NCBI GenBank assembly: GCA_025934645.1
Contig: JAICWY010000005.1
Coordinates: 1 to 64,000 of the forward strand
Direction: 5' to 3'
From: Vulcanimicrobiia bacterium
GTDB lineage: Bacteria > Vulcanimicrobiota > Vulcanimicrobiia > Vulcanimicrobiales > Vulcanimicrobiaceae
Length of the DNA stretch: 64,000 nucleotides
Of this stretch, positions 1 through 64,000 are shown in pieces. The notes below the pieces were generated by a model. It had not been told where the DNA came from and ran no database searches. It saw only the letters and a list, made by a program, of their open reading frames with translations. Position numbers and translations under genes: made by a program. How positions within the stretch are numbered: the first letter of the stretch is position 1; each line of letters begins with the position of its first letter.

Positions 1-165
1 ACGACGACGTTGATCTCGTCGGGCACGTTCTCGCCCAGCGGAAGATGCAGATAATTTTTCGGGGTCGGGATAGGCATAACCGCGCTTATTTGCCCGCGTG
101 GAAGCAGCGCGCCTGCGCACCAAAGTCGCACCAAGAGAGCGCTGCCCGCACAAAAGCAGCTGGAG

Positions 166-477
166 TTAGGTCTTTTTCCGGCGCGACTGCGCGCGTTCGT
201 TTGCGTGTTGCGCTATTGAATCTACGACGTCCGCCGCTTGCCGGATCGCTTCGCCGGCGCGCACCATCGTGTCGGCAACGCCCCGGGCGCGATCGGCGGT
301 TTCATGAACGTTCTTCGCAGCTTTGCGCACGGTGGGCTTTGGGTTCTTGACCGTGCGTTTCACGGACGCCGCGGCGCGCTTTGCCGCTTTCTTCACGCCG
401 CCCGCCGCTTTTTTCGCTTTCGTCGCCGGCGCGCGTTTCGTTGTCTTCTTGCGCGCGGCTGTCTTCTTAGTCGGCAT
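166..477 (-). CDS. Lys/Ala-rich histone H1-like protein
   Basis: ORF MPTKKTAARKKTTKRAPATKAKKAAGGVKKAAKRAAASVKRTVKNPKP...; AKKA/KKT low-complexity basic sequence typical of bacterial H1-like proteins. Confidence 0.7.
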   Translation of the reverse strand: MPTKKTAARKKTTKRAPATKAKKAAGGVKKAAKRAAASVKRTVKNPKPTVRKAAKNVHETADRARGVADTMVRAGEAIRQAADVVDSIAQHANERAQSRRKKT

Positions 478-573
478 ATCATCTCTCCCTTATCTGCTTA
501 AAAGTTCCCATTTTTGCAAGGATGCAACCGCGGTGCGCGGATGGGTACGAGGTGGGGACAACGCCCTGGAAGG

Positions 574-990
574 ATGGCAAATATGGCGGCAAGCGATGAA
601 GAACCCGGATTGGCGGCCGCAGTAAAGCGGCTCTCCGAAGATCTCGGAGTGCTGGTGAAAAGCGAATTGCAACTCGCGCGTGAGGAACTCACGGAAAAGG
701 CGAAGGTTGCCGGCGCCGGTGCCGGGATGCTAAGCGCCTCGGCAATTACGGCCCTGCTGATGCTCGGCTCCCTTACGGCGCTGGCGATTATCGCGATCGC
801 GCTGGCCGTGCCGCTATGGCTTTCGGCGCTCATTGTCACGATTTTCTGGGGCGCGGTTTCGGCAGTGCTGGCGCTCTCCGGAAAGAAGAAGATTCAAGAT
901 GCCGGCCCGCTCGTGCCGGAACGGACAATCGAAAGCGTTAAGGAAGACGTAAACTGGGCTAAAGACGCCGTGAAGTCGGGCCGGAAATAG
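574..990 (+). CDS. Phage holin family / DUF1469-like membrane protein
   Basis: Amphipathic N-terminus, two hydrophobic segments (AGMLSASAITALLMLGSLTALAIIAIALAVPLWLSALIVTIFWGAVSAVLALSG); ATG at 574 or 583 preferred over the ORF-track start. Confidence 0.65.
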   Translation: MANMAASDEEPGLAAAVKRLSEDLGVLVKSELQLAREELTEKAKVAGAGAGMLSASAITALLMLGSLTALAIIAIALAVPLWLSALIVTIFWGAVSAVLALSGKKKIQDAGPLVPERTIESVKEDVNWAKDAVKSGRK

Positions 991-1006
991 GCCCGGGAGA
1001 AACAGC

Positions 1007-1594
1007 ATGCAAACGCTTTCCTCGGTTCCATGGCAGCACGATTTTGACGCCGCGCTGCAACAGGCGCAGACTGACCGCAAGTTCGTTCTCCTCGATATTT
1101 TCAATCCTGGTTGAGGTGGATGCAAAGCACTGGATACCGTGACGTATCCTGACGACACCGTAGTAAACGCGATTACCAGCTACACCGTTCCGGTACAATT
1201 CGACAACAGCAAGAGCGAGCACAATCAGTTCCTGCAGCGCATCCATCATATCTGGACGCCCGATGTGCGCATTTTGGATCATAACGGCTTCGAGCTTTAC
1301 CGCTGGGACGGCTTCGCTCCGCCGGCGGAGTTTACGGCGCGTCTAGAATGTGGTCTTGCGATGGCGTATTTGCGGAATAAGCGGTTCGACGCAGCCGAAA
1401 AACTCTACGCCGATGTTTTGACGCGCTTCTCTACCACCTACGCCGCGCCCGAAGCGCAATATTACCTTGGCGTAACCCGGTACCGGCGCGATCCGGACAG
1501 CGACGAATTGCTCACGCAATGGGGCGTGCTTGCCTCGCGGTATCCGTCCAGCGAATATCGCATGAAGCAATCGTTCAAGGAACTGCCTAGCTGA
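1007..1594 (+). CDS. Thioredoxin-fold protein with TPR-like C-terminus; candidate selenoprotein (TGA at 1112-1114 read as Sec)
   Basis: ATG at 1007 preceded by GGGAGA; frame MQTLSSVPWQHDFDAALQQAQTDRKFVLLDIFNPG-(TGA)-GGCKALDTVTYPDD...WTPDVRILDHNGFELYRWDG...; the TGA aligns with the first Cys of the Trx CxxC, a cis-Pro-like WTPDV follows, and the ORF track only calls the part downstream of the TGA (1139-1594). Confidence 0.75.
1132..1149 (+). promoter_or_regulatory. Candidate bacterial SECIS hairpin
   Basis: GGATAC-CGTGAC-GTATCC perfect 6-bp stem, 6-nt loop with G at loop position 2; 24 nt between the TGA (1112-1114) and the apical G (1139). Confidence 0.6.
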
Positions 1595-3528
1595 TCTTCG
1601 CCGTACTCCTTGCAGTGGCGACTCCGTCGCCGTCTCCCAGTCCGACGGCGGTTCCGATCATTTCGGAAGTGCGCGTAGCGACGGGCTCGGCGCAATCGTT
1701 GCACGCGCTGCCGGTACCTGCAACGGTGCTCGATCGCGCGGCAATCGCTTCTTCGAGCGCCACAACGCCGGATGCATTGATGCGCTTATTGCCGGGTTTC
1801 GACCGCGGGCGCAGCAACAGCATGTTTACGAATTACGGCCAGCTGCGCGTCTCATTCGGCGGCGCCGGGAACGATCGCGGGTTGGTGCTCGCAAACGGCA
1901 TACCTGCGCAAGACGGTTTCGGCGGGCAGATCGATTGGACCGCGTATCCTGCGAGCGATTTGCAGCGCGTCGAGCTGCTGCTCGGCGCCGGTTCCGCGCT
2001 GTACGGCGCGGGCGCCGTAGGCGGCGTGCTGGACATTGAAACGTTCGCGCCGCCGCGGCAAGCCGGGGCGATATCGGGAACGCTCGCACTCGCGGCCGGA
2101 AACAACGCGTTCAGCGAACAATCGCTGAACGTTGGCGCCGGCATCACTTCTCAGCTCAGCGCTAGCGTCGCGCTCCACCAACAGCGCATGCAATACGACG
2201 CGCTGCCGCCGGGATATCGAAGCGGCGTCGATCGGATTTCGCAAAGCACCGGCAACATGGGCGCGGTGCGGTTCCGGTATTCGCCGGGCGCGCGCGACGC
2301 AATCGAAGTCGAAGAGCGCGGCGCGTGGGACGATCAATTCCAAGGGCGCCCGAACTACACGTTCGCGCGGCGCCTGCAGCAAACCGGCGCGCGCTTCACG
2401 CACGCATCGCCGGGGGGGTCGCTTCAGGCGACGGTCTACAGCCGAAGCGCCTTCGTCCTAAACGTTGCCGATAGTTATCCGGCTAAACCAGGTGTACTAC
2501 GGTACGTGCAAGATGTCCCCGAAAGTGAGACCGGCGCGTCGCTGCATTGGATCGCCGGAACCGGCACGCGTCAATTCGCGCTGCTCGCCGATGCGCGTCA
2601 CGTCACCGGCGCTACGCTGCAATACGGCGTAAACGGCGCCTCGCAGAGCGCTGCGGCAGGGATGCAAAACGCTACCGGCCTGGGCGCGCAAGAAACGTGG
2701 AACGGCGCGCGATTTGAAGCACTGGCCGGCGCCCGATTCGATACCGTCGGCGCTCATAGCGCAATCTCGCCGCGCCTTGCCTTTCGTTTCGACATCACGC
2801 CGCACATTGCACTGCGTATATCGGGCGGCGGCGCGCTGCGTGCTCCGTATTTGAACGAACTCTTGCGTGGCTTCGCCATCGGTCCGGTGTTGTACGAGCC
2901 GAATCCGTTCCTCGTGCCCGAACGCAGCCGTACGTTTTCGGCCGGTATGGATCTGCTTGCGGCGCGATCGCATCTTTCCTTCGATGCTTTCGATACCGGC
3001 GTCAGCGACGCGATCATGTTCCGGACCATCGATGCTGCGCATCAGATGCGGAGCAACGTCGCTCGTACGCGCACGCAAACCTACCTCATCAGCTACACGT
3101 TAGCGGTCGGTCCGTGCGCGCGCGTCAATGCGTGGTATTCCGCGCAAGATGCGCGGATTGCAGACGGCCCGCCGTCAATCGCGGGGAAACGCTTGCAATA
3201 CGTTCCGCAAAGCGCGGGCGCTCTGGATTACGCGGGCCGGATGGGGGCGATCGGCGCAGGCGTCTCGCTTTCATATCAGGGGCAAACCTACGCCGACGAT
3301 CTGAACGTGCAGCCACTGGGTACGGCGGTTTTGCTCGGTGCCCGATTCCGCGTGCCTACGGGCGGCGGCGCGGCTATCGACGTTCGTGCCGACAATCTCA
3401 CCGGTGCACGCTATCTCTCGAGCATCGACCGCTACGGGCCGCCCGCTCTTCTTGCGGTCAGCGTATCGATGCCGATCGGCCGGGGCGAATCGCAAACGCC
3501 CGCGTGCAGTGGGAACAATGAGTTATGA
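1591..3528 (+). CDS. TonB-dependent receptor (plug + beta-barrel)
   Basis: Plug-like VRVATGSAQSLHALPVPATVLDR..., GNNVGDVLDIET-like segment (GAGAVGGVLDIET), C-terminal barrel strands; N-terminal hydrophobic stretch LIFAVLLAVATPSPSPSP lies upstream of the GTG called by the ORF track (1615). Confidence 0.8.
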   Translation: MIFAVLLAVATPSPSPSPTAVPIISEVRVATGSAQSLHALPVPATVLDRAAIASSSATTPDALMRLLPGFDRGRSNSMFTNYGQLRVSFGGAGNDRGLVLANGIPAQDGFGGQIDWTAYPASDLQRVELLLGAGSALYGAGAVGGVLDIETFAPPRQAGAISGTLALAAGNNAFSEQSLNVGAGITSQLSASVALHQQRMQYDALPPGYRSGVDRISQSTGNMGAVRFRYSPGARDAIEVEERGAWDDQFQGRPNYTFARRLQQTGARFTHASPGGSLQATVYSRSAFVLNVADSYPAKPGVLRYVQDVPESETGASLHWIAGTGTRQFALLADARHVTGATLQYGVNGASQSAAAGMQNATGLGAQETWNGARFEALAGARFDTVGAHSAISPRLAFRFDITPHIALRISGGGALRAPYLNELLRGFAIGPVLYEPNPFLVPERSRTFSAGMDLLAARSHLSFDAFDTGVSDAIMFRTIDAAHQMRSNVARTRTQTYLISYTLAVGPCARVNAWYSAQDARIADGPPSIAGKRLQYVPQSAGALDYAGRMGAIGAGVSLSYQGQTYADDLNVQPLGTAVLLGARFRVPTGGGAAIDVRADNLTGARYLSSIDRYGPPALLAVSVSMPIGRGESQTPACSGNNEL

Positions 3529-5981
3529 AAAGCCGGTCGCCCGAACCGGCCGGCAGCCTTGACGGCTACGCAAAGCTGCTGGTGGAAACCGCGGCAGACG
3601 CCATCATCGGCGCCGATGCCCGTGGGCGCGTGGTGCTGTGGAATGAAGCCGCCGCGGCGCTCTTCGGTTTTAGCGCCGCCGAGATGCTGGGTGAACCCGT
3701 TGTCCGTCTCATGCCGGATCGGTTCGTAGGCGATTATGAAAAAGGCTTTGCCGCCGCAATCATGGGCGGCAAACCGCAAGTCTCATATTTGACGCTGCGC
3801 GGACGCGATGCCGGCGGACGTGAATTCCCCCTTGAAGTCGCCGTATCGCTCTCCGGCCGCGGTGACGACGCTATGGCTTTCGGCATCGTGCGGCGAGTGG
3901 GCGAGCGTTTTCAAAAACTCGCGCGTCTGCAGGACAGCGAACGGAGGTTGCGCGAGGCCGAGCATCTCGCCAGTTTCGGCAGCTTCGAATGGGACGTGCG
4001 AAGCAATTCCATTACGTGGAGCGAGGAGCTTTCACGAATTTTCGGTTTGGAACCCACCGGCAAACCGCAGTCTTTCGAGGCGTTCATCGAGCGCGTGCAT
4101 CCCGGCGATCGCCAGAAGTTGCAAGATCGCGTGCAGCGCGCAATGACAACCGGCGAAGGCTGGAGCATTGACGAGCGCATCATACGCGCCGATACCGGGG
4201 AAGAACGCACGCTGGTTTCGACCGGGAAAGCGTTCCTCGATGGCCGCGGCAGCGCCGTGCGGCTCTATGGCACGTGTCACGACGTCACCGAGCAGCGCCG
4301 CGCGGAGCGGGAGCTGGCGGAAAGCGAAGCGCGCTTCCGGCACGGGTTCGACGATGCGCCGATCGGCATGGCGCTGTTCGACTTGAATGCAGGCGATGCG
4401 GCGATAGCGCGGACGAACAAAGCGCTCAGCGACTTGCTCGGCTACACGGAAACGCAGCTCAACGCAATGCGGCTCTCGGAGATTGTTGCAGTCGAGGATT
4501 GGCCGTTACTTCAGGCGACGCTGGAACGCGTGCTCGACGACGCCTCGGCACCGGAGCAACTGGAAGTGCGGCTGCGGGCGGCGGACGGAGGCCGGCCGAT
4601 CGTTATCGCGGCGGCTTCACGCATCCGCGTTCCCGGCAGTCCGCAGTCGATGATCCTCCACCTCAAAGACGTTACCAAACGTAAGGTGGCGGAAAACGAG
4701 TTGCGCCACCGCGCGCTGCACGATTCGTTAACCGGTCTGCCGAACCGCGATCTGTTGCTCGATCGTTTGGCCGGTGCGCTCGCTCGCGCCGGACGCGCCG
4801 AGGCTTCAGTCGCCGTGCTGTTCCTCGATCTCGACAACTTTAAATTAATCAACGACACCATCGGCCACGCTGCCGGTGACGATATGCTTCGTACGATGGC
4901 TTCGAGGCTGGCGGCGGCGGGCCGCGGCGGCGATACGGCAGCGCGCGTGGGCGGCGACGAATTCGTTATGGTGTGCGAGAACGTCATGCACGAAGAAGAG
5001 GTATACTCGCTGGCGCAACGCGTATCCGACGCGCTATCCGCACCGATAGCGCTCGACGATAGCGATTTTATCGCGACGGTCAGCATCGGCATAGCCGTCG
5101 GACGCGAGAGCACGCATGCTCCCGAGCAGCTGTTGCGCGACGCCGATCTCGCCATGTACCGCGCGAAACAGCACGGGAAGAACACGATCGAAGTGTTCGA
5201 TGAAGCGCTGCGGCTGCATGCACTGGAACGCGTGGAGATCGAGCGTCAGTTGCGCGCCGGATTGCAACAAAAGCAAATCGTCGCCCACTATCAAGCGATC
5301 CGCTCGCTGGAAACCGGCAAAATTCAGGGTTTCGAGGCGCTGGCCCGCTGGTACCATCCGGAACGCGGCTTACTGCTTCCCAAAGATTTTTTATCCGTGG
5401 CCGAAGACGCGCATCTCATCGCCTCGCTCGGGAAAATTATGCTTTATACGGCGTGCGAGCAATTGCGCGAGTGGCGCAAGCGGATTGCGGGGCTGACGAT
5501 GGCCGTCAACGTGTCGTTTCGCCAGCTCGACGGCAACTTTGCCGCCATGCTTGAAGAGTGTCTCAAAGCACATGAGATTCCGGCAAGCGCGCTGCACGTG
5601 GAAGTCACCGAATCCGTGCTGCTGGATATCAGCAAGTCCGCGGGCGCCGATCTGCATGCGATGGCCGAACTCGGCGTGCGGCTCGGACTCGACGACTTCG
5701 GCACCGGATACTCATCACTGCTCTACCTCAAACGCTTTCCGGTCGGCTTTTTGAAGATCGACCGGTCCTTCGTCGACGGCCTGCCGCACGATCCGGAAGA
5801 CACGGCCATCGTCGAAGCAATCGTACGTTTGGGGCAAAGCTTGGGTTTGGCGACAATCGCCGAGGGTGTCGAGACGGCAGAGCAACTGGCCGCGCTCAAA
5901 GCGCTTCGCTGCACGGCGGCGCAGGGCTATTACATCGCCGCGCCCTTGCCGCCGGAGGCTTGCCCCGTCCCCACGCCATAA
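3525..5981 (+). CDS. PAS-PAS-GGDEF-EAL protein (diguanylate cyclase/phosphodiesterase)
   Basis: PAS-like repeats; GGDEF motif RVGGDEFVMV; EAL motif FEALARW; DDFGTGYSSL. Confidence 0.93.
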   Translation: MKSRSPEPAGSLDGYAKLLVETAADAIIGADARGRVVLWNEAAAALFGFSAAEMLGEPVVRLMPDRFVGDYEKGFAAAIMGGKPQVSYLTLRGRDAGGREFPLEVAVSLSGRGDDAMAFGIVRRVGERFQKLARLQDSERRLREAEHLASFGSFEWDVRSNSITWSEELSRIFGLEPTGKPQSFEAFIERVHPGDRQKLQDRVQRAMTTGEGWSIDERIIRADTGEERTLVSTGKAFLDGRGSAVRLYGTCHDVTEQRRAERELAESEARFRHGFDDAPIGMALFDLNAGDAAIARTNKALSDLLGYTETQLNAMRLSEIVAVEDWPLLQATLERVLDDASAPEQLEVRLRAADGGRPIVIAAASRIRVPGSPQSMILHLKDVTKRKVAENELRHRALHDSLTGLPNRDLLLDRLAGALARAGRAEASVAVLFLDLDNFKLINDTIGHAAGDDMLRTMASRLAAAGRGGDTAARVGGDEFVMVCENVMHEEEVYSLAQRVSDALSAPIALDDSDFIATVSIGIAVGRESTHAPEQLLRDADLAMYRAKQHGKNTIEVFDEALRLHALERVEIERQLRAGLQQKQIVAHYQAIRSLETGKIQGFEALARWYHPERGLLLPKDFLSVAEDAHLIASLGKIMLYTACEQLREWRKRIAGLTMAVNVSFRQLDGNFAAMLEECLKAHEIPASALHVEVTESVLLDISKSAGADLHAMAELGVRLGLDDFGTGYSSLLYLKRFPVGFLKIDRSFVDGLPHDPEDTAIVEAIVRLGQSLGLATIAEGVETAEQLAALKALRCTAAQGYYIAAPLPPEACPVPTP

Positions 5982-5990
5982 TCTAGCCGT

Positions 5991-6935
5991 ATGGCGGTGA
6001 GAGGCAAGCAGCAAAGAGGCTTATCGGGCAACGCGCGGCTCGGGTTAATCGCGCTTTTTATCATTCTCTTTGCGGCTGCGGCAATGTACTTATTCTCGAA
6101 TTTCGGCAGCGGCCGCGGAACGTATCGTACCGGCGTGCATTTTGCCTCGGCGGCGGGTTTGCCGGCGGGCGCGCGAGTGTTCATGAACGGCGTGGCCATC
6201 GGCACCGTGAGCGCGGTGAAAATTCTGCCGGATGCCACCGTCGAAGTCGTGCTCGCTATCCGCAACGATATCAGTATCCCGGCAGACTCGCTCATCTCCG
6301 TTCGTCCGACGTTCACCAGTTCGCCGGATGTCGTAATCTCGGCCGGTACGCGCACGGCCGGCATGCTGCCGCGCCATATCGTCGCTATCGCCGATCAACC
6401 TGTCGGGCATCAGCCGCTCGACATTCAAGCGTTGATGGTGCAAGCGCAAGCCGTAGGTGGGCGCGGGCAAGCCGCGCTCGCATTGGCGCAAAAGCGCGTG
6501 CCCGCGATCTTTCACTATGCGACGCACACCCGCGACACTTTGGGCAACCTCGCCGCTTCACTACATGGCGGTTTGACGCCGACGATGGCGGTGATGCAGT
6601 CCACGATCGTCCGCGCGCGCGTGCAGCTCGACAGTGCGCAAGCGGCGCTTCGCGAACACGACTCCAGGAAACTCGCCGTCATGGCTTCGCAGTTCTCGCA
6701 AACGTCGGCTGCGCTCGATGCGACCATGCGCGATGCGCACGCCGATGTTTCCGACGCGCGCGAACGGGCGAACGTACGCGCTTCCATGCAAAACGTGCGG
6801 ACAGCAATGCAGAATCTTTCCGCCGCGTCGCACAGCCTCCAAAATACGGCCTCGGATCCGCTAACGCGGTCCCAGCTGCGCGACGCCGGCCTGCATCTGC
6901 GATCCGCTATTCAAAAAGCGAAGAGTCTGCTTTAG
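5991..6935 (+). CDS. MlaD/MCE-family protein
   Basis: N-terminal TM followed by MCE domain (YRTGVHFASAAGLPAGARVFMNGVAIGTVSAVKI...). Confidence 0.85.
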   Translation: MAVRGKQQRGLSGNARLGLIALFIILFAAAAMYLFSNFGSGRGTYRTGVHFASAAGLPAGARVFMNGVAIGTVSAVKILPDATVEVVLAIRNDISIPADSLISVRPTFTSSPDVVISAGTRTAGMLPRHIVAIADQPVGHQPLDIQALMVQAQAVGGRGQAALALAQKRVPAIFHYATHTRDTLGNLAASLHGGLTPTMAVMQSTIVRARVQLDSAQAALREHDSRKLAVMASQFSQTSAALDATMRDAHADVSDARERANVRASMQNVRTAMQNLSAASHSLQNTASDPLTRSQLRDAGLHLRSAIQKAKSLL

Positions 6936-6938
6936 ACT

Positions 6939-7949
6939 CTAGGGAATCAGCAGCACTTTTCCCGTCGCGGCGCGGCTTTCGATAAACGCATGAGCCTTGG
7001 CGCCATCTGCCAGCGAGAATCGAGCCGCCACCGGTACTTTCAATTCTCCGCAGCGCACCAAACCGAATAATTCATTCGCACGCGCCAGCCGTTCTGCATG
7101 AGAATTCAGCACGTTCCATAGATCGCCGCCCGTTATAGTTTTGGACCCGTCCATCAACACTCGCGGGTCGATGGCCGGCGGATCGCCGCCCGCCATGCCG
7201 TAAAACACGACCGTTCCACCGGTTTTAACCGAGGCCAAAGAATCGTTCAACGTAACGCCGACTGCATCGTACACGACGTCGGCGCCGCTTGCGCTTTGAG
7301 GCCAGTCGTCATACGTGTAACTCCGGTCGGCGCCATAGGATCGCGCCACCGCGCACTTCTCCGGCGTCGATGCGAACGCGATGACGGTCGCGCCGGCAGC
7401 TTTCAAGAGTTGCACCAAAAGTAACCCGACGCCGCCGGCCGCCGAGTGCACCACCGCCACGCTTCCCGGTCCGGCGCGATAGCTGTCGCGCGCGAGATAT
7501 TGGGCAGTCAAACCTTGTAGCAGGAGCGCGGCGGCCGTTTCATCGCTGATATCATCCGGCAACGGGATCAGCTTCTCGTATGGAACGCACACCAGCTCGG
7601 CATTCGCGTGCGGGCTGTCCGCGAAACCTGCTCGTTGCCCCGCCGAAAGCCAGGGCGGCGCATCGGCGCCGGCGTCCGTTACAACGCCTGCCGCCTCGTA
7701 TCCCAGAATGTACGGCGGGCTGCCGGCTAAATGATAATTGCCCCGGCGCCGGTAGATGTCCGCAAAGTTCAAACCGATTGCGCGGGTTTGAACGATTGCC
7801 GATCCTGCCGTCCGTTCCGGCGCGGGCAGCGCACCGTACCGCAAAACGTCCGGACTGCCGAACTCGGTAAAATAGAGCGCGTTCACGCGTCGGCCGTCAC
7901 TCGAAGGCGCCGCCGCCAGGCCCCGTTCGTCTAAAATATTCGAATGCAT
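6939..7949 (-). CDS. NADPH:quinone oxidoreductase / zinc-type alcohol dehydrogenase-like
   Basis: MDR family: GSPDVLRYGALPAPE, NFADIYRRRGNYH, GGVGLLLVQLLKAAGATVIAFAS. Confidence 0.88.
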   Translation of the reverse strand: MHSNILDERGLAAAPSSDGRRVNALYFTEFGSPDVLRYGALPAPERTAGSAIVQTRAIGLNFADIYRRRGNYHLAGSPPYILGYEAAGVVTDAGADAPPWLSAGQRAGFADSPHANAELVCVPYEKLIPLPDDISDETAAALLLQGLTAQYLARDSYRAGPGSVAVVHSAAGGVGLLLVQLLKAAGATVIAFASTPEKCAVARSYGADRSYTYDDWPQSASGADVVYDAVGVTLNDSLASVKTGGTVVFYGMAGGDPPAIDPRVLMDGSKTITGGDLWNVLNSHAERLARANELFGLVRCGELKVPVAARFSLADGAKAHAFIESRAATGKVLLIP

Positions 7950-9333
7950 GATGTCGCACGGAACCCGCCAGGCATATTTAGACGCCTTACTAGGGAATCC
8001 GTCCCCGCGGCCGATAGTTACACAGATGAAAGAAGCTACGGCGCGTTCGCACGAGCGCTTGCGCGAGGCCGCGCGGGCGCTGCACGATGCAGTCGTAGCG
8101 GGCGCCGCCGCGGGATCGCGAGCCGGTTGGGCTGCGCACGTTGGTGAAGTCGTACAGCAGCTCGGCTTGCATACCGCTTACATAGGCATCGTACACGGCG
8201 ACACTGCCTATGCGTGCGCCATCTTTCCTCAGCCGGCCGCGGGCACCGCCCTTTGGACGTTTGCGATGCGCGATACGCTTACCGGCTGGCTGTGCGAGCG
8301 ATCGGGCGGCGTTGCCGGTCTCACGGCGCTCGGCCGCGATCCGCGGTTCGCATCAACCATCGCGCACGTGCGCTCCGGCGGCGTTTCGGCATTCGCGGGC
8401 ATGCCGTTCCGCATCGGCGGGCGCCAAGGCTTCCTCGGACTCAACGGCTTTGCGGACCGGCCGCCGTTCAGTGCGAAAGAACTGGACGCCGTCGAACAGC
8501 TCGCAAGTGATTTGCGGCTGCTTTTCCAAACGCAGCTTACCGAACTGACGTCCATCGAGCGCGGTTCCATTGGCGACGCGGCGGAAGAAGAACGCTTGCG
8601 CACAGAACTCGCTGCAGCAGTACAGCGCGATGAGATGCTGCTGCACTATCAACCCTATTGGGATTTGCAGGAAGAGCGTATCACGGGACTCGAGGCGCTC
8701 GTGCGCTGGGACTCGCCGGCGCGCGGACTCGTCTCGCCTGCGGATTTCATTCCACTGGCGGAGCGCACGGGTTTGATCCGGCAAATCGGGTCGTCGGTGC
8801 GTCAAAAAGCTTTCGCGTACGCAGCCCGGGAAACGCCGGCGTGGGATATCGGCGTGAACCTCTCGCCGATGGAGATCGACGACCTGCTGCCTTCCCGGCT
8901 GCAGTCGGCAATGGAAGCGGCGCAGATCGACGCACGCCGCGTGATCGTCGAGATCACCGAGAGCACCGCCATGCAGACATCGGAGCGGATCCTGGGAGCC
9001 CTGCGGAAATGCCGCAGTCTCGGCGTGCGCATAGCGATCGACGACTTTGGCGCCGGCTATGCGAATGTCGAGTCTTTGAACCTCTTGCCGGTGGACATCG
9101 TGAAGATCGACCGCCACATTATCGGCGGATTGCCCGAAAACGGCGTCGATGCTGCAGTCGCGCGCGCGGCCATTGATATCGCGCGCTCCTACGGTGCCGA
9201 AGTCATCGCGGAAGGCGTGGAAACGCAGGACCAGCTCGAATGGCTACGCCTCCACGGCTGCACGAAGGTCCAGGGATACTTGATTTCCCGCCCGGTCGCT
9301 GCGCCCCACTGGAACCAAGTCGCAGGCCCATAA
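7948..9333 (+). CDS. GAF-EAL domain protein (c-di-GMP phosphodiesterase-like)
   Basis: GAF-like N-terminus; EAL: LEALVRWDSPARGLVSPADFIPLAE, IDDFGAGYANVESL, EGVETQDQL; the true start may be internal. Confidence 0.87.
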   Translation: MMSHGTRQAYLDALLGNPSPRPIVTQMKEATARSHERLREAARALHDAVVAGAAAGSRAGWAAHVGEVVQQLGLHTAYIGIVHGDTAYACAIFPQPAAGTALWTFAMRDTLTGWLCERSGGVAGLTALGRDPRFASTIAHVRSGGVSAFAGMPFRIGGRQGFLGLNGFADRPPFSAKELDAVEQLASDLRLLFQTQLTELTSIERGSIGDAAEEERLRTELAAAVQRDEMLLHYQPYWDLQEERITGLEALVRWDSPARGLVSPADFIPLAERTGLIRQIGSSVRQKAFAYAARETPAWDIGVNLSPMEIDDLLPSRLQSAMEAAQIDARRVIVEITESTAMQTSERILGALRKCRSLGVRIAIDDFGAGYANVESLNLLPVDIVKIDRHIIGGLPENGVDAAVARAAIDIARSYGAEVIAEGVETQDQLEWLRLHGCTKVQGYLISRPVAAPHWNQVAGP

Positions 9334-9378
9334 ATCCCTATGGCGGCGAGCGGGAAATGCGGTATTTTTTGAGTACCG

Positions 9379-10140
9379 ATGAAAAGCTTCCGTCCGCTCG
9401 CCGCTTCGCTTCTTGCTCTCGCGCTCCCGTTGCCGGCGCTGGCTCAACCCCATACGATCGCGCAGCTCGGAACCGCGCCGCTGATCGGACAGATTTCTTC
9501 TACGCCGCAGCTCAAGGGCGACGTAAGCCGGCAGCGCCGGCTTTTTGAGACCGCCGGCACCAAACTCGGTCTGTCTTCAGATGAATATGCGAAGTTTTCG
9601 GCGCGCATCGCGGCCGGAAATCTCGCATATGTAACGATTCCGCGCCATCTCGATGCAATGAGCTGGTCGAGCGGCGGAAACGTCTACGTTTTACACGACG
9701 TGATCATTCCGCGCAACACCAAGGGGTGGGAAGTCGATCTGCAAGAGAACGATCGGATCGTCGCACTTTTCGTGCCGGCACGCTGCGGAAATCTCTCGGT
9801 CGTGCGGCGTCCGCGTCCGCACATCGCGCAGGCGCCCGTGGTAAAAGCCGTCGCGTCGGCGCCCTCGCCGGGCCCAACGGCCGCTCCGGTTGCCGAGGCC
9901 CCCGCATTCGTTGCGCCTCAAGCGGCGCAGCCCACTCCGCCGCCGTATACCAGCGTAGCGGAAAGCACGCCGGCTCATCACTTCCGCTGGTGGCCGCTGC
10001 TGCTCGTCCCAATCGCTGCGATGCTGATCAACGGTCATGGCGGTTCGACAACCGGTCCAACGATCACGACTTCGACGCTGCCGCCGCCCGCGCCGACTCC
10101 GCCGCCGCTCGTGGGATGCACGCCGTCGCCGGCGCATTAA
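9379..10140 (+). CDS. Secreted protein of unknown function
   Basis: Signal peptide MKSFRPLAASLLALALPLPALA; Pro/Ala-rich linker and C-terminal hydrophobic segment. Confidence 0.6.
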   Translation: MKSFRPLAASLLALALPLPALAQPHTIAQLGTAPLIGQISSTPQLKGDVSRQRRLFETAGTKLGLSSDEYAKFSARIAAGNLAYVTIPRHLDAMSWSSGGNVYVLHDVIIPRNTKGWEVDLQENDRIVALFVPARCGNLSVVRRPRPHIAQAPVVKAVASAPSPGPTAAPVAEAPAFVAPQAAQPTPPPYTSVAESTPAHHFRWWPLLLVPIAAMLINGHGGSTTGPTITTSTLPPPAPTPPPLVGCTPSPAH

Positions 10141-10195
10141 TCGAACTGGCCCGCGGCGCGTAAAAATCCCGCAGCAGCATGCCGATAATGAATTT

Positions 10196-10636
10196 ATGCA
10201 TGCATTGTTGCTTGCCGCCCTCGCCGTTTCCCAGGCGAACGCCGTTGTGCAGCGTGAAGCGCGCGCTGCGTCCGTCCTGTTCGAGCGGGTAAATCAAGAG
10301 CGCAAAGACGAGGGCTTGTCCCGGGTCGTTCTCGACCCGCTTCTGAGTCAAGCCGCGATCGAACACGTTGCCGATATGGCCCGCCACAACTATTTCGAAC
10401 ACACGTCACCGGGCGGAGTGACGCCATTCGAGCGTATGCGGCATTTCGGTTGCTCGTTTTCGTACGCCGGCGAGAATATCGCACTCGCCGACAGCGCAAT
10501 CCAAGCCGATCGCGCTCTTTTTAAAAGTGCACCTCATCGAGAGAACACGCTTAACGGGCGGTTTACACGCGTCGGCATCGCTGTTATGAGCGATGCCGAG
10601 GGACGCTTGCTGTTCGTCGAGGATTTTTCCGACTAG
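10196..10636 (+). CDS. CAP/SCP-domain (YkwD-like) protein
   Basis: LFERVNQERKDEGLSRVVLDPLLSQAAIEHVADMARHNYFEHTSPGGVTPFERM...GENIA; ATG 10196 with signal-like N-terminus. Confidence 0.88.
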   Translation: MHALLLAALAVSQANAVVQREARAASVLFERVNQERKDEGLSRVVLDPLLSQAAIEHVADMARHNYFEHTSPGGVTPFERMRHFGCSFSYAGENIALADSAIQADRALFKSAPHRENTLNGRFTRVGIAVMSDAEGRLLFVEDFSD

Positions 10637-10652
10637 CTCGTACGCTTCGCTT

Positions 10653-11660
10653 TCACCATTGCGGCGGAGGCTCTTCCAACAGAATGCCGATCGCCAGAAT
10701 TGCAAGGAGCCAAAGCGGCATCGCGCGGTTAGGGCCCGGTACTCGAGCGCGGCGCGCGAAGAGATCGGGAACCGGGCGCCGTTCCCGCGCCAACAGCAGC
10801 GCGGCGTAAGGCAGAAACGTCACGCCGAACGGGCTCATGATCGATTTCCGGTAATAGTGCCACGCGCGCGCGATATCGCCCGTGACGCGGTGGTGCGAAC
10901 AGGCGAGCCGGTAGGCGTCGTTCTCGCAGCGTAAAATTGCCGGTATGCGCCTTGCGCGCGTATTCCAGGCCATCATCGCGCGGGCGACCTCGACGCCGGA
11001 TTCCACGTAGGTTTGCGTTTTGGATTGCGATTGCGGCGTGCTGTGCACGCGGTACGTCGCGACGTCCAAAAACCGGACCGGCAAATGCGAGGCCAGACGA
11101 TACGCAATCAGCGTCCATTCGCGGTGCGGCGGCAGATCGAGGAAGTACTCGATACCGACCTGCGCTGAGCGAAACGTTCCGCCGCACGAGGCGAGCCAAT
11201 TACGATGGCGCAATACCAGGCCGGCGTAATCCTTCGCGATGCGCGTGCTTTTGCGAAAGACGTGTTCTACGCGTCCGTCGCGGACGTATTCGCCGTTTGT
11301 GGCGACGCACGCGAGTTCCGGATTTGCGCGAAGGACGCGCGCGCGCAGTGCCAGTCCGCCCGGTAAGAACTCATCGTCGTCATCGAGGAACGTGAAAAAT
11401 TCGGTGCGCACCGCAAGGCGCCCGATGGCCGTCGCTTCGGCTTTACCGGCTTGTGGCTCCACGATACAGGTCAAGCGCCCGTCGTTTTGCAGCCGGGCGA
11501 GGATGGCGGGGTCCGGACAGGCCCCATTGACGACCACGACGCATTGCGAGTTTACGCCCTCTTGGGCGAAGACCGATGCAAGAGCCCGCTCGAGCAGCCG
11601 TGCCCTGGCCGGAGCAGCCGCCGTTCGAATGATCGTCGTGACGGATAAGGCCTCGCTCAC
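10653..11660 (-). CDS. Glycosyltransferase family 2
   Basis: TTIIRTAAAPARARLLERALASVFAQ...VVVVNG; FLDDDDEFLPGGLALR. Confidence 0.87.
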   Translation of the reverse strand: MSEALSVTTIIRTAAAPARARLLERALASVFAQEGVNSQCVVVVNGACPDPAILARLQNDGRLTCIVEPQAGKAEATAIGRLAVRTEFFTFLDDDDEFLPGGLALRARVLRANPELACVATNGEYVRDGRVEHVFRKSTRIAKDYAGLVLRHRNWLASCGGTFRSAQVGIEYFLDLPPHREWTLIAYRLASHLPVRFLDVATYRVHSTPQSQSKTQTYVESGVEVARAMMAWNTRARRIPAILRCENDAYRLACSHHRVTGDIARAWHYYRKSIMSPFGVTFLPYAALLLARERRPVPDLFARRARVPGPNRAMPLWLLAILAIGILLEEPPPQW

Positions 11661-11729
11661 ATGCCTATCGTGCTGCTAGCGGACCATAAGGACAACGGCC
11701 TTTTGTAGGCGGGCCCTAGGGCGAATGTC

Positions 11730-12782
11730 CTACTTGAAGGCCATCGTCCAGTTGGTTTCCCACGTTACGCCACCGTCTTCCGAGAAGGCCTGCTCCCATC
11801 GCGGATGGGCCGTGCGGCAATCCAGCCATAAGTACCGCGCTAAGACCGGGCGGTCGCCGCAAACGTCTTCGCCGTAGAACTCGCCGCGGCCGCCGCTAAA
11901 GCCGCCGTGCACCGGCGCGAACAAGCAACCCGTGTCGCTGGTCGTCCAGTGAATGGTCCACCGCCGCAGAGCCAGATCCAGGGTGCGGATACTGCAGCCT
12001 TTGATGCCCCGCGCCGGGAACTCGAACTCATCGACGCTGAGGACGCCGTCCGCAAACGAGAATCCGCGATACCGCCCGCTCTCCACAAGCCAGTCCGTGC
12101 AGCCGGATAAGCGGGTGCGCAGCCGGCGGTGCTCGACCGTCCGGCTGCCCACGAGAAAATCAAAATCGCCGCGTTCACCCACAGCTTCCAATTGCATGCA
12201 CGAGCGGCGCGTCGGAATCAGGTGCGCAAGCTCATCCGGCGCCCGGCCAAATTGCTCCAATTGGGCGGGCTGTACTCCGTCCGTCAAGAGCACGACGGCG
12301 TGTTCGCCTTCACGGACCGGAAGGCGGGGAAACGTATTGCGCGCGTACTCGCTCACGAACGCGCCAATGATGAAAGCGCTCCGCGCGCGTTCCGCAAACG
12401 CTCGCGCTGCGTCTTTACTATCGAACAGATAGGTTGCAGCCAGGAGCGGGCCGCGGAATGTGCCGCGCTTGAGCGGCGCGTGACCCGAGGCCGCACGCAG
12501 CAACAGCACGTTGTCGGAATCGGCCATCGTGTCGTTGGCTTCATCGCGGTGAGTCTGCCATGCCGGACCGCCGTAAAATGCGCTTAGCGCGGCAAGCCGC
12601 GACTCCATATCGGCAAATGCGCGAATCCAGATGAAGCGGTCGGGACGGCCGGCATCGCGGAAGAGGCCGGGAAGCTCGATACCGGCGGCAAGCTGCGGCT
12701 CTACGAATGCCCGCTCGAATAACTCGATGAGATCGTCGCGCCGTCCGGGCCGCAACGTGTACTGACGCAGTTCGAAGATCAT
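11730..12782 (-). CDS. NIPSNAP-family protein with C-terminal lipocalin/DUF1579-like domain
   Basis: MIFELRQYTLRPGRRDDLIELFE (NIPSNAP); C-terminal GDFDFLVGSRTVEHRRLRTRL...WTIHWTTSDTG...DGGVTWETNWTMAF; start at MIFELRQ preferred over 12821. Confidence 0.75.
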   Translation of the reverse strand: MIFELRQYTLRPGRRDDLIELFERAFVEPQLAAGIELPGLFRDAGRPDRFIWIRAFADMESRLAALSAFYGGPAWQTHRDEANDTMADSDNVLLLRAASGHAPLKRGTFRGPLLAATYLFDSKDAARAFAERARSAFIIGAFVSEYARNTFPRLPVREGEHAVVLLTDGVQPAQLEQFGRAPDELAHLIPTRRSCMQLEAVGERGDFDFLVGSRTVEHRRLRTRLSGCTDWLVESGRYRGFSFADGVLSVDEFEFPARGIKGCSIRTLDLALRRWTIHWTTSDTGCLFAPVHGGFSGGRGEFYGEDVCGDRPVLARYLWLDCRTAHPRWEQAFSEDGGVTWETNWTMAFK

Positions 12783-12822
12783 GCAAGGCGCGCCACCGGG
12801 TTCCATGATGCCTCCAGCCAAA

Positions 12823-12838
12823 TAGGATGATTATCCTA
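12823..12838. promoter_or_regulatory. Putative TetR operator 1
   Basis: TAGGAT-GATT-ATCCTA perfect inverted repeat in the divergent intergenic region. Confidence 0.7.
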
Positions 12839-12854
12839 GAGTTAACCGGAATAA

Positions 12855-12870
12855 TAGGACGGACATCCTA
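12855..12870. promoter_or_regulatory. Putative TetR operator 2
   Basis: TAGGAC-GGAC-ATCCTA, same architecture with one arm mismatch, 32 bp from operator 1. Confidence 0.7.
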
Positions 12871-12890
12871 ATCTTGTCAATGAGGTTTTT

Positions 12891-13514
12891 GTGAAACCGG
12901 CACGCTCGAGGAAGAAACGCGCGTACGACCCCCAGCGCACACGCGGGCGGATTATCGCCGCCGCTGCGCGGCAGTTTCAATCGCGCGGGTATCACGCGAC
13001 CAGCATGCACGAAATCATGGAACTGGCCGGCGTGCCCGGCGGTTCCGTCTATCACTATTTTCCGACGAAAAAAAGTCTCGGGCTTGCCGTTATCGGTGAA
13101 GACGTCGCCGCTTCGATCGAAGAAACGTGGATGCGGCCGGTGCGCAACGCGCCCACCGCGCGTGAGGGAATCGCGCACGTCTTTCAATCGGTCGCGGATC
13201 AAATCGAGCGCGACGGGCGTGGCGTGACGGGTTGTCCGGTGAATAACCTCACGCTCGAACTCGCGTTGACGGACGCCGACTTTCAGGCCGCGTTGCGGCG
13301 CATCTTCGATGAATGGACAGAGGTCATCGCCGAGCGCATCCGCGCCGACCTTCAAGAGGGAAAGCTGCGCGGCATCGATCCGGACGAAACGGCGATCGCG
13401 ACGGTGGCGAATTTTTCCGGCGCCATGGCAATGGCGAAAGCCCGCCAAAGCGCCGAGCCCATCCGGGCCTGCGCGAAGCAAACGCTGCGGCTGCTGACTG
13501 CGGAGCGTTCTTGA
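12891..13514 (+). CDS. TetR/AcrR family transcriptional regulator
   Basis: TRGRIIAAAARQFQSRGYHATSMHEIMELAGVPGGSVYHYFPTKKSLGLAVI. Confidence 0.93.
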   Translation: MKPARSRKKRAYDPQRTRGRIIAAAARQFQSRGYHATSMHEIMELAGVPGGSVYHYFPTKKSLGLAVIGEDVAASIEETWMRPVRNAPTAREGIAHVFQSVADQIERDGRGVTGCPVNNLTLELALTDADFQAALRRIFDEWTEVIAERIRADLQEGKLRGIDPDETAIATVANFSGAMAMAKARQSAEPIRACAKQTLRLLTAERS

Positions 13515-13543
13515 CGCGATGGATATATAGCTGTATAGTTATA

Positions 13544-13557
13544 TAACCAAATGGTTA
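13544..13557. promoter_or_regulatory. Putative ArsR-family operator
   Basis: TAACC-AAAT-GGTTA inverted repeat 16 bp upstream of the ArsR-like start, next to TATAGT. Confidence 0.6.
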
Positions 13558-13573
13558 AGTGAGGGCGTAAATC

Positions 13574-13897
13574 GTGAGCGATCTGGACGCGGTCTTCGGC
13601 GCGCTGGCGGACCCGACGCGGCGGCGCATTGTGGAGCGGCTTGCGCGCAAACCGCTCACGGTGGGCGAAATCGCCGCGGAATTTCCGCTCACGCAACCGG
13701 CAATTTCGAAACACCTTCGCGTCCTCGAGACATCGGGCTTGCTCGAACGTAGAATCGAAGGACGCGTCCACTACTGTTCGATTTCACCGCAAACAATGCA
13801 AGAAGTTTTAAACTGGATTGAAGGGCAGCGCAAGTACTGGACCGGCGCACTCGACCGGCTCGAAGTGCTGCTTCAAAAGAACGAGAGGAAGAAGTGA
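13574..13897 (+). CDS. ArsR-family HTH regulator
   Basis: DAVFGALADPTRRRIVERLARKPLTVGEIAAEFPLTQPAISKHLRVLETSGLLERRIEGRVHYCSI. Confidence 0.95.
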   Translation: MSDLDAVFGALADPTRRRIVERLARKPLTVGEIAAEFPLTQPAISKHLRVLETSGLLERRIEGRVHYCSISPQTMQEVLNWIEGQRKYWTGALDRLEVLLQKNERKK

Positions 13898-14337
13898 TGA
13901 TGCAAACCACTGTTCCCGCGCTGGTGATCCGGCGCACATTCGCCGCCTCGCCTCAGCGCGTCTACGACGCGTGGACCGATCCCGATCTCGCCAAAGAATT
14001 TTTATGTCCGGCCGGCGTGACCATCGGCGAAGTGAAGATGGACGTGCGCCCCGGCGGCGCGTACAAAATCGAGATGCTGCACGAAGATAAGGAGCCGTTC
14101 GTCGCCTACGGCACGTACAAGGAGGTCGTCCCCGCGTCGCGCCTGGTCATGAACTGGCAATGGCAAGAGGATAATCCGGCGGACGAGCATCCGACGCTGC
14201 TCACGGTCGAATTTCTGCCCCACGGCTCGGGAACCGAACTCATTCTCACCCACGAAAAATTGGCCAGTCTGGAGTCGCGCGAGAGTCACGAGCACGGTTG
14301 GACGACGCTGCTCGAGAAATTGGACGCGCTTCGCTAA
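13894..14337 (+). CDS. SRPBCC / AHSA1-domain protein
   Basis: IRRTFAASPQRVYDAWTDPDLAKEFLCPAG...; 4-nt overlap with the ArsR-like gene. Confidence 0.92.
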   Translation: MMMQTTVPALVIRRTFAASPQRVYDAWTDPDLAKEFLCPAGVTIGEVKMDVRPGGAYKIEMLHEDKEPFVAYGTYKEVVPASRLVMNWQWQEDNPADEHPTLLTVEFLPHGSGTELILTHEKLASLESRESHEHGWTTLLEKLDALR

Positions 14338-14361
14338 CCCCGAAAATCTTTTCCGGGCCCG

Positions 14362-14388
14362 TGTCGAAATCGCAGCTCTCCGTTCGTC
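14362..14388 (+). promoter_or_regulatory. Putative ECF42-type sigma promoter
   Basis: TGTCGA (14362-14367) - N17 - CGTC (14385-14388) upstream of the YCII/DGPF gene. Confidence 0.55.
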
Positions 14389-14425
14389 GTGCTCGTAGAC
14401 GGCACCAAAAAAGGAGAGTTACCGA

Positions 14426-14833
14426 ATGCGATTTGTGGTTTTAGTGAAGGCCACTGCCGAAAGCGAAGCGGGCGTTCTGCCGACGCGGGAAATGCTCGAA
14501 GAGATGGGGCGATTCAACGACGACCTCATCCGCGACGGCGTCATGCTCGCCGGCGAAGGTCTGCAAGCGTCATCCAAAGGCGCGCGCTTGAAATTCACCG
14601 GCGGCGCGGCCACCGTTAGCGACGGCCCCTTTGCAGAAACGAAGGAACTCGTCGCAGGGTTCTGGATCGTGCAAGGCAAGTCGAAAGAAGAAGTTGTCGA
14701 GCGTTTCAAGCGCGCGCCGTTCGAAGAAGCCGAGATCGAGATCCGCCAGATCTTCGAGGCCGAAGATTTCGGCGACAATCTTTCCGAAGAGATGCGCGCG
14801 CGAGACGAGCGCCTGCGGGGCTCCGCTCATTAA
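14426..14833 (+). CDS. YCII-related (DGPF) domain protein
   Basis: MRFVVLVKATAESEAG...MLAGEGLQASSKGARLKF...DGPFAETKELVAGFWIV. Confidence 0.93.
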   Translation: MRFVVLVKATAESEAGVLPTREMLEEMGRFNDDLIRDGVMLAGEGLQASSKGARLKFTGGAATVSDGPFAETKELVAGFWIVQGKSKEEVVERFKRAPFEEAEIEIRQIFEAEDFGDNLSEEMRARDERLRGSAH

Positions 14834-16073
14834 TCAAGCCACACTCGAAGCGATTTGGCGCATCGAGTCACCGAAGTTAATCGCCACGCTCACGCGCATG
14901 GTCCGCGACGTGAGCGTGGCGGAAGACTTAGCGCAGGACGCGTTCGTAACCGCGCTCGCGCAGTGGCCCTCCGAAGGCATCCCGCGCAATCCGGGCGCGT
15001 GGCTGACGACAACGGCCAAACGGCGCGCGATCGATCTGCTCCGCCGGCAGAAGAATCTCGACCGAAAACACGAGACGATCGCGCACGAGCTGGAAAGCGG
15101 CGCGGCCACACCGGAATTGGATTCCGCGTTGGAAGACATCGACGACGATTTGCTGCGGCTGATGTTTATCGCCTGTCATCCCGTCCTCACTGCGCAAGCA
15201 CGCGTTGCGCTTACCCTGCGCCTGCTGGGCGGCCTTACCACGCCGGAGATTGCGCGGGCGTTCCTCGTTCCCGAGCCGACGATCGCGCAGCGCATCGTTC
15301 GCGCGAAACGGACGCTCTCCGAAGCGCGCGTCCCGTTCGAAGTGCCGGCCGGTCCGGACCGCATGCAGCGCCTCGCGTCGGTGCTCGAGGCGATTTACCT
15401 GATCTTCAACGAGGGCTATGCCGCAAGCGCCGGAGATGACGTGCTTCGCCCGCAATTGGTCGAAGATGCTTTGCGTCTGGGTCGCATTCTCGCGCGCCTC
15501 GTGCCGGATGAGCCGGAAGTACACGGTCTCGTCGCGCTAATGGAGATTCAAGCATCGCGCATGCGTGCACGCGTCGACGCGAACGGAGATCCGGTGTTAC
15601 TGCTCGATCAAGATCGCGGCCGCTGGAATCACTTGCTGATCCGTCGCGGTTTGGACGCGCTCGAACGCGCCCAGCGGCTGGGCGGCGGTTTCGGGCCGTA
15701 CGCCCTGCAAGCGGCGATCGGCGCATGTCACGCGCGCGCCGCGACTGCAGCGCATACCGATTGGGAACGCATTGCCGCGCTCTACGATGCACTTGCGGAG
15801 ACTCAGCCCTCGCCCGTTGTCGAGCTAAATCGCGCTGTCGCCGTCGCGATGGCGTTCGGGCCGCAGAATGGCTTGGACATCGCCGATACGCTGCTGAACG
15901 AGCCGGCGCTCAAAGCGTATCATCTCCTGCCCAGCGTTCGTGCCGATCTGTTGGAAAAGCTCGGCCGCTTTACCGAAGCCCGCGCGGAATACGAGCGCGC
16001 GGCATCGCTCGCGTCAAACACGCGGGACCGCCAGCTGCTCGCATCGCGGGCCGCCCGTCTTTCGCTATGCTAG
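14829..16073 (+). CDS. ECF RNA polymerase sigma factor, ECF42-type with C-terminal extension
   Basis: LEAIWRIESPKLIATLTRMVRDVSVAEDLAQDAFVTALAQWP...LLRRQKNLDRKHE...FNEGYAAS; adjacent YCII gene; no ATG/GTG/TTG found before region 2, ATT at 14829 is the best candidate start. Confidence 0.88.
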   Translation: MNQATLEAIWRIESPKLIATLTRMVRDVSVAEDLAQDAFVTALAQWPSEGIPRNPGAWLTTTAKRRAIDLLRRQKNLDRKHETIAHELESGAATPELDSALEDIDDDLLRLMFIACHPVLTAQARVALTLRLLGGLTTPEIARAFLVPEPTIAQRIVRAKRTLSEARVPFEVPAGPDRMQRLASVLEAIYLIFNEGYAASAGDDVLRPQLVEDALRLGRILARLVPDEPEVHGLVALMEIQASRMRARVDANGDPVLLLDQDRGRWNHLLIRRGLDALERAQRLGGGFGPYALQAAIGACHARAATAAHTDWERIAALYDALAETQPSPVVELNRAVAVAMAFGPQNGLDIADTLLNEPALKAYHLLPSVRADLLEKLGRFTEARAEYERAASLASNTRDRQLLASRAARLSLC

Positions 16074-16162
16074 CAGCCGGATAACTCACGGAGATTCTAT
16101 AACGCGCTGTCCTGTCTTCGGCAACGCCGGAACAGTTTGAACGCCCATAGAAGCCCGCGGTC

Positions 16163-17353
16163 ATGGTGGAAGAGGTCGAATTCCTCGTCGTCGGCTGCGG
16201 ACCGGCGGGCGGTACGGCTGCTCGCGAGGCGGCGCGCGCGGGCGTGGAAACCGTGGTCCTCGATAAAGACAGCGTCGTCGGCGCGAAGCGGGTGTGCGCC
16301 GCAGGGCTGCGCCCCGGATTTTGCGAGACCTTCGACGTGCCGCGTTCGATCGTGCACTGCGATACGCCGCGTCTTGCGCTCTTCGACGTGCGCTTTCGCG
16401 AGTACGAAGTCTTTTTCGGGCCCGGCCATACGACCACGCGTGAAGAGCTCGACGGCACCATTGCGGATCTCGCGCGCAAAGACGGCGCGCACGTGCGCAC
16501 CTCGTCGCTCTACCGTTCGCTCCGCCGTGACGGCAAGCGCATCATCGCCGAGTACGCCGACATGCAAAGCGGCGAGCGCAAAGAGATCGCTGCCCGTCAC
16601 ATCTTCTTAGCGCAAGGTTCGACCGCGAAGCTCGAGCAAACCGAATTCGGATACGCCGAGTGGCAAAACGGTCTCGTGACCACGCTGCAGTATCGCGTGT
16701 ACTTGGAACGGCCCGCAGCCGCGATCGCATATCAAACGTTGGAGATGCACTACTTCCCCACGCAGGACGGCCGCATGACGGTCGCATGGATGTTTCCCAA
16801 ACGCGATCATTTGGCGATCGGCCTCGGCGTTATGGGCAAGATGCCCGGCGCGATGCTGCGCGAGGAGCTCGACCGCTTCACCGCGCGCGTGCGCGACCGG
16901 CTCTATCCCGGCATCGCCCACACCATAAAAACCGAGGGCCATCTGCTATACGGCGCCGAGCCGCGCCCCGCCATTGCTGCGGACGGGGCTATGGTCGGAG
17001 GCACCGCCGCCGGCTTGGTGGACGCGACCAACGGCGAGGGCATCTATGAAGCCGCCATGAGCGGACGTTTCGCAGCGCACGCGGTTGCCAAACGCGCCGC
17101 GGCCGATCCGGCGGCCGAATACCAGCGCGCCGTCAAGAGCCGCTTCTACCGCCGCCTGCGCCACCGGGCGCACCTGATGCGCTATCTCGAGAAAAGACCG
17201 GCGCGCTACGCTTTGCTTTTCGAACAACTGGCGAAGGCACCCCGGTTTGCCGATATTCTCCAGCGAGAAGATCACGAACGCACTATGCCCGACCGTCTGT
17301 ACCTGTATCAACAAGCGCTGCGCTTTGCAGCGCGAGCAAATTTTTGCTCGTAG
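16163..17353 (+). CDS. FAD-dependent geranylgeranyl-reductase-like oxidoreductase
   Basis: EFLVVGCGPAGGTAAREAARAGVETVVLDKD (Rossmann); GTAAGLVDATNGEGIYEAAMSGRFAA. Confidence 0.85.
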   Translation: MVEEVEFLVVGCGPAGGTAAREAARAGVETVVLDKDSVVGAKRVCAAGLRPGFCETFDVPRSIVHCDTPRLALFDVRFREYEVFFGPGHTTTREELDGTIADLARKDGAHVRTSSLYRSLRRDGKRIIAEYADMQSGERKEIAARHIFLAQGSTAKLEQTEFGYAEWQNGLVTTLQYRVYLERPAAAIAYQTLEMHYFPTQDGRMTVAWMFPKRDHLAIGLGVMGKMPGAMLREELDRFTARVRDRLYPGIAHTIKTEGHLLYGAEPRPAIAADGAMVGGTAAGLVDATNGEGIYEAAMSGRFAAHAVAKRAAADPAAEYQRAVKSRFYRRLRHRAHLMRYLEKRPARYALLFEQLAKAPRFADILQREDHERTMPDRLYLYQQALRFAARANFCS

Positions 17354-18174
17354 CGATCTCTGAAACGGAGTTCCGCCGTCTTCGCGATGCCATTCGCGAG
17401 CGCTTCGGCATTTTTTTCGATGACTCCAAACAGTTTTTACTCCAAAGCCGGCTGCAGACGCGTCTGGTCAAGCGCAGCCTGCCGGATTTTAACGCGTACT
17501 TGAACTTTCTCACCGCGCATCCCGAGCGCCAGATCGAATGGGACGAACTCGCCTCCGTCCTCTCGAACAACGAAACGTATTTCTTCCGCGAACGCGCGCA
17601 GCTCGAAGTGCTGGCAAACGAGGTTGTGGAAGAAGTGCGAAAGACCGGCGGCAAATTGCGCGTGTGGTCCTCGGCTTGTTCGACCGGTGAAGAACCCTTC
17701 TCCATTGCGATGACGCTGCTCGAAACGCGCCGGCTCGCGCCCGCGCAGATTGAGATCAGGGCCAGCGATCTATCGCCGCGCGCGCTCGAAAAGAGCGAGA
17801 CGGCGTTTTACCGGGAACTCAGCTTTCGCGCGACCCCCCCGGAACTGATACAAAAGTACTTCAAGCCGTTCCAGGGCGGCTTTTTGATCTCGAACGAAAT
17901 TAAACGCATGGTCGAATTCTTCCGGATAAATCTGTTGGATGAACGCGCCGTCGCACAACAGGGACCGGTTGACGCAATCTTCTGCCGGAACGTTTTAATT
18001 TATTTCGATAAGCCCACGCAGAAGCGCGTCGTCGAGGCGTTCGCAAAGGCGCTGCGTCCGCGCGGCTTGCTGTTCCTCGGGCATGCGGAATCGATCATGC
18101 GCTTGACCGACATGTACGAGCCGATCGTTACCGCAAAAGCGATCTACTACAGGGTGAAACCGCATGCCCATTAG
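17344..18174 (+). CDS. cheR: Chemotaxis protein methyltransferase
   Basis: FRRLRDAIRERFGIFFDDSKQFLLQSRL...VWSSACSTGEEPFSIAMTL...IFCRNVLIYFDKPTQ. Confidence 0.96.
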   Translation: MLVAISETEFRRLRDAIRERFGIFFDDSKQFLLQSRLQTRLVKRSLPDFNAYLNFLTAHPERQIEWDELASVLSNNETYFFRERAQLEVLANEVVEEVRKTGGKLRVWSSACSTGEEPFSIAMTLLETRRLAPAQIEIRASDLSPRALEKSETAFYRELSFRATPPELIQKYFKPFQGGFLISNEIKRMVEFFRINLLDERAVAQQGPVDAIFCRNVLIYFDKPTQKRVVEAFAKALRPRGLLFLGHAESIMRLTDMYEPIVTAKAIYYRVKPHAH

Positions 18175-19240
18175 CGTACTCGTCGTCGACGACTCGGCGT
18201 TTATGCGCATGGCGATCACCAAGATGCTCGAGGCGGAGCCGGGCATCGTGGTCATCGGCACTGCGCGCAACGGCGAAGAAGCCGTGCAAAAAGCGCAGCA
18301 GCTCTACCCCAACGTCGTTACGATGGATGTAGAGATGCCCGGCATGGGCGGCTTGGAAGCGGTGCGCGAGATTACCGCGCAGAGCGGCGTGCCGATCATC
18401 ATGGTCAGCGCGCTCACGCAACAAGGCGCGGAGACGACTTTTCGCGCGCTCGAACTGGGAGCGGTCGATTTTATTCCCAAGCCGGACGCCGCGTACGTGA
18501 ACATCAGCGACGTCGCGCGGGACCTGATAGCGAAAGTGCGCGTTTTCGCGCGTCGCGCTCCCGCGAGCCGCATGGCCGTACGGCCCAAAGTCGCCATGCC
18601 GCCGATTGCGGACCATCCCGCACCGCTCAGCACGCGCGTCGAGGGCTCCTTCGAGTGCGTCGCGATCGGCACGTCGACGGGCGGTCCCGTTGCGCTCTCG
18701 CGAATCATTCCGGCATTGCCCGCGAATTTTCCGCTGCCCATCGTTATCGTGCAGCACATGCCGCCCGGCTTCACGCGTCCGCTGGCCGAACGCCTCAATT
18801 CGTCGAGTCAGATCACCGTCGTCGAAGGATCTGACGGCATGATTCTGCGTCCCGGCGAAGCGGTGATCGCGCCGGCGGGACGTCAACTGCGCACGCGCCG
18901 TATGTACGGCAGCGACAAGGTCGAAATCGCGCTCGGAAATGATGACGGGCGCTCGCTGCACGTTCCGAGCGTCGACGTTATGACGGCGTCGGTGGCGGAA
19001 ACCTACGGCGCCGGAACGCTTGCTGCAATTCTCACCGGTATGGGGCAAGACGGTGTGGTTGGTTTACGGAGCGTAAAGGACCGCGGCGGATTCGTGGTCG
19101 GTCAAGACGCCGCAACCTCCGTCGTGTACGGTATGCCGCGTGCCGCCGCGCAAGCCGGGTTGGTCGATCGCGTACTGCCGTTGGATGCGATCGCTTCCGC
19201 GCTCTGCGAACTAACGAACACTTCCTTCGCGAGGTCTTAA
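18164..19240 (+). CDS. cheB: Chemotaxis response regulator / protein-glutamate methylesterase
   Basis: Receiver domain SVLVVDDSAFMRMAI; CheB catalytic IGTSTGGPVALSRIIPALP, VQHMPPGFT, GMGQDGVVGL. Confidence 0.97.
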   Translation: MPISVLVVDDSAFMRMAITKMLEAEPGIVVIGTARNGEEAVQKAQQLYPNVVTMDVEMPGMGGLEAVREITAQSGVPIIMVSALTQQGAETTFRALELGAVDFIPKPDAAYVNISDVARDLIAKVRVFARRAPASRMAVRPKVAMPPIADHPAPLSTRVEGSFECVAIGTSTGGPVALSRIIPALPANFPLPIVIVQHMPPGFTRPLAERLNSSSQITVVEGSDGMILRPGEAVIAPAGRQLRTRRMYGSDKVEIALGNDDGRSLHVPSVDVMTASVAETYGAGTLAAILTGMGQDGVVGLRSVKDRGGFVVGQDAATSVVYGMPRAAAQAGLVDRVLPLDAIASALCELTNTSFARS

Positions 19241-19332
19241 CGGAATCTGGGCCAAGCCCTCAGCCTTTTGCCAGGAGCGGGAGTTCCCGCGCGCAATAGA
19301 ACCCGCAAGGCACCCGGACCCTCGGAGCGTGG

Positions 19333-20172
19333 ATGAGGCTTAAAGGGAGTTCGCACCGCTACGTGATTGGCGGCCTCGAACTTACACGAGAACAGATCGT
19401 TCACAAGTACTTGCACCTGGTGAAGTACGTCGCTGGGCGCATCTCGGTGAACCTGCCGCCGAACGTCGAGTTGAACGATCTCATCAATGACGGCATACTC
19501 GGCCTCATCGATGCAATCGAGAAGTATGACGACGCGCGTGGTGTGAAGTTCGAAACCTACGCGATCACGCGAATCAACGGCGCGATTTTAGACGCCTTAC
19601 GGTCGCTCGATTGGGTTCCGCGGGCGGTTCGCCAACGCGCCCGCGAATTGGAACGCGCCTATCAGGCGCTGGAAGCCGAATTCGGCCGCGTGCCGACCGA
19701 AGACGAAATCGCGGAGAAGATGGGGATCTCGCGCAAAGAGCTCGACACGCTGATGCAGCGCGTGCGCGGCACGGCGGTGCTCTCGCTCGAAGAGTTTCTC
19801 CCCAACGAAAAAGGCTACGAAATTCCGCTCGTCGACACGCTTAAAGACGGCGACAACGACGTCACGACCGCCGTCGAAGCGCGCGAGATTCGAAGCGCGC
19901 TGGTCTCCGCGGTCGAAGAATTGCCGCAGCAAGAGCGCACGGTCATCTCGCTCTATTATTTCGACGGGCTCACGCTCAAAGAGATCAAGAGCGCGCTCAA
20001 CGTTTCCGAATCGCGCGTCTCGCAGATCCACGCGCAAGCCGTCATCCATCTGCGCCAAAAACTCCGCGAACTGCGCTCCGACCTGGGCTACCGTGAGGGT
20101 GACCCGAACGTCAAGCAGAAATACTTGCGGAAATCCCCGCCTGCCGCCGATAACATGGGTAGAGCCGGCTAA
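19333..20172 (+). CDS. fliA: RNA polymerase sigma factor FliA/WhiG/SigD-type
   Basis: YLHLVKYVAGRISVNLPPNVELNDLINDGILGLIDAIEKYD...; QQERTVISLYYFDGLTLKEIKSALNVSESRVSQIHAQAV. Confidence 0.95.
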   Translation: MRLKGSSHRYVIGGLELTREQIVHKYLHLVKYVAGRISVNLPPNVELNDLINDGILGLIDAIEKYDDARGVKFETYAITRINGAILDALRSLDWVPRAVRQRARELERAYQALEAEFGRVPTEDEIAEKMGISRKELDTLMQRVRGTAVLSLEEFLPNEKGYEIPLVDTLKDGDNDVTTAVEAREIRSALVSAVEELPQQERTVISLYYFDGLTLKEIKSALNVSESRVSQIHAQAVIHLRQKLRELRSDLGYREGDPNVKQKYLRKSPPAADNMGRAG

Positions 20173-20187
20173 ACTAAGGGGGCGTCG

Positions 20188-20517
20188 ATGGCGATCCGCC
20201 CGGTAGACCTACAATTAGCCTACATGGCGGCGCCGCAAAATGCGGCGCTGGTTAGTCATGCTCAGGAGTCGGCCCAGACCGCTCAACAGGCTGCGCAAAA
20301 AGCGTTTGCCGCCGAGGTCGCCGCGCGTCAGGAACAGGTGGACGGGCCTCAAAAGACCGCCGGCCAGAAAATTCATCCGCGTGAAGAGCGCGAGCCTGCG
20401 GAGCACGAGTGGTCGGACCAGCCGCGCGATGAGGACGCCGAGGAAGAAGCGCCCGTTCGGGGCGGCCCGTTCGGGCTCGCCGGCGAGGGCGAGCACTTCA
20501 TCGACGTCACCGCTTAG
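20188..20517 (+). CDS. Small flagellar-locus protein of unknown function
   Basis: MAIRPVDLQLAYMAAPQNAALVSHAQES...GEHFIDVTA; sits between fliA and a FliK-like gene. Confidence 0.6.
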   Translation: MAIRPVDLQLAYMAAPQNAALVSHAQESAQTAQQAAQKAFAAEVAARQEQVDGPQKTAGQKIHPREEREPAEHEWSDQPRDEDAEEEAPVRGGPFGLAGEGEHFIDVTA

Positions 20518-20522
20518 CCCCG

Positions 20523-22157
20523 ATGTCCTCGATCGATCCCGCCGTTTTGGCCGCCGCGCTGCAAGCCGTCGCGTCCGCGCAGAACGCTATGGCCGATGCG
20601 GTACTGCAATTGGAGGCATCCGCAGGCGCGCTGGATCTCGGTGTTACCGCAGCGGTGCTGCAGGCGCAGGTTGCCGTCGGCGACGTGCTCGCCGCCAAAG
20701 TGCTGCCGCCGCAGAACGGCACGGACTACATCGAAATTCTCGGCCGTCCGGTAGCGGCGCAGCTCCCGCCGGGCGTGTATCCCGGCGAATCGCTCAACCT
20801 TCAAATCACCGGCTTCAGCGGCACGCAAATTTTCGTCCGCGCCGTCCAAACGCCGCCCTCCGATATACCGGTTTCGCCGAGCCCTCAAAGCGCGCCGGCG
20901 CCGCAACAGAGCGCGCCGGCGCCGCAACAAAGTGCGCCGGCCGCGCGACAAGCTGTTCCAACACCGCAATCCGGCGCGCAAATACCGGAAAAGAACGCCC
21001 AGCCGCCCTTCGTCATGGTGAGCCGCGCCGAACCACGGCCGATGCCGTCGAGGCCACAGGCTGCGCCGTCGCCTGTCGCCCCGCCCCTGAACGAAAAAAG
21101 CGCTATGCCGACCGCTCGCATCGCCGCATCGCAAGCCGCTGCTCTTTCGCAACGTCCGGCGCCGCCGCAAACTGCTGCCGCCGCAACGCGCGCAACATCG
21201 CCCGCTCGCGCAGCGCAACCGGCCGTGCCCAATATCGTGCAGCGAGTGATCCGCACCGTAGGCGATCTTCTCAAAGCCGCGCGGGTTCCCGACACGCCGT
21301 TCACGCGCACGGCCGCGGCGGTCGCGCCGCAAGCGCCTACGCGGATCAGCACCGTACTGCAGCGTCTGGAATCGGCGCTTCCCAAGGCAAGCGACGACGC
21401 GCGCATCCAAACGCTGCGCACGCTGCTAGCCTTTACCTCGCGCATCGATCCCTCCAACGAAGAAACGCTTCCCGCGCAAATCTCTTCGTTCGTGTCGAAC
21501 GTCGTTGAAGGCGCCGAGCCGAAACTCTCGCAGCTGCTGCGGGCGCATGCAACTTCCAACGATAAAGATGTGCACGCAACGCCCGTTCTCGCGCAGGCGC
21601 GCGCGGCGGAACGCACGGCCGCCATCGGCCACGATCTAAAGTCCGTCGTACTCTCGCTCATGCGCGATCCGCCGGCAGAGCGCACGCCCAGCCTCACGCA
21701 GGCGTTAAACGAAACGCTGGTTACGCTGACCGCGGCGCAGCTCAACGTTCTTTCGGCGAACGCGCAAGATCCCGGAACGATTTCGATTGCGCTGCCGGCC
21801 TACTTCCACGACGGTGGAAAACCTTCGTACGTACGGATCTCTCGCGATCCGGAAAAGCGCGCGGAAAAACTGGACGCGGACAACTTTCACGTCGCGTTCG
21901 TGCTGGATACAGCGAACTTGGGCACCGTCGCAATCGATCTGCAGAGTTCGGGACGCTCGGTGAAGATCGATGTCAAAACGCAGCGCGAAGCCGCCGCGGG
22001 AACGTTTTCGCAAACGCTCGATTCGCTGCGTTCGCGGTTGGAAGACCTACGCTATCGTGTCGCTTCCGTTACTTCAAAAGCTCTGGACGCCGCATCGGCA
22101 CCCAAGCCGGCTGCGCGAGCAGCCCAGTCCGACGACGGATTGGATCTGCGCGCATGA
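20523..22157 (+). CDS. FliK/YlqG-like flagellar hook-length-control-domain protein
   Basis: Pro/Gln/Ala-rich linker (QSAPAPQQSAPAPQQSAPA) and C-terminal Flg_hook-like domain DADNFHVAFVLDTANLGTVAIDLQSSGRSVKIDVKTQRE. Confidence 0.75.
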   Translation: MSSIDPAVLAAALQAVASAQNAMADAVLQLEASAGALDLGVTAAVLQAQVAVGDVLAAKVLPPQNGTDYIEILGRPVAAQLPPGVYPGESLNLQITGFSGTQIFVRAVQTPPSDIPVSPSPQSAPAPQQSAPAPQQSAPAARQAVPTPQSGAQIPEKNAQPPFVMVSRAEPRPMPSRPQAAPSPVAPPLNEKSAMPTARIAASQAAALSQRPAPPQTAAAATRATSPARAAQPAVPNIVQRVIRTVGDLLKAARVPDTPFTRTAAAVAPQAPTRISTVLQRLESALPKASDDARIQTLRTLLAFTSRIDPSNEETLPAQISSFVSNVVEGAEPKLSQLLRAHATSNDKDVHATPVLAQARAAERTAAIGHDLKSVVLSLMRDPPAERTPSLTQALNETLVTLTAAQLNVLSANAQDPGTISIALPAYFHDGGKPSYVRISRDPEKRAEKLDADNFHVAFVLDTANLGTVAIDLQSSGRSVKIDVKTQREAAAGTFSQTLDSLRSRLEDLRYRVASVTSKALDAASAPKPAARAAQSDDGLDLRA

Positions 22158-22468
22158 ACGGCCGCTTCTACGATTTCCGTAAAGACGTCGGCGCGCGTCC
22201 CGCCGCTGCCGCGCTCAAATACGATCCGGTCGGCGACGAAGCGCCGCAAGTCGTTGCGGCCGGCCGCGGGCTGATGGCGGAAGAGATTGTCCGCGTCGCA
22301 CGCGAGAACGGCATTCCATTGCACGAAGACGCGCAATTGGTCGAGGCCCTCTCGCGGCTAGAGCTTACGGACTCGATTCCGCGCGAACTGTACGTCGTCG
22401 TCGCCGAAGTGTTGGCATATGTGTTCCGCGTGGACGCATCGGCCGCCAAACGCAGTCACTCGCGCTAA
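22154..22468 (+). CDS. FlhB C-terminal-domain homologue (FlhX/YlqH type)
   Basis: KYDPVGDEAPQVVAAGRGLMAEEIVRVARENGIPLHEDAQLVEALSRLELTDSIPRELYVVVAEVLAYVFR. Confidence 0.88.
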   Translation: MNGRFYDFRKDVGARPAAAALKYDPVGDEAPQVVAAGRGLMAEEIVRVARENGIPLHEDAQLVEALSRLELTDSIPRELYVVVAEVLAYVFRVDASAAKRSHSR

Positions 22469-22647
22469 GCTGCGAGGTTCTGCGCAGCGGATGTGCCTGA
22501 TGTCCGGGGCAGTATTCCGGCCAAGCGTCCGTACAGCGAAATAGTCTCGCGTCTATGCCCCGTAATGCGCTCCACTTCGCGCAGGCTGCGGCCCTGCTGC
22601 AGAAGCGCGATAATGCGTTGCTGCTGTTCGACGGTGAGCGTGTTCAT
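22465..22647 (-). CDS. Small helix-turn-helix protein (transposase-like HTH)
   Basis: [51 protein letters not shown]; an upstream in-frame extension exists to 22737. Confidence 0.5.
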
Positions 22648-22751
22648 ACAAGGGCAATGCGGCACGTACGCGCCCCGCGCCTCTTGCGCGGTGGCCGCTT
22701 TTGGGGCGTAAACCGTTCCGATCGAGAAGCCGCGCATGTTATAAGCGCGGT

Positions 22752-23348
22752 ATGGGGCACTTAGTACCGACGGTTATCGAAGATACGGCCCGCGGCGAGC
22801 GGGCGTACGACATTTATTCGCGGCTTTTACGCGACCGGATCGTCTTCGTGCAAGGCGAGATCGACGATCATATGGCCGGTCTGGTTATAGCGCAATTGTT
22901 GTTTCTTGAGAAAGAAGATCCCGACAAAGATATCGACATGTACATCAACAGCCCAGGCGGCAGCGTGACCGCGGGCTTAGCCATGTACGACACGATGCAA
23001 TACATCAAACCGCAGGTCGCGACGATCTGCGCGGGGATGGCGGCATCTGCGGCGTCGGTGCTGCTGGCCGGCGGCGAAAAAGGCAAGCGGATGGCCTTGC
23101 CGTTCAGCAAGATCCTGATCCATCAGCCGTGGGTGCAGCAAATCGGCGGCCAAGCCACCGACATCGAGATTCACGCGCGCGAGCTTATCGCAACGCGCCA
23201 TTCGCTCGCAGCGCTCTATTCGGAACGCACGGGGCAGCCGCTCGCAAAGGTCTTGGAAGATCTCGAGCGCGACTATCACATGACGGCGAAAGACGCGCTT
23301 GCGTACGGGCTAATCGACGAAGTCATGAAGACGAACGGCCGCGGTTAA
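22752..23348 (+). CDS. clpP: ATP-dependent Clp protease proteolytic subunit
   Basis: [39 protein letters not shown]...[46 protein letters not shown]. Confidence 0.98.
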
Positions 23349-23394
23349 AACATAGATAATCGCACGCATCCGGTAGGCGCGTTAGCCCGAGCCT

Positions 23395-23431
23395 GCGCCG
23401 CCTCTCCGCGGATGGAGGGCGGCGCTTTTTT
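23395..23431 (+). terminator. Intrinsic terminator downstream of clpP
   Basis: GCGCCGCC...GGCGGCGC stem followed by TTTTTT. Confidence 0.85.
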
Positions 23432-23451
23432 ACGCGCCTGAAAAGCTCTCC

Positions 23452-23473
23452 GAATCGAACAGGAGTTCGATTC
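23452..23473. promoter_or_regulatory. Putative LexA/SOS box
   Basis: GAATCGAAC-AGGA-GTTCGATTC perfect inverted repeat containing TCGAAC-N4-GTTCGA. Confidence 0.65.
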
Positions 23474-23498
23474 TCGATAGGGAAGGGGCTTTACCCGA

Positions 23499-24419
23499 AT
23501 GAGTTTCTTCGCTAAATTACGCGATTCGTTCGGCAAGGCGCGTGAAACGCTCTCAGGCGTACAGGCGCTGGGGCGTGCCCGCAAACCCATCACCTCCGAA
23601 GTTTGGGACGAACTCGAAGAGCTGCTGCTCCTCGCCGATTTCGGCGTCCCGACAACCGAGAAGATCGTCGGCGGCCTCAAAACAGTCGCAAAGCAAGAGC
23701 TGTGGCGCACCAGCGATCAAATCGTCGCGCGTTTTCAAAAAGACGTCGAACGCTTTTTAACGCTGCCCGATCCGGAGCTCAACGCCGGCAATCCGCCGGC
23801 GGTCGTGCTCGTGGTCGGCGTGAACGGCAGCGGCAAGACCACCACGATCGGCAAGCTCGCCACAAAACTGCGCGCGCAGCGCAAACGCGTGCTGCTCGTT
23901 GCGGCCGACACGTTCCGTGCGGCGGCAGCGGAGCAACTCGCGATCTGGGCCGAGCGCAGCGGCGCCGATTTCGTTCGCGGCAAGGAGGGCGCAGATCCGG
24001 CGTCGGTCGTCTTCGACGGCATGCAGGCCGGAAAAGCGCGCAACGCCGACGTGATCCTGGTCGACACGGCGGGCCGTTTGCAGACCAAGACCAACCTCAT
24101 GGAAGAGCTCAAGAAAATGCGCCGCATTATCGAGCGTGAAACCGGCGGTCCGCCCGCGGAGACGCTGCTCGTGCTCGACGGCACCACCGGCCAGAACGCG
24201 ATTTCGCAGGCCAAGCTCTTCAATGAGGCCACGGCGCTCACGGGCGTCGTCGTTACGAAGCTCGATTCCACCGCCAAAGGCGGCGTACTGGTCGCCATCG
24301 TCGACACTTTGGAGATCCCCATCAAATTCGTCGGGCTCGGGGAGTCGGCGGACGCACTGCGCCCGTTCGTACCCTCGGAGTTCATCGACGCTCTCTTCGA
24401 AAATTCCGGAACGTTCTAA
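23499..24419 (+). CDS. ftsY: Signal recognition particle receptor FtsY
   Basis: VVLVVGVNGSGKTTTIGKLATKLRAQRKRVLLVAADTFRAAAAEQL...DTAGRLQTKTNLMEELKKM...GLGESADALRPF. Confidence 0.97.
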   Translation: MSFFAKLRDSFGKARETLSGVQALGRARKPITSEVWDELEELLLLADFGVPTTEKIVGGLKTVAKQELWRTSDQIVARFQKDVERFLTLPDPELNAGNPPAVVLVVGVNGSGKTTTIGKLATKLRAQRKRVLLVAADTFRAAAAEQLAIWAERSGADFVRGKEGADPASVVFDGMQAGKARNADVILVDTAGRLQTKTNLMEELKKMRRIIERETGGPPAETLLVLDGTTGQNAISQAKLFNEATALTGVVVTKLDSTAKGGVLVAIVDTLEIPIKFVGLGESADALRPFVPSEFIDALFENSGTF

Positions 24420-24500
24420 TACGATGCCATACCCTTGGCATCACCGCTCGATAGCGTGATAGTAACAACGTACGCAAAAGAAATATGGAGATGACTGAAC

Positions 24501-25544
24501 ATGGCAGCGCAAGATGAACGGCAGGTAGCCCTCAGCAATGCTCTCGCGCAGATCGAGCGTCAATTCGGCAAAGGCTCGATCATGCGGATGGGCGAGATCC
24601 AAGAGAAGATGGCGTTCGAGGTCGTGCCCTCGGGATCGATCGCGCTCGACCTGGCTTTGGGCGTCGGCGGGTTCCCGCGAGGACGCATCGTAGAGATCTA
24701 CGGACCGGAGTCCAGCGGTAAAACGACGCTCGCGCTGCACGCAATCGCCGAAGCGCAGAAAAACGGCGGCACCGCAGCCTTCATCGACGTCGAGCACGCG
24801 CTCGATCCGAACTATGCGGCGGCACTCGGCGTTGATCTCGACAATCTGCTCGTCTCGCAGCCGGATACCGGCGAACAGGCCCTCGACATCGCCGAAATGC
24901 TGATCCGCTCGAACGCCGTCGACATCGTCGTGCTCGACTCCGTCGCCGCGCTCGTGACGAAAGCCGAGCTCGAAGGCGATATGGGCGACGCGCACGTCGG
25001 TTTGCAAGCGCGCCTCATGTCGCAAGCGCTCCGGAAACTCACGGCCGCCATCTCCCGCAGCAAGTCGGTCATGGTGTTCATCAACCAACTCCGCGAAAAA
25101 GTCGGCGTCATGTTCGGTAATCCCGAAACGACCTCCGGCGGCCGCGCGCTCAAGTTCTACGCGTCGATACGTCTCGACGTGCGCAAACTCGAACAGATCA
25201 AGGTCGGCCAGGACGTTGTCGGCTCGCGCACGCGCGTCAAAGTTGTGAAGAACAAGGTCGCGCCGCCCTTCCGTCAAGCCGAATTCGATATCACCTACGG
25301 TCACGGCATCAGCAAGATGGGTTCGATCCTCGACGTCGCGCTCGAGCGCAACATCGTCGGCAAGAGCGGCTCGTGGTACACCTACGGTGAGACGCGCATC
25401 GGCCAAGGCCGTGAGAACGCCAAGTCGTACTTGGAAGAAAACAGCTTAGTTGCCGATGAGATCTCCGCGAAGATCCGCGAAGAGCTCGCGGGCCAGCTGG
25501 TCTCCCGCAACGGTTCGGCAAAGCCGGCTCCCGCCGCGGAATAG
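24501..25544 (+). CDS. recA: Recombinase RecA
   Basis: [19 protein letters not shown]...[19 protein letters not shown]...[29 protein letters not shown]. Confidence 0.99.
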
Positions 25545-25999
25545 TGGCGACCCCGTACGTGACGGCGCTGCGCATGCTTGCGCAGCGCCGCCTTACGGAG
25601 GCGCAGTTGTGGCAAAAACTCGAACGCAAGGGCTTCGAGCACGAAGCGGTCCGCGATGCCGTCGAACGCTGCAAGCGTGACGGCTATATCGACGACAAAC
25701 TCTTCGCCCAACTCTACGTAGAGCAAAAACGCAAAGCCGTGGGCAACTCGCGCCTGGTAGGGGAATTGGTGCGCAAGGGCATCGATCGCGATGCAGCCGC
25801 TACCGCTATCGAGCATTCGAGTCACGAAGAAACCGAACGCCTGGATGAAGCGCTCGCAAAACTCTTCCGTACAAAGCCTGAAGTCAGTTATCCCTCGGCC
25901 GCGCGCGCCATGGAACGCCTCGGTTTTCCGGCGTCCTTGATCTACCGGAAATTACGCGATTATGCCGCGGAATTCGGTCCGTTTGCCGATTTAGTGTAG
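25544..25999 (+). CDS. recX: Regulatory protein RecX
   Basis: Follows recA; ALRMLAQRRLTEAQLWQKLERKGFEHEAVRDAVERCKRDGYIDDKLFAQLYVEQ. Confidence 0.9.
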   Translation: MATPYVTALRMLAQRRLTEAQLWQKLERKGFEHEAVRDAVERCKRDGYIDDKLFAQLYVEQKRKAVGNSRLVGELVRKGIDRDAAATAIEHSSHEETERLDEALAKLFRTKPEVSYPSAARAMERLGFPASLIYRKLRDYAAEFGPFADLV

Positions 26000-26039
26000 A
26001 GCGTGCATGGCCGCTGGTGTTCTGGGGTACCGTGCAGCC

Positions 26040-26678
26040 ATGGATATCCTTGACGTATTACGAGAAGAACATCGCGAGGTCTCCGGCATGCTCGAGGAGG
26101 CCAAACAACACGAAGCGGGTGACGCGGAGCTCGACGAGCTGGCGGCGCGTATCGAGGAAGCGCTGACCATGCATGCGCAGCTCGAAGAGAAACTGTTCTA
26201 TCCCGAGCTTCGCGACCGGGCGGAAGACAGCGAAGAACGCATCGACGTATTCGAAGGGTTCACCGAGCACGAACTGGTGAAGCACCTCATCGCGTTGCTG
26301 CAAGGGCGGCGCCGCAATGAAGACCAGTTCAAAGCACAACTGCAGGTCTTGGGCGAAAACGTTCGCCATCACGTGCAAGAAGAAGAGTCGACGATCTTCA
26401 AACTCGCGCAGGAACTGCTCGACGAAGAAGAGCGTGAAGAACTGGGCGAGCGCTGGCAGCGGGCGAAGACGCGCGCACAATCCGGTGGGCGTGGCGGACG
26501 CAAAGCGTCCGGACGTAAAACCGCTTCACGCAAGAAGACCGGCGGACGCAAATCCACCGGCGGCCGCAAAACCACCGGCGGCCGCAAGTCTGCCGGCGGA
26601 AGCACCGGCGCGCGCGGCAAAAAGTCGGGCGGCCGGAAGAAGACCGGCGGACGCAAAAAAACCGGCTCGCGCCGGTAG
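26040..26678 (+). CDS. Hemerythrin-domain protein with basic GGRK-repeat tail
   Basis: MDILDVLREEHREVSGML...MHAQLEEKLFYPEL...HELVKHLIALL...HHVQEEESTIF; tail GGRKSTGGRKTTGGRKSAGG...KKTGGRKKTGSRR. Confidence 0.88.
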   Translation: MDILDVLREEHREVSGMLEEAKQHEAGDAELDELAARIEEALTMHAQLEEKLFYPELRDRAEDSEERIDVFEGFTEHELVKHLIALLQGRRRNEDQFKAQLQVLGENVRHHVQEEESTIFKLAQELLDEEEREELGERWQRAKTRAQSGGRGGRKASGRKTASRKKTGGRKSTGGRKTTGGRKSAGGSTGARGKKSGGRKKTGGRKKTGSRR

Positions 26679-26701
26679 GGTAGACGTACCAAAAACACTG
26701 C

Positions 26702-26725
26702 GAGGGCGGACGATTTACGTCCCGC
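26702..26725 (-). terminator. Possible intrinsic terminator of the FNT gene
   Basis: Minus strand GAGGGCGG...CCGCCCTC followed shortly by GTTTTTGG; overlaps the 3' end of the ORF. Confidence 0.4.
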
Positions 26726-27605
26726 CCTCTTCGCCTTGCTCCGGGACGACCTGCCCGTAATTCAAGATTGCGACCAAGCCGACGCCGCCGATGCAATTTC
26801 CGATGAACACCGGAACCAAAAAATGCGCGATGTACTGCGTCCACGGATACTGCCCGCTCGCGACGACGTACAAGGACTCCACGGAACCGGCAATGATGTG
26901 ACTGAGCTGCGCTGCGCCGACCAGCCACGTGATGACGATGATGATCCACAAGCGCTGCGGATTGGCGGCCGGGAGCAGCCACACGACCAGCGCAATCAGC
27001 CAGCCGGCTAAAATACCCCGCCAAATGATCTCGCCGAAGGACGGTTTGAGCGCCTCCATGCCGATCTGCAAAAACGCGGCCTTCACGTTCGGCTCGAACG
27101 TCGCCGTGTGCGCGACCACGACGGCAAAGATGCCCGCTCCGACGAGATTCGAAAATAAAACGATGCTCCACATGCGGACCATCTGCAGAAGCTTTTTCGA
27201 TTTGTTGGGGTCGTCCAACACCGGAAGAATTGCCGTAAGCGTGTTCTCGGTAAACAATTGCTGGCGTCCGAGAATAACGATGAGGAAGCCGAAGGTGTAG
27301 CCCAAGTTGACGACGAGCGGCCTCCATGGCGCGTCCGGCAAAAGCGCGCGCAAAATGCCGGATGCAACCAGCGAAAAGCCCATGGACAATCCGGCCGCTA
27401 ATCCTGAAAAAGCCAAAGCCAGCGCGGCGCGGCTGATCTCTGTCTCGCCTTCCCGGCGGACCGTTTCGAAAACGACCGCGGCGCGTAGGCTCGAACGCTT
27501 GCGAACCTCCTGCTCTTCGTCCTTTGTAAGCTGGACGATATTGCCGGGAGACTCTTGCGGCGCGGAACCGCCGCTTTGCTCGTCTTCCGATTTGTTCTCG
27601 GCCAC
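26715..27605 (-). CDS. Formate/nitrite transporter family protein
   Basis: Multiple TM helices; FNT-like ALAFSGLAAGLSMGFSLVASGIL, NLGYTFGFLIVILGRQQLFTENTLTAILPVL; GTG start (VAENKSEDEQ) preferred over the ORF-track start. Confidence 0.85.
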   Translation of the reverse strand: MAENKSEDEQSGGSAPQESPGNIVQLTKDEEQEVRKRSSLRAAVVFETVRREGETEISRAALALAFSGLAAGLSMGFSLVASGILRALLPDAPWRPLVVNLGYTFGFLIVILGRQQLFTENTLTAILPVLDDPNKSKKLLQMVRMWSIVLFSNLVGAGIFAVVVAHTATFEPNVKAAFLQIGMEALKPSFGEIIWRGILAGWLIALVVWLLPAANPQRLWIIIVITWLVGAAQLSHIIAGSVESLYVVASGQYPWTQYIAHFLVPVFIGNCIGGVGLVAILNYGQVVPEQGEEGGT

Positions 27606-27659
27606 GGCGGCCTTGTACCCTGTGTCTAAGCCGCGGTAACGGTGGGCACTCGCTAAAGC

Positions 27660-28349
27660 ATGCCCACGCCGATCGTGCTCGTCGCCGAAGATGATGCCGC
27701 CATCCGCGACTTGCTCACGCACCATTTGCAGCGCGACGGGTTCGAAGTGGTCGCGGTTGCGGACGGCAATGCCGCACTGCGAAGCGCCCGGGAATTGGCC
27801 GATGTGGTGCTGCTCGATGTAGGCTTGCCGGTAATCGACGGGCTCGAAGTCGCGCGCGTGCTGCGGCGGGATAAACACGACGTGCCAATCGTAATGCTTA
27901 CTGCGCGCAGCGACGAAATCGATCGCGTGCTCGGATTGGAATTGGGGGCCGACGATTACATCTGCAAACCGTTCTCGCCGCGCGAAGTGGTAGCGCGCGT
28001 CAAAGCGGTGCTGCGGCGCGCCGGAAAACCATTCACGTCACGTGCGTCGATTCTCCAATTCGGGCGGCTGCAGATCGACGAATCAGCGCGCGAAGCACGC
28101 GTGGACGGCATAGACATCAAACTCAAACCGCGCGAGTTCGGATTGTTGCTCGCGCTCGCGCTCAATTCCGGCGTCGCCCTCTCGCGCCGGGCGCTGGTGG
28201 AGCGCGTATGGGGGTACGATTTCGCGGGCGACGAGCGTACTGTGGACGTGCACATCCGCCGCGTCCGCCGCAAAATCGAAGAGCAGCACGGACTTCCGCC
28301 GATGCTCCAAACTGTGCATGGTTTCGGCTATAAATTCATGCGCGCTTGA
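27660..28349 (+). CDS. OmpR-family response regulator
   Basis: Receiver (VLVAEDDAAIRDLLTHHL) and winged-helix C-terminus (RTVDVHIRRVRRKIEEQHGLPPMLQTVHGFGYKFMRA). Confidence 0.95.
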   Translation: MPTPIVLVAEDDAAIRDLLTHHLQRDGFEVVAVADGNAALRSARELADVVLLDVGLPVIDGLEVARVLRRDKHDVPIVMLTARSDEIDRVLGLELGADDYICKPFSPREVVARVKAVLRRAGKPFTSRASILQFGRLQIDESAREARVDGIDIKLKPREFGLLLALALNSGVALSRRALVERVWGYDFAGDERTVDVHIRRVRRKIEEQHGLPPMLQTVHGFGYKFMRA

Positions 28350-29445
28350 CGCGGTCGCGCACGCGTTGTCCGATGGGCCCGTGCCGCTGCTCGTGCTGCG
28401 CTTACCCGAGTTCGAACGCATCGCTTGGCGCGAGGGCAAACGCGCCGCGCGGCGCGTCGAACGCGCGACGCTTCGCATCTTTCACGAAGCCTCACAGCGG
28501 GCAGTGCGCGCCGGCGATCTGACGCTGCACGAGCCGGGCAGCGATCTGTTTCTCATTGCGATGACAGCGCGCGGGCGGGCGGCGCGGCTGCCATCACCGG
28601 TCGATTGCCGCACCGTACTGGAACGCGTCGGTGCGGCGGTCTCGCTGGACTCAGGTCTGCGTGTTGAAACCGGGTGGACGCTCGTGCAACGCAACGAAGG
28701 TGCGGCCGGCATCGACGCGGCGGCTGGTACGGCGCTCGAACGCGGCGCGCGCGAGCGGGAACGCTACGAATTCTTCTCGACGATCGGCCACGAACTGCGC
28801 ACGCCGCTGACCTCCATCCGGGGCTACCTGGAAACGTTACTCGACGGCGACGCCGATCCGGCGCTGGCGCCCCAGTTTCTGGAAACAGCGCGGCGAGAGA
28901 CGCTGCGAATGGCGCGGCTGCTCGACGGCATGCTGGAATTTTCGCTGCTCGATCTTTCCGCCGATGCGCTGGCGCAGACGTGCCAACTCAACGCGCAGAT
29001 CGATGCGGCCTGCGAAGTCGTGCGGCCGCTCGCGCAACTTCGGGGGATAACGTTACGCGTCGCGACGTCGCCTCCGGTGAACGCGCTCCTCGACGCCGAT
29101 GCGGCGTTGCAGCTCCTCATCAATCTCATCGAGAATGCGATCAAGTACGGGCGTGAAGGCGGCGTCGTTAATGTGGATGCGCAGGCGTCCGGCGCAGAGG
29201 CGGTGGTCCGGGTGGACGATGACGGCCCGGGCATCGATCCCGCGGAGCGCGACGCAATCTTCGGTCTGCGGGTTCGCGGCGCGCAGTCTTTCGCCCGCCC
29301 GGGACACGGGATCGGTTTAGCGATCGTCAAGATGATCGCGGAACGCGCGGGCGGCGCGGTGCGCGTCGATCGTTCGCCGCTCGGCGGCGCGCGATTCGAG
29401 GTCGCGCTTCCCACGAAGGCGGAATTCGGAATCTCCTTGTCGTAG
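28318..29445 (+). CDS. Sensor histidine kinase
   Basis: H-box STIGHELRTPLTSIRGYLETLLDGD; N-box LINLIENAIKYG; VDDDGPGIDP; exact start uncertain (overlaps the response regulator). Confidence 0.92.
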   Translation: MVSAINSCALDAVAHALSDGPVPLLVLRLPEFERIAWREGKRAARRVERATLRIFHEASQRAVRAGDLTLHEPGSDLFLIAMTARGRAARLPSPVDCRTVLERVGAAVSLDSGLRVETGWTLVQRNEGAAGIDAAAGTALERGARERERYEFFSTIGHELRTPLTSIRGYLETLLDGDADPALAPQFLETARRETLRMARLLDGMLEFSLLDLSADALAQTCQLNAQIDAACEVVRPLAQLRGITLRVATSPPVNALLDADAALQLLINLIENAIKYGREGGVVNVDAQASGAEAVVRVDDDGPGIDPAERDAIFGLRVRGAQSFARPGHGIGLAIVKMIAERAGGAVRVDRSPLGGARFEVALPTKAEFGISLS

Positions 29446-29455
29446 AGGTACGCCC

Positions 29456-29809
29456 GTGGCAATACACGGTGCCTGTGGTGAGCGCGTCGAACCACGGTTC
29501 GCGCATAGCAGCGAAGAGCACTTCGCAAACCTGCTCGACTTCTACGGAGTCGAGTGGCACTACGAGCCCCGCACGTTCCCGATTACTTGGGATGCGCGCG
29601 GCAACCCGCTCGAATCTTTCACGCCCGATTTCTACCTGCCGCAGTTCGATCTTTACGTGGAACTTACGGTTCTCCGCGCTTCGCTGCAGTCGCGCAAGAA
29701 CCGCAAGGTGCGTCTGCTGCGCGAAGCCTACCCGGGCGTGACGATCAAACTCTTCACCCGGCGCGATATCGAGCGCCTTTTCTCCAATAGATTGGCGCAG
29801 GTCTCGTGA
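29456..29809 (+). CDS. Putative PD-(D/E)xK-like nuclease-fold protein
   Basis: SEEHFANLLDFYGVEWHYEPRTFPI...SFTPDFYLPQFDLYVELTVLRASLQSRKNRKVRLLREAYPGVTIKLFTRRDIERLF. Confidence 0.55.
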   Translation: MAIHGACGERVEPRFAHSSEEHFANLLDFYGVEWHYEPRTFPITWDARGNPLESFTPDFYLPQFDLYVELTVLRASLQSRKNRKVRLLREAYPGVTIKLFTRRDIERLFSNRLAQVS

Positions 29810-30318
29810 TTCAGGAGCAACTCTTCGACGAAGCCGCCATCGCGGCGCGGGTACGCGAACTCGGCGCCGCGATCTCCAAAGATTATGCCGGGAAGAATCC
29901 GATGATCTTGGGTGTGCTCACCAGCTCGGCCGTATTCGTCGGCGACCTCACGCGTTCGATCGAGATTCCCTGCGAATTCGATTTCATCGCTCTCTCGCGC
30001 TATAGCGATACCGAAGGCATCCGCTTCATCAAAGACACCACCGCATCGGTCGAGGGCCGTCATATTCTGCTGGTCGAGGACACCATCGATACCGGTCTCA
30101 CGCTGCAGTACGTCCTGAAGACGCTGCGGGAACGCCAGGCGGCCTCGGTCGAGATCTGCACGTTGCTCGACCGCAAGCAGCGCCGCATCGCCGGCATGGA
30201 CGTGAAGTACCGCGGTTTCGAGATTCCCGACGTCTTCGTAGTCGGCTACGGACTGGATTATCAGGGCCGCTACCGCGAACTGCCCGCGCTCTATTCCCAC
30301 GGGAGCTGGCCCAAGTAA
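29806..30318 (+). CDS. hpt: Hypoxanthine phosphoribosyltransferase
   Basis: ILGVLTSSAVFVGDLTRSIEIPCEFDFIALSRYSD...ILLVEDTIDTGLTLQYVLKTLRERQAASVEICTLLDRKQRR. Confidence 0.95.
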   Translation: MIQEQLFDEAAIAARVRELGAAISKDYAGKNPMILGVLTSSAVFVGDLTRSIEIPCEFDFIALSRYSDTEGIRFIKDTTASVEGRHILLVEDTIDTGLTLQYVLKTLRERQAASVEICTLLDRKQRRIAGMDVKYRGFEIPDVFVVGYGLDYQGRYRELPALYSHGSWPK

Positions 30319-31613
30319 TGCGTTTCGTTACCGCGCTCCTCGCGCTGCTGCTGGCGACTGCCGGCGCCGCGCCGGCCTTAGAATTGCAATCGATCGCCAA
30401 CGCCGCCGCCGGCTATCAAAGCGCGAATCCGCATCTGCAGCAGATGTTCCGCGCCGCGCTGCTCGACACGGGCAAACTGGCGGAGATGGCGCCCGACGGC
30501 ACGGCGTACGTCAAGACCGGCGATATTCCGGCCGAATGGTTGCGCGACTCAAGCGCGCAGGTGCGCCCGTACCTGTATTACGCCAAGGAAGATCCGACGA
30601 CGCGCGATCTGTTGCGCGCGATCATCGCCCGGCAAGCCAAATACATTCAGATCGACCCGTACGCGAACGCCTTCACCCTTGACTATCACGTATGGGAAGA
30701 GAAGTTCGAACTCGATTCGCTGGCTTATCCCATCACGCTGGCATGGAGCTACTGGCACGTCACGGGCGACACGTCGATCTTCACGGTCGATGAGGCCAAA
30801 GCGTTCGACGCAATCCTTGCGACGATGGAGAAAGAGCAAGACCATCCGCGCAACTCGCGCTACGTGCACAAAGAGTTGCAGGACGGACGCGGCCGCCCGG
30901 TCGCGTACACCGGCATGATCTGGACGGGCTTTCGCCCCTCCGACGACGCGTGTTACTACAACTACTTGATTCCGTCGGAGATGTTCGCGGTCGTCGCGCT
31001 CGGCGACATGGCGCAAATCGAGCGCGAAGTCTATCACAATTTGATCAAAGCCCACGAGGCGCAGTCGCTGCGCGATGAAGTGCAGCGGGGCATTCAACGC
31101 TTCGGCATGGTGCCGGTCTCGAAATACGGCTACATCTACGCGTACGAAGTGGACGGGCTTGGGCACGCTATCCTGACCGACGACGCAAACGTCCCCAGCT
31201 TGCTCTCGGCGCCATACATGGGGTACATGCCCGATACGGATCGTTACTACTTGAACACGCGCGCGTTCTTACTCTCGCAAGACAACCCGTCGTACTATAC
31301 CGGAAACGTCGCGCGCGGCATCGGCAGTTATCACACGCCCGACCATTGGATCTGGCCGCTCGCGCTGGTGATGCAAGGCCTCACGGCTTCCACGCAAACC
31401 GAAAAGCAGGACGTGTTGAATCAACTCCTCGCAAGCGACCCCGGCGATCACTTACTGCACGAATCGTTCGATCCTAACGATCCGAAGCGCTTCACGCGGC
31501 CGGATTTCGGTTGGCCCAACGCCCTGTTCAGCGAATTCGTGATGACCTCGTTCCAGGGCGTCGGACAGATTCCGATGGGTGACACGTCGGACCTCGAGTT
31601 CATCAATGAATAA
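30318..31613 (+). CDS. Glycoside hydrolase family 125-like (exo-alpha-1,6-mannosidase / MUG157-like)
   Basis: DGTAYVKTGDIPAEWLRDSSAQVRPYL...GMIWTGFRPSDDACYYNYLIPSEMFAVVAL; signal peptide. Confidence 0.88.
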   Translation: MRFVTALLALLLATAGAAPALELQSIANAAAGYQSANPHLQQMFRAALLDTGKLAEMAPDGTAYVKTGDIPAEWLRDSSAQVRPYLYYAKEDPTTRDLLRAIIARQAKYIQIDPYANAFTLDYHVWEEKFELDSLAYPITLAWSYWHVTGDTSIFTVDEAKAFDAILATMEKEQDHPRNSRYVHKELQDGRGRPVAYTGMIWTGFRPSDDACYYNYLIPSEMFAVVALGDMAQIEREVYHNLIKAHEAQSLRDEVQRGIQRFGMVPVSKYGYIYAYEVDGLGHAILTDDANVPSLLSAPYMGYMPDTDRYYLNTRAFLLSQDNPSYYTGNVARGIGSYHTPDHWIWPLALVMQGLTASTQTEKQDVLNQLLASDPGDHLLHESFDPNDPKRFTRPDFGWPNALFSEFVMTSFQGVGQIPMGDTSDLEFINE

Positions 31614-32820
31614 CCGCGCGGATATCATTGTAGGCATTCAATGGGGCGATGAAGGCAAAGGCCGCATCGTCGATTACTACGCGCGCGAATACGACATCGT
31701 CTCACGCTTCGGCGGCGGCGATAATGCGGGTCACTCGATCCGCGTGGGCGACACGAAGCTTGCGCTGCGCATCGTGCCCTCGGGCGTTCTGCAGCAGCAC
31801 TGCCAACTCTTCATCGGCGGCGGCACTGTCGTCAGCATTGCCGGCTTGACGGGTGAGCTCGATTCGCTGGCCTCGCACGGCGTGGATGTTTCCCGCATCC
31901 GGATATCCGATCGCGCGCATGTCGTCTTCCCGTACCACGCCGCAGCGGATAAAGCTGCGGAAGAAGCGCGCGGCGCCGCGGCCATCGGCACGACCGGCCG
32001 CGGAATCGGGCCGGCGTACGTCGACAAAGTGGCGCGGTCGGGAATCACGTTCGGCGATCTGCTGCGCAAAGAGGCGCTAGCGGAAAAGCTGCGCCTCAAA
32101 GGCGCGGAGGATCTCATCGCAACGACGCTCGACGCAGCGGAGCGTCTGCGCCCGCACATCGTGGACGGCGTCTCGTACCTGCACGATGCACTCGAGGCAG
32201 GACGCAAGATCCTGATCGAGGGCGCGCAAGGGACGCTGCTGGACGTGGGCTACGGCACGTATCCGTACGTGACAAGCTCGCACACGATTTCGGGCGGCGC
32301 GTGCATCGGGCTTGGTATCGGCCCGTCTGCGATCGGCCGTATCGTCGGCGTGGTGAAGGCATATTGCACGCGCGTCGGCGGCGGCCCATTTCCCTCGGAA
32401 CTGCTCGACGAGACCGGCGAGCGTCTGCGCAAAAACGGCGCCGAGTTCGGCGTGGTAACCGGACGGCCGCGCCGCTGCGGCTGGTTCGATGCGGTCGCGG
32501 CGCGCTACGCGTCCCGCGTAAACGGCCTCACGTCCGCAGTTATAACGAAGCTGGACGTCCTCACCGGTTTCGAACGCCTGGGAATCGTCACCGGCTACCG
32601 CCTGGGCGGCAAGCCGGTTGGCTTCAGTGCCGCCGGCCAGCCCGGCCTCGAGCTCGACATTGAATACGTCGACGGCTGGAGCGAAGACATCTCCGGCGTA
32701 CGCCGCATTGCGGACCTGCCGGAAGCAGCGCTCTCGTACGTCCGGCGGCTGGAATCGATTTTGGGCGTGCCCATCGAGTTCGTATCCGTCGGCCCGGAAC
32801 GCTCCGAGCTTGCGGTTTGA
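31606..32820 (+). CDS. purA: Adenylosuccinate synthetase
   Basis: MNNRADIIVGIQWGDEGKGRIVDYYAREYDIVSRFGGGDNAGHS...GTTGRGIGPAYVDKVARSGI...EGAQGTLLDVGYGTYPYVTSSHT. Confidence 0.97.
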   Translation: MNNRADIIVGIQWGDEGKGRIVDYYAREYDIVSRFGGGDNAGHSIRVGDTKLALRIVPSGVLQQHCQLFIGGGTVVSIAGLTGELDSLASHGVDVSRIRISDRAHVVFPYHAAADKAAEEARGAAAIGTTGRGIGPAYVDKVARSGITFGDLLRKEALAEKLRLKGAEDLIATTLDAAERLRPHIVDGVSYLHDALEAGRKILIEGAQGTLLDVGYGTYPYVTSSHTISGGACIGLGIGPSAIGRIVGVVKAYCTRVGGGPFPSELLDETGERLRKNGAEFGVVTGRPRRCGWFDAVAARYASRVNGLTSAVITKLDVLTGFERLGIVTGYRLGGKPVGFSAAGQPGLELDIEYVDGWSEDISGVRRIADLPEAALSYVRRLESILGVPIEFVSVGPERSELAV

Positions 32821-32851
32821 GTAAATTTTTGCCCCGCTTCCAGGGCGAGCG

Positions 32852-32878
32852 TAAAGCCCTGTGAGTAACTTCCGATAC
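32852..32878 (+). promoter_or_regulatory. Putative sigma28 (FliA) promoter upstream of fliF
   Basis: TAAAGCCC-N11-TCCGATAC; compare sigma28 consensus TAAAGTTT-N11-GCCGATAA. Confidence 0.65.
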
Positions 32879-32982
32879 TACAATTTAGTAGTCCGGTCGA
32901 TTCACGTATTGGATCGACTTGGCATTTGCCGTCGGGCAAGGATGCTTGATGGATTGGCCACGGTCGGCCGCGCATGGGTTAG

Positions 32983-34629
32983 GTGACGTTTTTGGATCGC
33001 ATCACGATGTCGTGGAACGATCTCGGCGGCCGGCTGAAAGCTGTTTGGGATGGCCCGAACCGTATGCTTGCCGTGGGCGTTGTGGGCGTAGTAGCCGTCG
33101 CGCTACTTGCGCTCGCGTTGTTTTACACGCTGCACCGGCCTTCATATGAAGTGCTGTTCTCCAACCTCTCGGCTTCCGATGCCGCGTCGGTGACCGCGCG
33201 TCTGAAGGACGACAAGGTCCCGTATCAGCTCTCGGCCGACGGCAAGACCGTCCTCGTACCCTCGCAGAACCTTTCCGACGAACGCGTGGCCATCGCCGGA
33301 GCGAACGTGCTCAAGGGCGCATCCACCGGCTACGAACTTTTCGATCGCACGAATTTCGGTATGACCGAGTTCGAGGAGAAGATCGATAAGACGCGCGCGA
33401 TCGAAGGCGAGCTCGAACGCACGATCAGCGGTCTCGAGCCGGTCGAAGCCGCGCGCGTGCATATCGCGGCGCCGGACCAAACGCTGTACAGCGACGATCA
33501 AGCTTCGACGACTGCATCGGTCGCGCTCACCGTCAAACCGGGAGAGTCGCTCTCGGCCCAGCAGGTGCAGGGCATCACGATGCTCGTCGCGCGCGCGGTG
33601 GACGGCCTCAAGCCCGAAAGCGTGACGATTGTCGATCAAGACGGACAGGTGCTGCTGCCCGCGCAAGGCGCGACGGCGAACGGCCCCGATCCGCTCAATC
33701 TCACGCAAGAACAACTCGCCGCCAAACAGCGCTACGAAGCCGCCGTGCAGTCGAGCATCCAATCGATGCTGGATCAGACGCTGGGGCCGCGCCATGCGGT
33801 GGCGCGCGTCTCGACGCGCATGAACTTCGATGCGAACACCACCGAAACGAAGACGTACGCGCCGCAGGGCTCGGTGCTCTCGGAGCAGAGCAAGCGCGAA
33901 TCGTACAACGGCACGGGGCCGCGACCGGCTGCCATCGGCGTTCCGGGCACGACTTCGAACATTCCGACGTACCAGGCGCAGCAACAAGGCGGGAACAGCC
34001 GCTATAATAAGTCGGAAACGACTACGAACTACGATATCTCGGAATCAAACGTCAAGCATATCGACGCGCCGGGCAAGGTGCTGCAAACCAGCGTCGCGGT
34101 GGTGCTCAATTCTGCCAACGGCGCCTCCAGCGCCGGGAATAGCACGCCGTATCAAATCACGCCCGCGATGCGCACGCAGGTCCAAAATCTCGTCATCGCC
34201 GCGGCCGGCTTAAATGTGAGCAACGGCGATCAGGTTTCCGTCGAAGCGATTCCGTTCAACCCGGCCGTATTGCCGGCGGCGACGTCGCTCGCCGCGCAGC
34301 GCGGCGGCGCCGTGCTCGGAATTCCGATGTGGCTCATCGCGCTGTTGCTCGGTGTGGGCGCCATCGGCGCGGTCGCCGTAGTTGCGACGCGTAAGGGACG
34401 CCGCGATTTCCAGCCAGCAATGGAGCTGCCGTCATTCGATTCGACGCTCGCAGAAGAGCTGCCGCCCTTCGAAGAGCATCCGATGCTCGACGGCGCGCCC
34501 GGCATCGCTGCGCCGATTCGATCTGCTGCCGACATGACGCGCGAACAAATGGTCGAGTACGTTACGACCGTCGCCCAAGAAAACCCCGACAGCATCGCCA
34601 AACTCGTCAAACTTTGGTTAGCGGAATAA
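32983..34629 (+). CDS. fliF: Flagellar MS-ring protein
   Basis: YEVLFSNLSASDAASVTARLKDDKVPYQLSADGKTVLVP...; YcsJ/MS-ring architecture with two TM segments. Confidence 0.96.
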   Translation: MTFLDRITMSWNDLGGRLKAVWDGPNRMLAVGVVGVVAVALLALALFYTLHRPSYEVLFSNLSASDAASVTARLKDDKVPYQLSADGKTVLVPSQNLSDERVAIAGANVLKGASTGYELFDRTNFGMTEFEEKIDKTRAIEGELERTISGLEPVEAARVHIAAPDQTLYSDDQASTTASVALTVKPGESLSAQQVQGITMLVARAVDGLKPESVTIVDQDGQVLLPAQGATANGPDPLNLTQEQLAAKQRYEAAVQSSIQSMLDQTLGPRHAVARVSTRMNFDANTTETKTYAPQGSVLSEQSKRESYNGTGPRPAAIGVPGTTSNIPTYQAQQQGGNSRYNKSETTTNYDISESNVKHIDAPGKVLQTSVAVVLNSANGASSAGNSTPYQITPAMRTQVQNLVIAAAGLNVSNGDQVSVEAIPFNPAVLPAATSLAAQRGGAVLGIPMWLIALLLGVGAIGAVAVVATRKGRRDFQPAMELPSFDSTLAEELPPFEEHPMLDGAPGIAAPIRSAADMTREQMVEYVTTVAQENPDSIAKLVKLWLAE

Positions 34630-34630
34630 C

Positions 34631-35716
34631 ATGGATTCACCAATCGTTAACCTCAGCGACGTTCCCGCCGATCTGCCGGATGTAAGCGCGTTTTCGCTCG
34701 GCGCCGACTTTCCGGCGGTTGACGTCTCCGGTCCGGAAAAGGCCGCGATTCTCATCATCACGCTGGGGCTGGAGCTCTCCGCGACGATCTTCAAGTTCTT
34801 GCGCCAAGACGAAGTCGAGCGCATCGTGCTGGAGATTGCGAAGATCTCGACGGTTGCGCTGGAAAAGCGCGACGCCGTCATCACCGAGGCGTATCAACGC
34901 GCCATCGCGATCAAGTACATCAACGAAGGCGGCATCGAATACGCCAAGGAGATTTTGGAGCGTTCGTTCGGCGCCGGCCAAGCGGACGACATGACGAACC
35001 GCCTCTTTGCCGCGCTCAAGCACGGCAACCCGCTCGAGCTCATCAAGAAGACCGAGCCCGCGCAACTGCTGCAGTTTATTCAAGACGAGCATCCGCAGAC
35101 GATCGCGCTGATTCTCGTGTACATGGCGCCCGAACAAGCCGGCGCCGTGCTTTCTGCGCTTCCGCCGGATCTGCAGGCAGAAGTCGCGATGCGCATCGCT
35201 ATTCTGCAAAAGACGGCGCCGGAAGTGCTGGAACAGCTGGACGAATTGCTCGGACGCCGTTTACTCGTCACGGGTGCCGACTTCGCCAAGGCCGGCGGCG
35301 TGCAGTCGCTCGCGATGGTCATGGGCTTCGTCGACCGCGAAACCGAGAAGAACATTCTGGAAGGCCTCACCAAGCGCGATCCCGATCTCGCGACCGAGGT
35401 CAAGAACCTGCTCTTCGTCTTCGAGGACATCGTCAATCTGGACGACCGCTCGATCCAGCGTATCCTCAAAGAAGTCGACGGCAAAGATCTCGCGCTCGCG
35501 CTCAAGACTGCGAACGACGAACTGCTCCAACGCGTCTACCGCAACATGTCTTCACGCGCCGCCGGAACGCTTCGCGAAGAGATCGAATTGCTCGGACCGA
35601 CGCGCATGCGCGAAGTCGGCAAAGCGCAGCAGTCTATCGTCGACGTCATCCGCACCCTGGAAGAAAACGGGCAGATTATCATCGCGCGCGGCGCGAAGGA
35701 CGAAAAGCTTGTATAA
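34631..35716 (+). CDS. fliG: Flagellar motor switch protein FliG
   Basis: EKAAILIITLGLELSATIFKFLRQDEVERIVLEIA...EHPQTIALILVYMAPEQAGAVLSALPPDLQAEVAMRIA. Confidence 0.97.
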   Translation: MDSPIVNLSDVPADLPDVSAFSLGADFPAVDVSGPEKAAILIITLGLELSATIFKFLRQDEVERIVLEIAKISTVALEKRDAVITEAYQRAIAIKYINEGGIEYAKEILERSFGAGQADDMTNRLFAALKHGNPLELIKKTEPAQLLQFIQDEHPQTIALILVYMAPEQAGAVLSALPPDLQAEVAMRIAILQKTAPEVLEQLDELLGRRLLVTGADFAKAGGVQSLAMVMGFVDRETEKNILEGLTKRDPDLATEVKNLLFVFEDIVNLDDRSIQRILKEVDGKDLALALKTANDELLQRVYRNMSSRAAGTLREEIELLGPTRMREVGKAQQSIVDVIRTLEENGQIIIARGAKDEKLV

Positions 35717-35725
35717 CGGGGTGCG

Positions 35726-36574
35726 ATGGGCCGCGTAGTCAAGAACGCGCACGTCTCGGACAACGCCTACACCGTGCGTCCGCCGGCGTTTGCGCCGCCG
35801 CCCGCGCCCGAACCCGATCAGATCTTCGCCGCGTTCGACGATCCGATCTTCGCCGGCGCCTCCGCGGCGGCGCAAATCGAGGAAGCGCCGGACTTCGATG
35901 CGCTGCGCGCCGAAGCGGCCAAGATTATCGACGACGCCTCGGCCGATGCCGAGGCGCTGCTGCGTGATGCCAAAGAACGTTCGCTGGAGCTGGTGCAAGA
36001 GGCGGAACGCCGCGCGAACGCGTTGCACGAAGCGGCGAAGAGCGAGGGATTCGAACAAGGCGTGAGCGACGGGCGCGCGGCGGCATCGGCCGAGATGGAC
36101 GAGATGCTCGAAACCATGCGGGGTCTCATCGAGATGGCTCGCGCCGAGCGCCATAAGATCGTCGAAGGCGCAGAGCCGGAGATCGTGCGGCTCGCGGTCG
36201 CCGTCGCCGAGCGGGTTCTCGCGCAACACATTGCCGTCGATCGTGAGACGGTCGTCGAGATGACGCGCTCCGCGGTCGCGCGTCTGGTTAACAGGGAAAC
36301 GGTGACCGTTCGCGTCAATCCGGCCGACATCGAAGCGATGCGCGACCACCGCGACCGCATCATGTCGATGAACGCGATCGACAACATGCGCATTATCGAA
36401 GATCAGCGCGTGGATCGCGGCGGAGTCGTTTTGGAAACCGAAGCGGGCACTATCGATGCGAAGGTTTCCACGCAACTGCGTGAGGTGCGCCGGCTGCTCG
36501 CCGTCGACGATCCGGTCTCGCTCGCACCCTCCAGCGAACCGGCACTCATCAACCCGCCCGCCCAAGCCAGCTGA
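35726..36574 (+). CDS. fliH: Flagellar assembly protein FliH
   Basis: Coiled-coil and C-terminal VRLAVAVAERVLAQHIAVDRETVVEMTRSAVARL; located between fliG and fliI. Confidence 0.88.
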   Translation: MGRVVKNAHVSDNAYTVRPPAFAPPPAPEPDQIFAAFDDPIFAGASAAAQIEEAPDFDALRAEAAKIIDDASADAEALLRDAKERSLELVQEAERRANALHEAAKSEGFEQGVSDGRAAASAEMDEMLETMRGLIEMARAERHKIVEGAEPEIVRLAVAVAERVLAQHIAVDRETVVEMTRSAVARLVNRETVTVRVNPADIEAMRDHRDRIMSMNAIDNMRIIEDQRVDRGGVVLETEAGTIDAKVSTQLREVRRLLAVDDPVSLAPSSEPALINPPAQAS

Positions 36575-37893
36575 TGAACGGCCTGCCCGTCTTTTCCGCG
36601 GACCGCTACATCGGAGTGCTGCAATCTGCCGATTTGGTGCGGCAGAACGGCAAGGTGCGCCAAGTCATCGGCGTCGTGATCGAAAGCATCGGTCCGAGCA
36701 TGGCGATCGGCGAGACCTGCCACATTCAATATAAGCGCACCGCCGAACCGGTGCTCGCCGAGGTCGTCGGCTTCCGCGATAATAAAGTGCTCATCATGCC
36801 GCTCGGCGATTTACTGGGCATCGGCGCCGGCAGCGACGTCGTTAGCTTGGGAAAACCGCTCGAGATCGGCGTCACGGATCAACTGCTGGGCCGCGTGCTC
36901 GACGGACTCGGTCATCCGATCGACGGCAAAGGGCGTATTTTTGCCGGCAAGCGCGCTCCGATTATCGCTGCGCCTCCGGGCGCGCTCACCCGCAAACGCA
37001 TAACGCAGCCGCTCTCGCTCGGCATTCGCGCGATCGACGGGATGATGACGTGCGGCAAAGGGCAGCGCGTCGGCGTTTTCGCCGGTAGCGGCGTCGGGAA
37101 ATCCACGATTCTGGGCATGATCGCGCGCAACACCGCCGCCGACGTCAACGTCATCGCGCTTATCGGCGAGCGCGGCAAAGAAGTGCGCGACTTCATCGAG
37201 CGCGATCTCGGCGAGGAAGGCTTGCGCCGAAGCGTCGTGATCGTTTCAACGAGCGATCAGCCGGCATTGGTGCGCATAAAAGCGGCCTTCGTCGCAACGA
37301 CGATTGCCGAGTACTTCCGCGACCAGGGTCTCGACGTGATGCTGATGATGGACAGCGTCACGCGCTTTGCCATGGCGCAGCGCGAAGTCGGCCTGGCGAT
37401 TGGGGAGCCGACGACCACGCGGGGGTACACGCCTTCGGTATTCGCGCTGCTTCCGAAACTGCTTGAACGCGCGGGGACCTCGCAAACCGGCACGATCACC
37501 GGATTATACTCCGTGCTGGTCGACGGTGACGACATGAACGAGCCCGTGGCCGACGCGGTGCGCTCGATTCTCGACGGGCACATCGTGCTCTCGCGCAAAC
37601 TCGCCGCCGCCAACCAGTATCCCGCGATCGACGTATTGTCCAGCGTTAGCCGCGTCATGCCGGATGTGGTGGATCAAAACCACTCTTCGGCGGCCTCGGC
37701 TTTGCGCGACGTGCTGGCAACGTACCGTGAAGCGGAAGACCTCATCAACATCGGCGCGTACGTCGCCGGCAGCAATCCGCGCGTGGATCTCGCCGTTTCG
37801 AAGATCGAGGCGGTGCGCCACTTTCTGCGCCAGGGCATCTATGAGACGGCCGATCTCAACGAGACCGTCGCGCAACTGATGAGCGTCGCATGA
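36574..37893 (+). CDS. fliI: Flagellum-specific ATPase FliI
   Basis: GQRVGVFAGSGVGKSTILGMIARN...LIGERGKEVRDFIERDLG...MMDSVTRFAMAQREVGLAIGEPTTTRGYTPSVFALLPKLLERAG. Confidence 0.98.
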   Translation: MNGLPVFSADRYIGVLQSADLVRQNGKVRQVIGVVIESIGPSMAIGETCHIQYKRTAEPVLAEVVGFRDNKVLIMPLGDLLGIGAGSDVVSLGKPLEIGVTDQLLGRVLDGLGHPIDGKGRIFAGKRAPIIAAPPGALTRKRITQPLSLGIRAIDGMMTCGKGQRVGVFAGSGVGKSTILGMIARNTAADVNVIALIGERGKEVRDFIERDLGEEGLRRSVVIVSTSDQPALVRIKAAFVATTIAEYFRDQGLDVMLMMDSVTRFAMAQREVGLAIGEPTTTRGYTPSVFALLPKLLERAGTSQTGTITGLYSVLVDGDDMNEPVADAVRSILDGHIVLSRKLAAANQYPAIDVLSSVSRVMPDVVDQNHSSAASALRDVLATYREAEDLINIGAYVAGSNPRVDLAVSKIEAVRHFLRQGIYETADLNETVAQLMSVA

Positions 37894-38360
37894 TGCGGAA
37901 ATTTAGATTTACGCTCGAGCCGGTGCTCGATCACCGCGAACGCATCGAAGACGAGAAGCAGCAAATCTTCGCCGGGCGCCAGAACGAACTGCGCGCCGCG
38001 GAAGCGGAACTCGCGCGCTTGAACGGCGACTTCAAGCGGTTCTCTACGGCCCTGCGCGACGACCACGCTTCGCTTTCGAGCGACGAACTGCGCTGGCACT
38101 ACGCACATCTGGAATATTTGGACCGCTGTATCGTCATGCAGCACGCCACGATTACGCAACGCCGCGCCGCGGTCGACCGCGCCCGCGCCGACCTTATCGG
38201 CGCCAGCAAAGACCGGAAAGTCATCGAGAAACTCAAAGACAAAAAATTTGACGAGTACCGCGCATCCGTCGCCCAAGCGGAACAAGCCGAACTGGATGAC
38301 TCCAACAACCGCCGCAGCAATTTCATGGTGAGGACCTATGATAGTCACCCGCAAGCGTAA
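37890..38360 (+). CDS. fliJ: Flagellar export chaperone FliJ
   Basis: FRFTLEPVLDHRERIEDEKQQIFAGRQNELRAAEAELARL; follows fliI. Confidence 0.85.
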   Translation: MMRKFRFTLEPVLDHRERIEDEKQQIFAGRQNELRAAEAELARLNGDFKRFSTALRDDHASLSSDELRWHYAHLEYLDRCIVMQHATITQRRAAVDRARADLIGASKDRKVIEKLKDKKFDEYRASVAQAEQAELDDSNNRRSNFMVRTYDSHPQA

Positions 38361-38964
38361 GAAACGCTTTCCTTGGCGCCGCGTGCTGCTTCCCGTCGCG
38401 GCGGTAGCGCTGCTCGTTGCCGCGCTCAGTTGGGCGCCCTCGCGCACGTGGATCGCCACGGGCCCTCTCGCGCCATTATGGAACAGTCCGCCCGCCAAAG
38501 CGATCGCAGCGCCGTTCGACGGTCTTGCGCAGCAGCGCCACATCGCCGCGCAAGAGCGCGAGATCGCCTCGCTGCAGACGCAACTCGCCGATGCGCGCTC
38601 GCAGATTAACGAGCGCGCGAAGCAAACCTCGCAACTGCAATCGCAGCTCAACGACGCGCAGCAGCAAGCCGCGCAGGCTAGCGCGATCCAGGCTCGTCCT
38701 CCGGAGCAGCGCGCAGCGCAGCCGAAGGGCGGCCCGAGTAATAACGAGGCCGTTGGACCCACCCCGGACATCCAACGGACGGCCCAAGTCTGGGCCGCGA
38801 TGGATTCCGAATCGGCAGCCAAGATCGTTCAAAAACTGCCGCAGGACTACGTCGCCCGCGTCTTCGCCGCGATGTCGCCCGAATCGGTGGGCGCGATTCT
38901 CGAGAACCTTCCCGCTTCGTTTGCCGCCAACTTGACGCAGGAGCATCCCGAACTCAAGCGCTAA
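38338..38964 (+). CDS. MotE/YlxF-like protein (MgtE N-terminal-like domain)
   Basis: TM + coiled coil + VWAAMDSESAAKIVQKLPQDYVARVFAAMSPESVGAILENLPASFAANLT. Confidence 0.8.
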   Translation: MIVTRKRKKRFPWRRVLLPVAAVALLVAALSWAPSRTWIATGPLAPLWNSPPAKAIAAPFDGLAQQRHIAAQEREIASLQTQLADARSQINERAKQTSQLQSQLNDAQQQAAQASAIQARPPEQRAAQPKGGPSNNEAVGPTPDIQRTAQVWAAMDSESAAKIVQKLPQDYVARVFAAMSPESVGAILENLPASFAANLTQEHPELKR

Positions 38965-38973
38965 AGGCCGTGC

Positions 38974-39558
38974 ATGGCCGCTGAAGTCGTAACCGCTTGG
39001 GCCACGTTCGGCACGATGCTCGTCATCGGCGCCAGCGCGGTTGCGGCGCTCATCCAGCTGCAGCACATGCGCGCGGGCAATCAACTCGAAGCGCTGCTCT
39101 CCCTCGAACGCGACTTTCGCGAGCCCGAGGTGCAGGCGGCGCTTCGCTACATTCAAGAGCGCCTGCCGGAGCGCATGGAAGACCCGCAGTACCGCGCGCA
39201 GCTCGCCGGGATCGGCTTCATCGATACCGACGTGCATCCGGAATTAATCGTATGCAACTGGTTCAACGAGATCGGCGCGCTGCTCAAGCACCGCTTGGTG
39301 ACGGAAGACACGTTCATGGATCTCTTCGCGCGTCTGATCGTGTTCTGCTGGAAACGCCTTTCACCGGTGGTAGCCGTCATGCGCCGCAGCCGCGGCAACT
39401 ACCAATACCACGACTTCGAATATCTCGCGGTGCGCGCTGCGGCGTGGCTCAAACGCAACCCGCACGGGATTTTCCCGCGCCCGGGCACGCGCGAACACGT
39501 GCACGACCCATGGCTGGATATCGACGCAAGGCCGGTTAACGAACCGATCTCGCCGTAA
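38974..39558 (+). CDS. DUF4760-like membrane-anchored protein
   Basis: N-terminal TM; RAGNQLEALLSLERDFREPEVQAALRYIQERLPERM...VCNWFNEIGALLKHRLV. Confidence 0.6.
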   Translation: MAAEVVTAWATFGTMLVIGASAVAALIQLQHMRAGNQLEALLSLERDFREPEVQAALRYIQERLPERMEDPQYRAQLAGIGFIDTDVHPELIVCNWFNEIGALLKHRLVTEDTFMDLFARLIVFCWKRLSPVVAVMRRSRGNYQYHDFEYLAVRAAAWLKRNPHGIFPRPGTREHVHDPWLDIDARPVNEPISP

Positions 39559-42500
39559 CCGGCATTTCGTCTATCGCGTACGGGAGATACCAGGCTTTTA
39601 GCGGATCCTGCGTTTCGGCGTTCGCTGCGATCAAGCGGTTGAAAACGAAGTCTTGGAAGCGCGTCCGCGTGCGCTCGTCGTCGATTGTCGCCGCGATTTC
39701 GGTAAGACGGATACGGGCGGCGCGCGCGAAGCTCTCGCTCTCGCGGTAGCCGAGCATGCGCAAAAATTGCGCCGCGGACCATAAGTGCATTTGGGGATGC
39801 ACGTAGTAGCAAGCGAAGGCGTCTATCTCGCTGCGGATCGACTCCGCGCAAATGCGTGCGTCGTTTTCGCGGCCGCGCGCCAAATAGGCAAGGCCCAGCA
39901 GCAGCGGCAGGTGGACGCGATGCACGGATAGCGCGCGGCTCTGCGGAGCCGCAGCATCGCGAGCCTGTTCCAGTAAACGCACGCCCCGGTCGAGATTCCC
40001 GAGGCCGATCTCAACCTCACCGAGCAGGCTTTGTTGAGAGGAGTTGTCGTAGCCGCGTTGTTCGCCCAGGCGCAGCGACTCGGTCAGGTTATTTCTCGCG
40101 GTTTGCAAGTCGCCGGCCCAGACGGCCGTGTTCGCCAAGTTTCCCAGGATGCTGTAAATCAGGTCCCAAGCCTCGCAGGCTCGCGCAGCCTCAAGGCCGT
40201 CGTTTCCCAGCAAGCGCGCCGATTCAAAATCCGCGCAACGGTTTTCGACCATGACTTGCCAGCTTCGCACCCGTGCGATCTCGCGGTGACGGCCAACAAT
40301 CGCTTCGATCTCGGCCGAACGGCGCAAGTGGCTTTGCGCCTCGCCGAGCAGCATGCGCCTCGCCGCACATGCCCCTACGAGCAGATGCGCGCGCGACTCC
40401 AGCCAAAGGTCGTTCGCGTCCTGCGTGTGTTCCAGCATGGCGACGGCAACTTCATGCGCTGCTACCGGATCGCGATCCAGCAGCGCTGCGGACTGCGCTT
40501 GCATAAGGCGCGCGTTAAGCCGCGCATCGGCTTGCGGCGCGAGCGAAGCGCGCGTTCGCCGGATCTGTTCCCGGATCTCATCGAGCGCCGATTGCGACCC
40601 GCCCAGGTTCGCCACGATAAAGAGCGCGGTCAAGCAACGAAGCAGCGCGTCGGAATCGCGGCCGTCGGAATACGCCGCCAGCGCGCGCTGGAGCGGCTCG
40701 CGTGCTTGCACGAAATCGCCGTGACGGCTGAGCGCTTCACCGGCGCGCAGATCGAGTGCCGGTGCATAACCGGGCATCTGCCTCACCAATTCTTCGAGTT
40801 CATGCAACGCCGCTTGATGCGCTTCATGCGATTCGCCCGCGGCAAAGTCGACGGTACGCAGCAACGCGTGCGCGCGTTCATCCTCAAGCAATTCGGGGCT
40901 TAACGCGCGCATCTGCTGAAGATACTGCCCTTGCAGCGCACGGTTTGCTTGCGCGCCGGCAACGAGCTCCAAAATTCGCAAGCCTTGAAATCGGTCCCGC
41001 GGATCCGCCGACAATTGCATTGCTTTGAGCGCGTACATCGCCGCTTCGTCTACGGCATACATATCGAAGGCGTGCTGCGCGGCTACGCCGTACGCGGCGG
41101 CTGCCGCACCGGTGACGCCGCCGTTTTCAAAATGCCAGGCGGCGGCCGCCGCGACGTCTCCGAAGCGATCCTCGTAGAGCGCGCGCAGTGCTAGGCCGGC
41201 GCGCGCGTGGATCGCGCGTCTGCGGTCTTCGCGAATGCCCTCGTAGACGGATTGGCGGATGACGTCGTGTACGAAGGTGACGCCGTCCGCCCGCTGCCGC
41301 AGGAAATGCGAGGCGATCAGTTCGTCGAGCGCAAGCAGCACGTCCGCCTCGCGGAAGCCCGTAATTTCGACCAGCAATTCCGGCGAAGGAAAAGCGCCCG
41401 CAACAGCAGCGGTTTGCAGAAGCGCACGGGCGTCTTGTCCGAGCCGGCCCAGCCGCTCGCGCACGATCTCGTGTATGGAACCCGGTACCGCTTCGGGACC
41501 GCTGTTGCGCAGTTCGCGTACCAATTCGACGACGAAGAGCGGGTTGCCGTCGCTGCGCTCGTAGATGCGCTGCAGCAGATCGTCCGTTAGCGTTTTTCCG
41601 GCGCACAAGCACGCCAGGGCGGCGGCTTCTTCGCGGCTGAGCGCGCTTAGCGCCATGGTCGTGCACCGCCGCGTTTTTGAGAGCTGCCGGCGCAGCGAGC
41701 GCAGCGGGTGCGTGCGGGGCGTCTGGAATTCACGGTATGTCGCGACGAAAAGCACAGGAGCGTTCGCGAGGCGCAGCAGCAAATAGCGCAGCAGGTCGAA
41801 CGTCGTGCTTCCGGCCCAGTGCAAGTCCTCGATAATCACGAGCACCGGCGCGCTTTGCGCACGCTGCGCTAAGAGCGCGGCGAAGTGTTCGAATCCGCGC
41901 AGGCGCTCGTTTTCACTCGACAATGGTGCGGACAGATCCGCATCTAGCGCGTCGGCGATCGGCGCGAATGCGGCGAGCGCCGCGTCTTCGTGCGGCGTGG
42001 CCGCGCCGCGCAACACGCTGCCGCCGCTTTCGGTCACGCTGTCGGCCAGCGCTTGCACGAGCGTGCTTTTCCCTATGCCTGCCTCGCCGCCAAGCAGCAC
42101 GCTGCGACCCTCGCCGCGCACGGCGCGCTGCCATTCGTCGCGCAGGGTCGCGTATTCGTTTTGCCGGCCGATTAGCGTGACCGCGCCGGTAGCACGCGCC
42201 TGTTCGGCGGCGGGGGCATCCTTCAGCCCGCGAATCCGTTGGTAGAGGTTTTGCGTCTCGCCGAGCGGTTCGGTTTGCAATTCTTCGCGCAAACGCTCCG
42301 CGAAGCGCTCGTATTCTGCGAGCGCTCCCGCCCTGTCGCCGAGCAGCATGCGGATGTCCACAATCGTGCGCAACGCATCTTCGCGCCATGGGTCGGCGGC
42401 AAGGATGAGTTGGGCGTATTGCAGCGCTTCCACGAACGACGATCGTTCCCGCGCTTCCGCGGCGAGTTGCGCGAGCGCCGAGAGCTGAAGCGTGCGCAGC

Positions 42501-42940
42501 CGCTCGCGTTCGAAGTCGATCCAATCTTCCACGCAACGTTCGTAGAGATGGCCGCTGTATAAACGCACGGCACGCGCGCGGAGCGCGCGCTCCTGAATCT
42601 CCGTTTCGAACGTCTCGACGTCGAGCCAGTACGGGCTGTCCAAATTCCATGCAAGCGTCTTTTGTCCGGCGCGGATCCAGGGCGCATTGCCGTTTAGCGG
42701 CGGCAGCGCTTTCAAGAGATAGTGAAGATGCCGGCGCAGATTCGAAAAGGCTTCACGTTGATCCGCATCGGGCCACAGCGCGGCGGCGAGCGTCTCGCGA
42801 GCGACGGGGCCGCGCCGGTTCAAGAGCAGATACGCGAGCAGTGGCAGCGTCTTAGGGGGCGCTTTGAACGCGTGAACGGCGCCTCCGGTTTCGAACCGCG
42901 GCTCGCCGAACAGATAGATGCGAAGTCGATCGTGTGCCAT
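39536..42940 (-). CDS. BTAD/SARP-type regulator with AAA ATPase and TPR region
   Basis: N-terminal wHTH (LLAYLLLNRRGPVARETLAAALWPDADQREAFSNLRRHLHYL), BTAD, LIGRQNEYATLRDEWQRAVRGEGRSVLLGGEAGIGKSTLVQALAD. Confidence 0.9.
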   Translation of the reverse strand: MAHDRLRIYLFGEPRFETGGAVHAFKAPPKTLPLLAYLLLNRRGPVARETLAAALWPDADQREAFSNLRRHLHYLLKALPPLNGNAPWIRAGQKTLAWNLDSPYWLDVETFETEIQERALRARAVRLYSGHLYERCVEDWIDFERERLRTLQLSALAQLAAEARERSSFVEALQYAQLILAADPWREDALRTIVDIRMLLGDRAGALAEYERFAERLREELQTEPLGETQNLYQRIRGLKDAPAAEQARATGAVTLIGRQNEYATLRDEWQRAVRGEGRSVLLGGEAGIGKSTLVQALADSVTESGGSVLRGAATPHEDAALAAFAPIADALDADLSAPLSSENERLRGFEHFAALLAQRAQSAPVLVIIEDLHWAGSTTFDLLRYLLLRLANAPVLFVATYREFQTPRTHPLRSLRRQLSKTRRCTTMALSALSREEAAALACLCAGKTLTDDLLQRIYERSDGNPLFVVELVRELRNSGPEAVPGSIHEIVRERLGRLGQDARALLQTAAVAGAFPSPELLVEITGFREADVLLALDELIASHFLRQRADGVTFVHDVIRQSVYEGIREDRRRAIHARAGLALRALYEDRFGDVAAAAAWHFENGGVTGAAAAAYGVAAQHAFDMYAVDEAAMYALKAMQLSADPRDRFQGLRILELVAGAQANRALQGQYLQQMRALSPELLEDERAHALLRTVDFAAGESHEAHQAALHELEELVRQMPGYAPALDLRAGEALSRHGDFVQAREPLQRALAAYSDGRDSDALLRCLTALFIVANLGGSQSALDEIREQIRRTRASLAPQADARLNARLMQAQSAALLDRDPVAAHEVAVAMLEHTQDANDLWLESRAHLLVGACAARRMLLGEAQSHLRRSAEIEAIVGRHREIARVRSWQVMVENRCADFESARLLGNDGLEAARACEAWDLIYSILGNLANTAVWAGDLQTARNNLTESLRLGEQRGYDNSSQQSLLGEVEIGLGNLDRGVRLLEQARDAAAPQSRALSVHRVHLPLLLGLAYLARGRENDARICAESIRSEIDAFACYYVHPQMHLWSAAQFLRMLGYRESESFARAARIRLTEIAATIDDERTRTRFQDFVFNRLIAANAETQDPLKAWYLPYAIDEMPVTARSVR

Positions 42941-43010
42941 GCGACCCGCACGGACGTTTCGGCGGCCGCGCCGGGGTCTCCGGCATCCGGCAGGGGCACG
43001 CGCGGGCCCG

Positions 43011-43016
43011 GATAAT
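43011..43016 (+). promoter_or_regulatory. Putative -10 element of the trpE leader transcript
   Basis: GATAAT, 5/6 match to TATAAT, 9 nt upstream of the leader ATG at 43026; no good -35 seen. Confidence 0.4.
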
Positions 43017-43025
43017 AGCCATGCA

Positions 43026-43079
43026 ATGCAGTTTTTCGCAGCTTCGTGGTGGCGACCGGCCGACAGGAATAACCGGTGA
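43026..43079 (+). CDS. Candidate trpE leader peptide MQFFAASWWRPADRNNR
   Basis: 17-aa ORF with tandem TGG TGG at 43047-43052; TGA stop overlaps the trpE GTG (GTGA). Confidence 0.5.
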   Translation: MQFFAASWWRPADRNNR

Positions 43080-44428
43080 GTTCAGCGCGCCCAGAGATTG
43101 CAGTGGAGGCCGCCGGAATTCAACCGGCGGCCTTCGACTTTTATTCGCTCACTATCCCGGCCGATACGCTCACGCCGATATCGGCATATGCTGCATTGGC
43201 CACGCCCGGCGCGTCCTGTCTGCTGGAAAGCGTCGAGAGCGGCGGGCGTATCTCGCGCTACTCGTTCATCGGCGTCGACTATTTGGACGCACGAGTCTTT
43301 CAGGATGACGGCGCTCTGATGGAGGCGGTGCGCGCGTTTTTGAAGCAGTATGGATGCGATGCGCTGGTAACGTTCGCATACGATGCCGCTCGTACGTATG
43401 CGCGGATACACTCTTCGCTCGAAGCAGATCCGCCGATGCCCGCCGCCTACGTAGCAGTGCCGCGTACGTGGCTGATCTTCGACCATTTCACCGATGCCTT
43501 GACGATAACGACGTTCGCCGAAAATGCCGCGACCGCGCAGCACGCGGTGGACCGGTACGTCGAACGCCTGCTCGCGCAGCGGCCCGTGCTGCCCTCGACC
43601 GTTCGGGCGTCCGGCCAAATGCGCGCGTCGCTGACTCGCGATGAATATTTGGAGCGCGTCGCCACGGTGAAGCAATACATCGCCGACGGTGAAGTGTACC
43701 AGCTGCAGTTGGGCATTCGCTTCTCCGCGCCGTTCGAAGGCAGCGCGTTCGATCTCTACCGGGCGATCCGCTCGCGCAATCCATCGCCGTACATGTTTTT
43801 CGTCGACACGCCGTTCGGGCAGCGGCTCGGCGCCTCGCCCGAGTTTTTGGTACGCCTCGAAGGCCGGCGCGCGCGCATCCGGCCGCTGGCCGGAACCCGG
43901 CCGCGCGGCGCGGACGAGCGCGCCGATTCGGAGATCGCATCCGAACTGCTGGAGAACGAAAAGGAGCGTGCCGAGCACGTGATGCTCGTCGATTTGGGCC
44001 GCAACGATCTCGGCGCGGTGTGCGAATTCGGCAGCGTGCGCGCCACCGAGTTGCTGCAGATAGAACGGTACAGTCATGTGATGCACATCGTTTCCGATCT
44101 CGTTGGCGATCTGCGCGAAGAATGCGATGCGCTCGATCTATTTTCGTCGGGATTCCCGGCCGGTACGGTGACCGGAACGCCGAAAATCCGCGCGATGCAG
44201 ATCATCGACGAACTCGAACCCGTCGCGCGCGGTTTCTACGCCGGCAGCATCGGGCGTTGGACGCCGGGTGATTTCGATTCGTGCATCACGCTGCGAAGCG
44301 TGCACGTGCGCGACAACATTGCGTGCTGGCAAGCATCGGCGGGAATCGTTGCGGACAGCGATCCGGAAGCGGAATATGCCGAGGTCTTCCACAAGACGCG
44401 AATTGCCCGCGAAGTACTAGGCTTGTGA
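43076..44428 (+). CDS. trpE: Anthranilate synthase component I
   Basis: PADTLTPISAYAALATPGASCLLESVESGGRISRYSFIG...RIRPLAGTRPRGADERADSEIASELLENEKERAEHVMLVDLGRNDLG. Confidence 0.95.
   Translation: MSSARPEIAVEAAGIQPAAFDFYSLTIPADTLTPISAYAALATPGASCLLESVESGGRISRYSFIGVDYLDARVFQDDGALMEAVRAFLKQYGCDALVTFAYDAARTYARIHSSLEADPPMPAAYVAVPRTWLIFDHFTDALTITTFAENAATAQHAVDRYVERLLAQRPVLPSTVRASGQMRASLTRDEYLERVATVKQYIADGEVYQLQLGIRFSAPFEGSAFDLYRAIRSRNPSPYMFFVDTPFGQRLGASPEFLVRLEGRRARIRPLAGTRPRGADERADSEIASELLENEKERAEHVMLVDLGRNDLGAVCEFGSVRATELLQIERYSHVMHIVSDLVGDLREECDALDLFSSGFPAGTVTGTPKIRAMQIIDELEPVARGFYAGSIGRWTPGDFDSCITLRSVHVRDNIACWQASAGIVADSDPEAEYAEVFHKTRIAREVLGL
43107..43145 (+). terminator. Terminator-like hairpin at the 5' end of trpE
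   Basis: AGGCCGCCGG-AATTCAA-CCGGCGGCCT perfect 10-bp stem followed by TCGACTTTTATT. Confidence 0.5.
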
Positions 44429-44429
44429 G

Positions 44430-45011
44430 ATGAAGGTTCTTTTTATCGATAATTTCGATTCGTTCACGTATAACGTCGTGCATCTGCTCGCGGCGCAGGG
44501 CGTTACGCCGCATGTGATGCTGAACGACGATACGCGCTTAACGCCGGACGTGCTGAACGATTACGATGCGCTCGTCGTCGGTCCGGGGCCCGGAAATCCC
44601 GGGCAAACCCCGGACGTCGTCAAACTTATCCGCAAGGCGGCCGGGCGCAAGATGCCGCTCTTCGGCGTGTGTTTCGGGTTACAAGCAATCGGCGAGGCGT
44701 TCGGCGCGAGGGTGATTCACGCGCCGGCACCCATGCACGGAAAAACCTCGAATATATCGCATAACGGCCGCGGCCTATTCGACGGCGTTCCCGCGCCGCT
44801 GCTGGCGACGCGCTACCACTCGCTATGCCTCGATCCCGGCACGCTTCCGCCCGAGCTCGAAGTGACCGCGCGAAGTGAAGACGGCGTCGTGCAAGCGATC
44901 TCGCACAAGACGTTGCGCGTTCACGGCGTTCAGTTCCATCCCGAATCGGTTCTGAGCGAACACGGCGATCGTATCGTCCGTAACGCGCTCGCCATTGACA
45001 CCCGCAGATGA
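44430..45011 (+). CDS. trpG: Anthranilate synthase component II (glutamine amidotransferase)
   Basis: MKVLFIDNFDSFTYNVVHLL...VGPGPGNPGQTPDVVKL...FGVCFGLQAIGEAFG...HGVQFHPESVLSEHG. Confidence 0.96.
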   Translation: MKVLFIDNFDSFTYNVVHLLAAQGVTPHVMLNDDTRLTPDVLNDYDALVVGPGPGNPGQTPDVVKLIRKAAGRKMPLFGVCFGLQAIGEAFGARVIHAPAPMHGKTSNISHNGRGLFDGVPAPLLATRYHSLCLDPGTLPPELEVTARSEDGVVQAISHKTLRVHGVQFHPESVLSEHGDRIVRNALAIDTRR

Positions 45012-45023
45012 GCGTGCTACAGT
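44995..45023 (+). promoter_or_regulatory. sigma70-type promoter of the aroF leader
   Basis: TTGACA - 17 nt - TACAGT; predicted start about 45030, immediately before the leader ATG. Confidence 0.75.
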
Positions 45024-45031
45024 CGCATCCA

Positions 45032-45097
45032 ATGAAGACTTCGGTTGCGCGTAATCTCTGGTGGTGGCTTGCCTCACAATCCGTGACGGTGAGTTAA
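45032..45097 (+). CDS. trp leader peptide MKTSVARNLWWWLASQSVTVS
   Basis: Three tandem TGG codons (45059-45067), followed by alternative hairpins and a terminator, upstream of DAHP synthase. Confidence 0.85.
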   Translation: MKTSVARNLWWWLASQSVTVS

Positions 45098-45129
45098 GCG
45101 CGCTTCTAAGAACCGGAAAAACGTTCGAA

Positions 45130-45158
45130 AGGCCGCCCTTGCCGGGCGGCCTTTTTTT
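45130..45158 (+). terminator. Attenuator terminator upstream of aroF
   Basis: AGGCCGCCC-TTGCC-GGGCGGCCT followed by TTTTTT; perfect 9-bp stem. Confidence 0.9.
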
Positions 45159-45188
45159 ATTCTTATCTCGCCCTGGAGCAACGTAAGC

Positions 45189-46016
45189 ATGTACAAACTC
45201 GCAAGCAAAGACCGCCGTCCGCACTCCGTCGTGCGCGCCGCCGGTGTGCCGTTCGGCGGCGAGGGATTTACGATGATCGCCGGCCCGTGCGCCGTCGAGT
45301 CGCGCGCGCAGATCGAGCGCACCGCGTGTTTCGTCGCAGAGGCGGGTGCGCAAATGTTGCGTGCGGGTGCGTATAAACCGCGCACGTCGCCGTACTCATT
45401 TCAAGGTTTGGGCGATGATGGCGTGGAGCTCATCGCTCAAGCGAGCCGCACCGCGCAGATCCCCGCCGTCGTGGAAGCGATGAGCGAGACGGATCTGCCG
45501 GTGCTGTGCCGCAACGTCGACATGATTCAGATCGGCGCGCGCAACATGCAGAATTTCGCGCTGCTCACAGCCGCCGCGCGGACGGGCAAACCCATTCTGC
45601 TTAAGCGCGGTCCCTCCGCCACGCTGGACGAGGTGCTCTACGCCGCCGAGTACATCCTCATCGAAGGGAACCCAAACGTGGTGTTATGCGAGCGGGGCAT
45701 CCGCGGCTTCGACCCGCAGACGCGCAACGTTTTCGATCTCGCCGGTGCGCTGCGCCTTAAGGAACTGACCCATCTTCCCGTCATAGCGGACCCCAGCCAC
45801 GCGACCGGCCGCGCAAGCCTCATCGAACCCATCGTCCTTGCGGCGGCCGCCGCCGGCCTCGACGGCGCCATTGTCGAAGTCCACCCCGATCCGCCCGCGG
45901 CGCTCTCGGACGTGGAGCAGGCCCTGGACTTTCCGGCCTTCACCCGCCTGATGGGGCGGCTGCGGGCCCTCATCCAAGCAAGCCCTTCTAACATTCCCCT
46001 GGCCGCATGCCGATGA
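45189..46016 (+). CDS. aroF: 3-deoxy-7-phosphoheptulonate (DAHP) synthase
   Basis: MIAGPCAVESRAQIERTACFVAEAGAQMLRAGAYKPRTSPYSFQGLG...KPILLKRGPSATLDEVLYAAEYI...PVIADPSHATGR. Confidence 0.96.
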   Translation: MYKLASKDRRPHSVVRAAGVPFGGEGFTMIAGPCAVESRAQIERTACFVAEAGAQMLRAGAYKPRTSPYSFQGLGDDGVELIAQASRTAQIPAVVEAMSETDLPVLCRNVDMIQIGARNMQNFALLTAAARTGKPILLKRGPSATLDEVLYAAEYILIEGNPNVVLCERGIRGFDPQTRNVFDLAGALRLKELTHLPVIADPSHATGRASLIEPIVLAAAAAGLDGAIVEVHPDPPAALSDVEQALDFPAFTRLMGRLRALIQASPSNIPLAACR

Positions 46017-46040
46017 GACTTTTGAAAGGAGGTGAGAACC

Positions 46041-47525
46041 ACGATACTCCACACCCCGTCCATCGGGGCGACGGTCAAGTCGCTCGGAAGCAACGTGCTT
46101 CCTTTTGCGCTGCCCGGTTTTAAAGGTCTAAGCAAAGGCTTGGGCTTTGCCGCGCAGTTGGAAAAGAAAGCCGGCGATCTGAACGGCATGCTCGGCAGCG
46201 ATGCGCTCTCGCAACTCGCGTCGATGCTGCAGGCCGGCACGCCGATGGCGGCAATCATCGACAAAGTCTCCGCAAAACTTGCCAAAGCGATAGCAACGGC
46301 AAGCGGTAGAGGAGACGATGTGAACGCGCAGCGCACGCTTCAACGCGCGCTCGCGAATGCGCTCGCGCCACCGGGCGCGAGTCCCCCAACGCAAGGCGGC
46401 CTAAAAACACAAGTCGCCGCGCTCGAGCAGAAAGTCGAGGACATCCTCACAAAACTGGCGAGCGAACTGAATACCGCGGGGCAGAAGAGCGAATTCTCGG
46501 GAGCAGTCTTGGACGCCGATTCAAAGGCGAAAGAAATCCCGGCCCAGCAAACGAAACCACCGACCGGCGAGCAGAAACCGCCGGCCGCCGTGGCGTCTTT
46601 TGTGCAATCGCTTTTCGCAGGCGTAGCCGCGGACCTGACGCAACAGGCGCAATCCCCCGCGCCGCAGGCCCAAACGCAGCCGCAACTGCAGCAGCAACTG
46701 CAGATCTCCGCGATATCCAAGCCGGCAGAGCCCGCGCTTCCGGATCCGCTCGCGCGCATTTTGGCGCGCGCCGCGAATGCCGACGCGCAGCGAACCGGCA
46801 TGCCCGCGCCGGCGAGAACCGCGCAACCCGTAGCGGCAAACGCCGCGCTCTTCCAACGGCTCGTCGCGATCGTTGCACAACACACGTTCGCACAAACCGG
46901 CACCGGAAGCGGAAACGAAAACGGCCCGCAGGACGGCGCGGCATTTTCGGCTCCGGAATCATCCGGCGTTCCCACCACGCAATCGCAGTTCTCAGCGCAG
47001 CTCGCGTCCGCACCGGTTTCGGCCGTGCACGCGCAATACGCGCAGAGCGCCGCGGGCGCGAACGCGCAAAACGCTTACACCCCGGTCGATCCGCAAGCGC
47101 TGATCGAGCAAGTCGTCAAAGGCATCACCATGCGCAATTTGGGCGATACGTCCGAAGTGCGTATGCGATTGCGGCCCGAACATTTGGGCGACGTCTCGCT
47201 AAAACTTAGCGTTAGCGGAAACACCATCACCGCCAACATCGTCGCGCAGAATGCGGACGTTCGCGACATGCTGCTCTCGAATCAACAGCAGCTCGCGCGC
47301 ACGCTCTCCGAAGCGGGTCTCTCGCTCGGAGGATTCTCCGTCGACGTTTCCGGCGGCAACGCCGGCTTCACCAACCAGCGTCCGCAACAACCGCACGTCA
47401 AGCTCGGAAGAGCCGGTGCGTTTGCAGCAGCGCTCGATGGCGAAGACGACACCTGGGCCGATCCGCGTTTTGGTCCGCCGGTACTATCGGCGCCGAACTC
47501 GCTCGTGCTCAATTACTTGGTTTAG
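46041..47525 (+). CDS. fliK: Flagellar hook-length control protein FliK
   Basis: Gln/Ala/Pro-rich; C-terminal Flg_hook domain GDTSEVRMRLRPEHLGDVSLKLSVSGNTITANIVAQNADVRDMLLSNQQQLARTLSEAGLSLGGFSVDV; start uncertain, see findings. Confidence 0.87.
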   Translation, partial: TILHTPSIGATVKSLGSNVLPFALPGFKGLSKGLGFAAQLEKKAGDLNGMLGSDALSQLASMLQAGTPMAAIIDKVSAKLAKAIATASGRGDDVNAQRTLQRALANALAPPGASPPTQGGLKTQVAALEQKVEDILTKLASELNTAGQKSEFSGAVLDADSKAKEIPAQQTKPPTGEQKPPAAVASFVQSLFAGVAADLTQQAQSPAPQAQTQPQLQQQLQISAISKPAEPALPDPLARILARAANADAQRTGMPAPARTAQPVAANAALFQRLVAIVAQHTFAQTGTGSGNENGPQDGAAFSAPESSGVPTTQSQFSAQLASAPVSAVHAQYAQSAAGANAQNAYTPVDPQALIEQVVKGITMRNLGDTSEVRMRLRPEHLGDVSLKLSVSGNTITANIVAQNADVRDMLLSNQQQLARTLSEAGLSLGGFSVDVSGGNAGFTNQRPQQPHVKLGRAGAFAAALDGEDDTWADPRFGPPVLSAPNSLVLNYLV

Positions 47526-47534
47526 GAGAAACAC

Positions 47535-47999
47535 ATGGCCACGACGCCAATCTCGGGGTTGGGAACCCAAACCGCTTCGAACTCGTCGATATCGGGTTTG
47601 AGCGGGCAGGTCATGGGGTCGAACGACTTCTTGAAGTTGCTCACCACCGAACTGCAAAATCAGGATCCCATGAAACCCATGGACGACACGCAATCTGTTG
47701 CGCAGCTCGCGCAATTTTCAGCCCTCTCTGCCACGCAAGAACTCAATCAATCGTTTAAAAACTTCCAGTCGAACTTCGGCGTCATGCAAACGGCCGGACT
47801 GATTGGTAAAAAAGTGACCGTCGTTTCCACCGACGGCACCGGAAACAGCTCGAACATTACCGGAAACGTCAGCAGCATCGCGGTTCAGAACGGAACGCCG
47901 TACTTTACGATGACCGGTTCGAACGGGAAAGAATTCACCGACCAAAACGGCCAGCCGCTGCTGTTCTCTACGGGCAGCATCGTAGGTATCGGGGGGTAG
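47535..47999 (+). CDS. flgD: Flagellar hook assembly protein FlgD
   Basis: MGSNDFLKLLTTELQNQDPMKPMDDTQSVAQLAQFSALSATQELNQ. Confidence 0.95.
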   Translation: MATTPISGLGTQTASNSSISGLSGQVMGSNDFLKLLTTELQNQDPMKPMDDTQSVAQLAQFSALSATQELNQSFKNFQSNFGVMQTAGLIGKKVTVVSTDGTGNSSNITGNVSSIAVQNGTPYFTMTGSNGKEFTDQNGQPLLFSTGSIVGIGG

Positions 48000-48000
48000 C

Positions 48001-48405
48001 GTGGATCCGAAAGATGTGAACGCGATCGGCACTCCGGGGATCATTCCCGGCCCGGCGCCACGTCCTGTAGGCCGCCCCGTTCAAATTCCGCCGTCTTCCT
48101 CGCAGAGTTTCCGCTCTGTACTGGAAGCGCAGCGGACCGCGACGGCACAGCCGCTCAAATTCTCCGCTCACGCCATGCAGCGTCTGCAATCGCGCAACAT
48201 TCAGCTCAGCAACGACGACATCGCACGGATGAACGTCATGGCCGATAAAGCGGCGGAGAAGGGCGCGAAACAATCGCTCTTCATGCTCCGCGACGTCGCC
48301 ATGGTGGTGAGCATCAAAAACCGTACGGTGATTACCGCGGTCGATCAAGATTCGATGAAAGAGAACGTCTTTACGAACATCGACTCAGCCGCAGTCATCG
48401 GCTAA
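48001..48405 (+). CDS. TIGR02530-type flagellar operon protein
   Basis: FSAHAMQRLQSRNIQLSNDDIARMNVMADKAAEKGAKQSLFMLRDVAMVVSIKNRTVITAVD. Confidence 0.88.
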   Translation: MDPKDVNAIGTPGIIPGPAPRPVGRPVQIPPSSSQSFRSVLEAQRTATAQPLKFSAHAMQRLQSRNIQLSNDDIARMNVMADKAAEKGAKQSLFMLRDVAMVVSIKNRTVITAVDQDSMKENVFTNIDSAAVIG

Positions 48406-48506
48406 CCGAAAACTCTTTTGTAACTCTCGAGGTGGACCGCATGCGGGACCTCGACGCAGCGCCGATGGACTGACGCGCTGCGACTCGTATTGAAAGGTCA
48501 ACAGGA

Positions 48507-49952
48507 ATGGCATTCGATTCGCTGTTCACGGGGATCTCCGGTCTGAACGCTTACCAAAGCCAGATCGACATGATCTCCAACAACATCGCCAACGTCGGCA
48601 CCGTCGGCTTCAAAGGCCAGCGCATGACGTTCGCGGACATGTTCTATCAATCCAACGGCTTCGCAACGAAGGGCCCGACGCAAACGCGCGGCGGCGTCAA
48701 TCCGCAGGAAACCGGCCTGGGCGTTCGCGTTAACTCGATCGACACGAATTTCTCGCAAGGCGGTCTGCAAACGACCGGCCTCAACACCGATCTCGCGATC
48801 AACGGCGATGGATTCTTCATCCTGCGCAACACCGACGGTTCCGGCCTGCCCCTCTACACGCGCGACGGCGCGTTCTCGCTCAACTCGCAAGGGCAGCTCT
48901 ACGATCCCGCCACCGGTCTTGCCGTGCAGGGCTTCATGGCGAACGGCAACGGCGTCGTGACGCCGACGGCGAACCCCGGCGCAATCAACGTTCCGGTCGG
49001 CTTGCAAATGCAAGCGGCGGGCACCGGCGCGGCCAACGCCGTGAAGCTCGGGCCGAACAACGACGCGAACTTCGACGTAAGCATCGGCGGTTCGCTGGAT
49101 CAAACGCAGTACGCGGTTGCCGCGTCGGGCGGCTCGCCGGTGAACAAAACCGTCAGCACGACGATCTATGATTCGCTCGGCAACGCGCATCAGGCGACGA
49201 TCACGTTCACGCCCGCGCCTCCGACGGCGCCGGCAACGCTTCCGGCGACGGTGAACAATCCGAGCGGTACCGGCGTTGCTCCGGCAACGGCGTGGCAGTA
49301 CACCGTGTCGTTCGGCGATTCGACCACCGCAACGCCGGCCAGCACCGGCTTTCTGTTCTTCGATGCGAACGGGCAGTTCATCAACTCCTCGTCGAGCGCG
49401 ACCGGCACGCCGGTGCACGCGGTGGGGACCGCCGCTTCAACGACCGACGGCAACGCGATCGCGATCAACGGCTGGCCGGCCGGCGACAACTCGACGCTCG
49501 CCACCATCGGCCTCGACTTCTCGAACATGGCGGCGCTCTCGGGCTCGGCCACGGCGAATGTCATTTCTCAGAACGGCTATGCGGCCGGAACGCTCTCCAA
49601 CATCACCGTCGGACAAGACGGCACGGTGACGGGCTCGTTCACGAACGGTCAGCAGAAGACCATCGCGCAGATCGCGCTTGCGACGTTCCAGAACGAGGGC
49701 GGCCTGCACCGCGCGGGCGGCAACACGTTCGAGCAGAGCGCGAACTCCGGTCTGCCCCAGATCGGCACCGGCGCGCAAGGCCGGTTCGGCGCGGTCATCG
49801 CGGGCTCGCTCGAGCAGTCCAACGTCTCGCTCGCGGACGAGTTCACCAAGATGATCGTCGCTCAGCGCGCGTTCGAAGCGAACACGCGCGGCATTTCGAC
49901 GGCCGACCAGAATCTGCAGACGGTTCTGAACATCCGCGCGTCGTCGAACTAG
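48507..49952 (+). CDS. flgE: Flagellar hook protein FlgE
   Basis: SLFTGISGLNAYQSQIDMISNNIANVGTVGFKGQRMTFADMFYQ; C-term SNVSLADEFTKMIVAQRAFEANTRGISTADQNLQTVLNI. Confidence 0.96.
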   Translation: MAFDSLFTGISGLNAYQSQIDMISNNIANVGTVGFKGQRMTFADMFYQSNGFATKGPTQTRGGVNPQETGLGVRVNSIDTNFSQGGLQTTGLNTDLAINGDGFFILRNTDGSGLPLYTRDGAFSLNSQGQLYDPATGLAVQGFMANGNGVVTPTANPGAINVPVGLQMQAAGTGAANAVKLGPNNDANFDVSIGGSLDQTQYAVAASGGSPVNKTVSTTIYDSLGNAHQATITFTPAPPTAPATLPATVNNPSGTGVAPATAWQYTVSFGDSTTATPASTGFLFFDANGQFINSSSSATGTPVHAVGTAASTTDGNAIAINGWPAGDNSTLATIGLDFSNMAALSGSATANVISQNGYAAGTLSNITVGQDGTVTGSFTNGQQKTIAQIALATFQNEGGLHRAGGNTFEQSANSGLPQIGTGAQGRFGAVIAGSLEQSNVSLADEFTKMIVAQRAFEANTRGISTADQNLQTVLNIRASSN

Positions 49953-49986
49953 TGAAAACGTAGGACACGGAGGTCCTTGAGCCAGG

Positions 49987-50016
49987 AAGCCCGCGGCAAG
50001 AATCCGCGGGCTTTTT
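49987..50016 (+). terminator. Intrinsic terminator downstream of flgE
   Basis: AAGCCCGCGG-CAAGAAT-CCGCGGGCTT followed by TTT. Confidence 0.85.
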
Positions 50017-50031
50017 GGTGCACAACAGATC

Positions 50032-50223
50032 ATGATTCAACTCACCCGGCTCAACGGACAGCCCATCATGGTCAACTCCGACCTCATCGAGTCGGTTGAG
50101 ACCACGCCGGACACGGTCATCACCCTGGTCAGCGGCAACAAACTCATCGTCCGCGACTCCATGGACGCCATCCAAAGCCTGATAATCGAGTTCAAACGGA
50201 AGATCTACGGCTCATCCGCGTAG
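50032..50223 (+). CDS. flbD: Flagellar FlbD family protein
   Basis: MIQLTRLNGQPIMVNSDLIESVETTPDTVITLVSGNKLIVRDSMDAI. Confidence 0.93.
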   Translation: MIQLTRLNGQPIMVNSDLIESVETTPDTVITLVSGNKLIVRDSMDAIQSLIIEFKRKIYGSSA

Positions 50224-50308
50224 CGCCCCCGAAGCCTCATAATGACGCGGGTCATGCCGATACAAGGAAGGTAAGGAACCACGGACCGGGACCGCGCGGA
50301 GACACGCT

Positions 50309-51142
50309 TTGGATTTTGCTACACTCCTCGGCCTCATTATTGCTTTTGGGGCCATCTTCATAGCCGGCTGGGTCGGCGGCACCGACGCCCACGTCATCTT
50401 TGGACGCTGGGAAGCTTTCGTACTCATCGTCGGCGGCACGGTCGGCGCCACCCTCACGTCATTTCCGCTGCGAACCTTTACAAAAGGCTTTTTCGGCGGC
50501 TTTAAAACCGCGTTCACTGAGCCGGTCTATCACGAGCGCGACGTGATCGCGACGCTGGTCTCGTTCGCCGAGAAGGCGCGCCGCGAGGGATTGCTGGCGC
50601 TCGAAAACGAGGCTGCTGCGCTGGAAGACGAGTTCATGCGCAAGGGCATTCAGCTGGTCATCGACGGCCGCGACACCGACGTCATCCGCAAAGTGTTGGA
50701 AACTGAAGTTTCCCACGTGCAAGAGACCGGCACCAAAGCAGAAGCCGTGTTCACGAATTTGGGCGGCTACTCGCCGACCCTGGGCATCATCGGTACCGTG
50801 CTCGGCCTCATCGGCATGCTGCGCGGGCTCTCGAGCATGAGCGGCAGTACGAACGTCGCCGGCAGCATCGGCGTGGCGACCGCGCAAGCGTTCGTCGCGA
50901 CGTTCTTCGGTATCATGTTCGCCAATCTGCTGTGGCTGCCGCTCGCGACGAAGATTAAAGAGCGTTACGGCCAACTGCTGTTGCTGCGCGAGATCATGAT
51001 CGAGGGCATTCTCTCGATTCAAGCCGGCGATAATCCGCGTCTGCTCGAAGAACGCCTGCACGCGTTCCTGGATCCGGAAACGCGTGAGACGGATATCGAA
51101 GAAGGCGGAGCCGTCGCCGAACCGAGCTACTCGCCGGGATAA
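50309..51142 (+). CDS. motA: Flagellar motor stator protein MotA
   Basis: FATLLGLIIAFGAIFIAGWVGG...GGYSPTLGIIGTVLGLIGMLRGLSSM; ATT/TTG start region uncertain. Confidence 0.95.
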   Translation: MDFATLLGLIIAFGAIFIAGWVGGTDAHVIFGRWEAFVLIVGGTVGATLTSFPLRTFTKGFFGGFKTAFTEPVYHERDVIATLVSFAEKARREGLLALENEAAALEDEFMRKGIQLVIDGRDTDVIRKVLETEVSHVQETGTKAEAVFTNLGGYSPTLGIIGTVLGLIGMLRGLSSMSGSTNVAGSIGVATAQAFVATFFGIMFANLLWLPLATKIKERYGQLLLLREIMIEGILSIQAGDNPRLLEERLHAFLDPETRETDIEEGGAVAEPSYSPG

Positions 51143-51909
51143 TGCCGCAGCCGGTAAAAACCGCCGCGCGAGCGGCCGAAAGCAAGTTCCGCAAGAAGGC
51201 GGAAGAGACCAAAGTCGAGACCGCCGGCATGATGCGCTGGCTTCTGACATACGCCGACATGATCACGCTCATGTTGGCGCTGTTCATTATTCTCTTCGCC
51301 ATGTCGACCATCAGCCGCGTAAAGTTTCAGCAATTCGCGAACGCCGTTTCCGGCGGCTTCGATAACCAATGGTCCGTGAACCAGCCGCCCAACGGCGGGG
51401 TGAACGGTAAAGAAAGTTTTAACGCGAGCTCGACGGTGCCCGCGATTCAAAAAGATCTGCAGCAGTACGTCGAGAGTCACCGGCTGCAGAGCCAGGTCCA
51501 AGTACACATGGACCATCGCGGCTTGGTCATTACTTTACTTTCCGATAAGAGTTACTACGATAGCGGCAGCGCAGAACTGCGGCCGGACACTAAGAAAATT
51601 CTGGACGAAGTCGATTCATTCTTTAAGAAGAACGACAATCTGATTCGCGTCGAGGGCAATACGGACGATGTCCCGATCGCGACGGAGCAATTCCCCAGTA
51701 ACTGGGAACTTTCAACCGCGCGCGCGGTCAACGTCGTGCGGTACTTGGTGGAAGACGACCACTTGGACCCGACGCGGATCTCCGCGGCGGGATACGGACA
51801 GTATCATCCACGGACGGATAACAGCTCGGATGAAGCACGGCAGCAGAATCGGCGGGTCGATATCGTGCTGCTCAATGCGAATCTCTCCCGCGCCGAAAAG
51901 GGGCAGTGA
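51142..51909 (+). CDS. motB: Flagellar motor protein MotB (OmpA-like)
   Basis: WLLTYADMITLMLALFIILFAMS; OmpA-like VEGNTDDVPI...NWELSTARAVNVVRYL. Confidence 0.96.
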   Translation: MPQPVKTAARAAESKFRKKAEETKVETAGMMRWLLTYADMITLMLALFIILFAMSTISRVKFQQFANAVSGGFDNQWSVNQPPNGGVNGKESFNASSTVPAIQKDLQQYVESHRLQSQVQVHMDHRGLVITLLSDKSYYDSGSAELRPDTKKILDEVDSFFKKNDNLIRVEGNTDDVPIATEQFPSNWELSTARAVNVVRYLVEDDHLDPTRISAAGYGQYHPRTDNSSDEARQQNRRVDIVLLNANLSRAEKGQ

Positions 51910-51915
51910 TCCGTC

Positions 51916-52908
51916 ATGTCCAGTCTCTCGCAAGAAGAAATCGATGCGCTTATAAATCAGCTTTCCACCGAGCCGGTCTCGAAAGAGGACGCGCTCGAAG
52001 GAAAGAAGGTCAAGTCCTTCGATTTCCGGTTCAACAAGCGGCTCGATAAGTTCTCGAATAGCCAGCTGCAGACACTGCGCACGCTGCACGAAAACTTCAC
52101 GCGCCTGCTCAACAACTCGCTGTCGGTCTATCTGCGCACCCGCGTTGAAGCGACGATCGTGTCGATCGAGCAGATCAGCTACGGCGACTTTATCGCCAGC
52201 ATCGGCATCCCGTCGATCCTTTCAATCTACTCGATGGACCCGCTGCCCGGCAGCGGCATCGTGCAGGTCGACCTGAACCTGGTGTTCTCGATCATCGACC
52301 GGCTGCTGGGCGGCCCGGGGTGGTTTCCGCAAAAGCTTCGCGACCTGACCGACATCGAGCGCACGCTCATGCAGCGCTTCATGGCGCGCATGCTCAACAG
52401 CTACCGCGAATCGTGGAACTACCTGCTCACGCTCTCGCTGAAGATCGAAGCCCTCGATTCAAACCCGCAGTTCATCCCGCGTATTATTCCGCTGGATCAG
52501 ACCGTCGCGTATGTTTCGATGGAACTCAAGGTCGGCGACATGACGGGCGTGATGAATTTCTGTCTTCCGTATCTGGTTCTGCAATCCATCAGCACGCAGC
52601 TCACCGACTTCCAATGGTCGCCGACGGTCATCGCCGGTCGCGGAATGACCGAAGAAGACATTCAACAGCTCGCGCGCAACGTCGAAAAAGCTGCCGTTGA
52701 CGTTCAAGTCGAGCTGGGCCGAACGAGCGTCTCGCTGCGCGATCTGGTCGCGCTGCAAGCCGGCGATGTGATTCTGTTCGACAAACCCACCGACGCCGCG
52801 CTGGTGGCGCGGATCAACGACCGCGATAAGTTCCACGTGTATCCGGGCGTGCACAAAGACCGCATCGCCGTACAAGTATCCGACGTCATTACCAGCGAGG
52901 ACCAGTAA
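51916..52908 (+). CDS. fliM: Flagellar motor switch protein FliM
   Basis: SLSQEEIDALINQLS...FDFRFNKRLDKFSNSQLQTLRTLHENFTRLLNNSLSVYLRTRVEATI. Confidence 0.97.
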   Translation: MSSLSQEEIDALINQLSTEPVSKEDALEGKKVKSFDFRFNKRLDKFSNSQLQTLRTLHENFTRLLNNSLSVYLRTRVEATIVSIEQISYGDFIASIGIPSILSIYSMDPLPGSGIVQVDLNLVFSIIDRLLGGPGWFPQKLRDLTDIERTLMQRFMARMLNSYRESWNYLLTLSLKIEALDSNPQFIPRIIPLDQTVAYVSMELKVGDMTGVMNFCLPYLVLQSISTQLTDFQWSPTVIAGRGMTEEDIQQLARNVEKAAVDVQVELGRTSVSLRDLVALQAGDVILFDKPTDAALVARINDRDKFHVYPGVHKDRIAVQVSDVITSEDQ

Positions 52909-52912
52909 CCCG

Positions 52913-53824
52913 ATGGCCGATATTCAACAGCTCACCGACGCCATGCTCGAGGCCGCCGGCACCGTTCTGGGCCGCCTCGTCGAGCAGCCGGTTGCGGCAT
53001 CCGCGGCAATGCGCAACGACCACGAAGGTTCGATCAAGATCGACGCCGGGACGCTCGTTGCGTGCGCTGAGATTCCGTCGCTCGGCATTAAACCCGTGGT
53101 ACGTTTCCAAAACGACGACATCGCGAAGATCGTCCAGATGATGCTGGGCGGCGCCGACGACGCCGCCGAGATGGGGGCGATGCAGCTCTCGATCGTTTCG
53201 GAAACGGTCTCGCAAATTGCCGCTGCAATGGCGGAAGAACTCGCGAAAAACATGGGCGCCGCCACCGAGGGCGTGCGCGCAGAGCTCTGCACCGACGCCA
53301 CGAATCTTCCCGCGCCACCGTTCGCCTCGTTCGAGGGCACAGTCCAAGTCGGCGTCGAGGCCGCTCCGCAAATCATCATCGATTTCGACGGCATCGCGAT
53401 GTCAAAGCTGGTCCACGACGACACACCAGAGGCTGCCGAACCGCAACCCCCGCCCGTCATGGTGAGCGCGCGAAGCGCAGTCGAACCAGCAGTCGAACCA
53501 CGGCCGAGCGTAGTCGAGGCCAAAGCTCAACCCGTGGCCTTCACTCCCATGTCGCCGACGCAGTCGCGCGCTCAGGCCGGCAACAATCTGGATCTGGTGC
53601 ACGACGTGCCGTTGCAGATCAGCGCCGTGCTGGGGAAAACGGCATTGACGCTGCGTGACGTGGTGACGCTGCAGTCGGGAAGCGTATTCGAGCTCGACAA
53701 GCTCTCGACCGATCCGATCGACCTCTACGTCAACAACATTTTGATCGCGCGCGGTGAGGTGGTCGTCGTCGACGACAAATTCGCCGTGAAGATCAGCGAA
53801 CTCAATCCTACCGTAGAGTCGTAA
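52913..53824 (+). CDS. fliY: FliY-type motor switch protein (CheC/CheX-like N-term + FliN C-term)
   Basis: C-terminal DLVHDVPLQISAVLGKTALTLRDVVTLQSGSVFELDKLSTDPIDLYVNNILIARGEVVVVDDKFAVKI; N-terminal CheC-like fold. Confidence 0.9.
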   Translation: MADIQQLTDAMLEAAGTVLGRLVEQPVAASAAMRNDHEGSIKIDAGTLVACAEIPSLGIKPVVRFQNDDIAKIVQMMLGGADDAAEMGAMQLSIVSETVSQIAAAMAEELAKNMGAATEGVRAELCTDATNLPAPPFASFEGTVQVGVEAAPQIIIDFDGIAMSKLVHDDTPEAAEPQPPPVMVSARSAVEPAVEPRPSVVEAKAQPVAFTPMSPTQSRAQAGNNLDLVHDVPLQISAVLGKTALTLRDVVTLQSGSVFELDKLSTDPIDLYVNNILIARGEVVVVDDKFAVKISELNPTVES

Positions 53825-53826
53825 CC

Positions 53827-54171
53827 ATGTCGTTCGCCGGTCAATACATCCTGGCGCTGCTGGTCGTCGGGCTGATGCTCTTCGGCCTGTACACCGTCGT
53901 GCGCGCTCTCGGACGCGGCCGTTTGGTCGCCTCCAGCGATAAACGGCTCATCACCGTCGTCGAATCAACCTTTCTCGCGCAGAACACCACGCTGCATGTC
54001 GTAAAAGCGGCGGGCCACTACTATTTGGTAGGCGGCGGCAGCGGCCACGTCAGCACGCTCGCAGAGCTTCCCGCGGAGCAAGTGGAGCCGTGGATGCGCG
54101 AGCAGCGCAATCTGTTCGACGCGCAAACCAAAACGATCACCGGTTTCTTAAAGCAGCTGAAAAAGCCTTAG
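53827..54171 (+). CDS. fliO: Flagellar biosynthetic protein FliO/FliZ
   Basis: N-terminal TM, position between fliY and fliP; TVVESTFLAQNTTLHVVKAAGHYYLVGGGSGHVSTLAELP. Confidence 0.8.
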   Translation: MSFAGQYILALLVVGLMLFGLYTVVRALGRGRLVASSDKRLITVVESTFLAQNTTLHVVKAAGHYYLVGGGSGHVSTLAELPAEQVEPWMREQRNLFDAQTKTITGFLKQLKKP

Positions 54172-54984
54172 ATGCAACGCGAACCGTTCTTCAAGCGCCT
54201 CTGGTCACGCCATCGCGCCTTTCTCGTTACGAGCGTCGTCGCGGTTCTTTCGCTTTGGGTCATCCCGGCGATCGCGCAAGCCGCAACGGCGCCGGCAGCT
54301 CCGTCGATTCCGATTCCGCAAGTCAGCATCGGCGTCGGCCAAGCGAAGAATCCGCACGACGTTGCAACCTCGCTGCAGATTCTGCTGCTGCTTACAGTCC
54401 TGGCGCTCGCGCCCACGCTGCTTGTCCTCGTAACCTCGTTCACGCGCGTGATCGTCGTCCTTTCGTTCGTGCGCACGGCGCTGGGCACGCAGCAGGTTCC
54501 GCCGAATCAGGTGCTCGTCGGCCTTGCGCTCTTCCTTACGTTCTTCATCATGGCGCCCGTCGTCAAAGATGTGAACCAGAACGCGCTGCAGCCGTATCTG
54601 AAGAGTCAGATCACGCAGCAAGTCGCGCTCGACCGCGCCGCGCAGCCGCTTCGCAAGTTCATGTTCAAGCAGACGCGAGCGAAAGACATCCAGCTGTTTT
54701 ACTCGCTCTCCACCGAGCCGCGTCCGCAGCAGCAGTCGGATGTGCCGACCTACATCTTGATTCAGGCATTCGTGATCTCCGAATTAAAGACGGCCTTTGA
54801 AATCGGCTTTGCGATCTACGTGCCGTTCATCGTGATCGACATGGTGGTGGCCAGCATTCTGCTCTCGATGGGCATGATGATGATCCCTCCCGTCATCATC
54901 TCGCTGCCGTTCAAGATCCTGATCTTCTTGTTGGTGGACGGCTGGAATCTGACCGTCAACGCCATCTTCCAGAGTTACAAATGA
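54172..54984 (+). CDS. fliP: Flagellar export protein FliP
   Basis: TVLALAPTLLVLVTSFTRVIVVLSFVRTALGTQQVPPNQVLVGLALFLTFFIMAPV...LSMGMMMIPPVIISLPFKILIFLLVDGWNL. Confidence 0.98.
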   Translation: MQREPFFKRLWSRHRAFLVTSVVAVLSLWVIPAIAQAATAPAAPSIPIPQVSIGVGQAKNPHDVATSLQILLLLTVLALAPTLLVLVTSFTRVIVVLSFVRTALGTQQVPPNQVLVGLALFLTFFIMAPVVKDVNQNALQPYLKSQITQQVALDRAAQPLRKFMFKQTRAKDIQLFYSLSTEPRPQQQSDVPTYILIQAFVISELKTAFEIGFAIYVPFIVIDMVVASILLSMGMMMIPPVIISLPFKILIFLLVDGWNLTVNAIFQSYK

Positions 54985-55178
54985 TGCAGCAAGTCATCAG
55001 CGCGTTATTTTTACCGGCTCTTCCCGTCACGCTCTCGGGCATTCTCCTCGCGCTCGCAGCCTTTCTTGCAGGAACGGTGCTCCTTAGCATGATGATCGCG
55101 ACCGCAGTGAAGCTTACGCTGCATCGCGGCGCTCAGCGTGTCATCGTCAGCACGTCGAAGGACCCCGAGGAACGCTGA
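54981..55178 (+). CDS. Small membrane protein of unknown function between fliP and fliQ
   Basis: MMQQVISALFLPALPVTLSGILLALAAFLAGTVLLSMMIATAVKLTLHRGAQRVIVSTSKDPEER; ATGA overlap with fliP. Confidence 0.65.
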   Translation: MMQQVISALFLPALPVTLSGILLALAAFLAGTVLLSMMIATAVKLTLHRGAQRVIVSTSKDPEER

Positions 55179-55179
55179 G

Positions 55180-55449
55180 GTGGGGTACGGCGATGCCATC
55201 AGCTTGGGCCGCGACGCGATCTTCGTCTGCTTCATGGTTGCGGCGCCCGTGCTGCTGATCTCGATGGTCGTCGGCTTGATCATCTCGGTGATCCAAGCCG
55301 TCACGCAGATTCAAGAGCCCACGCTGACGTTCATCCCGAAAATCGTAGCGTCGGCGCTGGCGATTCTGTTCTTCGGGCCGTTCATGCTTGCGATGCTGAC
55401 GGACTTCATGAGCCGCGTTTTCATTCACGTAAAGGATTACATCCGGTAG
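55180..55449 (+). CDS. fliQ: Flagellar export protein FliQ
   Basis: GDAISLGRDAIFVCFMVAAPVLLISMVVGLIISVIQAVTQIQEPTLTFIPKIVASALAILFFGPFMLAMLTDF. Confidence 0.95.
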   Translation: MGYGDAISLGRDAIFVCFMVAAPVLLISMVVGLIISVIQAVTQIQEPTLTFIPKIVASALAILFFGPFMLAMLTDFMSRVFIHVKDYIR

Positions 55450-55450
55450 C

Positions 55451-56233
55451 ATGCCGGATCTGTTCAACCTCACCCAGGCGCAGTTCGAGACGTTCCTGCT
55501 TATCGTCGTGCGCGTCTCCACGATGCTTTTCGTCTTCCCGGTGTTCTCGGCCAGACAAATCCCGATTCTGGTGCGCATCGGCCTGGCGTTTCTCATCGCG
55601 TTCGTTCTCTACCGCGCGGTTCCACCGATGGCTCCGCTTGCCGATATCGGCGCGCTCGTCGGCGCGATCGTCAGTCAAGTCGTGCTGGGTGTGATTGTCG
55701 GATTCGTCGCGTACCTCGTCTTCATGGGCATTCAGTTTGCCGGCGAGATCGTCGACATACAAATCGGATTCGCCGTCGCAAATATTCTAAGCCCGCAGAC
55801 GCAGCAGCAAGTCACCGTCATCGGCGAGCTGCAGTTGACCCTCGCAACGCTCATCTTTCTTGCGACGGATTCGCATCTGCTCATGATCCAGGGCATCGGC
55901 GGTTCGTTCCATCTCATTCCGCTGCCGTTCATTTCGCTCGATCCCAGCGTCGCCGGCAACGTCATCAATTTCTTGCAAGACGCGTTTCTGATCGTGCTGA
56001 AGATCGCCGCGCCCGCCGCTGTCGCGCTCTTCTTGGTCAACATTGCGCTCGGATTGATGGCGCGCGTCGCACCGCAAATGAACGTGTTCGTCGTCGGCCT
56101 TCCGCTTCAAATCGGCGTTGGTCTGTTGATGATGGCCGTGAGCGTCCCGCTGCTCGGGTACGTGGCTCCGCAACTCTTCTTGCAATCGGCGCATAACATG
56201 GATGCCGTTATGCGCGGCATGGTCCCGCGGTGA
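55451..56233 (+). CDS. fliR: Flagellar export protein FliR
   Basis: LFVFPVFSARQIPILVRIGLAFLIAFVLY...LPLQIGVGLLMMAVSVPLLGYVAPQLF. Confidence 0.95.
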   Translation: MPDLFNLTQAQFETFLLIVVRVSTMLFVFPVFSARQIPILVRIGLAFLIAFVLYRAVPPMAPLADIGALVGAIVSQVVLGVIVGFVAYLVFMGIQFAGEIVDIQIGFAVANILSPQTQQQVTVIGELQLTLATLIFLATDSHLLMIQGIGGSFHLIPLPFISLDPSVAGNVINFLQDAFLIVLKIAAPAAVALFLVNIALGLMARVAPQMNVFVVGLPLQIGVGLLMMAVSVPLLGYVAPQLFLQSAHNMDAVMRGMVPR

Positions 56234-56751
56234 CGCCTCCGGTCATTGAAACGGCGCGGCTGCGTCTGCGAGCACACGAACTGCGCGACTACGAGCGTTG
56301 CTGCGAGATGTGGGGCGACGCGGCCGTCACGCGGTTCATCGGCGGACGGACGTCGACGCGCCAGCAATGCTGGTCCCGAATACTGACTTATCGAGGCATG
56401 TGGCCGCTGCTCGGCTACGGCTATTGGGCGGTGGAAGAGAAGAGCAGCGGTTTGTACGCCGGCGAGGCCGGCTTCGCGGACTTTAAGCGCGACATCGTCC
56501 CGGAAATGCAAAACGTGCCCGAACTCGGTTTCGCGTTTATGTCCGCCGTTCATGGTATCGGATACGGAACCGAAGCCGTCCGCGCAATCGTGGCGTGGGG
56601 TGACGAGCACCTACCGTTAAAACGCACGGTGTGCATTGTGAGCGCCGCGAACGAAGCTTCGCTGCGGATCGTCCAAGGGTGCGGCTATCACGCCTTTGCA
56701 GACGACGGCGGGAAAGAAGATCGCGCGCTTTATTTGGAACGCACATTATAA
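56230..56751 (+). CDS. GNAT-family N-acetyltransferase (RimJ/RimL-like)
   Basis: PVIETARLRLRAHELRDYERCCEMWGDAAVTRFIGG...ELGFAFMSAVHGIGYGTEAVRAIVAWGDEHL. Confidence 0.9.
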   Translation: MTPPVIETARLRLRAHELRDYERCCEMWGDAAVTRFIGGRTSTRQQCWSRILTYRGMWPLLGYGYWAVEEKSSGLYAGEAGFADFKRDIVPEMQNVPELGFAFMSAVHGIGYGTEAVRAIVAWGDEHLPLKRTVCIVSAANEASLRIVQGCGYHAFADDGGKEDRALYLERTL

Positions 56752-56754
56752 GGT

Positions 56755-56786
56755 AAAAAAAGGCCCCGCTGATAAGCGGGGCCTTT
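56755..56786 (-). terminator. Terminator between convergent GNAT and beta-propeller genes
   Basis: AAAGGCCCCGC-TGATAA-GCGGGGCCTTT; oligo-A on the left gives a U-tract for the minus-strand transcript. Confidence 0.85.
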
Positions 56787-56806
56787 GCTATCGCGCCAGC
56801 GCGAAG

Positions 56807-57850
56807 CTAGAAGTAGCTGATCTGGCCGATCTTCGAGGCTTGGTTCTCGGTGAAGTATATCCGTTGGTCGGGGCCCAAAACGAATTGCACCGGCCCGGCA
56901 CTCGCGGTTTTGATCGGGAACACTTTGCTTTCGAATGCGCCCGAGATGCTCGCCTGGCCGAACTGGTTCTTCACCGGATCCCCGAAATAGAAGTTCGCGT
57001 CGGCACCGACGACCAGCGCCGTCGCGCTGCCCGCATCGGTGAGCGCATAGTCCGTCGCAACGCCGGTCGTCGTGATGCGGCCCAGTTTTGAAACGTTGTT
57101 TTCCGTGAACCACATCGCGCCGTCGGGGCCGACCACGATCTGGCTGGGACCTGCGTTGGCCGTGGGGGTGGCGAACTCGGTGATCGTGCCCGTGCTCGGA
57201 TTCAGGCGCGCGATCTTCGAGGCGGCGTTCTCCGTAAACCAGACGTTGAGGTCGGGGCCCGTAACGATGCCCATCGGTGACGAGGCTGCCGTCGGAACGA
57301 CGAAGCTGCTAATCGTGCCCGCCGTCGTGATCTCGCCGATCGCGTTCGCGCCCGGCGCGGTGAAGTACATGGTGTTGGCGCCCGGACCGGTCGTAATGAA
57401 CAGGGGCTTCCACGAGGCCGCGCCGCCCGGCGGGGTGCCCAGCGGATAAGTGGTATTGAAGGTGCCGCTAATCGTCATCGAGCCGATCGCGTCCGCAGCC
57501 ATCTCCGTGAACCACAAATTGTTGTCGCCGCCGCGCACGATGCCGTAGGGCTGCGCCGTCGCCGGGGTGAGCGGGAACTCCGTCACCGTGCCTCCCGTGC
57601 TGATCTTGCCGATCTGCGCCTTGCCGTTGGCCGCGCCTTGTTCGGTGAAGTACAAGAAGCCGTCCGGGCCGACCGTGATGCCCGCCGGCTGCGCGTTGGC
57701 GGTCGTCGTCGCGAACTCGTTCGAGACGCTGGGAATTACGGGCGTCGGCGTGGGCAGCGGACCGCTGCCGATGACGGTTCCGTGGCCGCACCCGGCCAAA
57801 GCCAGAGACGCGGAAGCGGCGATGATGCCGAGGCCTGCCTTGAGACGCAA
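56807..57850 (-). CDS. Virginiamycin B lyase-like beta-propeller lipoprotein
   Basis: Lipobox LALAGC; repeated GPDGFLYFTEQGA / GPDLNVWFTENAASKIARL / GPDGAMWFTENNVSKLGRI units; TTG start at 57850 with AGGAGA upstream. Confidence 0.85.
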   Translation of the reverse strand: MRLKAGLGIIAASASLALAGCGHGTVIGSGPLPTPTPVIPSVSNEFATTTANAQPAGITVGPDGFLYFTEQGAANGKAQIGKISTGGTVTEFPLTPATAQPYGIVRGGDNNLWFTEMAADAIGSMTISGTFNTTYPLGTPPGGAASWKPLFITTGPGANTMYFTAPGANAIGEITTAGTISSFVVPTAASSPMGIVTGPDLNVWFTENAASKIARLNPSTGTITEFATPTANAGPSQIVVGPDGAMWFTENNVSKLGRITTTGVATDYALTDAGSATALVVGADANFYFGDPVKNQFGQASISGAFESKVFPIKTASAGPVQFVLGPDQRIYFTENQASKIGQISYF

Positions 57851-57982
57851 TGTACTCTCCTGTGGAAAAGGGGGCGCCAAACCTCCGCCCTATTCGTCGC
57901 ACCGAGGGGCCCTCCCGCCGGGGTTAAGAGTCGGTTCCGGACTGTTGCGGCCTGCGCGAGCGGCCGATGATAGCTGTAAGAC

Positions 57983-59047
57983 GTGGCAAAGCCAGAGCAG
58001 ACTGAAAAAGCCACTCCGAAGCGCCGGGAAGAGGCGCGAGGCCGTGGCCAAGTTGCGAAGAGTTCCGAGTTAGCCGGCGCGGCAGTCTTTCTGGCCGGCG
58101 TTTTTGCGTTGCACGCGTTCGTCCCGATGGCGCTGGCCTCGATGGGCGGCGCAATGCAGGCGGTCCTCTGGCGCATCCACGAGCATCAAGACTTCACGAT
58201 CGCCTCGGTGTGGCTGCTGTACGCCCGGTGCTTCGGTTCGGCGTCGCTGCTGCTGGGCGTGCTGTTCGTGGCCGCGCTGGTGGCCGGCGTCGGCGTGAAC
58301 GTCCTGCAGACCGGCGGTATCTTCTCGCTGCACCCCATCGTGCCGAGCTTCAATAAGATCAACCCGCTGACCGGGCTTCAGCGCATGTTCTCAAAACAAG
58401 TGATGGTCAACCTCGGCAAGCAGATAGCCAAACTGGGCGCCGTCGCAATCATTATTTATACGAGCATTGCCGGCAACATGAATTCGATGTTCATGGTCGG
58501 TCAGATGTCCTCGCAAATGCTGGTCGGGTTCGTCGGCGGCCTCATGTACGGCATCGCGTGGAAGTTCGGACTGCTGCTGGTCATCGTCGGGCTGCTCGAT
58601 TTCGCGTACGAGCGCTGGCAGTACGAAGAGAGCTTGAAGATGACCAAACAAGAGGTCAGGGACGAGTACCGTCAGTCCGAGGGCAACCCCGAAGCCAAAG
58701 CCGCGCTCAGACGGCGCCAGCGCGAATTCGCGCGCCGGCGCATGATGGCGGCGGTGCCGAAGGCGACGGTCGTCGTCACGAACCCGACGCACTTCGCGGT
58801 CGCGTTGGAATGGGACGACGTAAAGATGGACGCGCCGGTCGTTACGGCCAAAGGCGCGGATCTCGTCGCGAAACGCATCCGCGAGATCGCCAAAGAAAAC
58901 AACGTGCCGATCATGGAAAATCCGCCGCTCGCACGAACGCTGTACGCGAGCGTGGAACTCGACCAAGCGATCCCGCCGAACATGTACGCAGCCGTCGCGC
59001 AAGTGATCGCGTTCGTGTTCAAGCTTAAACGGAAGACGATAGCCTGA
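57983..59047 (+). CDS. flhB: Flagellar export protein FlhB
   Basis: EKATPKRREEARGRGQVAKSSEL...VVVTNPTHFAVALEWDDVKMDAPVVTAKGADLVAKRIREIAKENNVPIMENPPLARTLYASVELDQAIPPNMY; NPTH site present. Confidence 0.98.
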   Translation: MAKPEQTEKATPKRREEARGRGQVAKSSELAGAAVFLAGVFALHAFVPMALASMGGAMQAVLWRIHEHQDFTIASVWLLYARCFGSASLLLGVLFVAALVAGVGVNVLQTGGIFSLHPIVPSFNKINPLTGLQRMFSKQVMVNLGKQIAKLGAVAIIIYTSIAGNMNSMFMVGQMSSQMLVGFVGGLMYGIAWKFGLLLVIVGLLDFAYERWQYEESLKMTKQEVRDEYRQSEGNPEAKAALRRRQREFARRRMMAAVPKATVVVTNPTHFAVALEWDDVKMDAPVVTAKGADLVAKRIREIAKENNVPIMENPPLARTLYASVELDQAIPPNMYAAVAQVIAFVFKLKRKTIA

Positions 59048-61176
59048 TGGCGATAGCCAAACCGCAGCAAGCCGGCCTCGCGCAGAGCATCCGCGCCAGC
59101 GCGCCAATCTTTATTGCGGGCGCATCGGTGATGCTCGTCCTGCTGCTTATCGTGCCGATGCCGCCGGTGATCCTGGACTTCCTGCTCACCTTGAACATCA
59201 TGGTCGCGCTGTTGATCATCGGCGTCTCGCTGTACGCGGAGAACGCGTTGGCTTTCAGCGTCTTTCCGACGCTGCTGCTCATCATCACGCTGTTCCGGCT
59301 CTCGCTCAATATCACCGCGACCCGTGCGATTCTCTCGCACGGTTACGCGGGCGAAGTCATCAATTTCTTCGGGCAGGTCGTCATCGGCGGCAATTACGCC
59401 GTCGGCTTCGTGATCTTCCTGATCCTGATCATCATTCAGTTCGTCGTCATCACCAACGGCGCGGGCCGCGTGGCTGAAGTCGCCGCGCGCTTTACGCTCG
59501 ACGCGATGCCCGGTAAGCAACTCGCGATCGATGCCGATCTCAACGCCGGGCTCATCACCGAAGCCGAAGCGCGTCAGCGCCGCAAAGACATTCAACGCTC
59601 GGCCGACTTCTACGGCGCGATGGACGGTGCCAGCAAGTTCGTGCGAGGCGATGCGATCGCCGCGCTGATCATCGTCGCCATCAATACGGTTGGAGGCTTC
59701 ATCGTCGGCGTCGCGCAGGAGCATCTGACGTTCATCACTGCGCTGCAGCGCTTCACGCTGCTGACCGTCGGTGAAGGCATCGTCACGCAGATCCCCGCGC
59801 TGCTCATCTCGACCGCAACCGGTATCATCGTCACGCGCGCCGCGAGCGAAGGCGATTTCGGCAAAGATCTGACCAAGCAGCTCAGCGGCCAACCCACCGC
59901 GATTCTGATCGCGGCGATCATGATGACGCTGTTCGGCCTGGCCGGCCTGGTGCGCTGGTTCATGCTGCCGATCGCGGCGCTGCTCTTCGTGTACTATTTC
60001 CGCACGCGCAACAGACCGCCGGAAGCGCGCCCAGGGCAATTGCCGACGGCTGCGCAAGCCGCGGCGGTTGCGGGTGGAACCGGCCCGCAGGCAGCCGTCA
60101 AACCCGCGGAATCGGTCGTGCCGCTGCTCTCGTACGATCCGATGGAACTGGAGATCGGCTTCGGACTCATTCCGCTGGTCGACACGACGCAAGGCGGCGA
60201 CCTGCTGGAACGCATCACGCTCATTCGCCGCCACGCCGCACGCGATCTCGGTATCGTCGTTCCGCCGATCCGCGTGCGCGATAATCTACAGCTCAAACCG
60301 AGCACGTATGCGCTAAAAATCTATGGTCTGGAAGTGGCGTCCGCCGAAGTTATGGTGAGCCGTCTGCTCGCCATGAATCCGGGCACTGCGATGCAGGCCA
60401 TCGACGGCATTCCGACTACGGAGCCCGCGTTCAATTTGCCGGCGCTCTGGATCCCGGAATCGGGCAAAGCCGAAGCCGAGATGGCCGGTTACACCGTCAT
60501 CGATCCCACCAGCGTCATAGCCACGCACATCACCGAGATCATCAAGAGCCACGCGCCCGATTTACTCGGACGCCAAGAGACGTCTGCGCTGCTCGACAAC
60601 GTCAAGACGCACTACCCGGTCGTCGTGGAAGAGCTCGTGCCGAATCTGCTGACGGTCGGCGAGGTTCAGCGCGTGCTGCAGAATTTGCTGCGCGAGCGCA
60701 TTCCGGTGCGCAACCTGCTCCTGATCTTGGAAAGCCTGGCAGACGCCGCGCGCATGAGCAAAGACATCGACTTCCTGACCGAGCGCGTGCGCGCGGCGAT
60801 GAACCGTCACATTTGCGCGGAGTACGCGGAAGACGGGTTGCTCTCGGTTATTACGGTCGATCCGCGTCTGGAATCGCTCCTGGGCGAAGCCGTGCGCCGC
60901 GGCGAGGATGCTTACGCCCTGCTCGACCCGAATACGGTTGCAAAAATTTACTCGTCGCTCACGAAACAGATGCAAGCCGCGCAATCCGCGGGACTGCATC
61001 CGATCGTTCTGTGTTCGCCGTCAGTCCGGCTGGCGCTCAAGCGTCTTACGGAACGGGCGGCGCCGCAGTTAGTCGTGCTCTCGTATTCGGAGATCGCGCC
61101 TAACCTGCGCGTTGAATCGATCGGCCAAGTTTCAACGACCGACGAACACGAACCGTTGGAGACCGGCACGCTGTGA
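59047..61176 (+). CDS. flhA: Flagellar export protein FlhA
   Basis: LVLLLIVPMPPVILDFLLTLNIMVALLII...RFTLDAMPGKQLAIDADLNAGLITEAEARQRRKDIQRSADFYGAMDGASKFVRGDAIA. Confidence 0.98.
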   Translation: MAIAKPQQAGLAQSIRASAPIFIAGASVMLVLLLIVPMPPVILDFLLTLNIMVALLIIGVSLYAENALAFSVFPTLLLIITLFRLSLNITATRAILSHGYAGEVINFFGQVVIGGNYAVGFVIFLILIIIQFVVITNGAGRVAEVAARFTLDAMPGKQLAIDADLNAGLITEAEARQRRKDIQRSADFYGAMDGASKFVRGDAIAALIIVAINTVGGFIVGVAQEHLTFITALQRFTLLTVGEGIVTQIPALLISTATGIIVTRAASEGDFGKDLTKQLSGQPTAILIAAIMMTLFGLAGLVRWFMLPIAALLFVYYFRTRNRPPEARPGQLPTAAQAAAVAGGTGPQAAVKPAESVVPLLSYDPMELEIGFGLIPLVDTTQGGDLLERITLIRRHAARDLGIVVPPIRVRDNLQLKPSTYALKIYGLEVASAEVMVSRLLAMNPGTAMQAIDGIPTTEPAFNLPALWIPESGKAEAEMAGYTVIDPTSVIATHITEIIKSHAPDLLGRQETSALLDNVKTHYPVVVEELVPNLLTVGEVQRVLQNLLRERIPVRNLLLILESLADAARMSKDIDFLTERVRAAMNRHICAEYAEDGLLSVITVDPRLESLLGEAVRRGEDAYALLDPNTVAKIYSSLTKQMQAAQSAGLHPIVLCSPSVRLALKRLTERAAPQLVVLSYSEIAPNLRVESIGQVSTTDEHEPLETGTL

Positions 61177-61844
61177 GTCTTAAGTCCCTCTTCGGAAGAT
61201 CGGGCAATGCGAAAGCGATACCGGCGGAGCATCTGCCGGCGCTGCACTCGTTCGTCGACGTGACGGTAACGGGGCGTCCCGCGCGTTCGGTTTCGGTTGA
61301 AGAACTTACGCCCAAAGAAATCGTCGTGGGGGATATGCTGGGCCGCGCAGGCGAGCGCGGCGCGTTCATCTACCAGACATCCATGGGCCGCTTCCGGTTC
61401 GGCGCGACGATCGTCGCCGCGCAAGACGGCATGACGCGTTTTCAAATGCCGTCTCGCGTGGAATCGCTGGGCGGCGGTGCGCAAAAACGCGCCAGTGTCC
61501 GCATGGACGTCCTCGTCTCAGGCTCGTGGCGTCTTGCCCCGGACCGCCAGGGCACCGGTGAGTTCATGCGCGCCAGCATCCGCGACATCAGCCGCGGCGG
61601 ATGTTCGCTCATCATCGACCGGCAGTGCAAGGGCGGCCAGCTCCTGGAGGTGCGCTTGAACCTGCGCGCCGATGCCGCGCCGCTCGCGGTGATCGGCGAG
61701 GTGATGCGCGTGGAGCAGATCCCTACCTCGGGGAAGTTCTCGCACGGGCTGCGCTTCTCGGGCGTGACGCTCGCGGAAGACCGCGCCATTCTGGAATTTA
61801 TTAACCGGAAACAGGCCGATTTGCGTAACCGCGGCCTCGCCTAA
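61173..61844 (+). CDS. PilZ-domain protein (c-di-GMP effector)
   Basis: QKRASVRMDVLVSGSWRL...RASIRDISRGGCSLII...FSHGLRFSGV. Confidence 0.88.
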   Translation: MSLKSLFGRSGNAKAIPAEHLPALHSFVDVTVTGRPARSVSVEELTPKEIVVGDMLGRAGERGAFIYQTSMGRFRFGATIVAAQDGMTRFQMPSRVESLGGGAQKRASVRMDVLVSGSWRLAPDRQGTGEFMRASIRDISRGGCSLIIDRQCKGGQLLEVRLNLRADAAPLAVIGEVMRVEQIPTSGKFSHGLRFSGVTLAEDRAILEFINRKQADLRNRGLA

Positions 61845-61914
61845 GTCTAATAAAATACGCCTGTTCAGCCGAAAAGTCTTAAGGCCGGATAATTAAGGCC
61901 AATTCGTACTGTTT

Positions 61915-62289
61915 TTGGAGCGCCTAATGAGTAAGCGGGTCCTCATCGTCGACGATGCCGTCGTCATGCGGATGATGATAAAAGGGATTTTGAGCAAGAA
62001 CGGATTCGACGTCGTGGGCGAAGCCCAAAACGGCGTGGAGGCGGTCGAAAAATACAAGGCGCTCAATCCCGACCTCGTCACCATGGATATGGTCATGCCC
62101 GAGATGGATGGCATCTCGGCCGTGCGCCAGATCATCAGCCACGACGCCAACGCGAAGATCATCATGTGCACGTCCATGGGCCAGCAGGCGCTCGTGGTCG
62201 AAGCGATTCAGGCCGGAGCAAAATCGTTCATCACCAAGCCGTTCCAGCCGCCGAAAATTCTCGAGACGATCAACAAGGTGCTGACGTGA
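61915..62289 (+). CDS. cheY: Chemotaxis response regulator CheY
   Basis: KRVLIVDDAVVMRMMIKGILSKNGFDVVGEAQNGVEAVEKYKALNPDLVTMDMVMPEMDGISAVRQII...GAKSFITKPFQ. Confidence 0.93.
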   Translation: MERLMSKRVLIVDDAVVMRMMIKGILSKNGFDVVGEAQNGVEAVEKYKALNPDLVTMDMVMPEMDGISAVRQIISHDANAKIIMCTSMGQQALVVEAIQAGAKSFITKPFQPPKILETINKVLT

Positions 62290-62897
62290 GCACACAGAGC
62301 CTGAAGTTGAACGATCTGCAGAAGGACGCGCTCAAAGAAGTCGGCAACATCGGCGCCGGCCACGCCGCGACCGCGCTCTCGCAGCTGCTCAACGCGAAGA
62401 TCAATCTGAGCGAGCCGCGCATCGACGTCATCAAGTTCCGCGACCTCGCTTCGCGCGTCGGTCACGAGAGCCGCATGGTTGCCGCGCTGCACATGTACAT
62501 CCGCGGTGAGGCGCCCGGGCAAATCGTCGTGCTGTTCGACCGCGAACAGGCGCTCGATTTCGTCTCGCAATTCCTCAAGCGCGTGATCGGCGAAATCGAG
62601 GTCTTCGATTCGATCAACGATTCGACGCTCAAGGAAATCGGCAACATCATCGCCGGTTCGTATCTCTCGGCAATCAACAATCTGACCGGCCAAAACGTGT
62701 TGCCTTCGGTGCCGACGCTTTCGTACGGCACGGTGCAGGCTGCGTTTCGCACGTTGATGTCCATTCTGCCGGATCAAGATGTGTTCTTGATCGAGAGCGC
62801 CTTCTTGGATAAAGAGCGCGAAGTCGCCGGTCAATTCATCCTCATCCCGGAAACGGGTTCGCTTCGGCCCTTACTCTCCGTCTTCGGCGTCGAGTAG
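62286..62897 (+). CDS. cheC: Chemotaxis phosphatase CheC
   Basis: LNDLQKDALKEVGNIGAGHAATALSQLLNAKINLSEP...DSTLKEIGNIIAGSYLSAINNLTG (two E-x-x-N signatures); GTGA overlap with cheY. Confidence 0.95.
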   Translation: MSTQSLKLNDLQKDALKEVGNIGAGHAATALSQLLNAKINLSEPRIDVIKFRDLASRVGHESRMVAALHMYIRGEAPGQIVVLFDREQALDFVSQFLKRVIGEIEVFDSINDSTLKEIGNIIAGSYLSAINNLTGQNVLPSVPTLSYGTVQAAFRTLMSILPDQDVFLIESAFLDKEREVAGQFILIPETGSLRPLLSVFGVE

Positions 62898-62920
62898 GTC
62901 CTTAATCCGGGGACCTGTGC

Positions 62921-64000
62921 GTGTCTGACGATCTCTTCGACAAATCCGAATTCGTCTCGTACTTCCGCGACGAGGCCGAGGAACTGCTGCAGCAGATCGA
63001 TGCCGATCTGTTGCAGCTCGAAGACCTCGTCGGCTCCGAACACTTAGACAGCGAGCTCGTCAATTCGCTGTTCCGCGCGCTGCATACGATCAAAGGCAGC
63101 TCGGGCATGCTGCAGTTCACCGGCGTGCAAAATCTCGCGCACAAGCTCGAGAATCTTTGCGATCTGCTCCGCAAAGAGCGCATGCCGCTCTCCGAGGGCT
63201 GCGTCGATATTCTGTTCGGCGGCCGCGATTTTCTTACCGATCTCGTCGACTCCGCGATCAACGGCAAGGACGCTCCCAACGGGCTGAACGATTACATCGG
63301 CCGGCTGGAATCGTTCGTGGCCGTGTACGAAGAGACGTCAAACGTGATCGAGGGTACCGCTTCCGAGATTTCGTTCGAAGCCGCGGCGGCTGCTGAATCG
63401 GAAGAGCAAGCCGGCGCCGGCGATGTCGCTGCGTTTGAAGCGGACATTTGGCGTATGGTCGAGGCGGCACGCGCCGAATCCGGCACCTCGGCGCCTGCAC
63501 CGAAGCCGCCCGAGCTCAAGGCCGAAGAGCCGGCGCGCGCGCAGGCCGCGCAGCCCGCTGCGCAGACGCCTGCGAAGCAAAAGCAAAAAACCAGCGCGCA
63601 TCAGACGATCCGCGTCGATATCGAACGTCTGGATTTGCTGTTGAATCTGGTCGGCGAACTGGTGATCAACCGCACGCGCATCTCGGATATTGCGGGGACG
63701 CTCGAACGTGCGTTGACGGACAAGAACGGCGCGGTCGCCGCGCTCAACGGTCACGCCAAAGATCTCGTTCCGCTTGCGAAAGAACTCGCCGACAGCAGCG
63801 CATTGCTTGCGCGTACGACGAACGAGATTCAAGAGTCGATCATGAAGGTGCGCATGGTGCCGATCGGTCAAGTGTTCGACCGGTTCCCGCGCCTCGTTCG
63901 CGACGTCGCAAAAGCGCGCGGCAAAGAAGTGCAGTTGCAGATATCCGGCGCCGAAACGGACCTCGACAAGACCATCGTCGATGAGGTCGGCGAACCGCTC
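62921..64000 (+). CDS. cheA: Chemotaxis histidine kinase CheA (truncated by window end)
   Basis: VSDDLFDKSEFVSYFRDEAEELLQQIDADLLQLEDL...LFRALHTIKGSSGM (HPt) ... GAETDLDKTIVDEVGEPL; absent from the ORF track because no stop lies in the window. Confidence 0.95.
   Translation, partial: MSDDLFDKSEFVSYFRDEAEELLQQIDADLLQLEDLVGSEHLDSELVNSLFRALHTIKGSSGMLQFTGVQNLAHKLENLCDLLRKERMPLSEGCVDILFGGRDFLTDLVDSAINGKDAPNGLNDYIGRLESFVAVYEETSNVIEGTASEISFEAAAAAESEEQAGAGDVAAFEADIWRMVEAARAESGTSAPAPKPPELKAEEPARAQAAQPAAQTPAKQKQKTSAHQTIRVDIERLDLLLNLVGELVINRTRISDIAGTLERALTDKNGAVAALNGHAKDLVPLAKELADSSALLARTTNEIQESIMKVRMVPIGQVFDRFPRLVRDVAKARGKEVQLQISGAETDLDKTIVDEVGEPL

Follow-up and report, generated by a model that had tools for sequence, protein, structure and literature searches.

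A putative LexA operator that accompanies recA through a bacterial family, and a second, conserved candidate promoter of recA

LexA (DinR/Cheo) boxes of Gram-positive bacteria, Actinobacteria and others consist of CGAAC and GTTCG arms around a four-nucleotide spacer and are found before the recA unit and before the gene for LexA itself; the recA SOS box of M. tuberculosis reads TCGAACAGGTGTTCGG (PMC8607333). Mycobacterial recA combines such a LexA-controlled promoter with a second one in the PafBC arrangement (PMC8223512), PafBC being a PafB-PafC heterodimer with a non-palindromic motif (PMC6789036). In Caulobacter, DriD promoters carry a palindrome with the consensus ATACGAC-N7-GTCGTAT that overlaps the −35 region and keeps a constant spacing to the −10, and the listed DriD targets are didA, bapE, recJ and dnaG, with neither recA nor ssb among them (PMC12340889). 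For Salmonella, ftsY is named among the SOS genes of earlier lists and goes up with nalidixic acid (PMC8072944).

Here we analyze a palindrome before ftsY-recA-recX in a 64-kb stretch of DNA, hereafter the window, taken from contig C124 of an incomplete MAG (2.64 Mb, 84.8% complete) that is assigned, through its named relatives, to Candidatus Eremiobacterota. The locus resembles LexA (DinR/Cheo) systems in its CGAAC-N4-GTTCG arms, in its position before the recA unit and in belonging to a genome that encodes LexA with boxes before its own gene; with the M. tuberculosis recA box it shares the spacer AGG(T/A). It differs from these systems in that its AGGA spacer violates the R-N-N-Y pattern at the last base, is invariant and has no flanking sigma70 hexamers, and in that ftsY intervenes between operator and recA. 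A literature search found no study on the SOS system of Eremiobacterota.

The palindrome, its neighbors and LexA in the genome

The palindrome lies between clpP and three further genes on the same strand:

22752–23348, + strand: clpP, the upstream gene (open reading frame, named by eye from its translation)
23395–23431, + strand: intrinsic terminator of clpP, 12-bp stem and T6 (fold of −26.2 kcal/mol for 23385–23435)
23452–23473, no strand assigned: putative LexA operator (SOS box), core CGAACAGGAGTTCG at 23456–23469 (sequence and family conservation)
23499–24419, + strand: ftsY, the SRP receptor gene (TIGR00064, 328.6 bits)
24501–25544, + strand: recA (TIGR02012, 550.8 bits)
25544–25999, + strand: recX, sharing one base with the recA stop (best match NF001065, E = 9.6e-18, at 64.8 bits below the cut-off of 175)

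As a first-pass annotation of this DNA had described, GAATCGAAC-AGGA-GTTCGATTC is a perfect 9-bp inverted repeat around an AGGA spacer, forming the 22-bp palindrome GAATCGAACAGGAGTTCGATTC between the clpP terminator and ftsY. It lies 20 bp 3′ of the T-run of the strong terminator hairpin, which is evident from the fold though absent from the list of a simple terminator scanner, and 25 bp separate it from the ftsY ATG (23499) downstream. The simple scan also returned no + strand terminator in the ftsY-recA gap. Perfect 9-bp inverted repeats with a 4-nt spacer are not rare per se, five of them occurring within the window. The LexA word TCGAACNNNNGTTCGA, by comparison, is rare: at the window's composition 0.0027 occurrences would be expected per 64 kb, and the window has one perfect match. 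A second perfect CGAACNNNNGTTCG in the window (29488–29501) was dropped as a LexA site, as it lies inside coding DNA and its spacer, CACG, breaks the spacer rule. A pattern search of the whole genome returned 15 occurrences of CGAACNNNNGTTCG, versus 6 for the reversed control.

The genome encodes a single lexA (TIGR00498, 232.6 bits), whose product has the Pfam DNA-binding and S24 domains and LexA repressors as its best PDB matches; lexA scores above the cut-off in 86 of 99 family genomes. A lack of LexA, which the first-pass annotation had named as counting against its reading, is thereby dismissed. Three near-perfect boxes occupy the lexA promoter region of the window's genome, and near-perfect boxes of the same type were present in all 30 lexA upstreams examined. 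Before imuA the window's genome has TTGACAT-CGAAC-ACCT-GTTCG-ATTAGGAT, with the box sitting between TTGACA and the −10, and a same-type box was found in 19 of 20 imuA upstreams examined in the family. These matches bear out the first-pass assignment of the palindrome to the Gram-positive/mycobacterial type of LexA box, and we consider it very likely, judging from its sequence and conservation, that the palindrome is a LexA operator. Further perfect boxes in the genome precede a radical SAM gene (L009), a 147-aa open reading frame adjoining a gene that resembles 3-methyladenine glycosylase (L010) and a gene resembling B12-dependent ribonucleotide reductase (L005), the last two names being taken from translations. 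Two near-identical HNH endonucleases (L003:1530-2114 and L014:265-849) each stand behind a perfect LexA box plus TATAAT.

The surroundings hold two other features. Upstream, 19333–22468 encodes a FliA/WhiG-type sigma factor, a Pro/Gln-rich protein and an FlhB-like C-terminal protein (FlhX). In several relatives an FlhB-like reading frame stops a few bases 5′ of the LexA box, so that clpP seems to have been inserted in the window's genome. Directly 3′ of recX, 26007–26678 encodes a hemerythrin-like protein whose long basic tail is rich in KTGGRK.

Conservation of the box and the gene it serves

For comparison, the ftsY locus was collected from some 40 named contigs of Eremiobacterota type and from the 98 other family genomes. 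ATCGAAC-AGGA-GTTCGAT stands about 40 bp 5′ of ftsY in most loci, down to 61% FtsY identity. A search with CGAACAGGAGTTCG gave 62 sites, about one per genome, spread over 60 of the 99 family genomes, and none for the reversed control; dozens of related soil bacteria have thus retained the box. Forty-four of these sites precede ftsY-recA, 14 directly precede recA, two are at contig ends and two are strays, which we set aside (one within coding DNA, G084:C11; one away from ftsY and recA, G075:C121). Wherever the operon is assembled, the orientation of CGAACAGGAGTTCG is that of the operon. Outside the family, the AGGA box had one match in 50 other genomes of the phylum, which we take as chance; the box is therefore specific to the family. 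A chance palindrome in the window itself, for which its five inverted repeats might speak, is already refuted by this family-wide conservation, and we give that reading practically no weight.

Where ftsY and recA are separated, the box is found at recA and is absent from ftsY (G003, G047, G058, G090, G093 and others), and in three genera or clades (g20, g23 and g35) it has shifted into the ftsY-recA gap. On the FtsY tree, all states together require at least 8 changes, versus a shuffled mean of 26, and the box-at-recA state requires at least two changes for AGGA and at least two for ARAG spacers. Because the box stays with recA when the genes part, the operator appears to be kept for recA, with ftsY as a presumably co-transcribed passenger; that it belongs to recA is well supported by these comparisons. 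The opposite reading, in which ftsY itself is the selected SOS target and the operator raises the SRP receptor during damage, draws on ftsY being first in the unit in most family genomes and on the mention of Salmonella ftsY among earlier-listed SOS genes (PMC8072944). Each examined ftsY apart from recA lacks the box, which weakens this reading to the point where we regard it as unlikely.

The first-pass annotation had proposed that ftsY may be in the SOS regulon together with recA and recX. The box does precede ftsY-recA-recX, and ftsY will be co-induced nevertheless if it is co-transcribed with recA; the box is not an operator of ftsY as such. That annotation also saw in this an unusual link between expression of the SRP receptor and DNA damage; given the Salmonella listing, SOS control of ftsY is not without precedent.

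Our preferred reading, which we hold with considerable confidence from sequence comparison, is that the palindrome serves the recA transcription unit, here ftsY-recA-recX, as its LexA operator and limits a promoter, P1, while recA may also be served by its own promoter, P2. In the undamaged cell, LexA on the operator would limit P1. Upon DNA damage, RecA on single-stranded DNA would trigger LexA self-cleavage and thereby release P1, raising ftsY, recA and recX together, and recA would additionally be transcribed from P2 in the ftsY-recA gap. The place of ftsY in the regulon would then follow from its position between operator and recA and not from selection as an SOS target.

The AGGA spacer and a proposed promoter P1

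The arms at 23452–23473 are identical to those of the imuA and lexA boxes, whereas the spacer is atypical. Across the family, the scored spacers of lexA and imuA boxes follow R-N-N-Y, with a purine first in 94 of 97 and a pyrimidine last in 96 of 97; the recA operator alone breaks this rule at the last spacer base. Across 63 distinct sequences, none of the ten arm bases varies and the flanks show no conservation; the four spacer positions are A (62/63), G (63/63), G (63/63) and A (61/63). This invariance calls for a second constraint, beyond LexA alone. The AGGA class contains no conserved sigma70 −35 or −10 hexamers, only a GAA block about 13 bp downstream, which gives two proposed elements of P1:

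23460–23465, + strand: CAGGAG at the box centre, proposed −35-like element within the operator (role suggested by spacer conservation)
23482–23484, + strand: GAA with a constant spacing from the box, proposed as the −10 region of P1 (role suggested by conservation)

The AA of GAA is present in 60 of the 63 distinct sequences, at an offset of 26 (41 sequences), 27 (17) or 25 (2), and is followed by pyrimidines and, 11–14 nt further on, by a purine that is often that of the start codon. GAA is also kept in most genomes in which the box lies about 140 bp before recA with no nearby start codon, which argues that GAA belongs to the box. In clade g5 the box is replaced by CGAAC(A/G)TACGTTCG, with the spacer RTAC and flanked by TTGAC and TAGAGT; by its sequence, this is a textbook LexA-repressed sigma70 promoter at the same position. 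Clades g37 and g26 mostly have ARAG or ACAG as the spacer, and an AT-rich region lies 5′ of it. Most recA upstreams of g26/g37 (L214, L215, L218-L220, L222-L224) also have, about 35 bp 5′ of the recA LexA box, a conserved CTTAAWTAAGT palindrome followed by an AT-rich, sigma70-like region.

These patterns suggest that AGGAG may be a −35-like element read on one strand and GAA part of a −10, with LexA covering the −35. In keeping with this assignment, the spacing varies by one base and both blocks are replaced together in g5. Alternatively, AGGA may weaken one half-site and so keep basal expression of the essential ftsY, which is compatible with the −35 reading.

Two further explanations would dispense with LexA. 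The site could belong to a non-sigma70 promoter or activator factor (AGGAG as −35, GAA as −10) and owe its LexA-like arms to coincidence, which would account for the invariant asymmetric spacer, the 26/27-bp offset of GAA, the fixed orientation and the single site per genome at recA; but imuA in the same genomes has exactly these arms as its LexA consensus (ATCGAAC-N4-GTTCGAT), clade g5 shows a classical LexA promoter at this very place, and the gene concerned is recA, leaving this a rather improbable account. An RNA element in the ftsY leader, a 9-bp hairpin with an AGGA loop such as a CsrA-type or processing site, is less probable still: the predicted hairpin is perfect and presents AGGA in its loop, but the z-score is only −1.63, the arms are invariant and not covarying, and the same arms recur at lexA and imuA. 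The g37/g26 loops ARAG and ACAG lack GGA, and the CsrA-type loop was rejected on that ground. A tRNA T-arm remnant, which GTTCGATTC resembles, was likewise discarded, as ARAGORN and Rfam find nothing in the window.

A probable second recA promoter and its candidate regulon

The ftsY-recA gap holds TGCCATACCCTTGGCA-N11-TAGCGT (24425–24457), corresponding to two elements of P2:

24425–24440, no strand assigned: TGCCATACCCTTGGCA (TGCCA-N6-TGGCA), proposed second operator, that of P2 (family conservation)
24452–24457, + strand: TAGCGT, proposed −10 element of P2 (A and T invariant in 58/58 aligned recA upstreams)

The pattern TGCCA-nnC-nnn-TGGCA-N11-[T/G]AnnnT is conserved in 58 of 62 aligned recA upstreams, which makes it likely that recA does not depend on read-through from ftsY; the first-pass annotation had missed P2. 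Its reading replaces that of TTGGCA-N17-GATAGT as a plain sigma70 recA promoter, since the two bases that never vary are the A and T of TAnnnT, located 11 bp past TGGCA, and a sigma54 reading of TGGCAC was rejected for lack of a TTGC −12 element.

Of the 99 family genomes, 93 contain the strict P2 pattern, usually in 2 to 14 copies, versus about 0 for the reversed control. Across the family, the genes behind it include recA, ssb, a DnaQ-like exonuclease (PF00929), a PD-(D/E)XK plus RNase H-like nuclease, HNH nucleases, a PD-(D/E)XK endonuclease (PF11645), a DncV-like nucleotidyltransferase and TnpB-like proteins. In many of these the start codon comes 6 nt after the −10, suggesting leaderless mRNAs. 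Perfect sites in the window's genome are those of recA and ssb only; sites with one mismatch stand before an HNH endonuclease and before a small open reading frame, and as one-mismatch counts are near the control (2+4 vs 1+3) these weaker sites are less certain. The HNH family behind LexA boxes in the window's genome is the family behind P2 sites in relatives, so that the LexA and P2 operators appear interchangeable. By their gene content, the P2 sites look like a second DNA-damage regulon. One relative (G019) has a DncV-like cyclic nucleotidyltransferase directly behind a TGCCA-N6-TGGCA promoter (L264:487-1494), possibly a damage-linked anti-phage gene.

TTGTCA of RecA-NDp lies about as far from TAnnnT as does TTGGCA of P2. 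In the mycobacterial PafBC arrangement (PMC8223512), as here, recA has a LexA-controlled promoter plus a second, LexA-independent-looking one. Unlike PafBC/RecA-NDp sites, the P2 site is palindromic (TGCCA-N6-TGGCA), which sets it outside the PafBC class. Like DriD promoters, P2 has a palindrome that overlaps the −35 region, spanning about −39 to −24, and is evenly spaced from a −10, without a −35; unlike them, its palindrome departs from the DriD consensus, and its sites precede recA and ssb, which are not among the listed DriD targets. The genome encodes two WYL proteins, on different contigs, one of which, a 331-aa WYL-domain protein (L304:1060-2055, G000:C143), finds its best PDB matches among entries of the DriD work. 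This DriD-like protein is a candidate activator of TGCCA-N6-TGGCA promoters, and given the difference in consensus the WYL/DriD link is a lead and not an assignment. Tentatively, then, recA may be under two dissimilar damage switches: a non-sigma70 P1 with its −35 AGGAG within the LexA operator, and P2, which would place recA in a regulon that is independent of LexA (recA, ssb, exonucleases, HNH and PD-(D/E)XK nucleases, CD-NTase) and is controlled by a DriD-like WYL activator.

Within the family, arrangement or architecture changed at least eight times while the operator was retained, a natural experiment that shows which gene a repressor is kept for. If P2 is damage-inducible, the small set of bacteria in which an activator-based damage response acts at recA alongside LexA would gain another phylum, for which a target list and one candidate regulator are at hand.
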